57,968 nt of DNA, taken from Telmatospirillum sp. (GTDB lineage Bacteria; Pseudomonadota; Alphaproteobacteria; Rhodospirillales; Magnetospirillaceae). Shown piece after piece: positions 1 through 57,968 of this stretch. The first letter of the stretch is position 1. Every line of letters begins with the position of its first letter. The translations under genes and the position numbers were made by a program. The stretch spans positions 1 to 57,968 of the forward strand of contig JARLJB010000120.1 in NCBI GenBank assembly GCA_031291415.1, given 5' to 3'. The notes beneath the pieces were generated by a model. The model saw only the letters and a program-made list of their open reading frames with translations, had not been told where the DNA came from and did no database searches.

Positions 1-372
1 CCCGCCGTTGAAGGTGCCGTTGGTGGCGTTGAAGCCGGACTCGACCCGGTAGACCATCGATAGATCCGGCGACAGCACCGAGGTGCCATGCACGCCGAAC
101 ATGCTGGTGCCCCAGTCGTTGCCGGCCGCCTGAACGACGGTCCCGGTCCCCTTCTTGCCGTTGTACTGCGACATATCGACGTCGGTGTCAAAGCGCAGGC
201 CGGCATCGACGCGGAGATAGGCGATGATACTGGGAACCGCGCCGTCACCCTGATACAGGGTCACGTCCGCCTTTGCCGCCTGCGGTATGATCAATCCCGC
301 AGAGACGGTCCCAAGGGCACCGAGCAGGCTCCACCAGCCCGGCCTTTTCATGTTGAATGCTACTTTAGACAT
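1..372 (-). CDS. Gram-negative porin, N-terminal part (runs off window)
   Basis: An open frame of 124 codons runs from an ATG at 370-372 to the left edge, so the C-terminus is missing. The start has a GGAGG ribosome site about six bases upstream. A signal peptide is visible (hydrophobic WSLLGALGTVSAGLII, then a QAAKA cleavage region), followed by a mature start of alternating residues (DVTLYQGDG, YLRVDAGLRF) typical of the first beta-strands of trimeric general porins. The later YRVESGF-NATNGTF motif fits the Porin_4/OmpC-like family. It is codirectional with and downstream of araH but separated by about 316 bases, so it probably has its own promoter. A link to sugar passage across the outer membrane is inference from position. 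Confidence 0.75.
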   Translation of the reverse strand, partial: MSKVAFNMKRPGWWSLLGALGTVSAGLIIPQAAKADVTLYQGDGAVPSIIAYLRVDAGLRFDTDVDMSQYNGKKGTGTVVQAAGNDWGTSMFGVHGTSVLSPDLSMVYRVESGFNATNGTFNGG

Positions 373-572
373 TTCCTTCCTCCCGTATTTTTGCCCCCGC
401 AATGCGGGTGGGTGAACGCGGCGATTGATCACTGGAACGGAACGCCTCTCAAAACACGACAGATCCGCCCCCTTTGAACAAAAAACCGCCAGGACTTCAT
501 CCGATAGGCACGTTTTACGTGTACAGTAACACTCGCCTCTCGTCCAGGGAAACCGACAGATCCTCCCTGTAT

Positions 573-588
573 CGGTGTAATTACACCG
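573..588. promoter_or_regulatory. Perfect 16-bp palindrome, candidate operator of the porin gene
   Basis: CGGTGTAATTACACCG is a perfect inverted repeat with no spacer, about 200 bases upstream of the porin start. The TGTAA-TTACA core resembles a dimeric repressor site. It differs from the LacI-type site found elsewhere in this window, so a different regulator is implied. Function is inferred from symmetry and position only. Confidence 0.35.
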
Positions 589-647
589 GCAACCCTTAGT
601 AATAACCGTCGAAATACAAACCAAACATCTTAGCACTCCGGCCCTGG

Positions 648-677
648 AGTGACAGACTCACCGGGATATCTGTCACT
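648..677 (-). terminator. Hairpin just downstream of araH
   Basis: A 9-bp perfect stem (AGTGACAGA with TCTGTCACT, 12-base loop) begins 11 bases after the araH stop. A competing 6-bp stem (CACTCC/GGAGTG, 634-651) overlaps it. There is no U-run on the minus strand, so it may be an mRNA 3'-end stabiliser or a Rho-dependent end rather than a classic intrinsic terminator. Confidence 0.35.
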
Positions 678-688
678 TTCGGCTGGGA

Positions 689-1678
689 TCAGGCAGCCGA
701 GATCCGCTTGTACCGATCGAAAATGACGGCCGCCAGCAAGATGCAACCGCGTACAAGATACTGGTAGAATGGATTAATGTTCAACAGATTCATTGAATTC
801 TCGACGGTTCCCAAGATGAGAACACCGGCAATAACGTAGCTGATCTTACCGATACCGCCAGCCAGAGAGACACCTCCGAGCACGCAAGCCGAAATGGCCG
901 TCATTTCGAAGCCTATCGCGGTCATAGGCTGACCACTGGTCATCCGGGATGCCAGAACGACACCGGCAACCGCGCTCATCAGACCATGAATGACAAAGAT
1001 CCAAATCTTGGTACGCACCACTGGCACACCAGCCAGACGAGCGGCCTCTTCGTTGCCGCCAATAGCCAGGATGTTGCGACCGAACTCGGTATAATTGATC
1101 AGGAATCCGAATATGACGAAGGTAACAAGAGTAAGCCAGACCGGTGTCGGCAACCCCAGAAAATAGGTTGTGCCGATCACAAAGAAATCGGAGTTGGTGA
1201 TACCAACAGCCTTGCCACCGGCGATGATATAACCGAAACCTCTCGCCATCTGCATGGTTGCCAATGTTGTAATAAAGGCATTAATCCCCAGCTTGGCAAA
1301 TACGAAGCCGTTGATCAGACCAACCACCACGCCCAGCCCCAGGCCGGCCAGAATGCCGACGACCACACTGCCGGTCATATTGATGACCACGGCGGCCATA
1401 CATCCCGAAGCGGCAATGACCGAACCGACCGACAAATCGAAATTGCCCGAGGCAATGCACAGCAGCATGGAGCAGGAAACCATTCCAGCCATCGAAATGG
1501 CCAGGCTGAGTCCGGCCATGTTCCGCCAGGACAGAAAATTCTCGACGAAAATTGAACATCCGGCGAACAAGGCAAGGAAAACAAGCAGCATTCCGGCCTT
1601 ATCCAACAAGGCGGATGTATCCATCCGTCCAATAGATGGAACTCCTCCAGCTGCCATAGTTTTCTCCGATGAATTCAT
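689..1678 (-). CDS. araH: L-arabinose ABC transporter, permease subunit AraH
   Basis: A 329-residue, very hydrophobic protein of the CUT2 (RbsC/AraH) sugar-permease family; E. coli AraH has 328 residues. The family segment GGNEEAARLAGVPV is present about two thirds along, and the N-terminal part has the usual FDLSVGSV motif of ribose-type permeases. A dimer would form the inner-membrane channel of the importer with AraG on the cytoplasmic side. It lies 26 bases downstream of araG with an AAGGAG ribosome site, and is the last gene of araFGH. Assignment to arabinose rests mainly on the strongly AraF-like binding protein two genes upstream. Confidence 0.88.
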   Translation of the reverse strand: MNSSEKTMAAGGVPSIGRMDTSALLDKAGMLLVFLALFAGCSIFVENFLSWRNMAGLSLAISMAGMVSCSMLLCIASGNFDLSVGSVIAASGCMAAVVINMTGSVVVGILAGLGLGVVVGLINGFVFAKLGINAFITTLATMQMARGFGYIIAGGKAVGITNSDFFVIGTTYFLGLPTPVWLTLVTFVIFGFLINYTEFGRNILAIGGNEEAARLAGVPVVRTKIWIFVIHGLMSAVAGVVLASRMTSGQPMTAIGFEMTAISACVLGGVSLAGGIGKISYVIAGVLILGTVENSMNLLNINPFYQYLVRGCILLAAVIFDRYKRISAA

Positions 1679-1704
1679 GGACGATCTCCTTACCGTTACT
1701 CAGT

Positions 1705-3219
1705 TCAAACAGGCAGGGCCATACTGAGTAGTTTTTGTTCAGTCGCGCTTTCGCGTTCGACAATGCCTGACAATGTTCCGTCCCGCATGACCGCAACGCG
1801 GTCGGAGACGCCAAGAACCTCGGGAAGATCACTGGAGACCATCAGAATCGCCACACCCCGTTCCGCCAAGCTGCGAATCAGGGCGTAAATCTCACTTCGA
1901 GCGCCAACGTCGATACCGCGGGTCGGTTCATCAAACAAAATCACGTTCATCTGATCGGACAACCAACGGGCCAAGATCACTTTTTGCTGATTGCCACCCG
2001 AGAGGTTGCACATCTTCTGTTCCAATGACGGCGTGCGCACATCCAGAGCCCGGACTTGTTCCTTTGCGTTGCGCCGCTCCCACGTCTCGTTGATGACGCC
2101 GAAACGATGGCCATACCGCCGTCGGGCCGAGATATTGATATTCTCCTGAACGCTGCCAAGCGGAATGATCCCTTCCGCCTTGCGATTCTCCGAGCAATAG
2201 ACGATCCCCTTGTCGATTGCGTCACGCGGCGTTTCGACCTTGGCCGGTTGACCTTGCAGGAAAATTTCGCCACCCGTGCGCCGTGTGGCGCCATAGATCA
2301 ATCTCAATAATTCCGTACGACCTGCGCCAACCAATCCGAATAGCCCCAGAATTTCACCACATCTAAGTTTAATGGAGATCGGCTTTCTAATACCAGGTCC
2401 GGTAATATCGCGCACTTCCAGGGAAACATCACCATATTTGCGCGTTGAATAGTTATAAACATTTTTGATATCCCGGCCAACCATACGATTGATCAAGATG
2501 TCTTGGGTCAGCCCCTCCATCGTGTCAAAAGTCTCAATGTGACGACCATCTTTGAAGACCGTGACGGAATCGCAAATTTGGAAAATCTCTTCCATCCGAT
2601 GCGACACATAGAGAATGGTGTGACCTTCGTCACGCAGACGTCTTATGACCGTGAAAAGCTTTTCGATTTCACGAGCCGACAAGCTGCTTGTCGGCTCGTC
2701 GAAGGCCAGGACCCGCGCCCCACGGGTAAGAGCCTTGGCGATCTCTATCATTTGCTGTTGGCCAATCGACAGGCGTCCCAAGGGAACGCGCGGATCGACG
2801 TCGTCGGCCAAGGAAGCCAACGCGGCGCGCGCCGCCTCATAGAGATGCGGATAGTCGACAACGCCGTGCTTGCACGGCAGGTGACCGAGAAACAGGTTTT
2901 CGGCAACGCTCAGTTTCGGAACAGTGACCAGTTCCTGATAGATGACGGAAACGCCGGCGGCCAGGCTGGTGCTCGTGTTTGCGAACGCCTGCTCCACCCC
3001 GTTGATGCGCAGACAGCCCCCCGATGGCCGATAAACACCACTCAACACCTTAAGCAGCGTTGATTTTCCAGCCCCGTTTTCACCGACCAGAGCCCGGACT
3101 GACCCGGACTTCACGCTGAAAGAGACGTCATCCAGCGCTAGCACGCCAGGGAATGACTTGGAGATACGAACAAATTCCAGATAAGGGGACGATGACTCTA
3201 TTCGAGTATCAAGTGTCAT
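1705..3219 (-). CDS. araG: L-arabinose ABC transporter, ATP-binding subunit AraG
   Basis: Tandem ATPase of a CUT2 sugar importer. The first half has a Walker A GENGAGKST (about residues 46-54) and a signature LSIGQQQ. The second half has the degenerate GLVGAGRTE P-loop typical of this family and a canonical LSGGNQQK signature. An ATG at 3246 would add nine residues, but the ATG at 3219 has an AAGGAG site eight bases upstream and gives 504 residues, the same length as E. coli AraG. The gene lies between araF (97-base gap) and araH (26-base gap). It powers pentose uptake from the cytoplasmic face. Confidence 0.9.
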   Translation of the reverse strand: MTLDTRIESSSPYLEFVRISKSFPGVLALDDVSFSVKSGSVRALVGENGAGKSTLLKVLSGVYRPSGGCLRINGVEQAFANTSTSLAAGVSVIYQELVTVPKLSVAENLFLGHLPCKHGVVDYPHLYEAARAALASLADDVDPRVPLGRLSIGQQQMIEIAKALTRGARVLAFDEPTSSLSAREIEKLFTVIRRLRDEGHTILYVSHRMEEIFQICDSVTVFKDGRHIETFDTMEGLTQDILINRMVGRDIKNVYNYSTRKYGDVSLEVRDITGPGIRKPISIKLRCGEILGLFGLVGAGRTELLRLIYGATRRTGGEIFLQGQPAKVETPRDAIDKGIVYCSENRKAEGIIPLGSVQENINISARRRYGHRFGVINETWERRNAKEQVRALDVRTPSLEQKMCNLSGGNQQKVILARWLSDQMNVILFDEPTRGIDVGARSEIYALIRSLAERGVAILMVSSDLPEVLGVSDRVAVMRDGTLSGIVERESATEQKLLSMALPV

Positions 3220-3316
3220 CCCTTTTTCTCCTTGGACGCAGAACACCTAAATTGGATCAGAGAGGAGGGAAGAGGGCCAATTGACCAGCCCTCTTCTTGA
3301 ACCATCCTACCTCTTC

Positions 3317-4309
3317 TTACATCATCCCCATTTCGGTAAGCTTCTGCTTGAAATTCTCACGCATGATCAGGGTGGCGTCGCTGATCGGCGTAAATTTCGC
3401 GGGCTCAACGCCCTTGGTGACCCAGTCATAGACCATCATCGTGGTCTTGTAGCCATGGACATTCGGGCTCAACAACAGGGATCCATAGAGCCCTGTCACT
3501 TCCTTCTTTTCCAACTCGGCGACGACGTCCGTGCCGTTAATGCCGATACCAATGACGTTCGCAGCCTTGAAACCAGCACCTTCGGTCGCCCGGATACCAC
3601 CCAGAACGGCGTTATCGTTCATGCCGATGACCAGCCAGTTCTTCTTGTCGGGATGCTGCGTCAGCATGATGTTGGACGCGTCGAAGCTGCCAGGAATATC
3701 GGTCGTCCGATTGGGAGCGTTGAAGATGTTGTCCTTCGGAAATCCCGCAGCGATCAGGGATTCGACGGAGCCTGACGTCCGCTGATGGGCCGTATCCAAT
3801 TCCTCGAAGGTATTGATGATGGCTCCCGTCTCGGCCAGATTCCAGCCGCGCTTCTTGGCTTCCTCCATCAAAAGCTTGCCCTGCTGCTGTCCGACCGCAT
3901 GGGCATCCATGCCAAGATAAGGCACGTCTTCCATGAACTTTCCGTCAGATCCGACGAAGCGGTCGTCAACGGCAACCATTTTCAGATTGAGCGCCTTGGC
4001 TTTCGCGACGATAGACGGTCCGAGCCTGGGGTCCGGCGTACAGATCACAAACCCTTTGGCGCCATTGGCGGCCAGACTGTCAAGAGCGGCCAGCGTGCGC
4101 TCGCCGTCCGGCGCGGCAATCTTCAGCACTTCAAAACCATTGTCTTTCGCAGCTTTATCGGCAAATCGCCATTCGGTCTGGAACCAAGGTTCCTCGGGTT
4201 GCTTCACAAGAAAACCGATCTTGACCTTGTCTGCCGCCTGAACGGTGCTTACCACGCCACAAAAGGCAATGGCGGATGCCACAACGAGATTCAATATGCG
4301 CTTTTTCAT
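3317..4309 (-). CDS. araF: L-arabinose-binding periplasmic protein AraF
   Basis: A 330-residue periplasmic binding protein with a signal peptide (MKKRILNLVVASAIAFCGVV, cleavage near VQAA). The mature part closely follows E. coli AraF as recalled: FLVKQPEEPWFQTEW near the start, then GAKGFVICTPDP, VIGIGINGTD and the end region GLYGSLLLSPNVHGYK. These blocks include ligand-contact segments of the arabinose-binding protein, so L-arabinose (possibly also D-galactose or D-fucose) is the expected ligand. The ribosome site is GGAGG. It is the first gene of araFGH and follows a 528-base gap after araB, so it is probably transcribed from its own promoter. Confidence 0.92.
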   Translation of the reverse strand: MKKRILNLVVASAIAFCGVVSTVQAADKVKIGFLVKQPEEPWFQTEWRFADKAAKDNGFEVLKIAAPDGERTLAALDSLAANGAKGFVICTPDPRLGPSIVAKAKALNLKMVAVDDRFVGSDGKFMEDVPYLGMDAHAVGQQQGKLLMEEAKKRGWNLAETGAIINTFEELDTAHQRTSGSVESLIAAGFPKDNIFNAPNRTTDIPGSFDASNIMLTQHPDKKNWLVIGMNDNAVLGGIRATEGAGFKAANVIGIGINGTDVVAELEKKEVTGLYGSLLLSPNVHGYKTTMMVYDWVTKGVEPAKFTPISDATLIMRENFKQKLTEMGMM

Positions 4310-4822
4310 GACACTGCTTCCTCCTTGGTAACATTGAACTCGGGTTTTCCCGACTCATGCTGTTCTTATTTGTTTCGACAGGTAACCATGTCGAGATTCG
4401 CACGCATCACATTGTATATTATGGAATACTAACTCTTAGATGTTCTCTTGATCGCTCAACTCCGCGAAAGACTACGATCGAGTTATTGGGAAAACAGCGA
4501 TTCTGGTTGCGGTTCTGACAGAGCCATCCACCTCATGCCAAAGATGTCGGCAGGAAACGACGTCCGCGGGTTCCAGTGACAGGCCAGCCATGCGACCACC
4601 AAAAGGACTTTCGCCCCACATCACATGAACCTCCTGCATGGCCCGATCCAAGCCCATCGATTCACTCCCTGAAGAAGCACTTCCATCGGTTGGATCCTGC
4701 GCCGCTCGAGTCAACCGCCCAAAATCGGGCAATAGTCAGACAAATTGCATGGATCGTTTACATTTATCCCACAATATCCGACAGATTACCAGCCCAGAGT
4801 CATTATTTGATCATACAAATCG
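4310..4822 (-). promoter_or_regulatory. araFGH upstream region
   Basis: No gene is supported between araB and araF. AT-rich DNA at 4412-4432 (reverse strand ATTCCATAATATACAATG) could supply a -10 box and contains a GTAT-N8-ATAC inverted repeat. A small CGGG/CCCG hairpin lies near 4337-4353 in the leader. A lone GTTTAC half of the LacI-type operator occurs at 4756-4761 but the other half is poor. No promoter pair could be fixed confidently. Confidence 0.4.
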
Positions 4823-4844
4823 GTCATAGACCACGGTCTATGAC
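4823..4844 (-). terminator. Inverted repeat spanning the araB stop codon
   Basis: Ten-base arms (GTCATAGACC and GGTCTATGAC) with a 2-base spacer overlap the araB stop codon at 4838-4840. The very short spacer suits a protein-binding palindrome as well as an RNA hairpin. No U-run follows on the minus strand. It may help end the isomerase-araB transcript. Confidence 0.3.
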
Positions 4845-6433
4845 ACCGCGTCCAAGCCGACGTCCTTATGAGTCCTCTCCTTCAGACGGATGAGCGTCGG
4901 CAAGACATCGCCGAAGGCCCCTTGATCCGGCACGCCCAGGGCAAAATAAAGTCGCCGGAACAATCCGTAGATTTCGTCATAGACCACCTGTTCGGAACGT
5001 CGCGGCTCGAACACGCGATGAGGTGGAGAAATCTTCGCTTGCGCCTCCTCCACCGTCTTGAAGGTCTTGGCCGCCAGGAATGCGAAAATCGCGGATCCAA
5101 CTCCCACCACATTCGAACTCGGCACCAGCACAGGTCGACCCAGCACGTCGGCATAGACCTGATTCAAGACGTCGTTCTTTTGCGGAATGCCACCGGCATT
5201 GATGACCCGTTTGATTTCCACGCCGTGTTCGGTCATGCGATCGAAAATCACCCTGGTATGGAAAGCGGTTCCTTCGATCGCCGCCATCAGATTGTCTTGC
5301 GCGGACGTCAGCAGATGCCATCCCAAAGTAACGCCACGCAAATTGGGATTTACCAAGACTGTGCGATCACCGTTGTCCCAGGTCAGGTGCAACAAACCGC
5401 TCTGTCCCGCCCGGTAGTTTTCCAACCCCCGGCTCAACGTCTTGACGTCGGTTCCGGCCCGTCGCGCGATCGCCCCGAAGATATCGCCAACCGCCGAAAG
5501 CCCCGCCTCGATGCCAATGCGCGCCGGATGAACGCTGCCCGGCACCACACCACATACGCCGGGAACCAGATTTGGCGAATTCGTTATGCCGATGATACAG
5601 GTCGACGTTCCGATGACATTGACCATGTCGTCGGTTCGCGCACCGACTCCGATCGCATCCCAATGTGCGTCGAAGGCGCCGACAGGTATCGGAATGCCAG
5701 CCTTGAGCCCGAGTTGCTCCGCCCAGTGGGGCGACAAATGACCGGCAAGATGGTCCGAGGTGGCATAGTCTCCCAGAAGTTTCTCACGAATTCCGGCCAG
5801 GAGCGGGTCGACTTTGGTCAGAAACTCCTCGGACGGCAAACCACCCAGCGACGCATTCCATAGCCATTTATGCCCCATGGCGCAGGCACTGCGTTTCACT
5901 TTGCGAGGATCGGTGATACCGCACAACGTGGCAGCCACCATGTCGCAGTTTTCGAAGGCCGACGCCAGTTGGTCACGCGTCCCGGGATTATGCCGCAGCC
6001 AATGCAGAAGCTTCGAAAATCCCCATTCGGCAGAATAGACGCCACCGCACCATTTGATGGCCTCCAGTCCCTCCCGATGCGCTGCTTCGGTGATCTCCGC
6101 CGCTTCGCCCTTCGAACGGTGATCGCACCAAAGATAGTACTCGCTGAGGGGACGCATCTCCCGATCCACCGGAATGACCGAAGATCCGGTCGTATCGATG
6201 GCGATCGATTCGACCTCTTCCGCCGCGACACCGGTCTTGCGCAAGACCTCCCTGGTGGCGGCGGCCAGGGATTGCATCTGGTCGTCGTGCGACTGGGTGG
6301 CGAAATCCAAATCCTCCAGACTCCGGTGCAGAGGGTATTCTGCTACCGCTGAGTCCAGCAGGCCCCTCTCGCTATCCACGATCGAAACACGGACACTTAA
6401 CGTACCGAAATCGACACCAGCAACGATAGCCAT
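4838..6433 (-). CDS. araB: Ribulokinase (FGGY family)
   Basis: A 531-residue FGGY carbohydrate kinase. The N-terminal phosphate-binding motif is DFGTLSVRV (about 8-16), the sugar region contains DTTGSSVIPVD and LWCDHRS, and the C-terminal half has the ATP-site block VINAGGIPQKND. The pattern DFGT-S-R-VD with DHR matches ribulokinase better than xylulokinase or glycerol kinase. Expected reaction: L-ribulose + ATP to L-ribulose 5-phosphate. It begins 18 bases after the isomerase gene, with a GGAG ribosome site, so the two are co-transcribed. No ribulose-5-phosphate 4-epimerase (araD) is present in the window. Confidence 0.88.
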   Translation of the reverse strand: MAIVAGVDFGTLSVRVSIVDSERGLLDSAVAEYPLHRSLEDLDFATQSHDDQMQSLAAATREVLRKTGVAAEEVESIAIDTTGSSVIPVDREMRPLSEYYLWCDHRSKGEAAEITEAAHREGLEAIKWCGGVYSAEWGFSKLLHWLRHNPGTRDQLASAFENCDMVAATLCGITDPRKVKRSACAMGHKWLWNASLGGLPSEEFLTKVDPLLAGIREKLLGDYATSDHLAGHLSPHWAEQLGLKAGIPIPVGAFDAHWDAIGVGARTDDMVNVIGTSTCIIGITNSPNLVPGVCGVVPGSVHPARIGIEAGLSAVGDIFGAIARRAGTDVKTLSRGLENYRAGQSGLLHLTWDNGDRTVLVNPNLRGVTLGWHLLTSAQDNLMAAIEGTAFHTRVIFDRMTEHGVEIKRVINAGGIPQKNDVLNQVYADVLGRPVLVPSSNVVGVGSAIFAFLAAKTFKTVEEAQAKISPPHRVFEPRRSEQVVYDEIYGLFRRLYFALGVPDQGAFGDVLPTLIRLKERTHKDVGLDAVS

Positions 6434-6451
6434 GGGAAATCTCCGTTCGCC

Positions 6452-7864
<1,413 letters not shown>

Positions 7865-8152
7865 TTTTTTCTCCGACTTCGATAGACCAACCAAGGCCCA
7901 AACCCGACGTAACATTGTTTAAGCAATGCACGGAAAAGATGAACTAAATTAACACATTTCTCGTCATCACCGATTCTCGATGAAATAATTACCCTGTGTT
8001 TCCGCTAATTATATTATATTAATAAATATATTTCATGACTACGCGCACATATTGAAAATTGTGCGGTGCAAAATAGAATAAATACATCGTATAACATTTT
8101 GTGTTTCACAAATTTTGCCTTACGAAGAACCCAATGTCATCTCCCTCATGTC

Positions 8153-8168
8153 GAGAAAACGTTTACTC
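8153..8168. promoter_or_regulatory. LacI-family operator upstream of isomerase-araB
   Basis: GAGAAAACGTTTACTC has the central CG and near-perfect dyad symmetry of LacI/GalR-family operators. It matches the palindrome upstream of ytfR (16194-16209) at 15 of 16 positions. It lies 289 bases before the isomerase start. The shared sequence suggests that the LacI-type regulator at 16.6 kb also controls the isomerase-kinase genes. Confidence 0.6.
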
Positions 8169-8257
8169 AGGCAAAAATACTTGGATTATTGGTATTTTGT
8201 CAATGCGAAATTGATGATCATCCTCTTCGAGGCCGGATTTGCCGGCCGGCCAACACG

Positions 8258-8286
8258 CCCACACGCCTGGGTCCCAGGCGTGTGGG
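8258..8286 (-). terminator. Strong hairpin after ytfQ
   Basis: Perfect 14-bp arms (CCCACACGCCTGGG and complement) with a single central base lie 13 bases beyond the ytfQ stop. A second GGCCGG/CCGGCC stem is at 8231-8247. No U-run follows on the minus strand, so it is a hairpin-type 3' end rather than a textbook intrinsic terminator. Confidence 0.5.
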
Positions 8287-8299
8287 CCGTCGTCATGTT

Positions 8300-9259
8300 T
8301 TAATAAAGGTCCTTGCGACGCTGATACTCGGACTTCGCGACGTCGGGTTGGTAGAGCTTCGTTTCCGTCTTGATCCACTTCGGCGGAACCTTGCCACCGG
8401 TCTTGAAGGCCACCAGGGCATCAAAGGCCGGACCGGCCATATTCGGTGTCAACTCCACCGTGGCGTTAGCCTCCCCTTCGGCCATGGCATTGAAAATATC
8501 CGGCACGCCGTCGATGGACACGACCAGAATATCTTTGCCCGGCTTCAGACCGGATTCCTTGATGGCCTGAATGCCACCAATCGCCATATCGTCGTTGTGC
8601 GCATACATCGCACAAATGTTCTTGCCGCCATTCTCCGCCTTGATGAAGCTCTCCATCACCTCTTTGCCCTTGGCCCGGGTGAAGTCGCCCGACTGGGTGC
8701 GGATAATCTTCATCTGCGGATTTTCGGCGACAACCTTGTCGAAGCCCTTCTTGCGATCGATGGCGACAGAAGCCCCGACTGTTCCCTGCAATTCCACGAC
8801 ATTGCATTTGCCTTTGGTCGCCTTGACCAGCCAGTCACCCGCCGCCTGACCCTCGTAGACCGCATCGGAACGTACAACGGTCAAATACAGGCTGTCGTCC
8901 TTCACGTCGATGCCACGATCCAAAAGAATGACAGGAATCTTGGCGTCTTTCGCCTCCTTCAAAACCGATTCCCACCCCGTCGCCACCACGGGCGCGATGA
9001 AGATGGCATCGACGCCTTGCGCGATGAAGGAACGGACGGCCTTAATCTGGTTCTCTTCCTTCTGTTGCGCGTCGGAAATCCGCAAGTCAATTCCGCGTTT
9101 CTCGGCCTCCATCTTGGCGACCTTGGTCTCAGCCGCGCGCCATCCAGACTCCGAACCGATCTGTGAGAAGCCAACCACGAGCTTGTCTGCCGCCAACGCT
9201 GGCGCCGTTACTGTAGCGACGGCCAAAGCAGCCGCGGCAACGATCCTGTGAAATGTCAT
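8300..9259 (-). CDS. ytfQ: Galactofuranose-type sugar-binding periplasmic protein YtfQ
   Basis: A 319-residue binding protein with a clear signal peptide (hydrophobic core AAAALAVATVTAPAL, cleavage after ALAA). It shares long identical blocks with recalled E. coli YtfQ: VGFSQIGSESGWRAAET, FIAPVVATGWESVLKEAKDA, NVVELQGTVGASVAIDRKKG and VELTPNMAGPAFDAL. The known ligand of YtfQ is galactofuranose; related proteins take arabinofuranose-type sugars, which would suit the arabinose genes next door. Unusually it is separated from its membrane partners ytfR, ytfT and yjfF by galM and a chemoreceptor gene, and has a 106-base upstream gap that may hold its own promoter. Confidence 0.9.
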   Translation of the reverse strand: MTFHRIVAAAALAVATVTAPALAADKLVVGFSQIGSESGWRAAETKVAKMEAEKRGIDLRISDAQQKEENQIKAVRSFIAQGVDAIFIAPVVATGWESVLKEAKDAKIPVILLDRGIDVKDDSLYLTVVRSDAVYEGQAAGDWLVKATKGKCNVVELQGTVGASVAIDRKKGFDKVVAENPQMKIIRTQSGDFTRAKGKEVMESFIKAENGGKNICAMYAHNDDMAIGGIQAIKESGLKPGKDILVVSIDGVPDIFNAMAEGEANATVELTPNMAGPAFDALVAFKTGGKVPPKWIKTETKLYQPDVAKSEYQRRKDLY

Positions 9260-9339
9260 AGTTTCCTCCTTGTTATCGATGCTACTTGATAGCGCTTGTA
9301 TTTACTTTTTATTGACAAAAATGGTGAGCTCCATCTTTA

Positions 9340-9358
9340 GACATATCGTCCATATGTC
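9340..9358. promoter_or_regulatory. Inverted repeat upstream of ytfQ
   Basis: Seven-base perfect arms, GACATAT and ATATGTC, separated by CGTCC, lie between the chemoreceptor stop and the ytfQ start. A TTGTCA box (minus strand, near 9311-9316) lies between this repeat and ytfQ and could be a -35. The repeat may be an activator or repressor site, or a weak transcript end of the receptor gene. It is unlike the LacI-type operators. Confidence 0.35.
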
Positions 9359-9365
9359 GTTTATA

Positions 9366-11402
9366 CTACCCCTCTCGGATACGAAGTATAAACTGGTGCA
9401 CTTCGTCGCCCAGATGGACTGATTGTTGCGACAGGTCGGTCGCCGCATCCAGCACCCGGCCGGCACCGTGGCCAGTTTCCCCGGCCGCCTGGGTCGCCCC
9501 GACGATATTGGCCGCCACGTCGTTGGTCCGCGCAGCCGCCTGCTCGGCATTACGGGCGATCTCCTGGGTTACCGCCCCTTGCTCCTCAATCGCCGCAGCG
9601 ATTGCGGTCGAAATGTCACTGATCTGACCGATGGTCGATGTAATGACCTTGATGGCCTCCACCGCCTCGTCCGTGGCCACCTGCACCCCGGATACCTGCT
9701 GGCTGATCTCTGCGGTGGCATGTGCCGTCTGGTCAGCCAGTTGCTTCACCTCGCTGGCAACCACGGCAAATCCCCGACCGACCTCTCCGGCGCGAGCCGC
9801 CTCAATGGTGGCGTTGAGCGCCAAAAGGTTGGTTTGGCTGGCGACGGCGCTGATCAATTTGACGACCTCACCGATGCGGCGAGCCGCAATAGCCAGACTG
9901 TCGACAATGGAACTGGTATGGCTGGCCTGGTTGACGGCGGTGCCGGCGATCGTCGTGGCCAGGGTAACCTGCCGGGCAATCTCGCCAATCGACGACGACA
10001 ACTCCTCGGCCGCCGACGCCACAGTCTGGACATTGGCGGAGGTCTGGTCGGATGCTGCCGCTGCACCGGCCGCCCGCTGACTGGCTTCCTCGGCCACGCC
10101 ACTTAACGTCGCCGCTGTCGCTCGCAGTTCGGCCGCCGCCGACGCCACCCCTTCCACGACACCCATGATGCCGCTTTCGAAGCTGTCAGCGACCATGTTC
10201 ACCGTCTGCCGCTTTTCCGCCTCGTTACGCGCCTGTTGTGCCTCCTGCTCGGCAGCCATCGCCTCGATGCGCAGCGCATCGCGCTTGAACACCTCGACGG
10301 TCGCCGCCATCGCTCCGATCTCGTCCTTCCGACCGATCGCCGGAATCGCGATATTCTTGTCGCCAGCGGCAAGGGCGGTCATCGCATTGGTCATATGAAC
10401 CAGCGGAGTACCGATGTTGCGTGCAATCACCGTGGCGAGAAGCAGACCAAGGACCAGAGCGACCAGGGAGACCATCCACGCCATTTTCCTCGTCTGCGTG
10501 GCGTTCGCCATCGCTTCGTCGGCAAACCGGCGCTGCTGGCCGATCCCGATGTCACGCAAATGTGCCGTCATAGCGGCAATACGCGTTCCATTGATCGGAA
10601 GATCGATGCCGATCAGATCGACCACCTGCAGACTGAGCGAGGTAATCGAAACGATCGCATCTTCGTAGGCACGGAGCATCAGCCAGGCCTGATCGAGTTG
10701 TCGTTTTTCCTCGTCCGACAGGCTTTCCGGGATGATCGCGGTAAGATCGCGCGTCGCCGCCTTGAGAAAGGTGCGGATCGGCAGCGCGTCGGCCTTCTTG
10801 CTGGTCAGCAGAAAATGCGCTGTGGCCAGGCGAGCGTTGGCAAAGTCAAGGCTCGCTTGCGCCAGACTCATGACGACGGCCATGTGGCCGGCGGCAGCTT
10901 CCGCCGTCCGCATCGCCGCCAAGGCCTGCTCGATTTTGACACCGTTTGCCGCCTCGACGCTTTGCAGCAATTCGTCGCGCCGGCCCTGCTTCTCAATCAA
11001 CGCCTGGAACGATCCGGCGTAATCGCCCTGATGAGCCAGAACCTCGTCAATGAAGGAACGGCCGGCGTCGATCATCAGCTTTTGGACTTCACCAAGCCGG
11101 GTTTTCGCCTCGTCATTTTTCCGATTAAACCTGTCCACTTCGTCGGAAGCGCCGGTCACCAGGTAGCGCGTGACGGCGATCTTCCCCTCGCTTAACGCGA
11201 CATCGGCCTGCACGCTGGCCAGCGCGATGGCGGCCTCACGATTGTAGATATCAATGCCATGCAGCGTGCCGGAGGCGTTGAACCAGGAAAAACACCCCAA
11301 TGTCACAAGAAGCGCAAGCACAGCGCCGAATCCGAGGTAGATCTTTCCGCCAATGGTCAGGCCGGATATGATGGACAGGAATGGTTTTTTCTTCCATGGC
11401 AT
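9366..11402 (-). CDS. Methyl-accepting chemotaxis protein in the sugar operon
   Basis: A 678-residue transmembrane chemoreceptor. TM1 spans about residues 21-41, followed by a roughly 265-residue helical periplasmic sensor (size fits a helical bimodular-type domain), TM2 at about 307-328, HAMP at about 329-381, and a cytoplasmic signalling domain with the conserved tip SQTNLLALNATIEAARAGE. The ribosome site is GGGGAG. It sits between galM (67-base gap) and ytfQ (106-base gap) in the same orientation as the whole transporter row. A role in chemotaxis toward the transported sugar, possibly by contacting sugar-loaded YtfQ, is inference from context. No CheW-binding pentapeptide tether was noticed at the C-terminus. 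Confidence 0.9.
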   Translation of the reverse strand: MPWKKKPFLSIISGLTIGGKIYLGFGAVLALLVTLGCFSWFNASGTLHGIDIYNREAAIALASVQADVALSEGKIAVTRYLVTGASDEVDRFNRKNDEAKTRLGEVQKLMIDAGRSFIDEVLAHQGDYAGSFQALIEKQGRRDELLQSVEAANGVKIEQALAAMRTAEAAAGHMAVVMSLAQASLDFANARLATAHFLLTSKKADALPIRTFLKAATRDLTAIIPESLSDEEKRQLDQAWLMLRAYEDAIVSITSLSLQVVDLIGIDLPINGTRIAAMTAHLRDIGIGQQRRFADEAMANATQTRKMAWMVSLVALVLGLLLATVIARNIGTPLVHMTNAMTALAAGDKNIAIPAIGRKDEIGAMAATVEVFKRDALRIEAMAAEQEAQQARNEAEKRQTVNMVADSFESGIMGVVEGVASAAAELRATAATLSGVAEEASQRAAGAAAASDQTSANVQTVASAAEELSSSIGEIARQVTLATTIAGTAVNQASHTSSIVDSLAIAARRIGEVVKLISAVASQTNLLALNATIEAARAGEVGRGFAVVASEVKQLADQTAHATAEISQQVSGVQVATDEAVEAIKVITSTIGQISDISTAIAAAIEEQGAVTQEIARNAEQAAARTNDVAANIVGATQAAGETGHGAGRVLDAATDLSQQSVHLGDEVHQFILRIREG

Positions 11403-11469
11403 AGAAATCTCCCCGGTATTTTTTTCTTTTTAGAAGATGTCTCCCATCGCCGTAGTCCTGCCCACAGGT

Positions 11470-12510
11470 CTACTCTGCGAAGAACCGGAAGTTCATGTGA
11501 TGGTCGTAGACTGTGCCCGGCGCCAAACGGGCCGACGGGAAATGCCCGACGTTCGGGGAATTCGGCAACCCTTGCGTCTCAAGCACCACCGCATCGAACG
11601 GGGCATAACGAACGCCGCCTTTGCCAAGCGGGCCATCGGCCGGCAGGGCGCTGGAGGAATAGAATTGCAGGCCGGGTTGATTGGTCTCGATCTCGAAGCC
11701 GCGTCCCGAAACGCTGTCGACCACCCGGACGCATGGACGAACCCAGCCAGCCGCGCCGTTAAGGCACCAGTTATGGTCGAAGCAGCCCAGCCCCAAGGCA
11801 TCGAGCCCGGTGCCAATCAGCTTTGTTTGATTGAAATCGAAAGGCGTACCGGTCACCGCAGCGACCTCGCCGGAGGGAATCAGAAGGTCGTTAACCGGCA
11901 GATAATGACCGGCATCGATGGTCAGGCGGTGGTTCCGGCTGGAACCTGAGCCGTGGCCACCAAGATTCCAATAGCTGTGATGCACCATATTGACCACGGT
12001 CGGCTGGTCGGTCACGGCGTTCATCCGAATGTTAAGCACACCGGCCTCGGTGAGTTGGTAGCTCACTGAGGCGACAACAGTACCCGGATAACCCTGGTCT
12101 CCGTCCGGAGAGATCAGCGAGAATAGAACCCGGTTGGCCGCTTCGTCGGCGACGGCGGTCCATATCCGGCGGTCAAATCCACTTGTCCCGCCGTGCAAGT
12201 GGTTGACGCCGTTTTCGTTGCAGTCCAGCTGATAGCGTTTCCCGTCAAGGACGAAGGCGCCTTTGGCAATCCGATTGCTGAAACGCCCGCAGGTGGCGCC
12301 GAAAAACGTTTGGTGCCGCACATAGCTCGCAAGGTCGTCGAACCCCAGCACCACGTCGGCCAAGCGTCCGTGACGATCCGGAATATGCATCTCGGTCAGA
12401 CGGGCGCCATAGGCGATCAATTTTGCCTGCATCCCGCTTTCGTTGCTGAGGACGAACCCCGGTACCGGGCATTCACCCACCGTTCCAAATGTAAAATTCG
12501 CAATCGCCAT
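11470..12510 (-). CDS. galM: Aldose 1-epimerase (mutarotase)
   Basis: A 346-residue galactose mutarotase-fold enzyme. Motifs in order are ATCGRFSNRI, GVNHLHGGTSGFDRR (with the catalytic-type His), VNMVHHSYWNLGG (second conserved His), and the acidic block near the C-terminus, AVVLETQGLPNSPN. It interconverts alpha and beta anomers of aldoses in the cytoplasm. A TTG start 33 bases upstream is open but has no ribosome site; the ATG at 12510 gives the length of E. coli GalM. It follows yjfF by 50 bases. In this setting it could feed the right ring form of arabinose or galactose to the isomerase or kinase, which is inference. Confidence 0.88.
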   Translation of the reverse strand: MAIANFTFGTVGECPVPGFVLSNESGMQAKLIAYGARLTEMHIPDRHGRLADVVLGFDDLASYVRHQTFFGATCGRFSNRIAKGAFVLDGKRYQLDCNENGVNHLHGGTSGFDRRIWTAVADEAANRVLFSLISPDGDQGYPGTVVASVSYQLTEAGVLNIRMNAVTDQPTVVNMVHHSYWNLGGHGSGSSRNHRLTIDAGHYLPVNDLLIPSGEVAAVTGTPFDFNQTKLIGTGLDALGLGCFDHNWCLNGAAGWVRPCVRVVDSVSGRGFEIETNQPGLQFYSSSALPADGPLGKGGVRYAPFDAVVLETQGLPNSPNVGHFPSARLAPGTVYDHHMNFRFFAE

Positions 12511-12560
12511 ATCTTTATCTTTCGAATCTTCACTAAACGCCAAAGATCAGACGAGAATAT

Positions 12561-13535
12561 TCACATGGATTCTGCCGATCTGTTTCTTGGGGACCAAAAT
12601 ATCAACAACAGACGTTGGAACCCGATAAAAGCAAAGAGAAGAACACCGACGGCGATCTTCGTCCACCAACTACTCAGCGTTCCGTCGAACGTGATGAATG
12701 TTTGAATCAGTCCCTGTATCAGGATGCCCACGAAGGTGCCGAACACATAGCCGTAGCCGCCGGTCAGCAGGGTCCCGCCGATCACCACGGCGGCGATGGC
12801 GTCCATTTCGGTACCTGTGGCCGCCAGGGAATAGCCGGCCGAGGTGTAAAGCGAGAAAACGATGCCCGCCAAGGCCGAAAGGAAACCCGACAGCGTGTAG
12901 ATCAGGATCATCGTGCGCCCGACCGGCACGCCCATGAGCTGGGCCGAGGTGAGATTGCCGCCCAAAGCGAAGACATTGGTGCCGAAGCGGGTTTGGTGGG
13001 CAAGAATGCCGCCGGCAACGAACACCAACAGCATGACGATGGCGATCAGGCTGAGCCGGCCGCTCAAAATGGGGATGGAAACGTCGTTCAGCGTCGAGTA
13101 GAGCGGATGGTTGACCGGAATGGAATCGGTCGTCAGCAGGAAACTCAACCCGCGGGCCAGGAACATTCCGGCCAATGTGATGATGAAGGCCGGTATCTTC
13201 AAATAGTGGATACAGGCGCCCATGGCGGCACCGAATGCCGCGCCGATCACCAGAATCATCGCAAAGGCAAGAACAGGCGGCAGAGACAACTGCTCAATGG
13301 TGATCGCCAGGAACACGGTGGTGAAGGCGATCACCGAGCCAACCGACAGATCGATGCCCCCCGACAGGATGACGAAGGTCATGCCGACTGCCACAATACC
13401 GAGAAAAGCATTATCCGTCAGCAGGTTACAGATAACCCTGACCGTCGCGAAATTGTGAAACTCGAACGAACAGAACAGATAGCCGAGCACGAACACCGAT
13501 GTCGTCATCAGCAGCGGCAGGAAACGCCGATTCAT
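12561..13535 (-). CDS. yjfF: Galactofuranose-type ABC transporter permease YjfF
   Basis: A 324-residue CUT2 permease, almost wholly membrane segments, with the family motif GGIDLSVGSVIAF (near residue 60) and the GGNLTSAQLMGVPVGRT loop. It is the second permease of the YtfR-YtfT-YjfF transporter; the start codon overlaps the ytfT stop by four bases (ATGA), indicating translational coupling. It would pair with YtfT as a heterodimeric channel. Confidence 0.88.
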   Translation of the reverse strand: MNRRFLPLLMTTSVFVLGYLFCSFEFHNFATVRVICNLLTDNAFLGIVAVGMTFVILSGGIDLSVGSVIAFTTVFLAITIEQLSLPPVLAFAMILVIGAAFGAAMGACIHYLKIPAFIITLAGMFLARGLSFLLTTDSIPVNHPLYSTLNDVSIPILSGRLSLIAIVMLLVFVAGGILAHQTRFGTNVFALGGNLTSAQLMGVPVGRTMILIYTLSGFLSALAGIVFSLYTSAGYSLAATGTEMDAIAAVVIGGTLLTGGYGYVFGTFVGILIQGLIQTFITFDGTLSSWWTKIAVGVLLFAFIGFQRLLLIFWSPRNRSAESM

Positions 13536-14554
13536 GAAACGATCCTCCGAGACCTGGCGTGCAGATAAATCCCCTTCAGCGCCGGCGACTGAACGAACAG
13601 AATGATCAGAACCACGACCGATTTGACGATCAGGTTCAATTCAGGCTTGAAACCGCTCAACAGAATGCCGGTGTTCATCGCCTGGATGATCAGCGCGCCG
13701 AGAACCGCCATGACGACCGAAAAGCGTCCACCCAGCAGCGAGGTGCCGCCGATCACGACCGCCAGAATGGCGTCCAGCTCCATCCACAGACCGGCATTGT
13801 TGGCATCCGCCGCCTTGATGTCCGCGGTCAGGACCACGCCGGCGACGGCCGCGCAGAGACCCGCCCACACATAGACCAGCATGATGATCATCTGCGTGTT
13901 AACCCCGGCATAGGCGCTGGAACGCCGGTTGATGCCGACCGCCTCGATCAACAGGCCAAGCGCCGTGGCACGCACCAACAGCAAGGTGATCGCCAGCATG
14001 CCAATGATGATCACGACCGGCATCGGCAACCCGAGAAACGAACCGCCGGCGATGGCCGCCAAGTGAGGGTCGACGAAGGTGATAATCCGCCCCTCGGTGA
14101 TCAATTGGGCGACACCTCGTCCGGCCACCATCAAAGTGAGCGTCGCGACGATCGGCTGGATACGCATCAGCGAGACCAAAAGGCCGTTCCACAGCCCGCA
14201 GGCGACGCCGGCTGCCAGGGCGAGCGCCACCACCACCACCACCGGCAGACCGGCGTTGATCAGAGTGGCTGCCGTCGCCCCGGCGATAGCGATCACGGCG
14301 CCGACCGACAGGTCGATACCGCCGGTGGCGATGACCAGCACCATACCAAGCGACAGAAGAGTGACCGGCGCACCGCGGTTCAGTACGTCGATCAAGCTGC
14401 CGAACAGCCGGCCGTCCTGCATGCGCAAGGTGAAGAACTGCGGGGAGACCAGCCAATCGATCAACAACACCAGCCCAAGGCCGATGATCTGTGGGATGCC
14501 CTTGATTCCGACCAGGCGTCTGGTCGATGTCGGTAGAGTGAGAAGACTCGTCAT
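13532..14554 (-). CDS. ytfT: Galactofuranose-type ABC transporter permease YtfT
   Basis: A 340-residue CUT2 permease with TGGIDLSVGAVIAIAG in the first third and the AVGINRRSSAYAGVNT loop that is usual in YtfT-like proteins. It begins nine bases after ytfR and overlaps yjfF. Two different permeases beside one double-ATPase subunit is the known layout of the E. coli ytfQRT-yjfF system. Confidence 0.88.
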   Translation of the reverse strand: MTSLLTLPTSTRRLVGIKGIPQIIGLGLVLLIDWLVSPQFFTLRMQDGRLFGSLIDVLNRGAPVTLLSLGMVLVIATGGIDLSVGAVIAIAGATAATLINAGLPVVVVVALALAAGVACGLWNGLLVSLMRIQPIVATLTLMVAGRGVAQLITEGRIITFVDPHLAAIAGGSFLGLPMPVVIIIGMLAITLLLVRATALGLLIEAVGINRRSSAYAGVNTQMIIMLVYVWAGLCAAVAGVVLTADIKAADANNAGLWMELDAILAVVIGGTSLLGGRFSVVMAVLGALIIQAMNTGILLSGFKPELNLIVKSVVVLIILFVQSPALKGIYLHARSRRIVS

Positions 14555-14563
14555 AACTGGTCC

Positions 14564-16084
14564 TTACGCACTGGCGGCAATGGTCGCCATGATGCCGTCA
14601 ACCGTGACCTCGGCCCCGGTCAGCGTTCCCACCTGGCGATGATCCCGCATCACCAGGACGCGATGGCTGTAGGCGACGATCTCCTCGAGCTCCGAGGAAA
14701 TCACCAGCATCGCCAACCCCTCGGCACACAAATGATCGATCAGACGGATGATCTCGGCATGCGCACCGACGTCGATACCGCGCGTCGGTTCGTCGAGGAT
14801 GAGAAAACGCGGTTCGGTAGCCAGCCAACGCGCCAGCAATACCTTCTGCTGATTGCCGCCCGACAGGAATTGAACCGGTCGGTCGGCGTCCGGAGTCCGG
14901 ATGTCGAGACGCTTGATGAAAGCCTGGGCGATGGCCTCCTGTTCGCGAAATGATAAAGGTCTCAGCCATCCACGCCGGGCCTGCAGCGCCAAGATGATAT
15001 TCTCGCGCACCGACAGTTCGCCGATGATGCCCTCGTTTTTGCGATCCTCGGGGCAATAGCCGAAACCCAGACGCACGGCATCACGTGGGGACCGCAGGTG
15101 GACCTGCTGGCCATCGACGGCAGCCGAACCGCTCTCGGCCCGCTCAAGGCCAAATACCATTTTGGCGGTTTCCGTGCGCCCGGAACCAAGGAGTCCGACC
15201 ATCCCGACGACTTCGCCGGCATGAACCTCCAAGTCGAAAGGAGCCAGATAGCGGCTCTTGCCATATCCCTTGAAACCGACCACGGGGGCGCCCGTCCCGA
15301 TCGGCCGGTCGCGCGACACCCCGGCCCCTTCGGTCACCAAGGCGCGCCCCAACATCATCGCCACCAAATCCAACCGTGGCAGTTCGGCGGCGATCCGTTC
15401 GCCGACCAGCTGACCGTTGCGCAAGACGGTAATGCGGTCCGACACGGCATAGACCTGGTCAAGAAAATGGGTGATGAAGATGATCCCGATGCCCCGTCCC
15501 TTAAGGTCACGCATGACCTGGAACAGCATCTCCACCTCCTGGTGATCCAGGCTGGCGGTTGGCTCGTCGAGAATCAAAACTTTGGCGGAAAGATCCACCG
15601 CCCGCGCTATGGCGATGACCTGTTGGATGGCCACGGAATAGCTGCCGAGCGCCGCCGCCGGGTCGATCTCCTGCAAGCCGTATCCGCTTAGGATCTCGGC
15701 GGCACGCTGGCGCATCTTGCGGTTGTCGACCAAGCCATAACGGACCGGTTGACGTCCCAAAAACAGATTTTCCGCAACCGACAAATTGGGCAGCAGATTG
15801 ACTTCCTGGAATACGGCGCCGATTTGCAACCGTTGCGCATCGGCCACGTCGCGCGGCGTGATGTCAACGCCACCCAACCGAATAACCCCGCCATCGCGCC
15901 AATAGACACCGGTCAGAATCTTGATCAGCGTCGACTTTCCTGCTCCGTTCTCTCCCAACAGGGCATGCACTTCGCCCGCCCTCAGCGTGAAATCCACGCC
16001 ATCCAATGCCAAGACCCCGGGAAACCGTTTCACCAGTCCCCTGATCTCCAGCAGAGCTCCTCCCTTTGGTGCCGTTTCGGCCAT
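14564..16084 (-). CDS. ytfR: Galactofuranose-type ABC transporter, ATP-binding subunit YtfR
   Basis: A tandem sugar-importer ATPase of 506 residues (E. coli YtfR 500). The first domain has Walker A GENGAGKST at about 44-52; the second has the degenerate LLGSGRTE P-loop and an LSGGNQQK signature. The ATG at 16084 is chosen because GGAG lies six bases upstream; an ATG 51 bases earlier is open but poorly supported. It is the first gene of the row ytfR-ytfT-yjfF-galM-mcp-ytfQ and lies just downstream of two LacI-type operators. Confidence 0.9.
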   Translation of the reverse strand: MAETAPKGGALLEIRGLVKRFPGVLALDGVDFTLRAGEVHALLGENGAGKSTLIKILTGVYWRDGGVIRLGGVDITPRDVADAQRLQIGAVFQEVNLLPNLSVAENLFLGRQPVRYGLVDNRKMRQRAAEILSGYGLQEIDPAAALGSYSVAIQQVIAIARAVDLSAKVLILDEPTASLDHQEVEMLFQVMRDLKGRGIGIIFITHFLDQVYAVSDRITVLRNGQLVGERIAAELPRLDLVAMMLGRALVTEGAGVSRDRPIGTGAPVVGFKGYGKSRYLAPFDLEVHAGEVVGMVGLLGSGRTETAKMVFGLERAESGSAAVDGQQVHLRSPRDAVRLGFGYCPEDRKNEGIIGELSVRENIILALQARRGWLRPLSFREQEAIAQAFIKRLDIRTPDADRPVQFLSGGNQQKVLLARWLATEPRFLILDEPTRGIDVGAHAEIIRLIDHLCAEGLAMLVISSELEEIVAYSHRVLVMRDHRQVGTLTGAEVTVDGIMATIAASA

Positions 16085-16193
16085 TTTTTTCTCCGCCCCA
16101 GCGCCGGTCTGCCGGTTCCCTGGTCGCCCCCACATCCCTGCCCGCGCATTCCATTCGTTACGGAAAAAGCAGTGGATGATTCCGAGACTAATA

Positions 16194-16209
16194 GAGTAAA
16201 CGTTTACTC
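16194..16209. promoter_or_regulatory. LacI-family operator O1 upstream of ytfR
   Basis: GAGTAAACGTTTACTC is a perfect 16-bp palindrome with the central CpG typical of LacI/GalR operators. It lies 110 bases upstream of ytfR and 370 bases before the divergent lacI-type gene. A near copy is found upstream of the isomerase gene. Confidence 0.65.
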
Positions 16210-16213
16210 ATCT

Positions 16214-16229
16214 GATAAAACGTCCACTC
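16214..16229. promoter_or_regulatory. LacI-family operator O2 upstream of ytfR
   Basis: GATAAAACGTCCACTC matches the neighbouring O1 palindrome at 12 of 16 positions and keeps the AAACGT core. Its centre is 20 bp from that of O1, about two helical turns, so two dimers could bind the same DNA face cooperatively. Confidence 0.45.
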
Positions 16230-16578
16230 GCCCTAGAGTCCCCGCAGGACCGCAATAACGTTTCTCCGCTTGGTTGATCAGCAAATAACTGTAACAGGTT
16301 AAAAGCGAGTTGTCAGCGTCAACATCCACCCTAACCAATCTTGCCTTGCCACGTGTCCCAACCAGCCCTTTGAAACAATAGAGATTCTCTCTGTAAAGAC
16401 CCGGCCCGCCGCCATTACGCACCATACGACAGCATGCCGGAGCATGACCTGTTGGTCGTCCATTGATGACTTTTGCCGTTGGTAACCGGGTTGTGCAGAA
16501 AAGGTTTCCCCGCTAGGATCTTAAGGGCCGTGAGCATTGGCGCACGGTAAAATCCAGCCCATCATAGGGAACCAATCC
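16230..16578. promoter_or_regulatory. Divergent ytfR / lacI intergenic region
   Basis: About 350 bases without a supported gene, carrying the start signals for both ytfR (minus) and the regulator (plus). A weak operator-like sequence GCAATAACGTTTCTCC occurs at 16252-16267. No convincing sigma-70 boxes could be assigned for either direction. Confidence 0.4.
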
Positions 16579-17592
16579 TTGGACATCAGGGACATCGCCA
16601 AGCACGCCAAGGTATCGATCGCCACGGTGTCTCGCACCATCAACCGGGTTCCGACCGTCGATCCGGCCCTTGCCAAGCGCGTGTGGAAAGCCATTGACGA
16701 GCTGGGATACTATCCCAACACGCAAGCCCGTACCCTGGTCTCGGGGAAGAGCCGCATTTTCGGTTTGATCATTTCGGATGTCACCAACCCGTTCTTTCCT
16801 GGGATTGTTCAGGCGTTCGAAGAGATCGCCATTCAGTACGATTATGAAATTCTGCTGACCTCCACCGTCTATGATCAGCAGCGCATGGAAAATGCCGTCC
16901 GTCGCATGATCGAACGCCAGGTTGACGGTGTGGCGATTGTGACGTTCGGGATGGAAGAAGCGCTTCTCGAGCATTTGCGGTTTCGCAAGCTGCCCCTCGT
17001 CTTCATTGATGTCGGTCCGCCGCTGCCATTGGTAAGCAACATCCGAATCCAGTATCAGATCGGCATTCGCCAAGCCGTCCAGCATCTGGCCTCCTTGGGA
17101 CATCGGCGTATTGCCTTCGTCTCCGGCCCTCCCGGACTGAAATCTGGCGACGCGCGCATCTTGGCCTTCCAGAACGCCATGGCGGAAAAGAATCTGGAGG
17201 TGCCCGGCGCAATGATCGTCAGTGGCCACCACAGCATTGAAGGGGGACTTGCGGCCTTCGAGCAGCTTGCGGCCTTGCCCGAGCGGCCAAGCGCCGTCAT
17301 GTGCTCCAACGACATCAGTGCCATCGGCGTCATGCGCAAAGCATATGAATTGGGCATTCAGGTTCCGCGCGACCTGTCGGTGATCGGTTTCGACGACATT
17401 CGATTGGCCCAATTCGTCATTCCGCCGCTGACTTCGATCCGCATGTCGCAATCCGAACTGGCTCGCCTGGCCTTTCATGCGCTGTTGGCCGATGTGGAAC
17501 GGGCCACGCCGCAGCCGAAAGGGACCGAATATTTTCTGACAACGGAATTGGTTCTGAGGAACTCGACAGCGCCGTTCGAAAGCCAGACCTGA
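16579..17592 (+). CDS. LacI/GalR-family transcriptional regulator of the sugar genes
   Basis: The N-terminal helix-turn-helix is typical of LacI (LDIRDIAKHAKVSIATVSRTI), followed by the hinge helix region PNTQARTLVSG and a periplasmic-binding-protein-like effector domain (VFIDVGPP, HRRIAFVSGP, VMCSNDISAIG, VIGFDDIRLA). A TTG at 16579 with AGGGA eight bases upstream gives the usual LacI beginning and 337 residues; another in-frame TTG at 16537 would add 14 residues. It is divergent from the ytfR row. The natural inference is that it binds the nearby palindromes and is released by an arabinose- or galactose-like sugar. Confidence 0.88.
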   Translation: MDIRDIAKHAKVSIATVSRTINRVPTVDPALAKRVWKAIDELGYYPNTQARTLVSGKSRIFGLIISDVTNPFFPGIVQAFEEIAIQYDYEILLTSTVYDQQRMENAVRRMIERQVDGVAIVTFGMEEALLEHLRFRKLPLVFIDVGPPLPLVSNIRIQYQIGIRQAVQHLASLGHRRIAFVSGPPGLKSGDARILAFQNAMAEKNLEVPGAMIVSGHHSIEGGLAAFEQLAALPERPSAVMCSNDISAIGVMRKAYELGIQVPRDLSVIGFDDIRLAQFVIPPLTSIRMSQSELARLAFHALLADVERATPQPKGTEYFLTTELVLRNSTAPFESQT

Positions 17593-17631
17593 TACCAAGC
17601 CGGGCAGGATGTCTTCGCATCCATTGGCACA

Positions 17632-17678
17632 AATAAAAAGAACGACGGCATGAGCAGGAAACTCAGGCCGTCGTTCTT
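17632..17678 (-). terminator. Intrinsic terminator of eno
   Basis: On the minus strand, arms GAACGACGGC and GCCGTCGTTC with a short GAG/CTC extension form a long stem, followed by TTTTTATTT. It begins about 57 bases after the eno stop codon, the classic layout of a Rho-independent terminator. Confidence 0.8.
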
Positions 17679-17713
17679 CGAAGAACCGGACAGGCCGTTT
17701 CCTCCGGATTGAG

Positions 17714-17734
17714 GAACGGCCCGCCGTTCGGTTT

Positions 17735-17736
<2 letters not shown>
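17714..17736 (+). terminator. Intrinsic terminator of the lacI-type gene
   Basis: A perfect 7-bp stem GAACGGC/GCCGTTC with a 2-base loop is followed by GG and TTTTT on the plus strand. A longer alternative stem (GGCCGTT.../...AACGGCC, 17693-17721) overlaps it. The U-run overlaps the stop codon of the convergent eno gene. Confidence 0.55.
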
Positions 17737-19887
<2,151 letters not shown>

Positions 19888-19889
19888 AC

Positions 19890-21524
<1,635 letters not shown>

Positions 21525-21542
21525 TTACAATACACCAGAGGT

Positions 21543-21570
21543 CGGCATCGCCCAAGAGGGGGCGATGCCG
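21543..21570. other. 11-bp hairpin in the pyrG leader
   Basis: Arms CGGCATCGCCC and GGGCGATGCCG flank a 6-base loop, between the secG terminator and the pyrG start. There is no U-run in either direction. It could fold in the pyrG 5' leader or back up the secG terminator. Confidence 0.4.
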
Positions 21571-21578
21571 TCACAGTC

Positions 21579-21615
21579 AAAAAAAGAGAGAGGCGGTCAT
21601 TCCTGACGCCTCTCT
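21579..21615 (-). terminator. Intrinsic terminator of secG
   Basis: On the minus strand a 9-bp stem (AGAGAGGCG/CGCCTCTCT) is followed by C and seven T's, starting 18 bases after the secG stop. This is a textbook Rho-independent terminator and separates secG from pyrG transcription. Confidence 0.85.
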
Positions 21616-21632
21616 GGCGGGATACGCCGGTT

Positions 21633-21938
21633 TTACCGGCTCAGCGGTGCGGCAGGGGCGGCCGGTGCGGCGGGAGCAGCCGGCACAGACGCCTTGTCCA
21701 TGATCGAGCTCGGCTGGCTGCGCGCGTTGGCAATCAGGGCAAGACCGAGACTGGTCAGAAAAAAACCGGTAGCGAGAATCGCCGTGGTCCGGGTCAGCAG
21801 GTTGCCGGCGGCGCGGCCGGTCATCAAGCCGCCACCCCCACCGATACCAAGAGCCCCGCCCTCGCTGCGCTGGAGGAGGATGACCCCGACCAGGCCGATA
21901 GCGATTAGAAGATGGATGACGAGCAGGACATTCAGCAT
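21633..21938 (-). CDS. secG: Preprotein translocase subunit SecG
   Basis: A 101-residue inner-membrane protein with two hydrophobic helices (about 3-20 and 53-68) joined by the conserved loop LLQRSEGGALGIGGGGGL. It assists SecYE/SecA protein export. The C-terminus ends in an Ala/Pro-rich tail with three PAA copies before LSR. The frame is open for 93 more codons upstream, but only the ATG at 21938 gives the SecG N-terminus; its ribosome site is weak (GGTGAT). Confidence 0.93.
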   Translation of the reverse strand: MLNVLLVIHLLIAIGLVGVILLQRSEGGALGIGGGGGLMTGRAAGNLLTRTTAILATGFFLTSLGLALIANARSQPSSIMDKASVPAAPAAPAAPAAPLSR

Positions 21939-22123
21939 GCGATCACCAACAAGAAGCTGCAACGCCCAAACGGCGCATAAGGAAGTTGGCGTCTTTTTAT
22001 TCGCCCCGGCAGCGCAAGGCAAGACGGCAATATGCATGGGCCTGCAATCTCTGGGGAAAACTCGAGACCAAGCCACTGACGAATCCGAAAGTTTCCCGGA
22101 CAATACAAGACGTTGGAAGACAT

Positions 22124-23245
22124 TCAGGCCATATTCGTCATCGCCTTGCGGAAATACCACAAGGTTACGCCGAAGAAGCTTCCGCCGATGACCGCCAAAG
22201 CCAGTAGCTCCGGCCACACGACATCGAAACCGGCGCCACGATAGAGAATGGCCTGGGCAAGAATGACAAAATGGGTCGTCGGGGCAACCATCATCAGATC
22301 GCGCACGATCTCCGGCATGCTGTCGCGCGCCGTCAGGCCGCCGGACAGAACCTCAAGTGGAATCAGAATGAGGATCATGATGATTCCGAACTGTTGCATC
22401 GAACGGGCGACCGTCCCGATGAGAATGCCCAAAGCCGTGGTGGCAAAAATGTTGAGGGCGGCGCCGACGAGAAACAGGGCAATCGATCCGGCGATCGGGA
22501 TGCCCAACACCCCTTGCGCCATCAGGACGAGAGAACAGGTCGCGGCGAACAGTACGACGAGACCCATCGACCAAATCTTGGCAACCATGATTTCGAACGG
22601 CGAGACCGGCATCGCCAGCAGATGTTCGATGGTGCCGCGTTCGCGTTCGCGGATGAGCGCGGCCCCGGTGAGGATGATCGACAGCATCGTCACATCGTTG
22701 ATGATCTCCATCACCGCGCCGAACCATGCCTCGGTAAGCGACGGATTGTAGCGGGCGCGAAGCGCCAGGGCGACGGGAGCGACGGCGTTTGGACGGTCAT
22801 GCTGCAGGAACGTCGTCACCTCTTGTCCAACCATCACTTGGATGTAGGCGCTCCCGGTAAACGCCTGGCTGATCCGGTTGGCGTCGACGTTGAGCTGTAC
22901 GCTGGGCCGTCGTCCAGCCAGCAAATCACGCTGGAAATCCGGAGGAATGTCGAGAACGAAGGTGTAGGTGCCCGTGTCGAGGCCCGGGTCGAGCTCGGCC
23001 AGGGAAATCATCACGGGTCGCTGAAAATGCGGAGGATAGAAGGAGTCGGCGATGCGCAGGGAAAGCGGCGACGCATCCTCGTCGACAATGGCGATCGGCG
23101 CCTTGTGGAGCGTTTCGGGCAAAACGGTCGCCGCGACATAGACCCCGAGGCTGAAGACGTAGGCGATCAACACCAGCATCACCCCGTCACTGGCCAAACT
23201 GCGCAGTTCCTTCACGCCAAGCCGGACGATGTTCATCATAGCCAT
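22124..23245 (-). CDS. yhhJ: ABC-2 type transport permease, YhhJ-like
   Basis: A 373-residue permease with one N-terminal TM segment (about 21-41), a large periplasmic domain, and five or six C-terminal TM segments starting near residue 185. The conserved RERERGTIEHLLAMPVSPFEI lies just after the first of these. The protein resembles YhhJ, encoded next to rbbA in E. coli. It starts four bases after the rbbA stop. It would pair with the permease half fused to RbbA to complete an ABC exporter; the substrate cannot be read from sequence. Confidence 0.85.
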   Translation of the reverse strand: MAMMNIVRLGVKELRSLASDGVMLVLIAYVFSLGVYVAATVLPETLHKAPIAIVDEDASPLSLRIADSFYPPHFQRPVMISLAELDPGLDTGTYTFVLDIPPDFQRDLLAGRRPSVQLNVDANRISQAFTGSAYIQVMVGQEVTTFLQHDRPNAVAPVALALRARYNPSLTEAWFGAVMEIINDVTMLSIILTGAALIRERERGTIEHLLAMPVSPFEIMVAKIWSMGLVVLFAATCSLVLMAQGVLGIPIAGSIALFLVGAALNIFATTALGILIGTVARSMQQFGIIMILILIPLEVLSGGLTARDSMPEIVRDLMMVAPTTHFVILAQAILYRGAGFDVVWPELLALAVIGGSFFGVTLWYFRKAMTNMA

Positions 23246-23249
23246 GAGG

Positions 23250-25997
23250 TCACGTCTCCTGCTTTTTCAGGAAAACGATGCAAAGGGCCATCAGCACGAA
23301 GACGCTGGCCGCGATCGGCAGGAGAGACGGCCAAAGCTCCACAAAACCAAGCGCTTTGGAAAAAGTGCCCCGTGAGATGACGAGAAAATAGGTGGCCGGA
23401 AAAATCCGACCGATGACCGCCCCCGCCCCCTCAAGCGAAGACACGGGATTGACCAGCCCGGCATATTGGATCGCCGGAACGATGGTCCCGAGAGTCGTGC
23501 CGAAAATGGCGGCGATCTGGCTCTTCATGAAGGTCGACATCAGCAATCCGATGGCCGTCGCCGATAAGATGAAGGTAAATGCCGCGGTGGTCAGCATCAG
23601 CAGACTGCCCGTCAATGCCACACCGAACACCGTCGTCACCAGCAAGGTAAGCAGGACAAAGTTCACCATTCCCAACACGACGTAAGGGATCTGTTTGCCG
23701 ATCAGGAATTCACTGCGCGTCACGGGCGTCACATAGAGATTGACGATCGATCCCAGTTCCTTCTCGCGCACCACGCTGAGCGATGTCAGCATGGCCGGGA
23801 TCATCAGCAGCAGGATCGGAATAAGCGCCGGGACCATGGCGACGACGCTGACGACGTCGGGGTTGTAGCGGAAGCGGATCTCCACATCCATCGGGTCGAA
23901 AGACGGACGGGACCCCAACCGGCGCATCGCCGTTTCCGAGAGCCAAGTCAGGTGCATGGCCTGCACATAGGACTGGATCGTCTCGCCGCGCTGCGGCATC
24001 GCGGCGTCCACCCACATGCCAACTTCGACTGGCGTCCCACGATCCACATCCCGCCCGAAGCCCGGCGGCAATTCGATGGCGAGCGCAAGCTCGCCGCTTT
24101 GCATGCGGTAATCCAAATCGGCGTAATCGGCGATCGGCGCCTGTTCAGTGAAATATCGCGAGCCGCCAAGGTTGGCGGCATAGTCGCGGCTGAGTGTCGT
24201 GTCGTCATGGTCGAGCACCGCGAAGCGGATATTCTCGACGTCCATGCTGATGCCGTAGCCCATGATGAACATCAAAATGACGGTGCCAAACAGCGCCAAA
24301 GTGCCGCGGATGGGATCGCGGCGCAGTTCGAGAGCCTCGCGAAGGGTATAACTCCACATGCGCCGCAGGCTGAAACCACGCCACACCGACGCTGGCTTGC
24401 TGTCGGACACGACGATATCGGCCGGCACGGACGGCTGCGATGGGCTCTCGGTTCCCCCGGCATCCTTGAGATAACCGATAAAGGCCCCCTCCAGGGTTTT
24501 CTCTCCGCGGCCAGCGATCACGCCGCCCGGCGTATCACAGACCAGAACCCGCCCGGCATGCATCAGGGAAATCCGGTCGCAGCGCTCAGCCTCATTCATA
24601 AAGTGTGTCGAAATGAAGATGGTGACGCCGTCATTCCGCGAAAGATCGACCATCATTTGCCAAAACATGTCGCGTGCGATGGGATCGACGCCGGAGGTCG
24701 GCTCATCCAGAATCAGAAGTTCCGGCTTGTGGACCATCGCCACGGCAAGCGACAGGCGTTGACGCACACCCAGCGGCAAATTGTCCGGCAGCGCGTCCTC
24801 CACGGCGGTCAGTTCGAAACGTTCGACCATCTCAGCGATCCGACCGGGCACGTCTGCCGCCGGAACGCCGAAAAGCTGCGCATGCAATTTCAGATTTTGA
24901 ACGACAGTCAACTCGGAATAGAGCGAGAATCCTTGCGTCATATATCCGACCCGGCGCCGCATCCCCATGTCGACGATGGCAACGCGTTGGCCGAACAGCC
25001 AGGCCTCCCCCTCGCTCGCAGCAAGCAACCCGGTCAACAGCTTCATCGTGGTCGTCTTGCCGCAGCCATTCGACCCCAGAAAGCCAAAGATCTCGCCGCG
25101 CTCGATGCGAAAATCGACGTGATCGACGGCAGTAAAGTCGCCGAAACGAATGGTCAGTCCGCGGGCTTCGATCACCACGTCCTTGGCCGAATCGGCAGGC
25201 CGCGGCGGGATGATCACGGTCCGGTGACGGCTGCGCTGCTCTTCGGGCATCAAGGCGATAAAAGCATCTTCCAGAGTGCCCGCCCCGGTCCGATCGAGAA
25301 GTTCTTGCGTGGTGCCTTCGGCGATCACTTTCCCGGCGTTTATCGCGATCAGAGAATCAAAGCGTGCCGCCTCTTCCATATAGGCGGTCGCGACGACGAC
25401 GCTCATTCCCGGTCGCGACGTCCGGATCCGCTCGACCAGATCCCAGAACTGAACCCGTGAAAGCGGATCGACGCCGGTGGTCGGTTCGTCGAGAATCAAC
25501 AGGTCCGGGTCATGAATGAGGGCGCAGCAGAGTCCCAGCTTCTGCTTCATTCCCCCGGAAAGCTTGCCAGCCGGCCTGTCGCGAAACGGCAACAACCCCG
25601 TACTGCCGAGCAGATCGTCGATCCGCTGATCCCGCTCCGACTTGCCTTGACCGAAGAGGCGCGCGAAAAATTCTAGATTCTCGACGACCGAAAGGGTGGC
25701 ATAGAGGTTGCGTCCCAACCCTTGCGGCATGTAGGCGATTCGGGGACAGACCGCCGTCCGATGGCGGGCGTCGGCGATGTCGCCGCCCAGCACCTCGACG
25801 GTTCCGTCCTGCAACGCCAAGGCACCGGCGACAAGGCTGAACAGGGTAGACTTGCCGACGCCGTCCGGCCCGATCACGCCGATAATCCGCCCGGCCGGCA
25901 ATGCCAACGTAATCGCGTCCAAGGCCAGCGTCTTGCCATACCGCAAGGTGACATTGCTGAGCCGAATGACCATCGGGACCTGATCGGTTGGTGACAT
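23250..25997 (-). CDS. rbbA: RbbA-type ABC transporter: two ATPase domains fused to an ABC-2 permease
   Basis: A 915-residue fusion (E. coli RbbA 911). ATPase 1 has Walker [10 protein letters not shown], signature LSGGMKQK and Walker [14 protein letters not shown]. ATPase 2 has GSNGCGKTT and a diverged [12 protein letters not shown] signature with [13 protein letters not shown]. From about residue 590 comes an ABC-2 permease with [14 protein letters not shown], a periplasmic domain, and [16 protein letters not shown]. The ATG at 25997 is two bases after the upstream stop, so translation is probably coupled; an ATG eight codons on is an alternative. The E. coli protein was described as a ribosome-associated ATPase, but the operon here speaks for export. 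Confidence 0.92.
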
Positions 25998-25999
25998 CC

Positions 26000-27430
26000 T
26001 CAGTTCGGCACATGAAGAGCGAGACGGGCCGGCCAGTCCTTCGTCGCATCGAGCCGGACATAGGCCACACCAGGTAACCCGGTCTTCACCTCCCGGCTGA
26101 ATTTCTTGAGCAGTTCCGGATCGAGTCTGCCTCTGACACGAAACATCAACTTCTGGCGCTCGCTCGCCGTTTCGACCGCTTTGGGAGTGAACTGGGCGAC
26201 ATCGGCCACAAACGATACGCTGGCCGGGATAACCCACTGCGGCGCGGCATCGAGCACAAGACGGACTTCGCTGCCAAGCGCGACTTTACCAACAGCGGCG
26301 TCGGGCAAGAAAAATGTCATGTAAACGTCGGTCAGATCGACCAGATTGAGCACCTTTCCGCCCGCCGCGATCACTTCCGCCGGCTGTGCGACGCGATATT
26401 GCACACGACCGTCGCGTGGTGACTTCAACGCGCAATCCTCGACGTCGGCCTGAATCCGGACGATCGTCGCACGGGCCGCGTCCGCGCTGGATCGCGAGCC
26501 GACCACCTGCGCCCGCGCCGTGACGATCGCCGCATCGGCCGCCGCAACTTGCGCCTGGGCTGCTGCGACGGCTGCCGCGCTCCGCTGCTGGCCAGCCAGA
26601 TCGTCGTCATATTCCTGAACCGCGGCAGCACCTTCGCTCGACAGCGTCTGCGAGCGCGCCAGACGCTTGCCGGCCACGTTCAACTCCGCCTTGCGTTGTG
26701 CGACGACGGCCAGCGCCGCCTCCCGTTCGCTCTGGCGCTGGGCCACCTGACTTTCCGCAATGGCAATGGAGCTGTCTGCCCGCGCGACGTCCGCCACGGC
26801 TTCATCGTGCTGCGCATCGAGCACCTTGGTGTCCATTTGCGCGACAACCTGCTCACGTTTAACGAAATCCCCCTCCTTGACCAGGATATCGACCAGTCGG
26901 CCTGGGGCCTTCGCGGCGACATCGATCTCGACCGCTTCGATACGACCATTGCCGCTGGCGAATCCAACTTCCAATCCCTTCGGTTTCAGAAACCACCACG
27001 TCAGAAGACCAAGGACCACTACCAGGACGGCGCCACCGATGATCCATTTGGTCTTGTTCGCCTTGACAACGGGTTTCGCCTTGGCCGCGTCGGCGGGCTT
27101 GGTTTCTGGTTTGACCGCAGGCCTGGCATCCGGTTTAGCCTCGGGCCTGGATTCTGGTTTGGCCTCGGGCTTGGGACCGACCAGGGTTTCCGTCTTCGTT
27201 TCAATCCTGCTTTCGACCGTCGCGTCGGGTTTGATTTCCGTTTTGACCTCAGTCTTCGTTTCGATCTTTTTCTCGGTCTTCGAACCAGGATCTTTCTCGG
27301 TTTTTATCTCAACCCGGGTCTCCGTCTTCGTCACGGTCTTGGTCTCAGGATTGGTCTCCGTTCTGGTTTCCGTCTTCGTTTCAGTTTTGGCGTCGGCCTT
27401 GCTGTCAACGGCCCCATCAGTCTCGGTCAT
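26000..27430 (-). CDS. yhiI: HlyD-family membrane fusion protein (YhiI-like) with long repetitive N-terminus
   Basis: From about residue 129 this is a normal YhiI-like adaptor: one TM helix (129-148), a lipoyl-type half motif ([36 protein letters not shown]), a coiled-coil hairpin rich in Ala/Gln/Arg (about 205-330), and a second barrel ([21 protein letters not shown]). Residues 1-128 are extra: short KTET/KTEK-like repeats (about 11-82), then KPEA/RPEA-type Pro-rich repeats (86-121). E. coli YhiI (355 residues) lacks this part, which should lie in the cytoplasm. The start overlaps the preceding gene by ATGA. It bridges RbbA/YhhJ and the outer-membrane factor. Confidence 0.87.
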
Positions 27431-28866
27431 TGCATTCGCCCATTCGTTTCCTGGGGTGCGACTTCGGTGCTACGGGATGGATCGTCACGACCACCACCCA
27501 ATGCCGCATAAAGATTGACCTCGCTCGACAGACGGGCGCGCTCGGTCTCGACCAGAGCCTGCTCGGTGGCGAAAAGGTCGCGCTGGGCGTCGAGGACTTC
27601 GAGATAATTGGCCGCGCCGTTGAGATAACGGAGATCGGAGAGGTGCGCGCGGGCGCCGAGCGCTTTGAGCGTTCGACGTTCCGCCTCCACCTGTTGCCCA
27701 AGCCAACGACGCGCCGCCAGGGCATCGGCGACATCGCGAAAGGCCGTCTGCACCGTCCGTTCGTAATCGGCCACGGCACTGGCCTGTTCGGCCTTTGCCG
27801 ACGCCAGATTACCCCGCAGACGCCCGCCATCGAACAGGGGCGCCGCGACACTGGAGGCAATGGTCCAGGTACCGCTTCCGGGTGCGAACAAGCCATCGAG
27901 CGCCTCGCTGGCCGTGCCATAATCGCCAGTCAGCGCGATACGGGGAAAGAACGCCGCCCGCGCCGCGCCGATATTAGCCTCAGCCACCCGCAAGCGGTTC
28001 TCGGCGCCACGGATATCGGGCCGTTCCGTCAGCAGATCCGACGGCAGGCCGGCAGGCAGATCGCGTACCACGGCGTCTTCGACCGAAGACAATGCCACGA
28101 CCTCGACCCCGACCGGTGCACCGACAAGGAGTGCCAGCGCATTGCGATTCTGCTCTCTCCGCTGCTCAAGCGTGATCAAAGCGCTCTCGGCCTGACCAAG
28201 CAAGGCCTCAGCCTGCGTCAGGTCGAGACGTGGTGCGGCGCCCACCTCATAACGCCGGCGAGCGATACGGGCCGACTCCCGGCGACTGCCGATCGTCCGT
28301 TCGGCGAGGGCGATCCGCTCATCCAGTTCCCGTCCAGCCAGCCATGTATTGGCGACTTCGGCGATGAGGTTCAAAGCAACAGCCCGGCGCGCCTCGTCGG
28401 TCGAGAGCCAGCTTTCGAGCGCGGCCGCGTTGAGGTTTCGGACACGACCCCAGAGATCGACTTCCCAACTTGCACTGACCTCCGCGCTGAAGTTGTTGGC
28501 GATGGCGGTTTTTCCAGTATAGGAAAGGTCAGCCGGCGTCCTTGTGCGGGTCAGGTCGGTTCCGACGTTCACTTGCGGAAAAAGATCGGCCCGCTTGATG
28601 CGATACTGGCTTCGCGCCAGTTCGACCCGCTGGATCGCGACACGCAGGTCGCGATTGTTGTCGAGCGCCGTTTCGATCGTGCCCACCAACGCGGGAGAAC
28701 GGAAAAACTGCTGCCATCGTGCCGGCCGGGCAGCGTCGGTGACGCCATGATCGGGTAACGCCCAGGCATCAGGTACCGGCATCGCGGGCCGCACATGGTC
28801 TGGTGCCATGGAACAACCGACGAGCAGCAAGACCGCGATCGCACAATAATTTCGAGGTCGTCTCAT
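27427..28866 (-). CDS. NodT/OprM-type outer-membrane efflux lipoprotein
   Basis: A 479-residue TolC-superfamily factor. The start at 28866 (ATG after GGGA) gives a signal peptide with lipobox LVGC, so Cys18 should be lipidated. Two OEP-type repeats follow (about 55-245 and 270-455), with family motifs SWEVDLWGRVRN, ARRRYEVGAAPRLDL and SLGQ-like coiled-coil stretches. It is the first gene of a four-gene unit ending with yhhJ and supplies the outer-membrane exit duct. E. coli yhiI-rbbA-yhhJ has no such gene beside it, so this operon looks self-sufficient. Confidence 0.88.
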   Translation of the reverse strand: MRRPRNYCAIAVLLLVGCSMAPDHVRPAMPVPDAWALPDHGVTDAARPARWQQFFRSPALVGTIETALDNNRDLRVAIQRVELARSQYRIKRADLFPQVNVGTDLTRTRTPADLSYTGKTAIANNFSAEVSASWEVDLWGRVRNLNAAALESWLSTDEARRAVALNLIAEVANTWLAGRELDERIALAERTIGSRRESARIARRRYEVGAAPRLDLTQAEALLGQAESALITLEQRREQNRNALALLVGAPVGVEVVALSSVEDAVVRDLPAGLPSDLLTERPDIRGAENRLRVAEANIGAARAAFFPRIALTGDYGTASEALDGLFAPGSGTWTIASSVAAPLFDGGRLRGNLASAKAEQASAVADYERTVQTAFRDVADALAARRWLGQQVEAERRTLKALGARAHLSDLRYLNGAANYLEVLDAQRDLFATEQALVETERARLSSEVNLYAALGGGRDDPSRSTEVAPQETNGRMQ

Positions 28867-28900
28867 CACACATCCCAACGGTTATGGCTCTACCACACGG

Positions 28901-28914
28901 TGTCGGCACCGACA
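28901..28914. promoter_or_regulatory. Palindrome upstream of the export operon
   Basis: TGTCGGCACCGACA has perfect 6-bp arms around CA and lies 35 bases before the lipoprotein gene start. A second short dyad, GCACTCTTGAGTGC, is at 28937-28950. Both are candidate sites for a regulator of the exporter; no regulator gene is adjacent. Confidence 0.3.
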
Positions 28915-29105
28915 TTGTGCGATAGAAAAACGCCCAGCACTCTTGAGTGCCGTTCGTTAATACTTGTTGGGATTTTAGGCGTCGCCTGAATGACGATGCC
29001 AGAGTCGGAAATTACTCAGGGGAGGAATCCAATAGCCAAGGATTTCCTTGTCCCGTCACTTTGAACGGAACTGGCGGAAGCCACATGTCGCCGCGAATGA
29101 CGGGT

Positions 29106-29339
29106 TCAGCGATCCAGCCGGCGGGAGTGGCCGGCCACCGGCGCCGCATCATCGGCATGTCGCCGCTCCGAGGCCACACCACCCTGTTGGCCCATCGCGC
29201 CGCGCATGCAGGACAGGCAACGGCCGCACTGCGGCTTGACGCCGTAATGCCGAAAAACCTGCCCGTGCGTGACCGCTCCGGCGGCTTCGGCGTTACGAAC
29301 GTCGCCATCGGTCAACGCATTGCAAACGCAAATGTACAT
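29106..29339 (-). CDS. bfd: Bacterioferritin-associated ferredoxin
   Basis: A 77-residue [2Fe-2S] protein. Cluster ligands are Cys4 and Cys6 (YICVCNALT) plus Cys38 and Cys41 (CGRCLSC), the Bfd pattern. It delivers electrons to bacterioferritin haem to release stored iron. The start follows GGAG by eight bases. The C-terminal 25 residues (GGVASERRHADD...) are not conserved. It is divergent from the two bacterioferritin genes, whose products it should serve. Confidence 0.9.
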   Translation of the reverse strand: MYICVCNALTDGDVRNAEAAGAVTHGQVFRHYGVKPQCGRCLSCMRGAMGQQGGVASERRHADDAAPVAGHSRRLDR

Positions 29340-29543
29340 CGAAGGTGCTCCGGCTCGAAAGGCTGACCCGGGGTGCCACCGGGCCCAATTGCGAACGTCT
29401 CTTAACTTAGACCATTCCCCTGGTATTTGCGATAGATTCTTATTACCGTTACAGATATTTACTGCCGCAGGAAATCCGTCGACATTCTTTCGGATCACGG
29501 GCACCCTCCTCACCAGCACAACCACTGCGGGAAAGGCAAGCAC
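29340..29543. promoter_or_regulatory. Divergent bfd-bfr promoter region
   Basis: Two hundred bases with the start signals of bfd (minus) and bfr (plus). An AT-rich segment at 29419-29459 contains GATAGATTCTTATTAC, loosely Fur-like, but symmetry is too poor to call an iron box. Confidence 0.35.
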
Positions 29544-30032
29544 ATGCAAGGAGTCACAGCGGTTATCTCTGAGCTGAACAAGCTTCTCACCGGCGAGTTG
29601 ACCGCCGCCGATCAGTACTTTCTCCACTCCCGCATGTATGAAAACTGGGGACTGGCCAAGCTTTACCACCGCGCCGAGCATGAACGTGTCGAAGAGCTGG
29701 AACATGCCAGCCTGCTCATTCATCGCATCCTGTTCCTCGAAGGACTCCCCGACGTCGCGGCTCGCTCGGCGCTAAACCCCGGGAACACGGTTCCTGAAAT
29801 GCTCCGCGCGGATCTTGCTTACGAGATGCAGGTCATCGCCAATTTGAAAGCCGCCATCGCCGTGTCCGAAAAGGAACAGGACTACGAAACCAGGCGGCTT
29901 CTGGTAAAGCTGCTCGAAGACACCGAAGAGGACCACACCTATTGGCTGGAGCAGCAACTGGGACTGATCGACAAGATCGGGTTGGCCAACTATCTGCAAT
30001 CGGCGGTCGGCCCCGATCTCGGCGCCGCGTGA
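29544..30032 (+). CDS. bfr: Bacterioferritin subunit with ferroxidase centre, no haem Met
   Basis: A 162-residue ferritin-like four-helix subunit. Ferroxidase ligands are present: Glu18, Glu51, His54, Glu94 and the late EEDH motif (Glu127/His130 equivalents). Position 52, the haem-ligand Met of E. coli Bfr, is Leu here. The subunit should oxidise Fe(II) but not bind haem axially by itself. It begins after a GGAAAGG stretch and is followed 16 bases later by a complementary subunit. A mixed 24-mer shell is the natural inference, as known for two-gene bacterioferritins in Magnetospirillum and Neisseria. Confidence 0.92.
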   Translation: MQGVTAVISELNKLLTGELTAADQYFLHSRMYENWGLAKLYHRAEHERVEELEHASLLIHRILFLEGLPDVAARSALNPGNTVPEMLRADLAYEMQVIANLKAAIAVSEKEQDYETRRLLVKLLEDTEEDHTYWLEQQLGLIDKIGLANYLQSAVGPDLGAA

Positions 30033-30048
30033 GCAAGGAAGCCCTTCG

Positions 30049-30531
30049 ATGAAGTCAAGCAAGCCTGCGATCGCGCAGCTCAACAAGGTGTTGCGCCATG
30101 CCCTGACCGGCATCAATCAGTATTTCCTGCATTCCCGTATGCTGCAGAACTGGGGGTTTGCCGCTCTTGGCGGCTGGGAACGTCATGCGTCGATCGACCT
30201 GATGAAAGAGGCCGACGCGCTGATCGAGCGGATTCTATTCCTCGAGGGCCTGCCCAATTTGCAAGATCTTGGCAAGCTGCTGATCGGCGAGGACATCCCG
30301 GAAATTCTGAAAAACGATTTGGACCGGGAATCCGCGGCGCGAGCCGAAATCATCGAGGCCGTCGCCTTTAGCGAAACGACCCGGGATTTCGTGAGCCGCG
30401 ACCTGCTTTCCCGCCTTTTGGAAGACTCTGAAGAGAGGATTGATTTCTACGAAACACAGATCGATCTCCTCGGCAAACTCGGTCGCGAAAACTACCTGCA
30501 AACCGCGGTCGGTCACCTCGAAGAGGGCTGA
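30049..30531 (+). CDS. bfr: Bacterioferritin subunit with haem Met, degenerate ferroxidase centre
   Basis: A 160-residue bacterioferritin partner. Met52 is kept for inter-subunit haem binding. The ferroxidase site is broken: Glu18 is Ala, Glu51 is Leu, His54 is Glu, and the late His is Arg (SEERID). The block RILFLEGLPNLQDLGKLLIGED is otherwise very close to E. coli Bfr. It complements the upstream subunit and likely gives haem and Bfd docking to the mixed shell. It is co-transcribed with the preceding gene and followed by a hairpin. Confidence 0.92.
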   Translation: MKSSKPAIAQLNKVLRHALTGINQYFLHSRMLQNWGFAALGGWERHASIDLMKEADALIERILFLEGLPNLQDLGKLLIGEDIPEILKNDLDRESAARAEIIEAVAFSETTRDFVSRDLLSRLLEDSEERIDFYETQIDLLGKLGRENYLQTAVGHLEEG

Positions 30532-30559
30532 ACAACGCGGTCGGAACCGCCACGAAGTT

Positions 30560-30590
30560 ACGGCCTTGGCTTTTCGAGCCAAGGCCGTTT
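30560..30590 (+). terminator. Terminator after the bfr genes
   Basis: A perfect 12-bp stem (ACGGCCTTGGCT with AGCCAAGGCCGT, loop TTTCG) lies 28 bases after the second bfr stop. Only three T's close it, so termination strength is uncertain. Confidence 0.6.
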
Positions 30591-30684
30591 CGCAGTTGGT
30601 CGCATATTCAGCCTCTCCAGTCACCGGTCACCGGCATGCTCGATCAAAGCCGGCGAAACGGGGTCCGCGTGACAGAAGCCGATA

Positions 30685-30885
30685 TCAGTAGCCGAGAGGT
30701 CCTTTGCTTGGTCCGGCGGCGCAGGGGTTGCTCACCACGGTCGTTCCGGGCAGGGTCTTGGCGGAAAGCGCGCGCTCGAACAGGACATTCTGGCTGGCAG
30801 CATAAGCACCGGTTGTAGAGGCACCCAGGACAAAGAGGGCGGCGGCGGCAGTCAGGAAACGGCTGGAATTTTTCGCGGTTGTCAT
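30685..30885 (-). CDS. Small exported protein of unknown function
   Basis: A 66-residue protein with a GGAG site eight bases upstream of ATG 30885. A signal peptide covers about residues 1-29 (core FLTAAAALFVLGAS, cleavage after AYA). The mature part is only about 37 residues, with one Cys and the C-terminal GPSKGPLGY. No family was recognised. Good ribosome site, signal peptide and an operator-like repeat just upstream argue that it is real. It might be an envelope or stress peptide, but no function is claimed. Confidence 0.6.
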   Translation of the reverse strand: MTTAKNSSRFLTAAAALFVLGASTTGAYAASQNVLFERALSAKTLPGTTVVSNPCAAGPSKGPLGY

Positions 30886-30926
30886 CTCGGTTCTCCGTTG
30901 GTTTGAGGCGATGACAAGACCATATC

Positions 30927-30946
30927 TCACACGACAAATCGTGTGA
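30927..30946. promoter_or_regulatory. 20-bp inverted repeat upstream of the small exported protein gene
   Basis: TCACACGA and TCGTGTGA flank CAAA, 41 bases upstream of the start codon. An AT-rich stretch beyond it (TTATAACAAATTATATCC on the minus strand) could be the promoter. A dimeric repressor or activator site is likely. Confidence 0.45.
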
Positions 30947-31544
30947 AACGGATATAATTTGTTATAAAAATCGATTTATTCGATCACTCAGCAGGCGCCG
31001 GAGGACGAAGTCGGCCCCTTGTCCGGATCACCGGACGCCTCGGCACGACGCCCAAATCACCGGGAAAAGGAAAGATCACATCTTTTGAATGGACAATTCG
31101 ATTGACAATATTTCTTGGTTGTTCCACCGTTATACCAATTGGACCACTCCGTTTCGTGAAGAGCGCAAAGAGAAAGCACGGACGGGTGACTGAGTGCCGT
31201 TAATGAGGATGACGTCCTGGTACCGCAAAGGTTTCCGGGAAGTGAATCCGGAAGGTCCTCAGACATCGCCCTGCCAAGCGCTTTTGGTTCCAAAAAAATA
31301 ATCCCAACGCAGGGCGTCTGATCAAGGTCTTCGATTCACTCCGGAATCGCTGGGAAGCAGCAGATTTGTCCGGGCTCTCTCGCGAGTCCGAACCGCCCTG
31401 CACGCATTGAGCCCGCGTGTCCGGAGCCCTGCCTCGACGCCAATATCCATCGGCATCTCCGCCAATTCGTAAAAAGCCGCGAATTGATCCGGCGGGTCTG
31501 CAGATCATCGCATGTGATCCCGCCCCTGCGTATGAAGGAACGTC
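30947..31544. other. Intergenic region before glpA
   Basis: About 600 bases without a supported gene. It holds the presumed promoter of the small exported protein (minus) near 30950-30970, a short hairpin (GTCCGG/CCGGAC, near 31020-31034) and the glpA promoter region. The glpA ribosome site is AAGGAA before 31545. No repeated regulator site was found. Confidence 0.45.
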
Positions 31545-33167
31545 ATGGAGTCGACACAGGTCGTCATTATCGGCGGAGGGGCCACCGGCGCCGGCATTCT
31601 GTGGGATCTGTCCCTGCGCGGTATCAAAGCCGTTTTGCTGGAACAGAAGGATCTCGCCAATGGCGCCACCGGGCGCTGTCATGGCCTTCTCCATTCCGGC
31701 GGACGCTATGTGGTGAAAGACATCGAAGCGGCCCGCGAATGCCTGGCGGAAAACCAATTCGTCAAGAAGATCGCGCCGCATTGCGTGCACGATGTCGGTG
31801 GGCTCTTCGTGCAATATCCGCAGGACGATCCGGCGTTCTTCCGTCAATGGGAAGAGGCCGCGCGGACCGTCGGATTGGCCAGCCAACATCTTTCGGCCGA
31901 GGAAACCTTGGATCTCGAGCCGCATCTGCCCAAGAACATTCTTGGTGCTTTCACCTGTCCCGACGCCCATGTCGACGTCTTCCAGCTGGCGCAGTCGAAC
32001 ATCGAATCGGCTGTTTCCCGCGGCGGCGCATTCCGGACCTACAGCGAAGTGACCGCCATCGGCATCACCGATGGTAGGGTCCGTTCGGTCAGCTACCGCG
32101 ACACGCGAAATGGCGACGAATTCCAAATCGGCTGCGACATGGTGATCAACGCCAGCGGTGGCTGGGCGCAAAAGGTCGCCTCGCTGGCCGGTGTCGACGT
32201 CCCGGTCCGTTGCGACAAAGGGTCCTTGCTGATCTTCAACCACAATCTGGTCAGCCGCGTCGTCAATCGCTGCCGCAAACCCGGGGATGCCGATATTCTG
32301 GTGCCGGCCGGTCCGGTCTGCGTTCTGGGAACAAGTTCGATCACCGTCCCCACTCCCGACGGACTGACGGCCGATCCCGACGAGATCCAACATCTTCTTG
32401 GCCTCGGCGCCGAATTGATCCCTGTTTTGGCCGAGGCCCGCGTCCTCAGGATCTTTTCCGGCGCCCGGCCGCTTTACGTGCCGAAGTCGGCCGGCGCGGC
32501 CGGCGGTCGCGAGATCAGCCGCGGTTTTGCCTTGCTCGACCACGAGACGCTTGACCATGTCAAAGGGTTCGTTTCGATCGTCGGCGGAAAGCTGACGACC
32601 TATCGCCTGATGGCCGAGGTGACCGCCAATCTGGTAGCGGCCAAGCTCGGCGTCAACGAGCCTTGCCGAACGACAGAAACCCCGCTTCGCCAAACCATCG
32701 ACGAAACGGTGCTGTCGCGCGCCAGGAAGTTGTTGCCAGCACAGGCCGCCAGCATCGCCGAACGGCGCCTCGGTCCCAATCTGGCCCGTATCGTCGCGGC
32801 CATCGAACGGCGGCCGGAATTAGCCGAAATAATCTGCGAATGCGAACAGGTGACCCTGGCGGAACTCGAATTCGTGTTGGGCGACGAAACCCTGGTGCCG
32901 ATCAGGGCGTTGACCGACGTCGGGCGACGAACCCGGCTGGGCTTTGGCCCCTGCCAGGGAACCTTCTGCGGATACAAGGCCATGCTGGCCGGATACCGCA
33001 GCCACCGCTGGTCGGCCGCCGAGGCATCGACGGAATTCGAACATTACCTCGACGCCAGATGGAAGGGACAAAGCTTCGTCTCGCATGGCAAGCAGGTCGA
33101 GCAGCTTTACCTGAGCCACGACCTTTTCGGCGTGACCTATAATTTCCACGATCAAAACGGGCAATGA
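31545..33167 (+). CDS. glpA: Anaerobic glycerol-3-phosphate dehydrogenase subunit A
   Basis: A 540-residue flavoprotein (E. coli GlpA 542). The N-terminus has the dinucleotide motif VVIIGGGATGAGILWDL, and HSGGRYVV and SIVGGKLTTYRLMAE follow as in GlpA/GlpD. From about residue 425 there is a Bfd-like [2Fe-2S] domain with CECEQ and GPCQGTFCGYK cysteines, which separates it from the aerobic GlpD. It oxidises glycerol 3-phosphate to dihydroxyacetone phosphate, with GlpB and GlpC passing electrons to the quinone pool. It is first in glpABC and overlaps glpB by four bases. Confidence 0.94.
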   Translation: MESTQVVIIGGGATGAGILWDLSLRGIKAVLLEQKDLANGATGRCHGLLHSGGRYVVKDIEAARECLAENQFVKKIAPHCVHDVGGLFVQYPQDDPAFFRQWEEAARTVGLASQHLSAEETLDLEPHLPKNILGAFTCPDAHVDVFQLAQSNIESAVSRGGAFRTYSEVTAIGITDGRVRSVSYRDTRNGDEFQIGCDMVINASGGWAQKVASLAGVDVPVRCDKGSLLIFNHNLVSRVVNRCRKPGDADILVPAGPVCVLGTSSITVPTPDGLTADPDEIQHLLGLGAELIPVLAEARVLRIFSGARPLYVPKSAGAAGGREISRGFALLDHETLDHVKGFVSIVGGKLTTYRLMAEVTANLVAAKLGVNEPCRTTETPLRQTIDETVLSRARKLLPAQAASIAERRLGPNLARIVAAIERRPELAEIICECEQVTLAELEFVLGDETLVPIRALTDVGRRTRLGFGPCQGTFCGYKAMLAGYRSHRWSAAEASTEFEHYLDARWKGQSFVSHGKQVEQLYLSHDLFGVTYNFHDQNGQ

Positions 33168-34276
33168 CGATCATGGACAGCAATCGATTTGATCTGATCG
33201 TCGTCGGAGCCGGGTTGGCCGGGATGACGGCGGCGGCGGCGGCAACGGAGCGGGGACTTCGGGTCGCGCTGGTCAGCTCCGGGTTCGGGATGTTCGTCTT
33301 CGGTGCCGGATGCATCGAGAACCGCCCGTTGTCGAAGGCCGATCGGCCGGAACTTCTCGAAGAAGCCGTCGGTTTCTTTTCGGAATTCACCCGTCAGGCC
33401 GGCTGCCCATTCCGCGGCGCGATAGCCAGCGAGGTGCATCTCCCGACCATCCTCGGAAGTTTCCAGACAGTCTCACTGGCGCCGTTCTACCTGTGGAGCG
33501 GCGCCGTATCGGAGGCCGTCCGGGCGACCGTGGTCGGCATCGACGGATTGACCTCGTTCGACGCCGATTTTGTGACGGAACGGTTGACCAATCAGGCGGC
33601 GCGCCTGGGATTGTCCACCACCTACGTCGCAAGAACGATCTCGCTGCCGCACGAGGCCGGTGTCACGCAGAGCACGCTGCAGTTCGCCAATCGCTTCGAT
33701 CGCGACATTGAGTTTCGCCGGACGCTTCTGGAGGCATTGAAACCGGCCGCGCGAGACGCCGATTTGATCATCTTGCCAGGTCTTCTGGGACTGCGAACCG
33801 GCCTTGAGGAAATTTCGCAGTTGGAACAGGACCTCGGCTGTCGTCTTTGCGAGTTGCCGACGCTGCCCCCCTCGATTCCCGGGCTGCGCCTGTTCCACGC
33901 GCTCGATAGGCGGTTGCGCCGGATCGGCGTGGAATGCTTCAGCGGCTTTCCGGTTACCGATCTTGAGTTCGATGGTCGTCGTTGCGTCGGCGTGGTGACC
34001 GACACCCCAGCCCGGCCACGCCACCTCAAAGCTGGTTCGGTTATCCTGGCGTCAGGTCGGTTTTCCGGCCGCCTCCTCGGGCAGTCACTGTCGGGCTTCG
34101 ACGGCCAACTTCGGCCAACCGACGGGGACGGACGGACGATCGCCGATAATCTCCATGCTGTTGGCGCGTTGCTTTCGGCACAGGGCGGCCATGGTGGCAA
34201 TCAACGGGCAATTCTGACCGGCTATCGTGCCGGCATGCTGGCCGCCGGCCAGGAGGATCGTTATGCGGCAAGATGA
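33164..34276 (+). CDS. glpB: Anaerobic glycerol-3-phosphate dehydrogenase subunit B
   Basis: A 370-residue flavoprotein with an N-terminal dinucleotide fold (FDLIVVGAGLAGMTAAAAATERG) and a C-terminal block GGHGGNQRAILTGYRAG. It is somewhat shorter than E. coli GlpB (419). It carries electrons from GlpA toward GlpC. An ATG at 33164 overlaps the glpA stop; another in-frame ATG follows at 33173. Confidence 0.88.
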   Translation: MTIMDSNRFDLIVVGAGLAGMTAAAAATERGLRVALVSSGFGMFVFGAGCIENRPLSKADRPELLEEAVGFFSEFTRQAGCPFRGAIASEVHLPTILGSFQTVSLAPFYLWSGAVSEAVRATVVGIDGLTSFDADFVTERLTNQAARLGLSTTYVARTISLPHEAGVTQSTLQFANRFDRDIEFRRTLLEALKPAARDADLIILPGLLGLRTGLEEISQLEQDLGCRLCELPTLPPSIPGLRLFHALDRRLRRIGVECFSGFPVTDLEFDGRRCVGVVTDTPARPRHLKAGSVILASGRFSGRLLGQSLSGFDGQLRPTDGDGRTIADNLHAVGALLSAQGGHGGNQRAILTGYRAGMLAAGQEDRYAAR

Positions 34277-35465
34277 CGTCAGTCTCGACAACTGTCTCAA
34301 ATGTTCGGACTGCAACACGGTCTGCCCGATGCTGGCCGCCCATCCCGGTTATCCCGGTCCCAAACATCTCGGGCCGGAATTGGAACGCCTGCGGCGCGAA
34401 GGCCTGCCTTGCGACAGCGAATGGCTGGAATACTGCCTCGGCTGTCACCGGTGCGACCTCGCCTGCCCCAATCAGGTCAATGTGTCGGAACTGATCGCCG
34501 CCGCCAAAGCGCGGCATCGCAAACCGTTCATTCGGCAGGTCCGTGACTTCTGGTTCGCCAGACCGGGGCTCCTGGGCAAAATCCTCAGCGTGGCGCCGGC
34601 CGTGACGAATGCCGTGCTGGCCGCCGGGGCCGCCCGCTTCGGCATGTCGCGGATCATGAGGATCACCTCCGAGCGCAGCTTTCCGCCCTACGCGAAACCC
34701 GACCTGCCGTCGCCGCAGGCCAGCCTCAGGGCTTCCGAAAGGCTCCTCTTCTTCCCCGGTTGCGCCATTCGCTACAATCAACCGGAACTTGCCAAGACCG
34801 TTGTCGCCCTCTTGCAGCGCAACGGCTTCGCGCCCGAGATATCGACGGCCGGCTGCTGCGGCGTACCGGCGCTGGCCAACGGCGACGGGCAGGAAGCCCG
34901 GCGCCGGGCGCGAAGCAATGTCGAAGCGATGGATCAGGCCGTTGAAAACGGCGCAACGATCGTCACAGCCTGTCCCAGCTGCGGACATATGTTGAAAAGC
35001 GGTCTCGCCGAATTGCTGGAAGATGACCCCGAGTTGGAGAAGCGGGCGAAACGAATCGCCAGGCACACTTATGACCTGGCCGAACTTCTGATGGCGCAGT
35101 CGGACGCCGGAAAATTGAACACCAAATTCCGGAAAACCGATCTCCAGCTTGCCTACCACGCCCCCTGTCACCAACTCTCACAGGGAATTGGCCGCCCCTG
35201 GTATCACCTTTTGCGGCAAATTCCCGGCGTCCAGATCGAAGACCTCGACGCCGGTTGTTGCGGCATGTCGGGGACCTTTGGGTTCAAGGAAGAAAAATAT
35301 CCGGTCTCGATGGCCGTTGGACAACGGCTGTTCGAACGAATTCACGAGGCGGCGCCCAAAATGGTGGCATCCGAATGCGCCACCTGCCGCATGCAAATCG
35401 AACACGGAGCCAAGGTTCAGGCCATTCATCCGGCCGAGGTTCTGCTGCAGGCCTATGAGCGGTAG
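34263..35465 (+). CDS. glpC: Anaerobic glycerol-3-phosphate dehydrogenase subunit C
   Basis: A 400-residue iron-sulfur subunit (E. coli GlpC 396). Two [4Fe-4S] motifs lie near the N-terminus (CLKCSDCNTVCP and CLGCHRCDLACP), followed by two cysteine-rich CCG domains (CCGVPAL and CCGMSGTFGF). It anchors GlpAB to the inner membrane and reduces quinone. The ATG at 34263 follows a perfect GGAGG; its frame overlaps the glpB end by 14 bases. Confidence 0.93.
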   Translation: MRQDDVSLDNCLKCSDCNTVCPMLAAHPGYPGPKHLGPELERLRREGLPCDSEWLEYCLGCHRCDLACPNQVNVSELIAAAKARHRKPFIRQVRDFWFARPGLLGKILSVAPAVTNAVLAAGAARFGMSRIMRITSERSFPPYAKPDLPSPQASLRASERLLFFPGCAIRYNQPELAKTVVALLQRNGFAPEISTAGCCGVPALANGDGQEARRRARSNVEAMDQAVENGATIVTACPSCGHMLKSGLAELLEDDPELEKRAKRIARHTYDLAELLMAQSDAGKLNTKFRKTDLQLAYHAPCHQLSQGIGRPWYHLLRQIPGVQIEDLDAGCCGMSGTFGFKEEKYPVSMAVGQRLFERIHEAAPKMVASECATCRMQIEHGAKVQAIHPAEVLLQAYER

Positions 35466-35513
35466 ATCGCGACAGGTGGCGTTCGAAAACTTGCCGACGA
35501 GAGACGGCCACGG

Positions 35514-35547
35514 GACTCGGATAGGAAGATGTCACTCTATCCGAGTC
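35514..35547 (+). other. 11-bp hairpin between glpC and glpP
   Basis: GACTCGGATAG and CTATCCGAGTC flank a 12-base loop 49 bases after glpC. No U-run follows, so it is not a simple terminator. It may be a processing or attenuation structure in the glpABC-glpP transcript, possibly bound by GlpP; that is inference. Confidence 0.4.
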
Positions 35548-35624
35548 GATCCGCCTCTTCGTATCGTGGTATGAGTGGTGGCCGTTTAGCCGCTCGTCCC
35601 ATGCGATTCCGAGAGGTTTGATCC

Positions 35625-36260
35625 ATGTCCCGTCCATACACAGCCATAAATTCTCCCGACAGAGGCCACGGGACCGTCGCCTTGCGGCCCAGGCTGCCGT
35701 CCATCCGCCCGTTGTTGCAGGAAACCGGTCTCATTCCGGCCATCCGCAAACCGGAAAACCTGGACAAGGCTTTGGCTGCCCACGGAAAGATCATCTATCT
35801 GCTGTGTGGCGAGCCGGAAAACATCGGCGATCTCATGCAACGCACGCTGGACGCCGGCAAACTGCCCATCGTCAATATCGATTTGGTGGCCGGCCTGTCG
35901 CGCGACATCTTCGCCTTGCATTATCTGGAAAGACGCGGAGCCAAAGGTATCATCTCGACTCACGGCGAGACGCTGCGCCAGGCACAATCCCTTGGCCTCT
36001 ATGTCATCCAGCGCACCTTCCTGCTCGACAGCGGCGCCATGGACAACATCTGCCACCAGATCAAGAACAGCTCCGTTGACGCCCTTGAAGTTTTGCCCGC
36101 GATCGCCGCACCGAAATTGGTCGACCGGGCAAAGACTCTTGCGGTCGATACGGCTCTGGTTGGCGGCGGCCTGATATCCTCGCTACGGGAAGTCGAGGAT
36201 CTGTTGGCACAAGGGCTACTCGCGGTATCGGTAAGCGACCTGCAGCTCTGGATCCCCTGA
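35625..36260 (+). CDS. glpP: Glycerol-3-phosphate responsive antiterminator, GlpP family
   Basis: A 211-residue protein matching the GlpP family of Bacillus: IPAIRKPENLDKAL, VNIDLVAGLSRD, GIISTHGETLRQAQSLGL, QRTFLLDSGAMDN, VDALEVLPA and a C-terminal GGGLISSLREVEDLL. The fold is a TIM barrel that binds glycerol 3-phosphate and, in Gram-positive bacteria, lets transcription pass leader terminators of glp genes. About 30 extra N-terminal residues precede the family start; a GAGAGG site supports the ATG at 35625. It lies after glpABC and just before a terminator-bearing glpK leader. Confidence 0.87.
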   Translation: MSRPYTAINSPDRGHGTVALRPRLPSIRPLLQETGLIPAIRKPENLDKALAAHGKIIYLLCGEPENIGDLMQRTLDAGKLPIVNIDLVAGLSRDIFALHYLERRGAKGIISTHGETLRQAQSLGLYVIQRTFLLDSGAMDNICHQIKNSSVDALEVLPAIAAPKLVDRAKTLAVDTALVGGGLISSLREVEDLLAQGLLAVSVSDLQLWIP

Positions 36261-36364
36261 GGTCATCGCGGCATATGGAATCGCCGCAGATTTCCGAGTG
36301 TTCCACACGTAATCGCGAACAGCTCTAGTCTAAAACCTATCAAAAGTGACCGCGTAAAAAGCGA

Positions 36365-36393
36365 TTGTACTCGAATATTTCATCTGCTACATT
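36365..36393 (+). promoter_or_regulatory. Candidate promoter of the glpK leader
   Basis: TTGTAC (36365) and TACATT or the adjoining CATTATAT are spaced 17 bases apart, a fair sigma-70-like pair. Overlapping is an imperfect dyad CTACATTATATGGAATATAG (36387-36406). Transcription would begin about 20 bases before the leader terminator. Promoters in this phylum are hard to read by eye, so this is tentative. Confidence 0.4.
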
Positions 36394-36422
36394 ATATGGA
36401 ATATAGCGGCAGAGATATAGAG

Positions 36423-36478
36423 AAGCCGCCCGTTGATTGCGCAGCATAGCTGCGCTCAATGGGCGGCTTTTTTTATTT
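36423..36478 (+). terminator. Strong intrinsic terminator, possible GlpP-controlled attenuator
   Basis: A 14-bp outer stem (AAGCCGCCCGTTGA with its complement, one G-U pair), a 2-base bulge and a 7-bp inner stem with loop ATA are followed by seven T's and ATTT. It is the strongest intrinsic terminator in the window. It lies 160 bases after glpP and 650 bases before glpK, so it either ends the glpABC-glpP transcript or acts as an attenuator in the glpK leader, or both. Confidence 0.85.
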
Positions 36479-36665
36479 CGCAAGGGAATATCTGCAGTGT
36501 TTTGTTGTGGTTTTCCCCAGGTGACGAAGCTCGCATGCAGGAGACACCGCTAGTCGTGATAAGAATGGAAAGATTTGCTATCTTTAGTAGTGCCGCCTAA
36601 GCTGATCGCCCCTTAAGGGACGACAAAATAAAAAAAATAGATAATGACCTCACCGGGAGGACACT

Positions 36666-36944
36666 ATGACTCTTTCGACAGCAAAAGCTGGGCCATCCAG
36701 AAAGAATGTCACGATTATGACGTGTTCCAGCGCTGCGCTGGAAACGTTGTTGTTTTCTGCTTACGCTGACAAAGCGGCAGACAACGGCACAAGTGCGGGA
36801 GGAATGTCTCTCGTCCTTGCGGAAATACCCAACATTATTCCGACGGAAACGACAACCTATCGGTCATCCCGCTCTTTCTGCAGACATGTCTGCCCGCACG
36901 GGGACTCCGACGTGACCGACCTGCCAACGACGATCGTCGTTTAA
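36666..36944 (+). CDS. Small leader ORF of unknown function before glpK
   Basis: A 92-codon frame with a strong GGGAGG site six bases before ATG. No family, signal peptide or clear TM segment was recognised. Base use is less GC-biased at third positions than in flanking genes. The frame contains three perfect palindromes (36727-36741, 36880-36893, 36926-36941), which hints that the DNA or RNA structure may matter more than the protein. It could be a real small protein, a regulatory leader frame, or chance. Confidence 0.35.
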   Translation: MTLSTAKAGPSRKNVTIMTCSSAALETLLFSAYADKAADNGTSAGGMSLVLAEIPNIIPTETTTYRSSRSFCRHVCPHGDSDVTDLPTTIVV

Positions 36945-37127
36945 TAGCCACCTTCTAATCTTAAGCGCCCATCCCGGTACCGAGACTACAGGATCGCAAG
37001 CACGTCATTCCAGAGCCACCGGCCAAATGGCAACTTTTCGGTACGCTTTGGATAAGTTGTACTTTCTAAAAGAGATACACGGCATACACCATGCTGTGTT
37101 AGTTGAAAATCCACTGGGAGAGGAAAC
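36945..37127 (+). other. Gap before glpK
   Basis: This 183-base stretch carries the glpK ribosome site (GAGAGG, just before 37128). No hairpin with a U-run is seen here. A TTGGATAAG...TACTTT segment (37048-37064) is weakly promoter-like. Confidence 0.3.
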
Positions 37128-38627
37128 ATGGCAAGTTATATCGGTGCAATCGATCAGGGTACGACGAGCTCTCGCTTCATCGTCTTTGACCGCACTGGAC
37201 GAATTGTGAGCGTCGCCCAGAAGGAACATGAGCAGATCTTCCCGAAGCCAGGTTGGGTCGAGCATGATCCGGCCGAGATCTGGCGCCGTGTCGAAGAAGT
37301 GATCACCGAGGCCATGCAGGCCAAAGGCCTTGTTCCCGGCGATCTCGCGGCAATCGGCATTACCAATCAACGCGAAACGACCGTGGTCTGGAACAAGAAG
37401 ACCGGTCAGCCTGTCTACAACGCCATCGTTTGGCAGGACACCCGGGTCGGCGACATGGTTGCGCAATTGACCGCCAACGGTGGCCAGGATCGCTATCGCG
37501 CCAAAACCGGCTTGCCGCTGGCCACCTATTTCAGCGGACTCAAGATCCGCTGGATACTCAACAATGTCGAAGGCGCGCGGGCGCAAGCCGAAGCCGGTGA
37601 CCTGCTGTTCGGCAATATCGACAGTTTCCTGATCTGGAACCTGACCGGCGGCGTCAACGGCGGTGTCCATGTCACCGACGTAACCAATGCCAGCCGCACC
37701 CAGCTGATGGACCTCGCCACATTGCAGTGGGATGACCAGATCCTGGCCGACTTCGGCATCCCGAAGGCCATGCTTCCGGCCATCCGCTCAAGCTCGGAAG
37801 TTTACGGCGAGGCAGGTGTCGACGCGGTCAAGGGTGTCGCCATCGCCGGCGATCTCGGCGACCAGCAGGCGGCCCTGTTCGGCCAGGCCTGCTTCGAGCC
37901 CGGCGAAGCGAAAAACACCTACGGCACCGGCTGTTTCATGCTGATGAACACGGGCGAGAAGATCGTCCCGTCGAAATGCGGACTGCTGACCACCCTCGGA
38001 TACAAACTTGACGGCAAGCCTGCAGTGTATGCGTTGGAAGGGTCCATCGCGGTGACCGGTTCGTTGGTCCAATGGCTGCGCGACAATCTCAACATCATCG
38101 AGAAAAGCACGGACATCGAACCGCTGGCCCGCACGGTCAACGACAATGGCGGCGTTTACTTCGTTCCCGCGTTCTCCGGCCTTTACGCACCCTATTGGAA
38201 GGACAGCGCCCGCGGCGCCATCGTCGGTCTGACCCGCTTCGTCAACAAGGGACACTTGGCTCGCGCCGTTCTCGAAGCAACCGCCTTCCAAGTCCGGGAA
38301 GTCCTGGACGCCATGGAGGAAGACTCCGGCATCGAACTGGCAACATTGCGCACGGATGGCGGCATGGTCGTCAACCATCTGCTCATGCAATTCCAGTCCA
38401 ACATTCTCAACAAGCCGGTCGTTCGCCCGGTCGTGCAGGAAACCACGGCACTCGGAGCGGCCTATGCGGCAGGTCTCGCCGTCGGCTTCTTCAAGGACAC
38501 CAACGAATTGCTTGCCAACTGGGCGGAAGACCACCGCTGGAAGCCCTCAATGGACGAAGAGAAGAGAAAGCACCTCTATCATTTCTGGAAGAAGGCTGTC
38601 ACACGGACTTTCGACTGGGTGGAATAA
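37128..38627 (+). CDS. glpK: Glycerol kinase
   Basis: A 499-residue FGGY kinase with the glycerol-kinase N-terminus [17 protein letters not shown], the substrate block [17 protein letters not shown] and NAIVWQDTR, and the C-terminal [17 protein letters not shown] and [14 protein letters not shown]. Length and motifs are normal. It phosphorylates glycerol to glycerol 3-phosphate, substrate of GlpABC and GlpD and inducer for GlpP and GlpR. It is followed by glpF. Confidence 0.97.
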
Positions 38628-38678
38628 AAAACGTTCTGTTGAAAAGAGTTTTTCAACGAAAAAGTAGGGGATACGTCG

Positions 38679-39410
38679 ATGCATGGAGCAATATTTGGGG
38701 AATTCCTCGGCACGTTAGTGCTGATTCTCATTGGAGATGGCGTTTGCGCGAACGTCACCCTCAACAAATCGAAAGGTCAGGGAGCAGGATACTTGACCGT
38801 GGCGGCGGCCTGGGGCTTGGCGGTACTTTGCGGTATTTGCACAAGCGTGGCCGTCGGCGGCGTCGCCCATCTGAATAGTGCCGTCACCTTTGCTTTGGCC
38901 GTCGGCGGCGCGTTCCCGTGGTCCGATGTTCCCGCGTTCGTCGTCGCGCAATTTGCCGGTGCGATCGTCGGCGCCATCCTGGTATGGCTGGTCTATCTGC
39001 CGCACTGGGCCGAAACTCCGGACCAGGCGGCAAAGCTGGGCATCTTCTGCACGGCCCCGGCTATTCGCAACATCCCGATGAACCTCCTGACCGAAATCAT
39101 CGCCACCTGCTTTCTGGTCATCATCGGCTTCGCCTTCGGATCGAAAGGCTTGTCCCCGACAGGCCTTCCGGCCGGAACCGGCCCCTATCTGTGGGGCATG
39201 TTGATCTGGGCGTTGGGCATGGGCGTCGGTGGCCCCACGGGATGGGCCATGAGCCCACCGCGTGACCTTGGTCCCCGTATTGCCCATGCTTTGCTGCCGA
39301 TTGCCGGCAAGGGCGGTTCGGATTGGGGGTATGCCTTGGTTCCTGTAGTCGGACCATTGATTGGTGCGGGCATTGGCGCGGTCGTCTGCGTCATGACCGG
39401 CATCCTGTAA
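38679..39410 (+). CDS. glpF: Glycerol facilitator (MIP family) with altered NPA motifs
   Basis: A 243-residue, six-helix MIP channel next to glpK. The conserved frame is kept (GAGYLTVAAAWGLAV, AQFAGAIVGA, DLGPRIAHALLPI with the selectivity-filter Arg195), but the two half-helix NPA motifs are changed: residues 66-68 are NSA and 192-194 are SPP. The first Asn is kept, the second is Ser. The rest looks intact, so it is probably a working but unusual glycerol channel rather than a pseudogene. The ribosome site is AGGGGA. Confidence 0.9.
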   Translation: MHGAIFGEFLGTLVLILIGDGVCANVTLNKSKGQGAGYLTVAAAWGLAVLCGICTSVAVGGVAHLNSAVTFALAVGGAFPWSDVPAFVVAQFAGAIVGAILVWLVYLPHWAETPDQAAKLGIFCTAPAIRNIPMNLLTEIIATCFLVIIGFAFGSKGLSPTGLPAGTGPYLWGMLIWALGMGVGGPTGWAMSPPRDLGPRIAHALLPIAGKGGSDWGYALVPVVGPLIGAGIGAVVCVMTGIL

Positions 39411-39778
39411 AACGTTGGCTGCGGCGCCTCCAACAATTGGGGGCGCCGTAACGAAGTGGGGCCCGAATCTGACGCTCATTGTCGAACGTCAAGTTCGGGC
39501 CACGTCTCTATAGGACGTCCAACGTGGCACCTCCGATGGCGCGGTTGGGCTCCATGTGTCAGAGGCGTCCACACCAAGTTGGCTGAAGCCGCCGCGTTTG
39601 AGATCAGGGAAGTTTTCCCCGATCGTCGGCGCGATGTTGCGGGAGATGGCAACGGTTACGTCCGTGACGCGCCGAACAGACACTCCACTCCGTCGCCGTC
39701 AAGACGACGTTTTCCGGTTGTCGCGGATCATGGCTTGGCGCCAAATCACATAAACAATTGGCTTGGGAGAACGGTTCC
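39411..39778 (+). other. glpF-dhaK intergenic region with two hairpins
   Basis: A long GC stem at 39422-39448 (CGGCGCC... arms, small loop) and a 14-bp stem with two mismatches at 39461-39500 (GCCCGAATCTGACG arm) follow glpF. Neither has a U-run, so a Rho-type or processing end is likely. The remaining 280 bases show no supported gene and should carry the dhaK promoter. Confidence 0.45.
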
Positions 39779-40780
39779 ATGAAGAAGCTTATCAATTCTC
39801 CGGAAGACGTCGTTCGCGAAGAATTGGAAGGTATCCAATTGGCACATGGCGATCGCCTGCGTGTCAGCTTCGATCCCTTCTACATCGTTCGCAAGGATGC
39901 TCCGGTCAAAGGCAAGGTTGGCCTGCTTTCCGGCGGTGGCAGCGGCCACGAACCGATGCATGGCGGATTCGTCGGCGCCGGCATGCTGGACGCGGCCTGT
40001 CCGGGCCATGTCTTCACCAGCCCCACGCCCGATCAGATGTTCGAGGCGGGCAAGGCGATCAATGGCGGCGCCGGAGTTCTGCAAATCGTCAAGAACTACA
40101 CCGGCGATGTGATGAACTTTGATCTCGCGGCGGAAATGCTGCACGAGGAAGGCATTGATGTCGCCACGGTCCTCACCGATGATGACGTCGCCGTCAAGGA
40201 CAGCCTTTACACAGCGGGACGCCGGGGTGTCGGCCTGACCGTCCTGATGGAGAAACTCCTGGGCGCCGCCGCCCAAAAGGGCATGCCCCTGTCGGAGATG
40301 AAAGCTCTCGGCGATCAGATTCGCGCCAGCGGCCGCAGCATGGGCATGGCGCTGACGCCCTGCACAGTTCCCCACCTTGGAAAACCGTCCTTCGAACTGG
40401 GCGAAAACGAGATGGAAGTCGGGATCGGCATCCATGGCGAACCCGGCCGTCACCGCGTTCCCGTTGCCTCCGCCGACGAAATCACCGAGATGTTGATGGA
40501 GCCGATCCTGTCGGACTTGCCGTTCCACCGGGGCGAGCAGATCATTCTGTTCGTCAATGGGATGGGAGGAACTCCGCTCATCGAACTTTACATCGTCTAT
40601 CGCAAGGCGGCGCAGATTGCCGAGAAACACGGTCTCAAGATTTCGCGCAATCTGATCGGCAGCTATATCACCAGCCTCGAAATGGCCGGAGCGTCGATTA
40701 CCGCGTTGCGCGCCGATGACGCACTTCTCGCCCTTTGGGATGCACCGGTCAACACGCCGGCCCTTCGCTGGGGCGTATAG
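39779..40780 (+). CDS. dhaK: PEP-dependent dihydroxyacetone kinase, substrate-binding subunit DhaK
   Basis: A 333-residue subunit that binds dihydroxyacetone covalently. His219 in [10 protein letters not shown] is the expected hemiaminal-forming residue; [19 protein letters not shown] and [12 protein letters not shown] are the substrate and nucleotide-free pocket motifs. The ATG at 39779 follows GGGAGA; an ATG seven codons upstream is less likely. It acts with DhaL and the phosphodonor DhaM. Confidence 0.95.
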
Positions 40781-40859
40781 AAATCTTTGCCCCGGCCCCG
40801 TTATGGGGCCGGGTTTCTCTTCCGAGCCTTTTTCGTCAACAATGAGGAACGACGTCACG

Positions 40860-41489
40860 ATGGACCAATTGACGCTTGCGCAAGCACGGTCATGGATCGA
40901 TGCGACAGCCTCGGTCATCGCCGAAAATGCCCCCCATCTCAGCGAGCTGGATCAGGCGATCGGCGACGGCGATCATGGCGCCAACATGACGCGCGGCTTT
41001 ACTGCCGTGGTCAAGAAGCTGACCGACGGCGCGAAAACCGACGACCTCGGCGGTCTTTTCAAGCTGGTCGGCATGACGCTGCTCTCGTCGGTCGGCGGGG
41101 CGTCCGGCCCGCTCTACGGCGGTTTTTTTCTTGATCTCGGCAAGCAATGCGCCGGCAAGCAAACGTTGGACGCCCAGGCTTTGACCGCCGTTCTCGAAAG
41201 CGGCCTCAACGATATCAAACGCCGCGGCAAAGCCGAAATCGGCGACAAAACCATGGTTGACGCGCTGACCCCGGCGATCGAGGCGATGAAAGCCGCGTCA
41301 CACGATGTGACATCGGCGACCCGCGCCGCCGCCGAGACAGCCCGCGACGCCGCGACGAAAACGGCCCCGCTTCTCGCCCGCAAGGGTCGCGCCAGCTACC
41401 TTGGCGAACGCAGCATCGGCCACGAGGATCCGGGAGCCAATTCCATGGCCCTGTTGCTCGGAGCCTTGGCCGGCGTCTGCCACGAATAG
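40860..41489 (+). CDS. dhaL: Dihydroxyacetone kinase, ADP-binding subunit DhaL
   Basis: A 209-residue helical-barrel subunit holding a tightly bound ADP as phosphocarrier. The metal-binding Asp block IGDGDHGANMTRGF and the nucleotide segment GGASGPLYGGFF are present, as is IGHEDPGANSM at the end. The start at 40860 (AGGAA upstream) gives the family length; earlier in-frame ATGs lack ribosome sites. It is 80 bases after dhaK and nine before dhaM. Confidence 0.95.
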   Translation: MDQLTLAQARSWIDATASVIAENAPHLSELDQAIGDGDHGANMTRGFTAVVKKLTDGAKTDDLGGLFKLVGMTLLSSVGGASGPLYGGFFLDLGKQCAGKQTLDAQALTAVLESGLNDIKRRGKAEIGDKTMVDALTPAIEAMKAASHDVTSATRAAAETARDAATKTAPLLARKGRASYLGERSIGHEDPGANSMALLLGALAGVCHE

Positions 41490-41498
41490 GATTGCGCC

Positions 41499-44012
41499 AT
41501 GATCGGCATCGTTCTTGTCTCCCATAGCAAAGCCCTGGCCGTCGCCATTCGGGAACTGGTTCTGCAAATGGTGGGGCAGGATTTCCCCGTCGTCGTCGCC
41601 GCCGGCGTCGGTGACGACCACCTGGAAATCGGAACCGACGCCGTTCACATCGCCGAAGTCCTGCAGCCCTTCTGCGACGGCGACGGCGCCGTCGTTCTGA
41701 TGGATCTGGGAAGCGCCGTCCTAAGCGCCCAAACCGCGCTTGAGCTTCTCGATGCCGAGGGTGTCGCCGATATCGCCGACAAGATCCGTCTATGCCCGGC
41801 CCCGATCGTCGAGGCCGCCGTGGCGGCGGCCGTACAAGCCAAAGCCGGCGCGACGCTGGACGCCGTGGCCGACGAAGCGCGCATGGCATTGGCCGCCAAG
41901 GAAGCGCAGTTGGGGATCGAAGACAGCGCCCCGGCCATTCCGGCGCCGACAGGCGGCGAGCCGGCTCGGACGCTCGACATCGTCATCGAAAATCCGCATG
42001 GGCTGCATGCCAGGCCCGCCGCCAACCTTGTTCAGCTGGTCAGCCGCTTCCAGTCCGATATCCGTCTGACCAATCTCACCAGCGGACGCGGACCGACCTC
42101 GGCGCGCAGCCTGACCGGCGTTGGTCTTCTGCAGGCCCGTAAAGGCGACATGGTTCGCTTTTCCGTGCAAGGGTTCGACGAGGAAACAGCCTTGCAGCGC
42201 TTGCGGGAGTTGGCGGCCACGAGGTTTGGCGAAGGCGAAGACACGATACCTGTCGCCCGGTCAGCCGAGACAAGACCCGATGTACCACCGAGTGGCGGCG
42301 CGGCGGGTGTCGCCGCATCGGAAGGTATTGCCATCGGCCGCCCGCTTCGTCTGGCTGCGGCACTGACGGAACCGGCCGACTATCCGCCCGGCACGCCGGA
42401 CGATGAACGCCGCAGGCTCGATGACGCTTTGCGCCGGGTGGCCGACGAGATCGGGCATTCGGCTACCGATGGCGGCGATGCGGCCAAGATTTTCGCCGCT
42501 CAGGCTCTGATGCTCAGCGATCCGATTCTGGTCGAGGCGGCACACGCCCGCATCGCCCAGGGACAGGTGTCGGCGCTGGCCGCCTGGCGCGCCGAAAGCG
42601 CGTCCGTCGCCGGCTCCTACGCCGCCATGGAGGACGAATATCTGCGGGCCCGCGCCGCCGATCTGCGCGACATCGCCGTCAGGGTGGCGCGCGTCCTGGC
42701 CGGTGAAACCCAGACAACGAAAATCTCTCCCAATCCGCCGGCCATTCTGCTGACCGACGAATTGCTGCCCAGCGAAGCCATGGCCTGCGATCCGCAAACG
42801 GTTCTGGGTGTCTTGGCACGTGCCGGCAGCCCGACGGCGCATGCGGCGATCATCATGCGGACGCTGGGCATCCCCATGGTCGTCGGCGCCAAATCCATCG
42901 ATCCCGAGGCTCTTGCCGCCGTCTCGGTGCTGGCCATCGACGGCGCCACCGGAGAAGTCTGGGCTGACCCGGAAAGCGTGGTTCTCTCGGAAATCGAGAG
43001 GCGGCGCGGCGCGGCGCTTGCCGAACGGGCCGCCTTCGAGAAAGCCCGGCATGACCCTGCGGTCACCCTCGATGGATGCGGCGTGGAAGTGCTGGCCAAT
43101 GTCGGCAACGCGGCCGATGCCACGGCCGCCCGCGAAAACGGCGCGGAAGGCGTCGGACTTCTGCGAACCGAATTTCTCTATCTGACGCGCACCGAGATGC
43201 CGACCGAAGACCAGCAAACGCAAGCCCTTGCCGCCGTGCTGGCCAATCTCGGGCCCGGACCGGTGGTCATCCGCACGCCCGACATCGGTGCCGACAAACC
43301 CTTGGCGTTCATGGCCTCGGCCGAGGAACACAATCCCTTCCTCGGTGTTCGCGGCCTGCGTCTATCGTTCCGACACCCTGGGTTCTTCGCCTCCAATCTG
43401 CGGGCGATCCTTCGGGCCGGCCTGGAAACCGACGTGTGGATCATGTTCCCGATGGTCACCAGTCCCGAGGAAATGAGCCAGGCCCGCGACTTTGCCGAGA
43501 CCGCCCATCGCGATCTTGAGAAAGGTGGCGTGCCGCACCGCTGGCCGGTCAAGCTGGGAATGATGGTCGAGGTGCCGGCCGCCGCTCTGATGGCCGAGCG
43601 CTTCGCCCGTCAGGCGGACTTTTTCAGCATCGGCACCAATGATCTGACGCAGTACATTCTGGCCGCCGAGCGTGGCAATGGTGATCTCGAAAGCCTGCAG
43701 GACGCCGTCCATCCAGCCGTACTGCGGGCCATTCGCGCCATCTGCGACCGAGCCTCGGAAGCCTGCTGTCACCTCTCGGTCTGCGGCGACGCCGCCTCGG
43801 ACCCACTGGCTGCCGCCCTGCTGATTGGCTCTGGTGTTCGCTCTCTCAGCGTGCGGCCCAACCAGGTGGCGGCTATCAAGGCGCAAATCCGCCGTGTCTC
43901 GACGGTGACCCTGCGCGAGCTGGCCGACAAAGCCAGGCAATGCGATAACAGCGTCGAGGTGCGACAGCTGGCGCGCGAGGTGCTTGCCGACCGCCTGCAT
44001 CAAATCCCATGA
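41499..44012 (+). CDS. dhaM: DhaM-HPr-Enzyme I fusion phosphotransferase
   Basis: An 837-residue phosphoryl-transfer chain in one polypeptide. Domain 1 (about 1-130) is EIIA-Man-like DhaM with His9 (LVSHSKA). Domain 2 (about 157-245) is HPr-like with His170 (GLHARPA). Domain 3 (about 268 to end) is a full-length Enzyme I with His448 (GSPTAHAAIIMR), the PEP-binding barrel (LLRTEFLYL, MVEVPAAALMAERFA, FFSIGTNDLTQY) and active-site-type Cys in SVCGDAASD. E. coli DhaM (472 residues) has only a truncated EI. Here the EI is complete, so phosphate can flow from PEP to DhaL without a separate PTS. Confidence 0.94.
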   Translation: MIGIVLVSHSKALAVAIRELVLQMVGQDFPVVVAAGVGDDHLEIGTDAVHIAEVLQPFCDGDGAVVLMDLGSAVLSAQTALELLDAEGVADIADKIRLCPAPIVEAAVAAAVQAKAGATLDAVADEARMALAAKEAQLGIEDSAPAIPAPTGGEPARTLDIVIENPHGLHARPAANLVQLVSRFQSDIRLTNLTSGRGPTSARSLTGVGLLQARKGDMVRFSVQGFDEETALQRLRELAATRFGEGEDTIPVARSAETRPDVPPSGGAAGVAASEGIAIGRPLRLAAALTEPADYPPGTPDDERRRLDDALRRVADEIGHSATDGGDAAKIFAAQALMLSDPILVEAAHARIAQGQVSALAAWRAESASVAGSYAAMEDEYLRARAADLRDIAVRVARVLAGETQTTKISPNPPAILLTDELLPSEAMACDPQTVLGVLARAGSPTAHAAIIMRTLGIPMVVGAKSIDPEALAAVSVLAIDGATGEVWADPESVVLSEIERRRGAALAERAAFEKARHDPAVTLDGCGVEVLANVGNAADATAARENGAEGVGLLRTEFLYLTRTEMPTEDQQTQALAAVLANLGPGPVVIRTPDIGADKPLAFMASAEEHNPFLGVRGLRLSFRHPGFFASNLRAILRAGLETDVWIMFPMVTSPEEMSQARDFAETAHRDLEKGGVPHRWPVKLGMMVEVPAAALMAERFARQADFFSIGTNDLTQYILAAERGNGDLESLQDAVHPAVLRAIRAICDRASEACCHLSVCGDAASDPLAAALLIGSGVRSLSVRPNQVAAIKAQIRRVSTVTLRELADKARQCDNSVEVRQLAREVLADRLHQIP

Positions 44013-44028
44013 CGGCATCTGAAGGACG

Positions 44029-44565
44029 ATGACCATGACCACCGGCGATCGCGCCATCCTGATCTTGATGGAAAACGGCTTCGAGGATATGGAGCTGATG
44101 TATCCCTTGTACCGCCTGCGGGAAGCCGGCTATCGCACCATCGCCGCCGCCCCGAAAGCCGGCCAGACCTATCAGGGCAAGCATGGCTATCCCTGGGTCA
44201 GCGACGCGGCCATCGATGACATCGAAGAAAAAGACTTTGCCGGCATCATCCTGCCCGGCGGCTGGTGCCCGGACAAGCTGCGGCGCGCGGCCAAGGTCAA
44301 AGACCTGATCGCCGCCTTCGACAGATCGCAAAAGCTGGTCGCCGCCATCTGTCATGGCGGTTGGATGGCGATTTCCGCCGGCGTTTATCGAGGCGTCCGC
44401 GTCACCGGCAGCCTTGGCATCAAAGATGACCTGGAAAATGCCGGGGCGATCTTTGAAAGCGCGCCGGTTGTCATCGACCGCCATTTCGTCAGCAGCCGCA
44501 ATCCCGACGACCTGCCCGCCTTCATGCAAGGTGTCCTTGGTGTCCTGTCCAACACCAGGACGTAG
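44029..44565 (+). CDS. DJ-1/PfpI family protein
   Basis: A 178-residue class I glutamine-amidotransferase-like protein. Glu15 (MENGFEDME), the GIILPGGWCPD loop and the nucleophile elbow AICHGGW (Cys108-His109) match the DJ-1/PfpI family. Members act as glyoxalase III/deglycases or peptidases. Its position 16 bases after dhaM suggests a role with dihydroxyacetone or methylglyoxal toxicity, which is inference. Two ATGs, 44029 and 44035, are both usable. Confidence 0.82.
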   Translation: MTMTTGDRAILILMENGFEDMELMYPLYRLREAGYRTIAAAPKAGQTYQGKHGYPWVSDAAIDDIEEKDFAGIILPGGWCPDKLRRAAKVKDLIAAFDRSQKLVAAICHGGWMAISAGVYRGVRVTGSLGIKDDLENAGAIFESAPVVIDRHFVSSRNPDDLPAFMQGVLGVLSNTRT

Positions 44566-44708
44566 GCCTCGACAAGACGCCGGATCGCCTCTTTGCCTCT
44601 GGGTGCCTATCCTTTTTGCACCGAATGACGGTATCTGCTCAATCTCCAGGCACGTCCGTGCCGCTCGGGCTCTATGGCACCTTTCATATAAAATGAAACG
44701 CGCCACTA

Positions 44709-44818
44709 GTGGCACCGGCGTCTCTGCCGGTGTTTTCGGGGGAGGCGGCAAGCAAACAAATCTCGACAGCATTTCTTGCCGCTTTGGCCGGCAACACCGG
44801 CAGAGACGCCGGTGCCAC
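44709..44818. repeat. 110-bp palindromic element with 26-bp perfect arms
   Basis: Arms beginning GTGGCACCGGCG (44709-44734) and ending GCCGGTGCCAC (44793-44818) are exact inverted repeats of 26 bp. Inside lies a second 8-bp dyad, GCGGCAAG/CTTGCCGC. The shape suits a REP/MITE-like element with no coding capacity. Confidence 0.7.
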
Positions 44819-44827
44819 CTGAACTTA

Positions 44828-44861
44828 GAGCGGCGTGCGTCAAATCTGACGCGCCCCGCTC
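44828..44861. repeat. Inverted repeat with 15-bp arms
   Basis: GAGCGGCGTGCGTCA and TGACGCGCCCCGCTC pair at 13 of 15 positions around a 4-base loop. It follows the 110-bp element by nine bases and shares the GAGCG terminus with the next repeat. Confidence 0.55.
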
Positions 44862-44929
44862 CAGCGGCCATTGAGGCCACGGCCAAGCGCGCGGAGGCGC
44901 GCGCCCGGCGAGGGACATAAATTAAACGT

Positions 44930-44960
44930 GAGCGTGATGCGGATCTAACGCATCACGCTC
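44930..44960. repeat. Inverted repeat with 12-bp perfect arms
   Basis: GAGCGTGATGCG and CGCATCACGCTC flank GATCTAA. Palindromes of this GAGCG...CGCTC type are common extragenic repeats in alphaproteobacteria. It lies 67 bases before the sigma-54-type promoter. Confidence 0.6.
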
Positions 44961-45026
44961 TAAGTCAGCGCCGATGCGGGGTCGAGGACTGAAGGAGTTG
45001 CAGCTCTATTGCGCGGCTCCAATCCG

Positions 45027-45044
45027 TTGGCACGCTCCCTGCAT
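45027..45044 (+). promoter_or_regulatory. Sigma-54 (RpoN) type promoter of the guanidine operon
   Basis: TTGGCACGCTCCCTGCAT has the invariant GG and GC ten bases apart and matches the TTGGCACG-N4-TTGC consensus with one mismatch in the -12 element. Transcription should begin near 45055, right at the riboswitch. Sigma-54 control fits a nitrogen-scavenging operon activated by NtrC. No clear NtrC palindrome was found upstream. Confidence 0.75.
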
Positions 45045-45059
45045 AGACTTTAAGCATAA

Positions 45060-45175
45060 TGCGTCTAGGGTTCCGGCTCCGGTGACGGCGTGTCTGGTCC
45101 GAGAGATGCACTCCCTTCCCCTGCTCGTCACGGGATGGAGCCACGGCGGGACAAAAGCCCGGGAGAGCTGTGCCG
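45060..45175 (+). ncRNA. Guanidine-I riboswitch (ykkC class)
   Basis: The conserved blocks of the ykkC subtype 1 RNA occur in order: CTAGGGTTCCG (45065-45075), GGTCCGAGAG (45096-45105), and GGGACAAAAGCCCGGGAGA (45148-45166) preceded by ACGGC. These are the ligand-pocket sequences of the guanidine-sensing aptamer. Downstream, a CGGTCT/AGACCG stem (45195-45224) followed by CTGTTTT may serve as the expression platform. The aptamer ends about 110 bases before the transporter gene. Confidence 0.93.
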
Positions 45176-45284
45176 CGAGAGGTTCTCGAACGGACGGTCT
45201 CTGCCCGAACACTGGTCAAGACCGCTGTTTTCAAAACTCCCCGCGGGTCATGGCATCAACGTGAACCAACCAAGGGAGTTTCCC

Positions 45285-46364
45285 ATGCGTCGTTCCTTCA
45301 TGCGTTTCCTCGGATTGGCTCTTGGTGCGGCCGGTGTGCTGACCACGGCCTGTTCTCCAGCCCTTTCCGCCGAAAAAAAAGACTTCAAGATCGCCTGGTC
45401 GATTTATGCCGGCTGGATGCCTTGGGGCTATGCCGCCGATTCCGGCCTGATGAAAAAATGGGCTGATAAATACGGCATCAAGGTCGATATCGTTCAGATC
45501 AACGACTATGTCGAATCGATCAACCAATACACCGCCGGAAAATTCGACGGCTGCGTCATGACCAACATGGACGCTCTCACCATACCGGCGGCCGGCGGCG
45601 TCGACAGCACCTCGCTCATTGTCGGTGATTTCTCCAACGGCAATGACGGCATCGTCTTGAAGAAAGGCAAAACCATCGCCGATCTCAAAGGACGAAAAGT
45701 CAATCTGGTCGAATTCAGCGTCTCGCATTACCTGCTGGCCCGCGCCCTCGATTCCGTCAAGTTGAAGGAAAAGGCCGTCACCACGGTCAATACCTCGGAT
45801 GCCGATATCGTTTCCGTTTTTTCCTCGACCGCCGACGTCAACGCGGTGGTGACCTGGAACCCGCAGCTTTCCGAGGTGAAAAAGGTCAAGGACGCGACGG
45901 AAGTCTTTGATTCTTCCAAGATCCCCGGCGAAATCATCGATCTGATGGTGGTCAACAGCAACACGCTGAAGGACAACCCGGCTCTCGGCAAGGCTCTGGT
46001 CGGCGTCTGGTACGACATCATGAAACTGATGACGTCCAACACGCCGGAGGGCAATGCGGTTGTCGAAGCGATGGCCAAGGCCTCGGGAACCGATCTCGAC
46101 GGATACAAATCGCAACTGGCGACCACCAAGATGTTCTATACGCCGGCTGACGCAGTCGCCTTCGCCGCCGGAGCACAACTGCCCAAGACGATGGATCTGG
46201 TGCGGACCTTCTCGTTCGAACATGGCCTGCTCGGCGAAGGGGCAAAGACCAAAGATGCGGTGGGCATCGCCTTCCCCGACGGCTCGTCCTTGGGTGACGC
46301 GAAAAACATCAAGCTTCGCTTCAATGCCGATTTCATGAAATCAGCGGCAGACGGGAAACTTTGA
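45285..46364 (+). CDS. Guanidine-operon ABC transporter, substrate-binding protein
   Basis: A 359-residue binding protein of the nitrate/sulfonate/taurine-like (SsuA/TauA, NMT1) superfamily, with an N-terminal signal peptide (FLGLALGAAGVLTTACSPALSA). A Cys in that stretch is not in a good lipobox. The mature part opens KIAWSIYAGWMPWGY and has NDYVESINQYTAGKFDGCVMTNMDAL, as in the urea-carboxylase-linked binding proteins. The riboswitch upstream makes guanidine the probable cargo. The ATG at 45285 follows AAGGGAG. Confidence 0.85.
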   Translation: MRRSFMRFLGLALGAAGVLTTACSPALSAEKKDFKIAWSIYAGWMPWGYAADSGLMKKWADKYGIKVDIVQINDYVESINQYTAGKFDGCVMTNMDALTIPAAGGVDSTSLIVGDFSNGNDGIVLKKGKTIADLKGRKVNLVEFSVSHYLLARALDSVKLKEKAVTTVNTSDADIVSVFSSTADVNAVVTWNPQLSEVKKVKDATEVFDSSKIPGEIIDLMVVNSNTLKDNPALGKALVGVWYDIMKLMTSNTPEGNAVVEAMAKASGTDLDGYKSQLATTKMFYTPADAVAFAAGAQLPKTMDLVRTFSFEHGLLGEGAKTKDAVGIAFPDGSSLGDAKNIKLRFNADFMKSAADGKL

Positions 46365-46366
46365 GC

Positions 46367-47188
46367 ATGGGCCGTCGGATTATCAACCGACGGCTGGGTT
46401 ATGGAGGCGCGATCTTTTGGGGCGCGCTTCCGTTCCTGGCCTTCGTGATGCTGTATGCGACCTTTTCCGCCTTGCGTTTGGCCGACAATCCCGGTGACAA
46501 GCTGTTGCCGGCCTTTTCGACCATCGGCAACACCATTTTGCGGTTGGCAACCGTTCCGGACGCCAGGACCGGCGGGATCCTGTTGTGGGTCGACACCGAA
46601 GCCAGCTTGATGCGCCTGGGCATCGGCCTGGCTGGCGCTTCCGTCCTCGGTCTGATCGGCGGCATCGCGATCGGCCTCATTCCTTATCTGCGGGCCGGCC
46701 TGTCGCCGGTGGTGGCCGTCATCTCGATGGTCCCGCCGATGGCCATTCTGCCCATTCTGTTCATCGTCTTCGGTCTCGATGAACTGTCGAAGGTCATGCT
46801 GATCATCATCGGCGTGGCGCCTTTTCTGATCCGCGACCTCGCCATGAAGGTGAGCGACATGCCGATCGAATTGCTGATCAAGGCGCAAACCTTGGGGGCA
46901 TCGACCTGGCAGATCGTCCTGCGCGTCGTGCTGCCGCAGGTTGCCCCTAAACTCGTCGACGCGATCCGGTTGTCGCTCGGCGCCGCCTGGCTGTTTCTCA
47001 TTTCCGCCGAAGCCATCGCCGCAACCGACGGCCTGGGCTACCGCATCTTCCTGGTGCGGCGCTATCTCGCCATGGACGTCATCCTGCCCTACGTCGCCTG
47101 GATCACCCTGTTGGCGTTCGCCATGGATTGGGTGCTCCGCCGCTTCAACCGCCTTTGTTTCCCCTGGCTGCAACGGGGGCTGTCATGA
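46367..47188 (+). CDS. Guanidine-operon ABC transporter, permease
   Basis: A 273-residue BPD-type permease with about six TM helices and the EAA-like loop LIKAQTLGASTWQIVLRVVLPQVAPKLVDAIR. It has an extended first periplasmic segment (residues about 36-80). It starts two bases after the binding-protein stop and overlaps the ATPase gene by four bases. An import role follows from the partner binding protein. Confidence 0.88.
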   Translation: MGRRIINRRLGYGGAIFWGALPFLAFVMLYATFSALRLADNPGDKLLPAFSTIGNTILRLATVPDARTGGILLWVDTEASLMRLGIGLAGASVLGLIGGIAIGLIPYLRAGLSPVVAVISMVPPMAILPILFIVFGLDELSKVMLIIIGVAPFLIRDLAMKVSDMPIELLIKAQTLGASTWQIVLRVVLPQVAPKLVDAIRLSLGAAWLFLISAEAIAATDGLGYRIFLVRRYLAMDVILPYVAWITLLAFAMDWVLRRFNRLCFPWLQRGLS

Positions 47189-47952
47189 GTACGCTATCGG
47201 TTCGCAATGTCTGGATGGAGTACGCTGATCAGGTCGTCCTCGAACGGGTCAATCTTGAGATTCCATCCGGTGAGTTCTGTGCCTTGGTTGGACCGTCGGG
47301 TTGCGGCAAAACGACGTTTCTCCGGCTTCTGCTCTCCATGGAGCGGCCGACAAGGGGCACCATCCTGCTCGACGACGCGCCGCTTTCCGCCGAGCCGGGC
47401 CCGGGACGCGGCGTGGTGTTCCAAAAGTACTCGGCCTTTCCACATCTGACGGTCAGCGAAAACGTCATTCTCGGATTGGAATTCGCCGGTTCCCCGGTCC
47501 TGGGCAAGTTGTTCGGGGCTCGCCGGCGTGCAGCCCTCGACCAGGCGGAAACGATCCTTGCCTCGGTCGGCTTGAGCGGAGCCCGGGACAAATATCCGGC
47601 GGAGCTGTCGGGCGGCATGCAGCAGCGCCTGGCCATCGCCCAGACATTGGTAAGAAAACCCAAGGTCCTTTTGATGGACGAGCCGTTCGGCGCGCTCGAT
47701 GTCGGAACCAAAGCGCAAATGTACGAGCTGATCCTCGCGCTCTGGCGGGAAGTGCGGATGACCGTGTTCATGGTGACGCACGATCTGAAGGAGGGCTTTT
47801 CGCTGGCCACGCGGGTCCTCGCCTTCGACAAGGTGCGTCTCGATCCCGATGCTCCCGGCGCTTACGGCGCCACCGTTACCTTTAACCTGCCCTTGGACGA
47901 GAAGGCCGAACGGGCCGACATCGTCGCAAAACTTCCTTTCGCGCCAGTCTGA
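47185..47952 (+). CDS. Guanidine-operon ABC transporter, ATP-binding protein
   Basis: A 255-residue import ATPase with Walker A GPSGCGKTT, Q-loop VFQKYSAFPHLT, signature LSGGMQQRLAIA, Walker B VLLMDEPFGALD and switch His in VTHDLKEG. ATG overlaps the permease stop (ATGA). It belongs to the TauB/SsuB group by sequence style. Confidence 0.92.
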   Translation: MSTLSVRNVWMEYADQVVLERVNLEIPSGEFCALVGPSGCGKTTFLRLLLSMERPTRGTILLDDAPLSAEPGPGRGVVFQKYSAFPHLTVSENVILGLEFAGSPVLGKLFGARRRAALDQAETILASVGLSGARDKYPAELSGGMQQRLAIAQTLVRKPKVLLMDEPFGALDVGTKAQMYELILALWREVRMTVFMVTHDLKEGFSLATRVLAFDKVRLDPDAPGAYGATVTFNLPLDEKAERADIVAKLPFAPV

Positions 47953-48054
47953 CGGCGCGTCGGCGGGGACGACCCCCCCGGCTTTGGTGTTTCCCCGGGA
48001 CGACCCGGACAACCGCCTGGCCTTATGACGCCAGCGCTGATGGAGACCCGAGAG

Positions 48055-48774
48055 ATGACAGATCCTCTCTATCAAGACACCCTTCCCGGCGGCAAGCATT
48101 GGTCGTTCGTGTTGAAAGCCGGCACGCTTCTCCGGCTGACCGACCTCGAGGGCGGCGCCAATGTCGGCATGCTGTTCTACAACCCACTCAATCTTCTCGA
48201 GCGTTACAACGCACCCGACACCTTGAAATGTCAGCACACCTTCAAGCTGACCCGCGGCAATTGCCTTTATTCCGACATGGGCCGGATCTTCTGCTCGATC
48301 GTCGAAGACGATATCGGCTGGCACGACACCGTTTGCGGCAACACCACCAAGGCAATGGTGGCCGGGCGCTGGGGAACGAAGTCCTACCAGGCCGCCCGCA
48401 ACGACTGGCAGCAGAACGGCCACGACAGCTTCCTGGTCGAAGGCGGCAAGTACGGTCTGACGGGTCGCGATCTTTGTGCCAACGTTAATTGGTTCTCCAA
48501 GGTCGTCGCCCAAGAGGACGGCGCCATGGCGTTCGATCCCGACAATTCGAAGGCCGGCGCCAGCCTCGGACTCCGTTTCGAGATGGACACACTTGTGCTG
48601 CTGCACACCTGCCCGCATCCGCTCAACCCGGCCACCGACTATCCGCGCCGACCGGTACTTTACCAGTTATTCCGGTCGCCGGCCGTCACAGAGGACGACT
48701 TTTGCCGCAACGCCCGACCGGAAAACGGCCGAGGATTCGCCAACACCCATCTTTATCAACTCTTCGGCGCCTGA
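48055..48774 (+). CDS. Carboxyguanidine deiminase subunit (urea carboxylase-associated protein 1 type)
   Basis: A 239-residue protein of the urea-carboxylase-associated family: [36 protein letters not shown] near the start, then [18 protein letters not shown] and CPHPLNP. Related pairs are now known to deiminate carboxyguanidine to allophanate. The ATG at 48055 has GGAG nine bases upstream; two earlier ATGs in frame do not. It stands 102 bases after the ATPase gene and 13 before its partner. Confidence 0.86.
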
Positions 48775-48787
48775 GGAGGACCGGATC

Positions 48788-49432
48788 ATGATCAAGGCAA
48801 GCACGCTTTCCGCCGATCGCGCCCTTTCCCGTGAGCTGGTTCCGGCCGGCAGTTACTGGATGCACGAAGTGAAGGCCGGACAGACCTTCCGCATCGTCGA
48901 CGTCGAGGGCAACCAGGCGGCGGACACCCTGTTCTTCAACGCCGACGATCCGCACGAACGCTATTCGGCCGAGAATACCATCCGCGCCCAGGCCAACGTC
49001 TATCTCGGCGTCGGCTCGCGGTTACGCTCGACCGAGGACCGTGTGATGCTGTCGATCACCGCCGATCTGGTCGGACGCCATGACACCCTGGGCGGAGCCT
49101 GCGCCACCGAATCCAATACGGTGCGCTATGCCCTTGAAAAGAAGACCATGCACGCCTGCCGGGATTCCTATCTTCTGGCCTTGGCGGAAAACCAGCAATA
49201 CGGTCTCGACAAGCGCGACCTCGGCCATAACATCAATTTCTTCATGAATGTGCCAATCACCGCCGAAGGTGGCCTGCGCTTCGCCGACGGACTGTCGGCT
49301 CCGGGAAAATATGTTGAAATGGTCGCGGAAATGAACGTGGTCGTGCTCATTTCCAACTGCCCGCAACTCAACAATCCCTGCAACGCCTACAACCCCACTC
49401 CCATCGAAGTCCTGATTTGGGAGGCTTGCTGA
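48788..49432 (+). CDS. Carboxyguanidine deiminase subunit (urea carboxylase-associated protein 2 type)
   Basis: A 214-residue paralogue of the preceding protein, with [54 protein letters not shown] and the C-terminal [18 protein letters not shown]. Cys and His residues in these blocks suit a metal or catalytic site. The start follows GAGGAGG. Together the two subunits should turn carboxyguanidine into allophanate and ammonia. Its stop overlaps the carboxylase start. Confidence 0.87.
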
Positions 49433-52400
49433 TGTTCGGCAAAGTTCTTGTCGCCAACCGCGGCGCCATCGCCTGCCGGATCATCCGTACGCTCGACCGC
49501 ATGGGAATCGCCAGCGTTGCCGTCTATTCCGAGGCCGACCGGCACTCCCTCCATGTCTCGATGGCCGGAGAAGCAATCTGCGTCGGCCCGGCGCCTGCCG
49601 CCCAAAGCTATCTCAAGACCGACGCCATTCTCGAAGCCGCCCGTCGGGTCGGGGCCGACGCCATCCATCCGGGTTACGGCTTTTTGTCCGAGAATGCCGA
49701 TTTTGCCGAGGCTTGCGGTCGTGCCGGTCTCGTCTTCATCGGCCCGCAACCGGAGAACATTCGCGCTTTCGGCCTCAAGCATCGGGCGAGAGCCCTGGCC
49801 GCGGCAGCCGGCGTGCCCTTGGCGCCTGGCTCTGGTCTGCTTGCCGACGTCGGCGAGGCACTTCGCGAAGCGGACCGTATCGGTTATCCGGTCATGCTGA
49901 AAAGCACGGCCGGCGGTGGTGGCATCGGGCTTCAGCTCTGCCGGTCGGCCGCCGAAATGGCCCCGCTGTTCGAACGGGTGAAGCGTCTGGCAGGCAACAA
50001 TTTCAAGGATAACGGCGTCTTCCTTGAAAAATACGTCGAGCGTGGCCGTCACATCGAAGTGCAGATCTTCGGCGATGGCCGGGGCGCGGTGATCGCGCTC
50101 GGCGAACGCGATTGTTCATCGCAACGGCGCAACCAGAAAGTCGTTGAGGAGACACCGGCGCCGGGACTGAGCGCCGGCCAACGTCACGACCTTTGCCAGA
50201 CGGCCGTCCGCCTGGGACAGGCGGTGGCCTATGCCAACGCCGGCACCGTCGAGTTCATACTCGACGCCGACCGTGGCGAGTTCTACTTCCTCGAAGTCAA
50301 TACCAGGCTCCAGGTGGAGCATGGCATCACCGAGGAAGTCACCGGCGTCGATCTGGTGGAATGGATGATCCGCCAGGCGGCAGGGGCCCCCCTGCCCTTG
50401 GCCGACCATGCCGAAAGGGCCGCCGGGGCCTCGATCGAGGTCCGTCTTTACGCCGAGGATCCCGGACGCGCCTTCCGCCCCTCCTCGGGTCTGTTGACCG
50501 CCGTCCGCTGGCCAGACGGAGTCCGGGTCGAAACCTGGGTGGAAAGCGGCAGCGAGATATCGCCGTTTTACGACCCCATGTTGGCCAAGCTGATCGTCAC
50601 CGGCCGCGACCGCCCGGACGCCGTCGAAAAAATGCGCCAAGCCCTGGCCGCCACCGAGGTAGCCGGCATCGAAAGCAATCTCCGCTATCTGCGGGCCCTG
50701 GTCGACAGCCCCGCTTTTGTCGGTGGCACGATGACCACCCGCACACTTGAGAGCTTTCCCTACCACCCCCGCTCGATCGAGGTGTTGACGGCGGGAACCC
50801 AGACGACGCTCCAGGATTACCCTGGGCGGATCGGCTATTGGGACGTCGGCGTTCCACCATCGGGACCGATGGACAGTCTGTCCTTTCGCCTTGCCAATTG
50901 CGCACTTGGCAACGACCCGGGAACCGTCGCTCTCGAAATCACCATTTCCGGTCCCAGTCTGCAGTTCAACACCGACGCCACTATCTGCCTGAGCGGCGCG
51001 GCCATGGCCGCCACATTGGACGGCCGGCCGATCCCCTTCTGGCGGCCGGTGTCCGTCAGGGCCGGGCAAACCCTGGCAATGGGCACCATCTCGGAGACCG
51101 GCTGCCGTTCCTACCTTGCGGTCCAGGGCGGCTTCGACGTCCCCGATTACCTTGGCAGCAAGGCGACGTTCACTTTGGGAAAGTTCGGCGGCCATGGCGG
51201 ACGCACGTTGAAGATCGGCGATGTGCTCCACCTCGGCCGGCCATTCGACGGACAGCAAGCGTCTCCGGTGCCGGCCGACATCATTCCGGTGCTCGATCAT
51301 CACTGGACCATCGGCGTGCTCTATGGCCCGCACGGTGCCCCCGACTTCTTCACCGACGATGACATGGCCGAATTCTTCGCCGCCGATTGGGAGGTCCATT
51401 ACAATTCCAACCGGACCGGCGTCCGGCTGATCGGCCCGCGCCCGAAATGGGCTCGCAGCGACGGCGGTGAGGCCGGGCTGCACCCGTCGAATATCCATGA
51501 CAACGCCTATGCGGTGGGCGCCGTCGATTTCACCGGCGATATGCCGGTGATCCTCGGTCCGGACGGTCCGTCGCTTGGCGGCTTCGTTTGTCCGGTGACC
51601 ATCGTTCAGGCCGAATTGTGGAAGATCGGCCAGCTGCGCCCGGGCGACAGGGTCCGTTTCCGCCGGCTATCGCCAGAGGCCGCTGTCGGACAAGCCGTAC
51701 GGCAGCAAGCGGAAATCGCCGCATTCGAACGGATCGATCCGGCACTATCGGCCACGGTGTCCGGTGCCGGCATCGATGACGCCGTGGTTGGCCGCCTGCT
51801 GACCGAAGCCGGACGCCCCGAGGTAGTCTATCGTCGGGCCGGCGATTGCTATCTGCTGGTCGAGTACGGTCCGCCGGTCTTGGACCTTGAACTGCGGTTT
51901 CGCGTGCACGCCTTGATGACCTGGCTGAAAGCCAATGGACCGGCTGGCATTATCGAACTGACCCCGGGCATCCGCTCGCTGCAACTCCATTACGACAACC
52001 GGTTGCTACCACTGGACGACCTGTTGGCGATCCTGCGGCGAGCCGAACAGAGCATTCCGGCCGGCGACGATCTCGAGGTGCCGACCCGAATCGTCTATCT
52101 GCCGCTGTCCTGGGACGACGCGGCGACCCGCAAGGCGATCGACAAATATATGCAGTCGGTTCGCGCCGACGCCCCATGGTGCCCCAGTAACATAGAATTC
52201 ATCAGACGCATCAATGGGTTGAAGGACATCTCCGAGGTCAAGAAAATCGTCTTCGAGGCCAGTTATCTCGTCCTCGGTCTGGGCGACGTTTATCTCGGCG
52301 CCCCGGTTGCCACCCCCATCGATCCACGGCATCGGTTGGTCACCACCAAATACAATCCGGCCCGCACCTGGACGCCGGAAAACGCCGTCGGTATCGGCGG

Positions 52401-53055
52401 CGCCTATCTTTGCGTCTATGGCATGGAGGGACCGGGCGGCTATCAGTTCGTCGGTCGCACCTGCCAGATGTGGAACGCCCACAAATCGACCGCCGAATTC
52501 GCCCCCGGAACCCCCTGGCTGTTGCGCTTCTTCGACCAGCTTCGCTTCATCGAGGTGTCGGCCGAAGAGCTGCTGGCCTTCCGCGAGGATTTTCCACGCG
52601 GCAAAGCTCATCTCCGGATCGAGGAGACAACAACCTTCCGGTTATCGGATTACCGGCGTTTCCTGGCGGAAAACGATACCGGCATCAAGGCCTTCAAGGC
52701 TCATCAGCAACAAGCCTTTGAAGAGGAGCGGGCTCGCTGGGAAGCATCCGGCCAGATCGGTTACGGCGCCGAACTGCCGGAAGTCACCGAGGACGACGGT
52801 AACGAGACCCTGCCTCCCGGCGGCATCGCCGTGCCGTCGCCGGTTCCCGGCAGCATCTGGAAGATCGCCGTCGAGGCCGGCCGCCGGGTCAAGACCGGCG
52901 ACGTCCTGATGATCGTCGAAAGCATGAAAACGGAAATTTCCGTCACCAGCCCAACCGATGGTCTGGTGGTGGAACTGCGGTGCAGCGAAGGACATTCGGT
53001 GACACTGGGACAGACCGTGATGGTCATGGTCGCCGATGAAAGGGAGGCCGCGTAA
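49432..53055 (+). CDS. Biotin-dependent guanidine (urea) carboxylase
   Basis: A 1207-residue multidomain enzyme. Biotin carboxylase is at about 1-450 (KVLVANRGAIACRIIRTL, HPGYGFLSENADFAE, EVNTRLQVEHGITEEVTG). Two carboxyltransferase-type domains of the KipA/KipI fold follow (about 465-775 and 785-1000; GLHPSNIHDNAYAVGAVDF). A biotinyl domain ends the protein, with ESMKTE and biotinyl Lys1166. Homologues carry the label urea carboxylase, but those under guanidine riboswitches prefer guanidine, giving carboxyguanidine. The start overlaps the upstream stop (TGATG) and the stop overlaps the next start (TAATG). Confidence 0.92.
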   Translation: MFGKVLVANRGAIACRIIRTLDRMGIASVAVYSEADRHSLHVSMAGEAICVGPAPAAQSYLKTDAILEAARRVGADAIHPGYGFLSENADFAEACGRAGLVFIGPQPENIRAFGLKHRARALAAAAGVPLAPGSGLLADVGEALREADRIGYPVMLKSTAGGGGIGLQLCRSAAEMAPLFERVKRLAGNNFKDNGVFLEKYVERGRHIEVQIFGDGRGAVIALGERDCSSQRRNQKVVEETPAPGLSAGQRHDLCQTAVRLGQAVAYANAGTVEFILDADRGEFYFLEVNTRLQVEHGITEEVTGVDLVEWMIRQAAGAPLPLADHAERAAGASIEVRLYAEDPGRAFRPSSGLLTAVRWPDGVRVETWVESGSEISPFYDPMLAKLIVTGRDRPDAVEKMRQALAATEVAGIESNLRYLRALVDSPAFVGGTMTTRTLESFPYHPRSIEVLTAGTQTTLQDYPGRIGYWDVGVPPSGPMDSLSFRLANCALGNDPGTVALEITISGPSLQFNTDATICLSGAAMAATLDGRPIPFWRPVSVRAGQTLAMGTISETGCRSYLAVQGGFDVPDYLGSKATFTLGKFGGHGGRTLKIGDVLHLGRPFDGQQASPVPADIIPVLDHHWTIGVLYGPHGAPDFFTDDDMAEFFAADWEVHYNSNRTGVRLIGPRPKWARSDGGEAGLHPSNIHDNAYAVGAVDFTGDMPVILGPDGPSLGGFVCPVTIVQAELWKIGQLRPGDRVRFRRLSPEAAVGQAVRQQAEIAAFERIDPALSATVSGAGIDDAVVGRLLTEAGRPEVVYRRAGDCYLLVEYGPPVLDLELRFRVHALMTWLKANGPAGIIELTPGIRSLQLHYDNRLLPLDDLLAILRRAEQSIPAGDDLEVPTRIVYLPLSWDDAATRKAIDKYMQSVRADAPWCPSNIEFIRRINGLKDISEVKKIVFEASYLVLGLGDVYLGAPVATPIDPRHRLVTTKYNPARTWTPENAVGIGGAYLCVYGMEGPGGYQFVGRTCQMWNAHKSTAEFAPGTPWLLRFFDQLRFIEVSAEELLAFREDFPRGKAHLRIEETTTFRLSDYRRFLAENDTGIKAFKAHQQQAFEEERARWEASGQIGYGAELPEVTEDDGNETLPPGGIAVPSPVPGSIWKIAVEAGRRVKTGDVLMIVESMKTEISVTSPTDGLVVELRCSEGHSVTLGQTVMVMVADEREAA

Positions 53056-54875
53056 TGATCGCCACATTGGACATCGAGGCATTGTCCTCTGGCTATGCCG
53101 ATGGATCGCTTACCCCCGAGATGGTCCTCGAGACGATTTACCAGCGGATCGCCCGGATGGGCGAACGGCCGGTATGGATCGCTCTGGTTCCCCATGATCA
53201 GGCGCTGGCCAAGTTGCGGGACACCCCGAAAGGTCCGCTTTGGGGCATTCCCTTCGCCGTGAAAGACAATATCGACGTCGCCGGCATGCCGACGACGGCC
53301 GGTTGTCCCGACTTCGCCTATACGCCCAGCCGGTCGGCGCATGTGGTCGAACGGCTGCAAGCCGCCGGCGCGATCCTGATCGGCAAGACCAACCTCGATC
53401 AGTTCGCCACCGGACTGGTCGGAACCCGCAGTCCCTACGGCATCTGCTCGTCGGTCTTCAGCTCAGAGCATATCTCCGGCGGATCGAGCGCCGGATCGGC
53501 TGTGGCGGTCGGCGCCGGCCTGGTGTCCTTCAGCCTGGGAACGGACACGGCGGGATCAGGGCGGGTTCCCGCCGCCTTCAACAACATCGTCGGCCTCAAG
53601 CCCACCAAAGGACTGATCAGCACCAGCGGCGTGGTCCCGGCCTGCCGTACCCAGGACTGCGTATCGGTGTTCGCCGGCACCGTCGCCGATGCCGTCACCG
53701 TGCTGCGATCGGCCGGGGGCTACGATCCCGACGATCCCTATTCCCGGCGGGAAAAGTCTTGCAGCGACGATATCCCGGCCGGTTTTCGTTTCGGCGTTCC
53801 GTCCGGCACCCTGGAGTTCTTCGGCGACGGTGCCACCGCCAGTCTGTTCGACCAGACGGTGGCACGGTTGGAATCTTTGGGCGGAACCAGGGTCGAGATC
53901 GATTTTCAACCCTTCGACGAAGCGGCGCGATTGCTCTACGCCGGTCCCTGGGTGGCCGAACGTCTGGCCGCCATCCGGGATTTTGCCCGAACCCATGCGC
54001 AGTCGATTCACGAGGTGGTTCGCGGCATCATTCTGGGTGGCGATCGCTTCACCGCCATCGACGGCTTCGAAGGCGCCTATCGGCTGGCCGCGCTGATCCG
54101 CCGGGCGGAAACCGAATGGGCGAAGATGGAGCTGATGATCCTGCCCACCACCGGGACCACCTACCGCATCGACGAGGTGCTGGCCGACCCGCTGAGACTC
54201 AACAGCAACCTCGGACGCTACACCAACTTCGTCAATCTGATGGACCTGTCGGCGATCGCGGTACCAGCCGGCTTCCGCCCCAACGGCCTGCCCTTCGGCG
54301 TCACGCTGATCGGACGGGCCTTCGCCGACGAACCTCTCGCCCGGGTCGCCGACCGCTTGCACCGAACCTTGCCTGATGCCGTCATCGGAGCCACGGGCCG
54401 GTCATTGGCCATGACGCCGGGTCTGGAGCCGCGTGCATTCATATCTTCCCGACGTCCGATCGCCCCGTCATGCCCCGATAAAACCATCGTGGCGGTGGTC
54501 GGCGCCCATTTGGCCGGCCAGCCGTTGCACAGCCAGTTGGAGGAACGTCATGCCCACTTCCTTGGCGTCCAACAAACCAGCCCCGGATACAGTCTTTATG
54601 CGCTGCCCGGAGCCACACCGGCCAAACCTGGATTGGTTTTTGACGGCAAAGGGGCCGGTGCTATCGAAGTCGAACTCTACGAAATGGACATGGCCGCGTT
54701 TGGCAGCTTCGTCGCGCTGATCCCGCCGCCCCTGGGAATCGGCACGGTGTGCCTGGCCAGCAACCGCCAGGTCAAGGGATTCCTGTGCGAATCCCATGCG
54801 GTCGCCGGGGCAGACGATATCACCGCCTATGGCGGCTGGCGGGCCTGGCTGGGACGCAAAACCAATGCTCGTTGA
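53055..54875 (+). CDS. atzF: Allophanate hydrolase
   Basis: A 606-residue amidase-signature enzyme. The catalytic triad can be placed as Lys70 (PFAVKDN), cis-Ser144 (SGGSSAGSA) and nucleophile Ser168 (TDTAGSGRVPA). A C-terminal domain (about 450-606) typical of allophanate hydrolases follows. It splits allophanate to two ammonia and two carbon dioxide, the last step of guanidine use. Coupled to the carboxylase by the TAATG overlap. It closes the operon. Confidence 0.93.
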   Translation: MIATLDIEALSSGYADGSLTPEMVLETIYQRIARMGERPVWIALVPHDQALAKLRDTPKGPLWGIPFAVKDNIDVAGMPTTAGCPDFAYTPSRSAHVVERLQAAGAILIGKTNLDQFATGLVGTRSPYGICSSVFSSEHISGGSSAGSAVAVGAGLVSFSLGTDTAGSGRVPAAFNNIVGLKPTKGLISTSGVVPACRTQDCVSVFAGTVADAVTVLRSAGGYDPDDPYSRREKSCSDDIPAGFRFGVPSGTLEFFGDGATASLFDQTVARLESLGGTRVEIDFQPFDEAARLLYAGPWVAERLAAIRDFARTHAQSIHEVVRGIILGGDRFTAIDGFEGAYRLAALIRRAETEWAKMELMILPTTGTTYRIDEVLADPLRLNSNLGRYTNFVNLMDLSAIAVPAGFRPNGLPFGVTLIGRAFADEPLARVADRLHRTLPDAVIGATGRSLAMTPGLEPRAFISSRRPIAPSCPDKTIVAVVGAHLAGQPLHSQLEERHAHFLGVQQTSPGYSLYALPGATPAKPGLVFDGKGAGAIEVELYEMDMAAFGSFVALIPPPLGIGTVCLASNRQVKGFLCESHAVAGADDITAYGGWRAWLGRKTNAR

Positions 54876-54898
54876 TCGAAGCGATCTCCGAGGCACTC

Positions 54899-55040
54899 AT
54901 ACCAAGTGCCGAAAATTCCGACACATTTTCGGCCCCTCAAACGCCGGGCGGCGGTCCGCCTGGGCTTCCGCCGCATCGGCGGCGCGGCTGCACTTGCAGC
55001 CGACCAACGGCAATAAGTCACAACTTATTGCCGTTGGTAT
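54899..55040. repeat. Palindromic extragenic element with ATACCAA ends
   Basis: ATACCAA (54899-54905) and TTGGTAT (55034-55040) bound a gene-free stretch between two convergent genes. Inside are a 15-bp perfect hairpin (CCAACGGCAATAAGT at 55004-55018 with its complement at 55023-55037) and smaller GC stems. The right end overlaps the glpR stop codon. It resembles a MITE/REP-like insert and may double as a transcript end for both genes. Confidence 0.5.
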
Positions 55041-56005
55041 CAGGCGCCGCCGTCCTCGTCATAGGCGACCGGCGGCGCCGCCGGATCGGCGACGTGAACC
55101 GCCACGCCGTGGGCTGCCAGCAAGTCGAGAAAGGCAGCCGACGGCGGACAATCGATAAACATGGCGTCGAGCAGCGAAACATGGCCCAGCTTGACCATGG
55201 CGCGCCGGCCGAATTTGGTGTGATCGGTCGCCAGGAAGACCTGCCGGGCGTTGGCGATGATGGCTTGCGCCACCTTCACTTCGCGATAGTCAAAGTCGAG
55301 AAGCGTCCCATCGGGGTCGATGCCGGAGATGCCTATAATGCCGAAATCAACCTTGAACTGATTGATGAAATCGACCGTCGCCTCCCCCACCACAGCCATG
55401 TCGTGACGGCGCAGACGACCGCCGGCCACAGTGATTTCAAAATCCTGCCCCTGGCTCAACAGCATCGCGACATTGAGATTGTTGGTGATGATTCGAAGGC
55501 CTCGATGGCCGACCAGTGCCCGCGCCACCGCCTCGGTCGTGGTGCCGATATTGAGAAACAGCGAGGCGCCGTCGGGAATGTGCCGGGCGACCAGTTGCCC
55601 GATCTGCTCTTTTTCGAGGCGCATCAACTCGCGGCGTGAATTGTAATCGATATTGCGCGTGTTGGTCGGCAGGCTGGCCCCGCCGTGATAGCGCCGCAGC
55701 AGCCCCTGCTGGCACAGCATATTGATGTCGCGGCGAATGGTCTGCGGCGTGACGTCAAGCGCCGCCGCCAGCCCGTCGATGCTGACAAAACCATCGGTTT
55801 GCGCTTTCTCGACGATCTGCGCCTGACGCCGATTGAGGCCGGGCTGTGCCGCGTTGGAGGATTCCGTGAAAGAAGAAGGCAATGTCGGCTCGCGATGTTC
55901 GAATGATCCAGGATGGAGAAAAACCTCGGCTATTCTAACCGATCTTCGACGAGAGAAAAGCATGGTGGGACGAAATGTTAATAACCATGCTCGTTTTGTG
56001 TTCAT
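55040..56005 (-). CDS. glpR: DeoR-family glycerol-3-phosphate regulon repressor
   Basis: From about residue 55 the protein follows E. coli GlpR: helix-turn-helix VSIDGLAAALDVTPQTIRRDINML, then RRYHGGASLP, the effector domain NIGTTTEAVARAL, ITNNLNVA, GEATVDFINQF and GISGIDPDGTLLDFDYREV. Glycerol 3-phosphate is the expected inducer. The open frame starts at 56005, but the first 40-50 residues do not match the family and have no good ribosome site; an internal TTG at 55882 would give a more usual length. It is divergent from glpD. Confidence 0.87.
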   Translation of the reverse strand: MNTKRAWLLTFRPTMLFSRRRSVRIAEVFLHPGSFEHREPTLPSSFTESSNAAQPGLNRRQAQIVEKAQTDGFVSIDGLAAALDVTPQTIRRDINMLCQQGLLRRYHGGASLPTNTRNIDYNSRRELMRLEKEQIGQLVARHIPDGASLFLNIGTTTEAVARALVGHRGLRIITNNLNVAMLLSQGQDFEITVAGGRLRRHDMAVVGEATVDFINQFKVDFGIIGISGIDPDGTLLDFDYREVKVAQAIIANARQVFLATDHTKFGRRAMVKLGHVSLLDAMFIDCPPSAAFLDLLAAHGVAVHVADPAAPPVAYDEDGGA

Positions 56006-56036
56006 TTTTCTTCGTATTTTTTCGTTTTCGCATTAG
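56005..56036. promoter_or_regulatory. Probable GlpR operator between glpR and glpD
   Basis: The plus strand reads TTCTTCGTATTTTTTCGT followed by TTTCGC: TTCG units repeat three times at 7-10-base steps. DeoR/GlpR operators in proteobacteria are built from such TTCGTTTTCG-type repeats. It lies between the divergent genes, 110 bases before glpD. Confidence 0.5.
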
Positions 56037-56145
56037 CAGCGCGGTGATAGAGTTCAATAAGAAAGAATTCGGCCGGCTTGTGAACGCGCCGCACCCCGTC
56101 CGGTCGACATAATGGTACGGCGTCGAAGACGGGAATCCTTACATC

Positions 56146-57759
56146 ATGCGGCAGCAAATTCTCGACGCGTTGCGAACCAACGAGAGGTTCGACCTTCTGG
56201 TCATCGGCGGCGGCGCCACAGGATGCGGCATCGCCATGGATGCGGCGACGCGTGGGCTCAAGGTTGCCCAGATCGAGCGCAACGACTTCGCCGAGGGTAC
56301 CAGCAGCCGCAGCACCAAGATGATCCACGGTGGCGTGCGTTACCTGGAAGCGGCGGTCCGCCGGCTCGACAAGGCGCAGTACACGCTGGTTCGCGAAGGT
56401 CTGCACGAACGCGGCGCGTTTCTGCGTAACGTCCCGCATCTGACCAACCGGATTCCGCTGGTCACGCCGCTTTATTCCTGGCTCGACATTCCATATGTCT
56501 ATGCCGGACTGAAGCTTTACGACCTGCTGGCGGGATCGCGCAATATCGGTCATAGCAGCCTGATAGGCCGCAAAGAGGCTTTGCGGCGGTTTCCCTTCCT
56601 CAAAGCCGAAGGACTGAAGGCCGGCGTCGTCTATTATGACGGCCAGTTCGTCGACGCGCGGGTGGCGATGGCCCTGGTGCAAACGGCCCGCCATGCCGGC
56701 GCAGCGGTCGCCAATCACGTCGCCGTCACCGCTCTTCTCCATGACGACAAACATCGGATCGTCGGGGCGACGGTCGAAGACCTGCTATCGGGCGACCGTT
56801 GGGACATTCATGCCCGAGCCGTGATCAACGCCACCGGTCCCTATGCCGATGCCATCTGCAAGATGGACGATCCAGAGGCCAAACCAATTCTCAAAGTCAG
56901 TTCCGGCATTCATATCGTTCTCGACAGCCGCTTCGTGCCGCCCGACACCGGCCTGCTGATTCCCAAGACGGACGACGGTCGCGTTCTGTTCATTCTGCCC
57001 TGGCAAGGCCATGCGCTGATCGGTACGACGGACGAACCGGCGACCGTGACCGACCACCCGCGCCCCGAAGCGGCCGACATCGCCTATCTGCTCAATCACG
57101 TCCGCCGCTATTTCAACATCGAGGTGAGCGAAAAAGACGTCAAATCGGTGTGGTGCGGCATTCGTCCGCTGGTCTTCGACCCGAAAGCCCCCGACACCTC
57201 GCATTTGGCGCGCGATCACGTCATCATCGAAGCGGCCTCCGGCCTGATCACCATATCGGGCGGCAAATGGACAACCTATCGGCTGATGAGCGAACAGGCG
57301 GTCGACCGGGCGATTGCCGTCGCCGGTCTGACGCCGGCGCGGCCCTGCCGGACCGACGACCTCAAACTCTGGGGCGGCGAGAATTACCGGGCCGACGGCG
57401 ACGCCGGGTTGGTCCGCACCTTCGGCCTGCCTCCTGACGTCGCCCGCCATCTCAACAGCATTTACGGCGACCGCGCCCCCGAGGTGGCCTTGCTTTGCCA
57501 CGATGGCGGCGGCGTTCGTCTCCACCCCGACCACCCTTACGTCGAAGCCGAAGTGGTCTATGCCATCCGTCAGGAATCGGCCGTTCACGCCGCCGACGTC
57601 CTGGTCCGCCGTCTGACCCTGGCGCTGGTCGACCGGGCCGCGGCGATCGCCGCCGTTCCGCGCGTGCTGGCGATCATGGTGACGGAACTGGGATGGGACG
57701 AAGAACGGCGGCGGGCCGAGGAAGCGCTGGTCCTGAAGCGGCTGAACGACGCGATCTAA
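56146..57759 (+). CDS. glpD: Aerobic glycerol-3-phosphate dehydrogenase
   Basis: A 537-residue FAD enzyme of the inner membrane that passes electrons from glycerol 3-phosphate to ubiquinone. FAD fold at the N-terminus (FDLLVIGGGATGCGIAMDAATRG), the GTSSRSTKMIHGGVRYLE block, GTTDEPATVTDHP and ISGGKWTTYRLMSEQAVD are all present. Unlike GlpA it has no Cys-rich C-terminal domain. The start has GGGA at about 11 bases. Divergent from glpR, which probably represses it. Confidence 0.96.
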   Translation: MRQQILDALRTNERFDLLVIGGGATGCGIAMDAATRGLKVAQIERNDFAEGTSSRSTKMIHGGVRYLEAAVRRLDKAQYTLVREGLHERGAFLRNVPHLTNRIPLVTPLYSWLDIPYVYAGLKLYDLLAGSRNIGHSSLIGRKEALRRFPFLKAEGLKAGVVYYDGQFVDARVAMALVQTARHAGAAVANHVAVTALLHDDKHRIVGATVEDLLSGDRWDIHARAVINATGPYADAICKMDDPEAKPILKVSSGIHIVLDSRFVPPDTGLLIPKTDDGRVLFILPWQGHALIGTTDEPATVTDHPRPEAADIAYLLNHVRRYFNIEVSEKDVKSVWCGIRPLVFDPKAPDTSHLARDHVIIEAASGLITISGGKWTTYRLMSEQAVDRAIAVAGLTPARPCRTDDLKLWGGENYRADGDAGLVRTFGLPPDVARHLNSIYGDRAPEVALLCHDGGGVRLHPDHPYVEAEVVYAIRQESAVHAADVLVRRLTLALVDRAAAIAAVPRVLAIMVTELGWDEERRRAEEALVLKRLNDAI

Positions 57760-57790
57760 GGGCTTGGGGCGAAATAATCGCTCCGAGCCC
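57760..57790 (+). terminator. Hairpin after glpD
   Basis: A 13-bp stem with two G-U pairs (GGGCTTGGGGCGA arm, loop AATAA) begins one base after the glpD stop. Only TTA follows, so U-run support is weak. Confidence 0.5.
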
Positions 57791-57847
57791 TTAATACCAA
57801 GTCTCGGTGATCGGAACCGATCACTGCCCCCTCAGCAACTGTCTTTG
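57791..57847. repeat. Palindrome-bearing sequence beside the IS110 gene
   Basis: ATACCAAG (57794-57801) is followed by GTGATCGG-AA-CCGATCAC (57807-57824). The ATACCAAG motif recurs after lacI (17592) and after atzF (54899). This may be the end of the insertion element or a separate extragenic repeat that it abuts. Confidence 0.4.
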
Positions 57848-57968
57848 TCAGGCAGCGGCAGCTTCGGGTAAATCCCGCCATGGCTTGGCGTCCCTGACCA
57901 GGGCGTTGAGGATAGTGATGAGCTTGCGGACGCAGGCGATGATGGCGACCTTCTTGGGTTTTCCGCGG
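57848..57968 (-). mobile_element. IS110-family transposase, C-terminal fragment (runs off window)
   Basis: The minus strand encodes about 40 residues ending at a stop at 57848-57850, containing KKVAIIACVRKLITILNALV and then RDAKPW. This is the typical C-terminal segment of IS110-family (DEDD) transposases. The rest of the gene lies beyond the right edge, so whether the element is intact cannot be judged. Confidence 0.72.

Follow-up and report, generated by a model that had tools for sequence, protein, structure and literature searches.

Predicted joining of a sigma-54 promoter to a guanidine-I riboswitch at a guanidine-assimilation operon of Telmatospirillum sp.

Guanidine assimilation has been described in Vreelandella boliviensis, in which growth on guanidine is reported to raise the proteins of a guanidine carboxylase operon far above their levels on ammonium (PMC12508155). 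Similar genes have been encountered under the name of urea carboxylase. In an ntrC mutant of Burkholderia cenocepacia H111, nitrogen limitation is reported to leave urea carboxylase with a log2 change of -6.0 and to yield zero reads for an importer protein and a carboxylase-related aminomethyltransferase (PMC5491218); we take the latter to be a DUF1989 protein. A computational survey predicted sigma-54 control for 102 COG3665 genes, 59% of them labelled urea carboxylase (PMC12316311). As for guanidine sensing, it has been suggested in a review of tandem riboswitches that guanidine is a signal which cells have no need to combine with another chemical one (PMC9481103).

The locus analysed here lies in a 57,968-nucleotide stretch of Telmatospirillum sp. 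DNA (contig JARLJB010000120.1), hereafter the window. It carries an apparent operon (45285-54875) for import and breakdown, with a guanidine-I aptamer at its head. A second riboswitch of another class, guanidine-II, is placed between the importer and enzyme genes:

45054-45167, plus strand: guanidine-I (ykkC) riboswitch aptamer, RF00442, from a covariance model
45285-46364, plus strand: ABC importer substrate-binding protein (TIGR03427, profile score 551.9 bits)
46361-47188, plus strand: ABC importer permease
47128-47952, plus strand: ABC importer ATPase (coordinates of the listed reading frame, start codon provisional)
47961-48008, plus strand: internal guanidine-II (mini-ykkC) riboswitch, RF01068 (46.3 bits)
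48025-48774, plus strand: DUF1989 protein UAAP1
48767-49432, plus strand: DUF1989 protein UAAP2 (48767 itself is not a start codon)
49417-53055, plus strand: urea/guanidine carboxylase (TIGR02712, profile score 1858.9 bits)
53055-54875, plus strand: allophanate hydrolase

The original prediction, made from the letters of the window, had proposed the guanidine-I aptamer, and a search with the Rfam covariance model bears this out: the match reaches 86 bits where the cut-off is 63 (E 5.1e-14) and spans the full model, positions 1-107. Positions 45054-45167 can thus be placed in the guanidine-I class, and ligand binding and switching are predicted for them. The internal guanidine-II riboswitch was absent from the original prediction. 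It has counterparts in the order: of the 12 guanidine-I loci above cut-off, 11 are followed on the same strand by a guanidine-II match at a distance of 2.8-3.0 kb. DUF1989 is presumably the same family as COG3665. The proposal that the operon serves guanidine assimilation also holds up, as the importer, two DUF1989 proteins, the carboxylase and the allophanate hydrolase stand together under guanidine riboswitches. Gene set and riboswitches fit a guanidine carboxylase pathway operon, with a putative preference of the carboxylase for guanidine, a preference that goes with Asp in place of Asn in the active site. Such genes are assigned to that pathway in the literature (PMC12508155), and later work describes UAAP1 as a carboxyguanidine deiminase/hydrolase subunit. 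The solved chains closest to the window carboxylase are a yeast protein and a urea amidolyase. Pfam matches were obtained in six of ten neighbouring reading frames tested (carbohydrate kinase, MIP channel, Dak2 protein, DJ-1/PfpI protein, DeoR regulator and FAD-dependent oxidoreductase).

Directly before the aptamer lies a candidate promoter:

45028-45043, plus strand: sigma-54 -24/-12 promoter TGGCACGCTCCCTGCA, TGGCACG-N4-CTGCA, mismatched at 1 of 12 positions and conserved in relatives
45054, plus strand: putative transcription start, 12 nt downstream of the -12 C and coinciding with aptamer position 1

Sites were scored at 12 positions as GG-N10-GC within a TGGCACG/TTGCW surround, which is the general sigma-54 consensus. 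The promoter has GG at 45029-45030 and GC at 45041-45042, with CTCC as the spacer between TGGCACG and CTGCA. On both strands of the 57,968 bases it is the best match and the sole site with one mismatch; nine other sites have two (three on the plus strand, six on the minus strand). A strict scan of 44400-45400 found no sigma-70-type site. The near-consensus RpoN promoter of the original prediction is thereby upheld, both as the best match of the window and, as detailed below, by its conservation. The adjacency claimed for promoter and aptamer, about 20 bases, also stands, since the end of the GC lies 22 nt from the CTAGGG core of the aptamer. The claimed start at 45055 shifts by one base: when the C of the GC is counted as -12, +1 falls on 45054, which is position 1 of the Rfam model. 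The evidence supports membership of 45028-45043 in the sigma-54 promoter class, from which rpoN dependence is predicted.

The pairing of promoter and aptamer was surveyed in relatives. A good site was defined as the best match to the sigma-54 consensus upstream of an aptamer with at most two mismatches, and as near when within 60 nt. Since choosing the best site per locus biases column conservation, background counts in windows are the fair test. In the order, the aptamer was found in 13 of 99 genomes, 12 times above cut-off, and every one of these 12 loci (the window included) has a good site starting 20-26 nt before the aptamer. Across the class, 29 of 32 further places could be scored and three had no locus; together with the order-level 12, a near good site is present in 35 of 42 loci, compared with 9 of 4588 66-nt background windows from related loci. 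Four of the 42 (L013, L069, L070, L071) score below the Rfam cut-off, and L070 is unlike an aptamer in appearance. A survey of the phylum, in which 29 of 55 further places were scored and 26 had no locus, added near good sites in four of five same-class loci. It also found good sites in 23 of 24 loci of other classes, three at -55 to -59 and 20 at -63 to -93. Background for this set was 17 of 3194 66-nt windows, and 10 of 348 for longer windows.

A second route led through the substrate-binding protein, whose closest named relative (Magnetospirillum sp., 82% identity over the protein) heads the best 80 of 580 relatives. These 80 loci overlap with the genome sets above, so the counts are not summed. 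Aptamers were found in 78 of them (L145 and L150 gave no match). Alpha, beta and gamma labels were taken from record titles, and one locus, L182, was kept without a label. Good sites precede 45 of 48 alphaproteobacterial aptamers, at -20 to -30. They precede both betaproteobacterial aptamers, at -65 and -71, and 33 of 34 gammaproteobacterial ones, with 10 sites within 60 nt and 23 at -61 to -178 (21 of these 23 at -61 to -97). The promoter is thus mostly fused to the aptamer in the sampled alphaproteobacterial loci and stands 61-97 nt upstream in most beta- and gammaproteobacterial loci. Placement at a nearly fixed distance in orthologous operons is what these positions of site and aptamer indicate. 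The original observation of a sigma-54 promoter placed on a guanidine-I aptamer is confirmed, and is more general than could be seen from one sequence.

Exceptions occur. Among above-cut-off same-class loci, a near good site is missing in L052, L058, L063, L065 and L106; among the alphaproteobacterial aptamers of the binding-protein set, L194 has no site and the best in L151 and L179 has three mismatches. The aptamers of L052, L058 and L063, which are without a good sigma-54 site, all belong to one genus (g95); the gene that comes first behind the aptamer encodes an importer permease in L052 and looks permease-like by eye in the other two. Gene order also varies. In two Azospirillum loci (L140:2668-2788 and L142:2758-2879, both included in the 45 of 48) some 7 kb separate the aptamer from the binding-protein gene downstream, and the order of the genes that follow the aptamer is unlike that of the window. 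In six gammaproteobacterial loci (L158, L160, L164, L181, L206, L215) a few kilobases hold two or even three guanidine-I aptamers, on opposite strands in L158 and L160, and for every one of them a sigma-54-like site of no more than two mismatches lies within 300 nt.

Other riboswitches served as specificity controls. None of 30 TPP riboswitches from same-class genomes has a sigma-54 site, even at up to three mismatches, and none of 29 guanidine-II riboswitches from the family and order has one at up to two mismatches within 300 nt. About a dozen of the 29 are operon-internal, which makes the guanidine-II set a weak control on its own. Control loci at contig ends (L122, L137, L029) had best sites with 5, 5 and 4 mismatches and were negative. 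Outside operons, all five presumed SMR exporters tested that follow guanidine-II riboswitches proved to be SMR proteins, and one other was EamA. L013 and L071, weak guanidine-I matches below cut-off that stand before EamA transporters, are likewise without a good site. With the TPP and guanidine-II controls negative, the promoter appears to go with the assimilation operon rather than with the ligand.

As to the activator, the upstream DNA was examined for NtrC-type sites. The features found there are unstranded:

44604-44620: candidate NtrC site TGCCTATCCTTTTTGCA, TGC-N11-GCA, 424 nt upstream of the -24 box (putative role)
44636-44652: another candidate NtrC site TGCTCAATCTCCAGGCA, spaced 32 bp from the one above and 392 nt upstream of the -24 box (putative role)
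44709-44827: dispersed repeat element A, between candidate enhancer and promoter
44826-44960: dispersed repeat element B, ending in a perfect inverted repeat at 44930-44960 (borders taken from match ends)

By profile search, the genome of the window encodes both RpoN (439 bits) and NtrC (730.9 bits), each above cut-off. One NtrC-profile match 2.3 kb downstream of ntrC is, judged by its position, presumably NtrX. The dyad TGC-N11-GCA has been termed a putative NtrC binding motif (PMC10746234). After removal of near-identical upstream stretches, it occurs upstream of the promoter in 31 of 77 alphaproteobacterial loci, against a mean of 2.2 and a maximum of 5 in shuffled sequences and against 3-13 loci for dyads of other gap lengths; in the other 46, the 140 nt searched hold no such dyad. 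Where present, it is most frequent 60-100 nt upstream of the -24 box. In beta- and gammaproteobacteria, 10 of 30 loci have it (other gaps 1-6, shuffle mean 1.2). A fuller form, TGCACC-N5-GGTGCA matched at no fewer than 10 of 12 positions, is found in 12 of 104 loci, compared with 1.5 by shuffling and 0-4 for other gaps. Across relatives, then, the NtrC part of the original prediction gains support from sites enriched upstream in addition to the two genes.

In the window itself, the dyads at 44604 and 44636 are the only ones not explained by repeats or the promoter, and they are unusually distant compared with those of relatives. At the density of such dyads in the window, the 462-nt intergenic stretch should hold 0.13 of them; two or more would arise by chance with p of about 0.007, a figure uncorrected for the motif having been picked from relatives. 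A further dyad, at 45040, shares bases with the promoter and was discounted as an NtrC site. Searching the same genome for the fuller dyad TGCCNANNNNNTRGGCA gave 15 matches against 10 for a reversed control (palindromic sites counted twice), which is no clear excess and proves nothing. Three of the four PII genes of the genome (L240, L241, L242) have a sigma-54-like site and an upstream TGC-N11-GCA, a count to which no null was attached; the fourth, L243, has neither.

NtrC is probably the activator of the window promoter. A genuine sigma-54 promoter might instead answer to another enhancer-binding protein. In favour of this are twelve further places of the genome, the presumed NtrX among them, whose similarity to the NtrC profile extends well past the receiver part, and the remote position of the NtrC-like sites in the window. 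We regard this as unlikely, given that both forms of the dyad are enriched before the same promoter in relatives, that the ten neighbouring reading frames tested include no enhancer-binding protein, and that the ntrC mutant of B. cenocepacia is reported to lose expression of similar genes (PMC5491218).

Between the two candidate NtrC sites and the promoter stand two adjacent repeat families of about 119 and 135 nt, some 252 nt in total (44709-44960), with 64 matching stretches in the genome when the palindromic element is counted on both strands. The inverted repeat at 44930-44960 was rejected as a specific operator because it recurs at 18 places in the genome with up to three mismatches, this one included. 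The TGC-N11-GCA at 44777 was likewise rejected as an NtrC site; a similar dyad is present in seven of eight other copies of element A and is taken to be the palindrome of the element itself. Among the copies, L246 is without the dyad and that of L251 is more divergent.

The repeats may have displaced the candidate enhancer from the promoter. They also bear on a second alternative, in which most transcription of the operon comes from a different promoter (for instance sigma-70 or read-through) and the -24/-12 site, its enhancer separated from it by the repeats and 392-424 nt away, is minor or inactive. This is less likely still. The strict sigma-70 scan was empty, the core sigma-54 promoter is nearly perfect, and sigma-54 enhancers can act at a distance. 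Finally, mere coincidence in G+C-rich DNA, to which the nine two-mismatch sites elsewhere in the window might lend some colour, is hardly credible beside a near-fixed distance kept in relatives, a background of 9 in 4588 windows and the negative TPP and guanidine-II controls.

With a sigma-54 promoter under NtrC as the preferred reading, the next layer is the leader RNA, in which two hairpins are predicted downstream of the promoter:

45161-45206, plus strand: hairpin using the 3' GGGAGAG of the aptamer, predicted in eight relatives, putative part of the expression platform
45233-45281, plus strand: predicted hairpin in which AAAACTCCC is paired with the ribosome-binding site GGGAGTTT

Both come from an alignment of eight close relatives in which most of the hairpin pairs are invariant and hence weakly tested. 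In folding stability the window RNA does not surpass its shuffles (z -0.27). When the aptamer fold was enforced, exposure of the ribosome-binding site hardly changed (from 0.17 to 0.22) and the site was masked in both modelled states, so the switch did not show up by this approach. By a simple scan, the leader of the window has no intrinsic terminator. Terminators were detected in 5 of 47 alphaproteobacterial leaders (a set with the window but without L140 and L142) and in 1 of 28 beta- or gammaproteobacterial or unassigned leaders. The five are all rhizobial (L188, L201, L205, L212, L214), and the other 42 are without one. The output mode of the guanidine-I riboswitch may thus differ between lineages; in the window it may be a terminator, masking of the ribosome-binding site or Rho.

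Taken together, the control region of this guanidine-assimilation operon is probably two sensors in series, a sigma-54/NtrC promoter and a guanidine-I RNA, which would act as an AND gate. Under nitrogen shortage, sigma-54 RNA polymerase at 45028-45043 would be activated by phosphorylated NtrC from an upstream site. With a start at about 45054, the position predicted from the promoter, the guanidine-I aptamer would be the first structured RNA made. Guanidine-dependent expression is the known behaviour of the guanidine-I class. The leader would permit expression of the importer and the remaining operon when guanidine is bound and would keep it low otherwise, and the internal guanidine-II switch would gate the enzyme genes a second time. 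The outcome would be an operon that responds to nitrogen hunger plus the presence of guanidine. This AND logic is the best reading of the locus, with the start site, the activator and the output mode in this organism being what we infer.

A broader rule is somewhat favoured by the surveys: nearly all guanidine-I assimilation operons of Pseudomonadota would belong to the NtrC/sigma-54 regulon and riboswitch-controlled exporters would not, with the alphaproteobacterial start locked to the first aptamer base. If true, promoter class would separate 'eat it' from 'expel it' for one ligand, and the alphaproteobacterial promoter and riboswitch would form one inherited two-input module. The two-input control would account for the conditions under which bacteria feed on guanidine instead of simply expelling it, and would show a link between guanidine sensing and nitrogen status. 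It also gives a testable rule, sigma-54/NtrC for assimilation and other promoters for export, and a promoter starting on the first aptamer base would be a compact natural AND gate.

Parts of this arrangement are already known. Sigma-54 prediction, NtrC dependence and the presence of guanidine-I and guanidine-II in one operon are each in print (PMC12316311, PMC5491218, PMC12508155). The original prediction did not know the AND logic as described. This needs qualification with respect to sigma-54/NtrC control, which has been published for this operon type as urea carboxylase (PMC12316311, PMC5491218); it stands for the link to the riboswitch, as a sigma-54/NtrC promoter joined to a guanidine riboswitch was not found among the matches listed in the open-licence PubMed Central literature. 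The main text of the V. boliviensis report mentions neither NtrC nor RpoN and contains 'promoter' once (T7) and 'sigma' once (Sigma-Aldrich) (PMC12508155), and the main text of a 2025 guanidine review is also without NtrC and RpoN (PMC12186494). Conversely, B. cenocepacia is a betaproteobacterium, and the main text of the study of its mutant mentions neither riboswitch nor guanidine (PMC5491218). The COG3665 survey is prediction only; its main text is without guanidine or ykkC and has riboswitch in a reference only (PMC12316311).

The operon of V. boliviensis remains the closest match, with the same enzymes and importer, guanidine-I at the head and guanidine-II inside; its guanidine-II riboswitch is reported before gca, whereas that of the window precedes UAAP1 (PMC12508155). 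The promoter evidence points against the suggestion that guanidine need not be integrated with other signals (PMC9481103). In logic, the locus resembles the tandem riboswitch gates of the same review in placing two inputs on one operon, but those gates join two RNA sensors, whereas the window would join a sigma-54 promoter to an RNA (PMC9481103).
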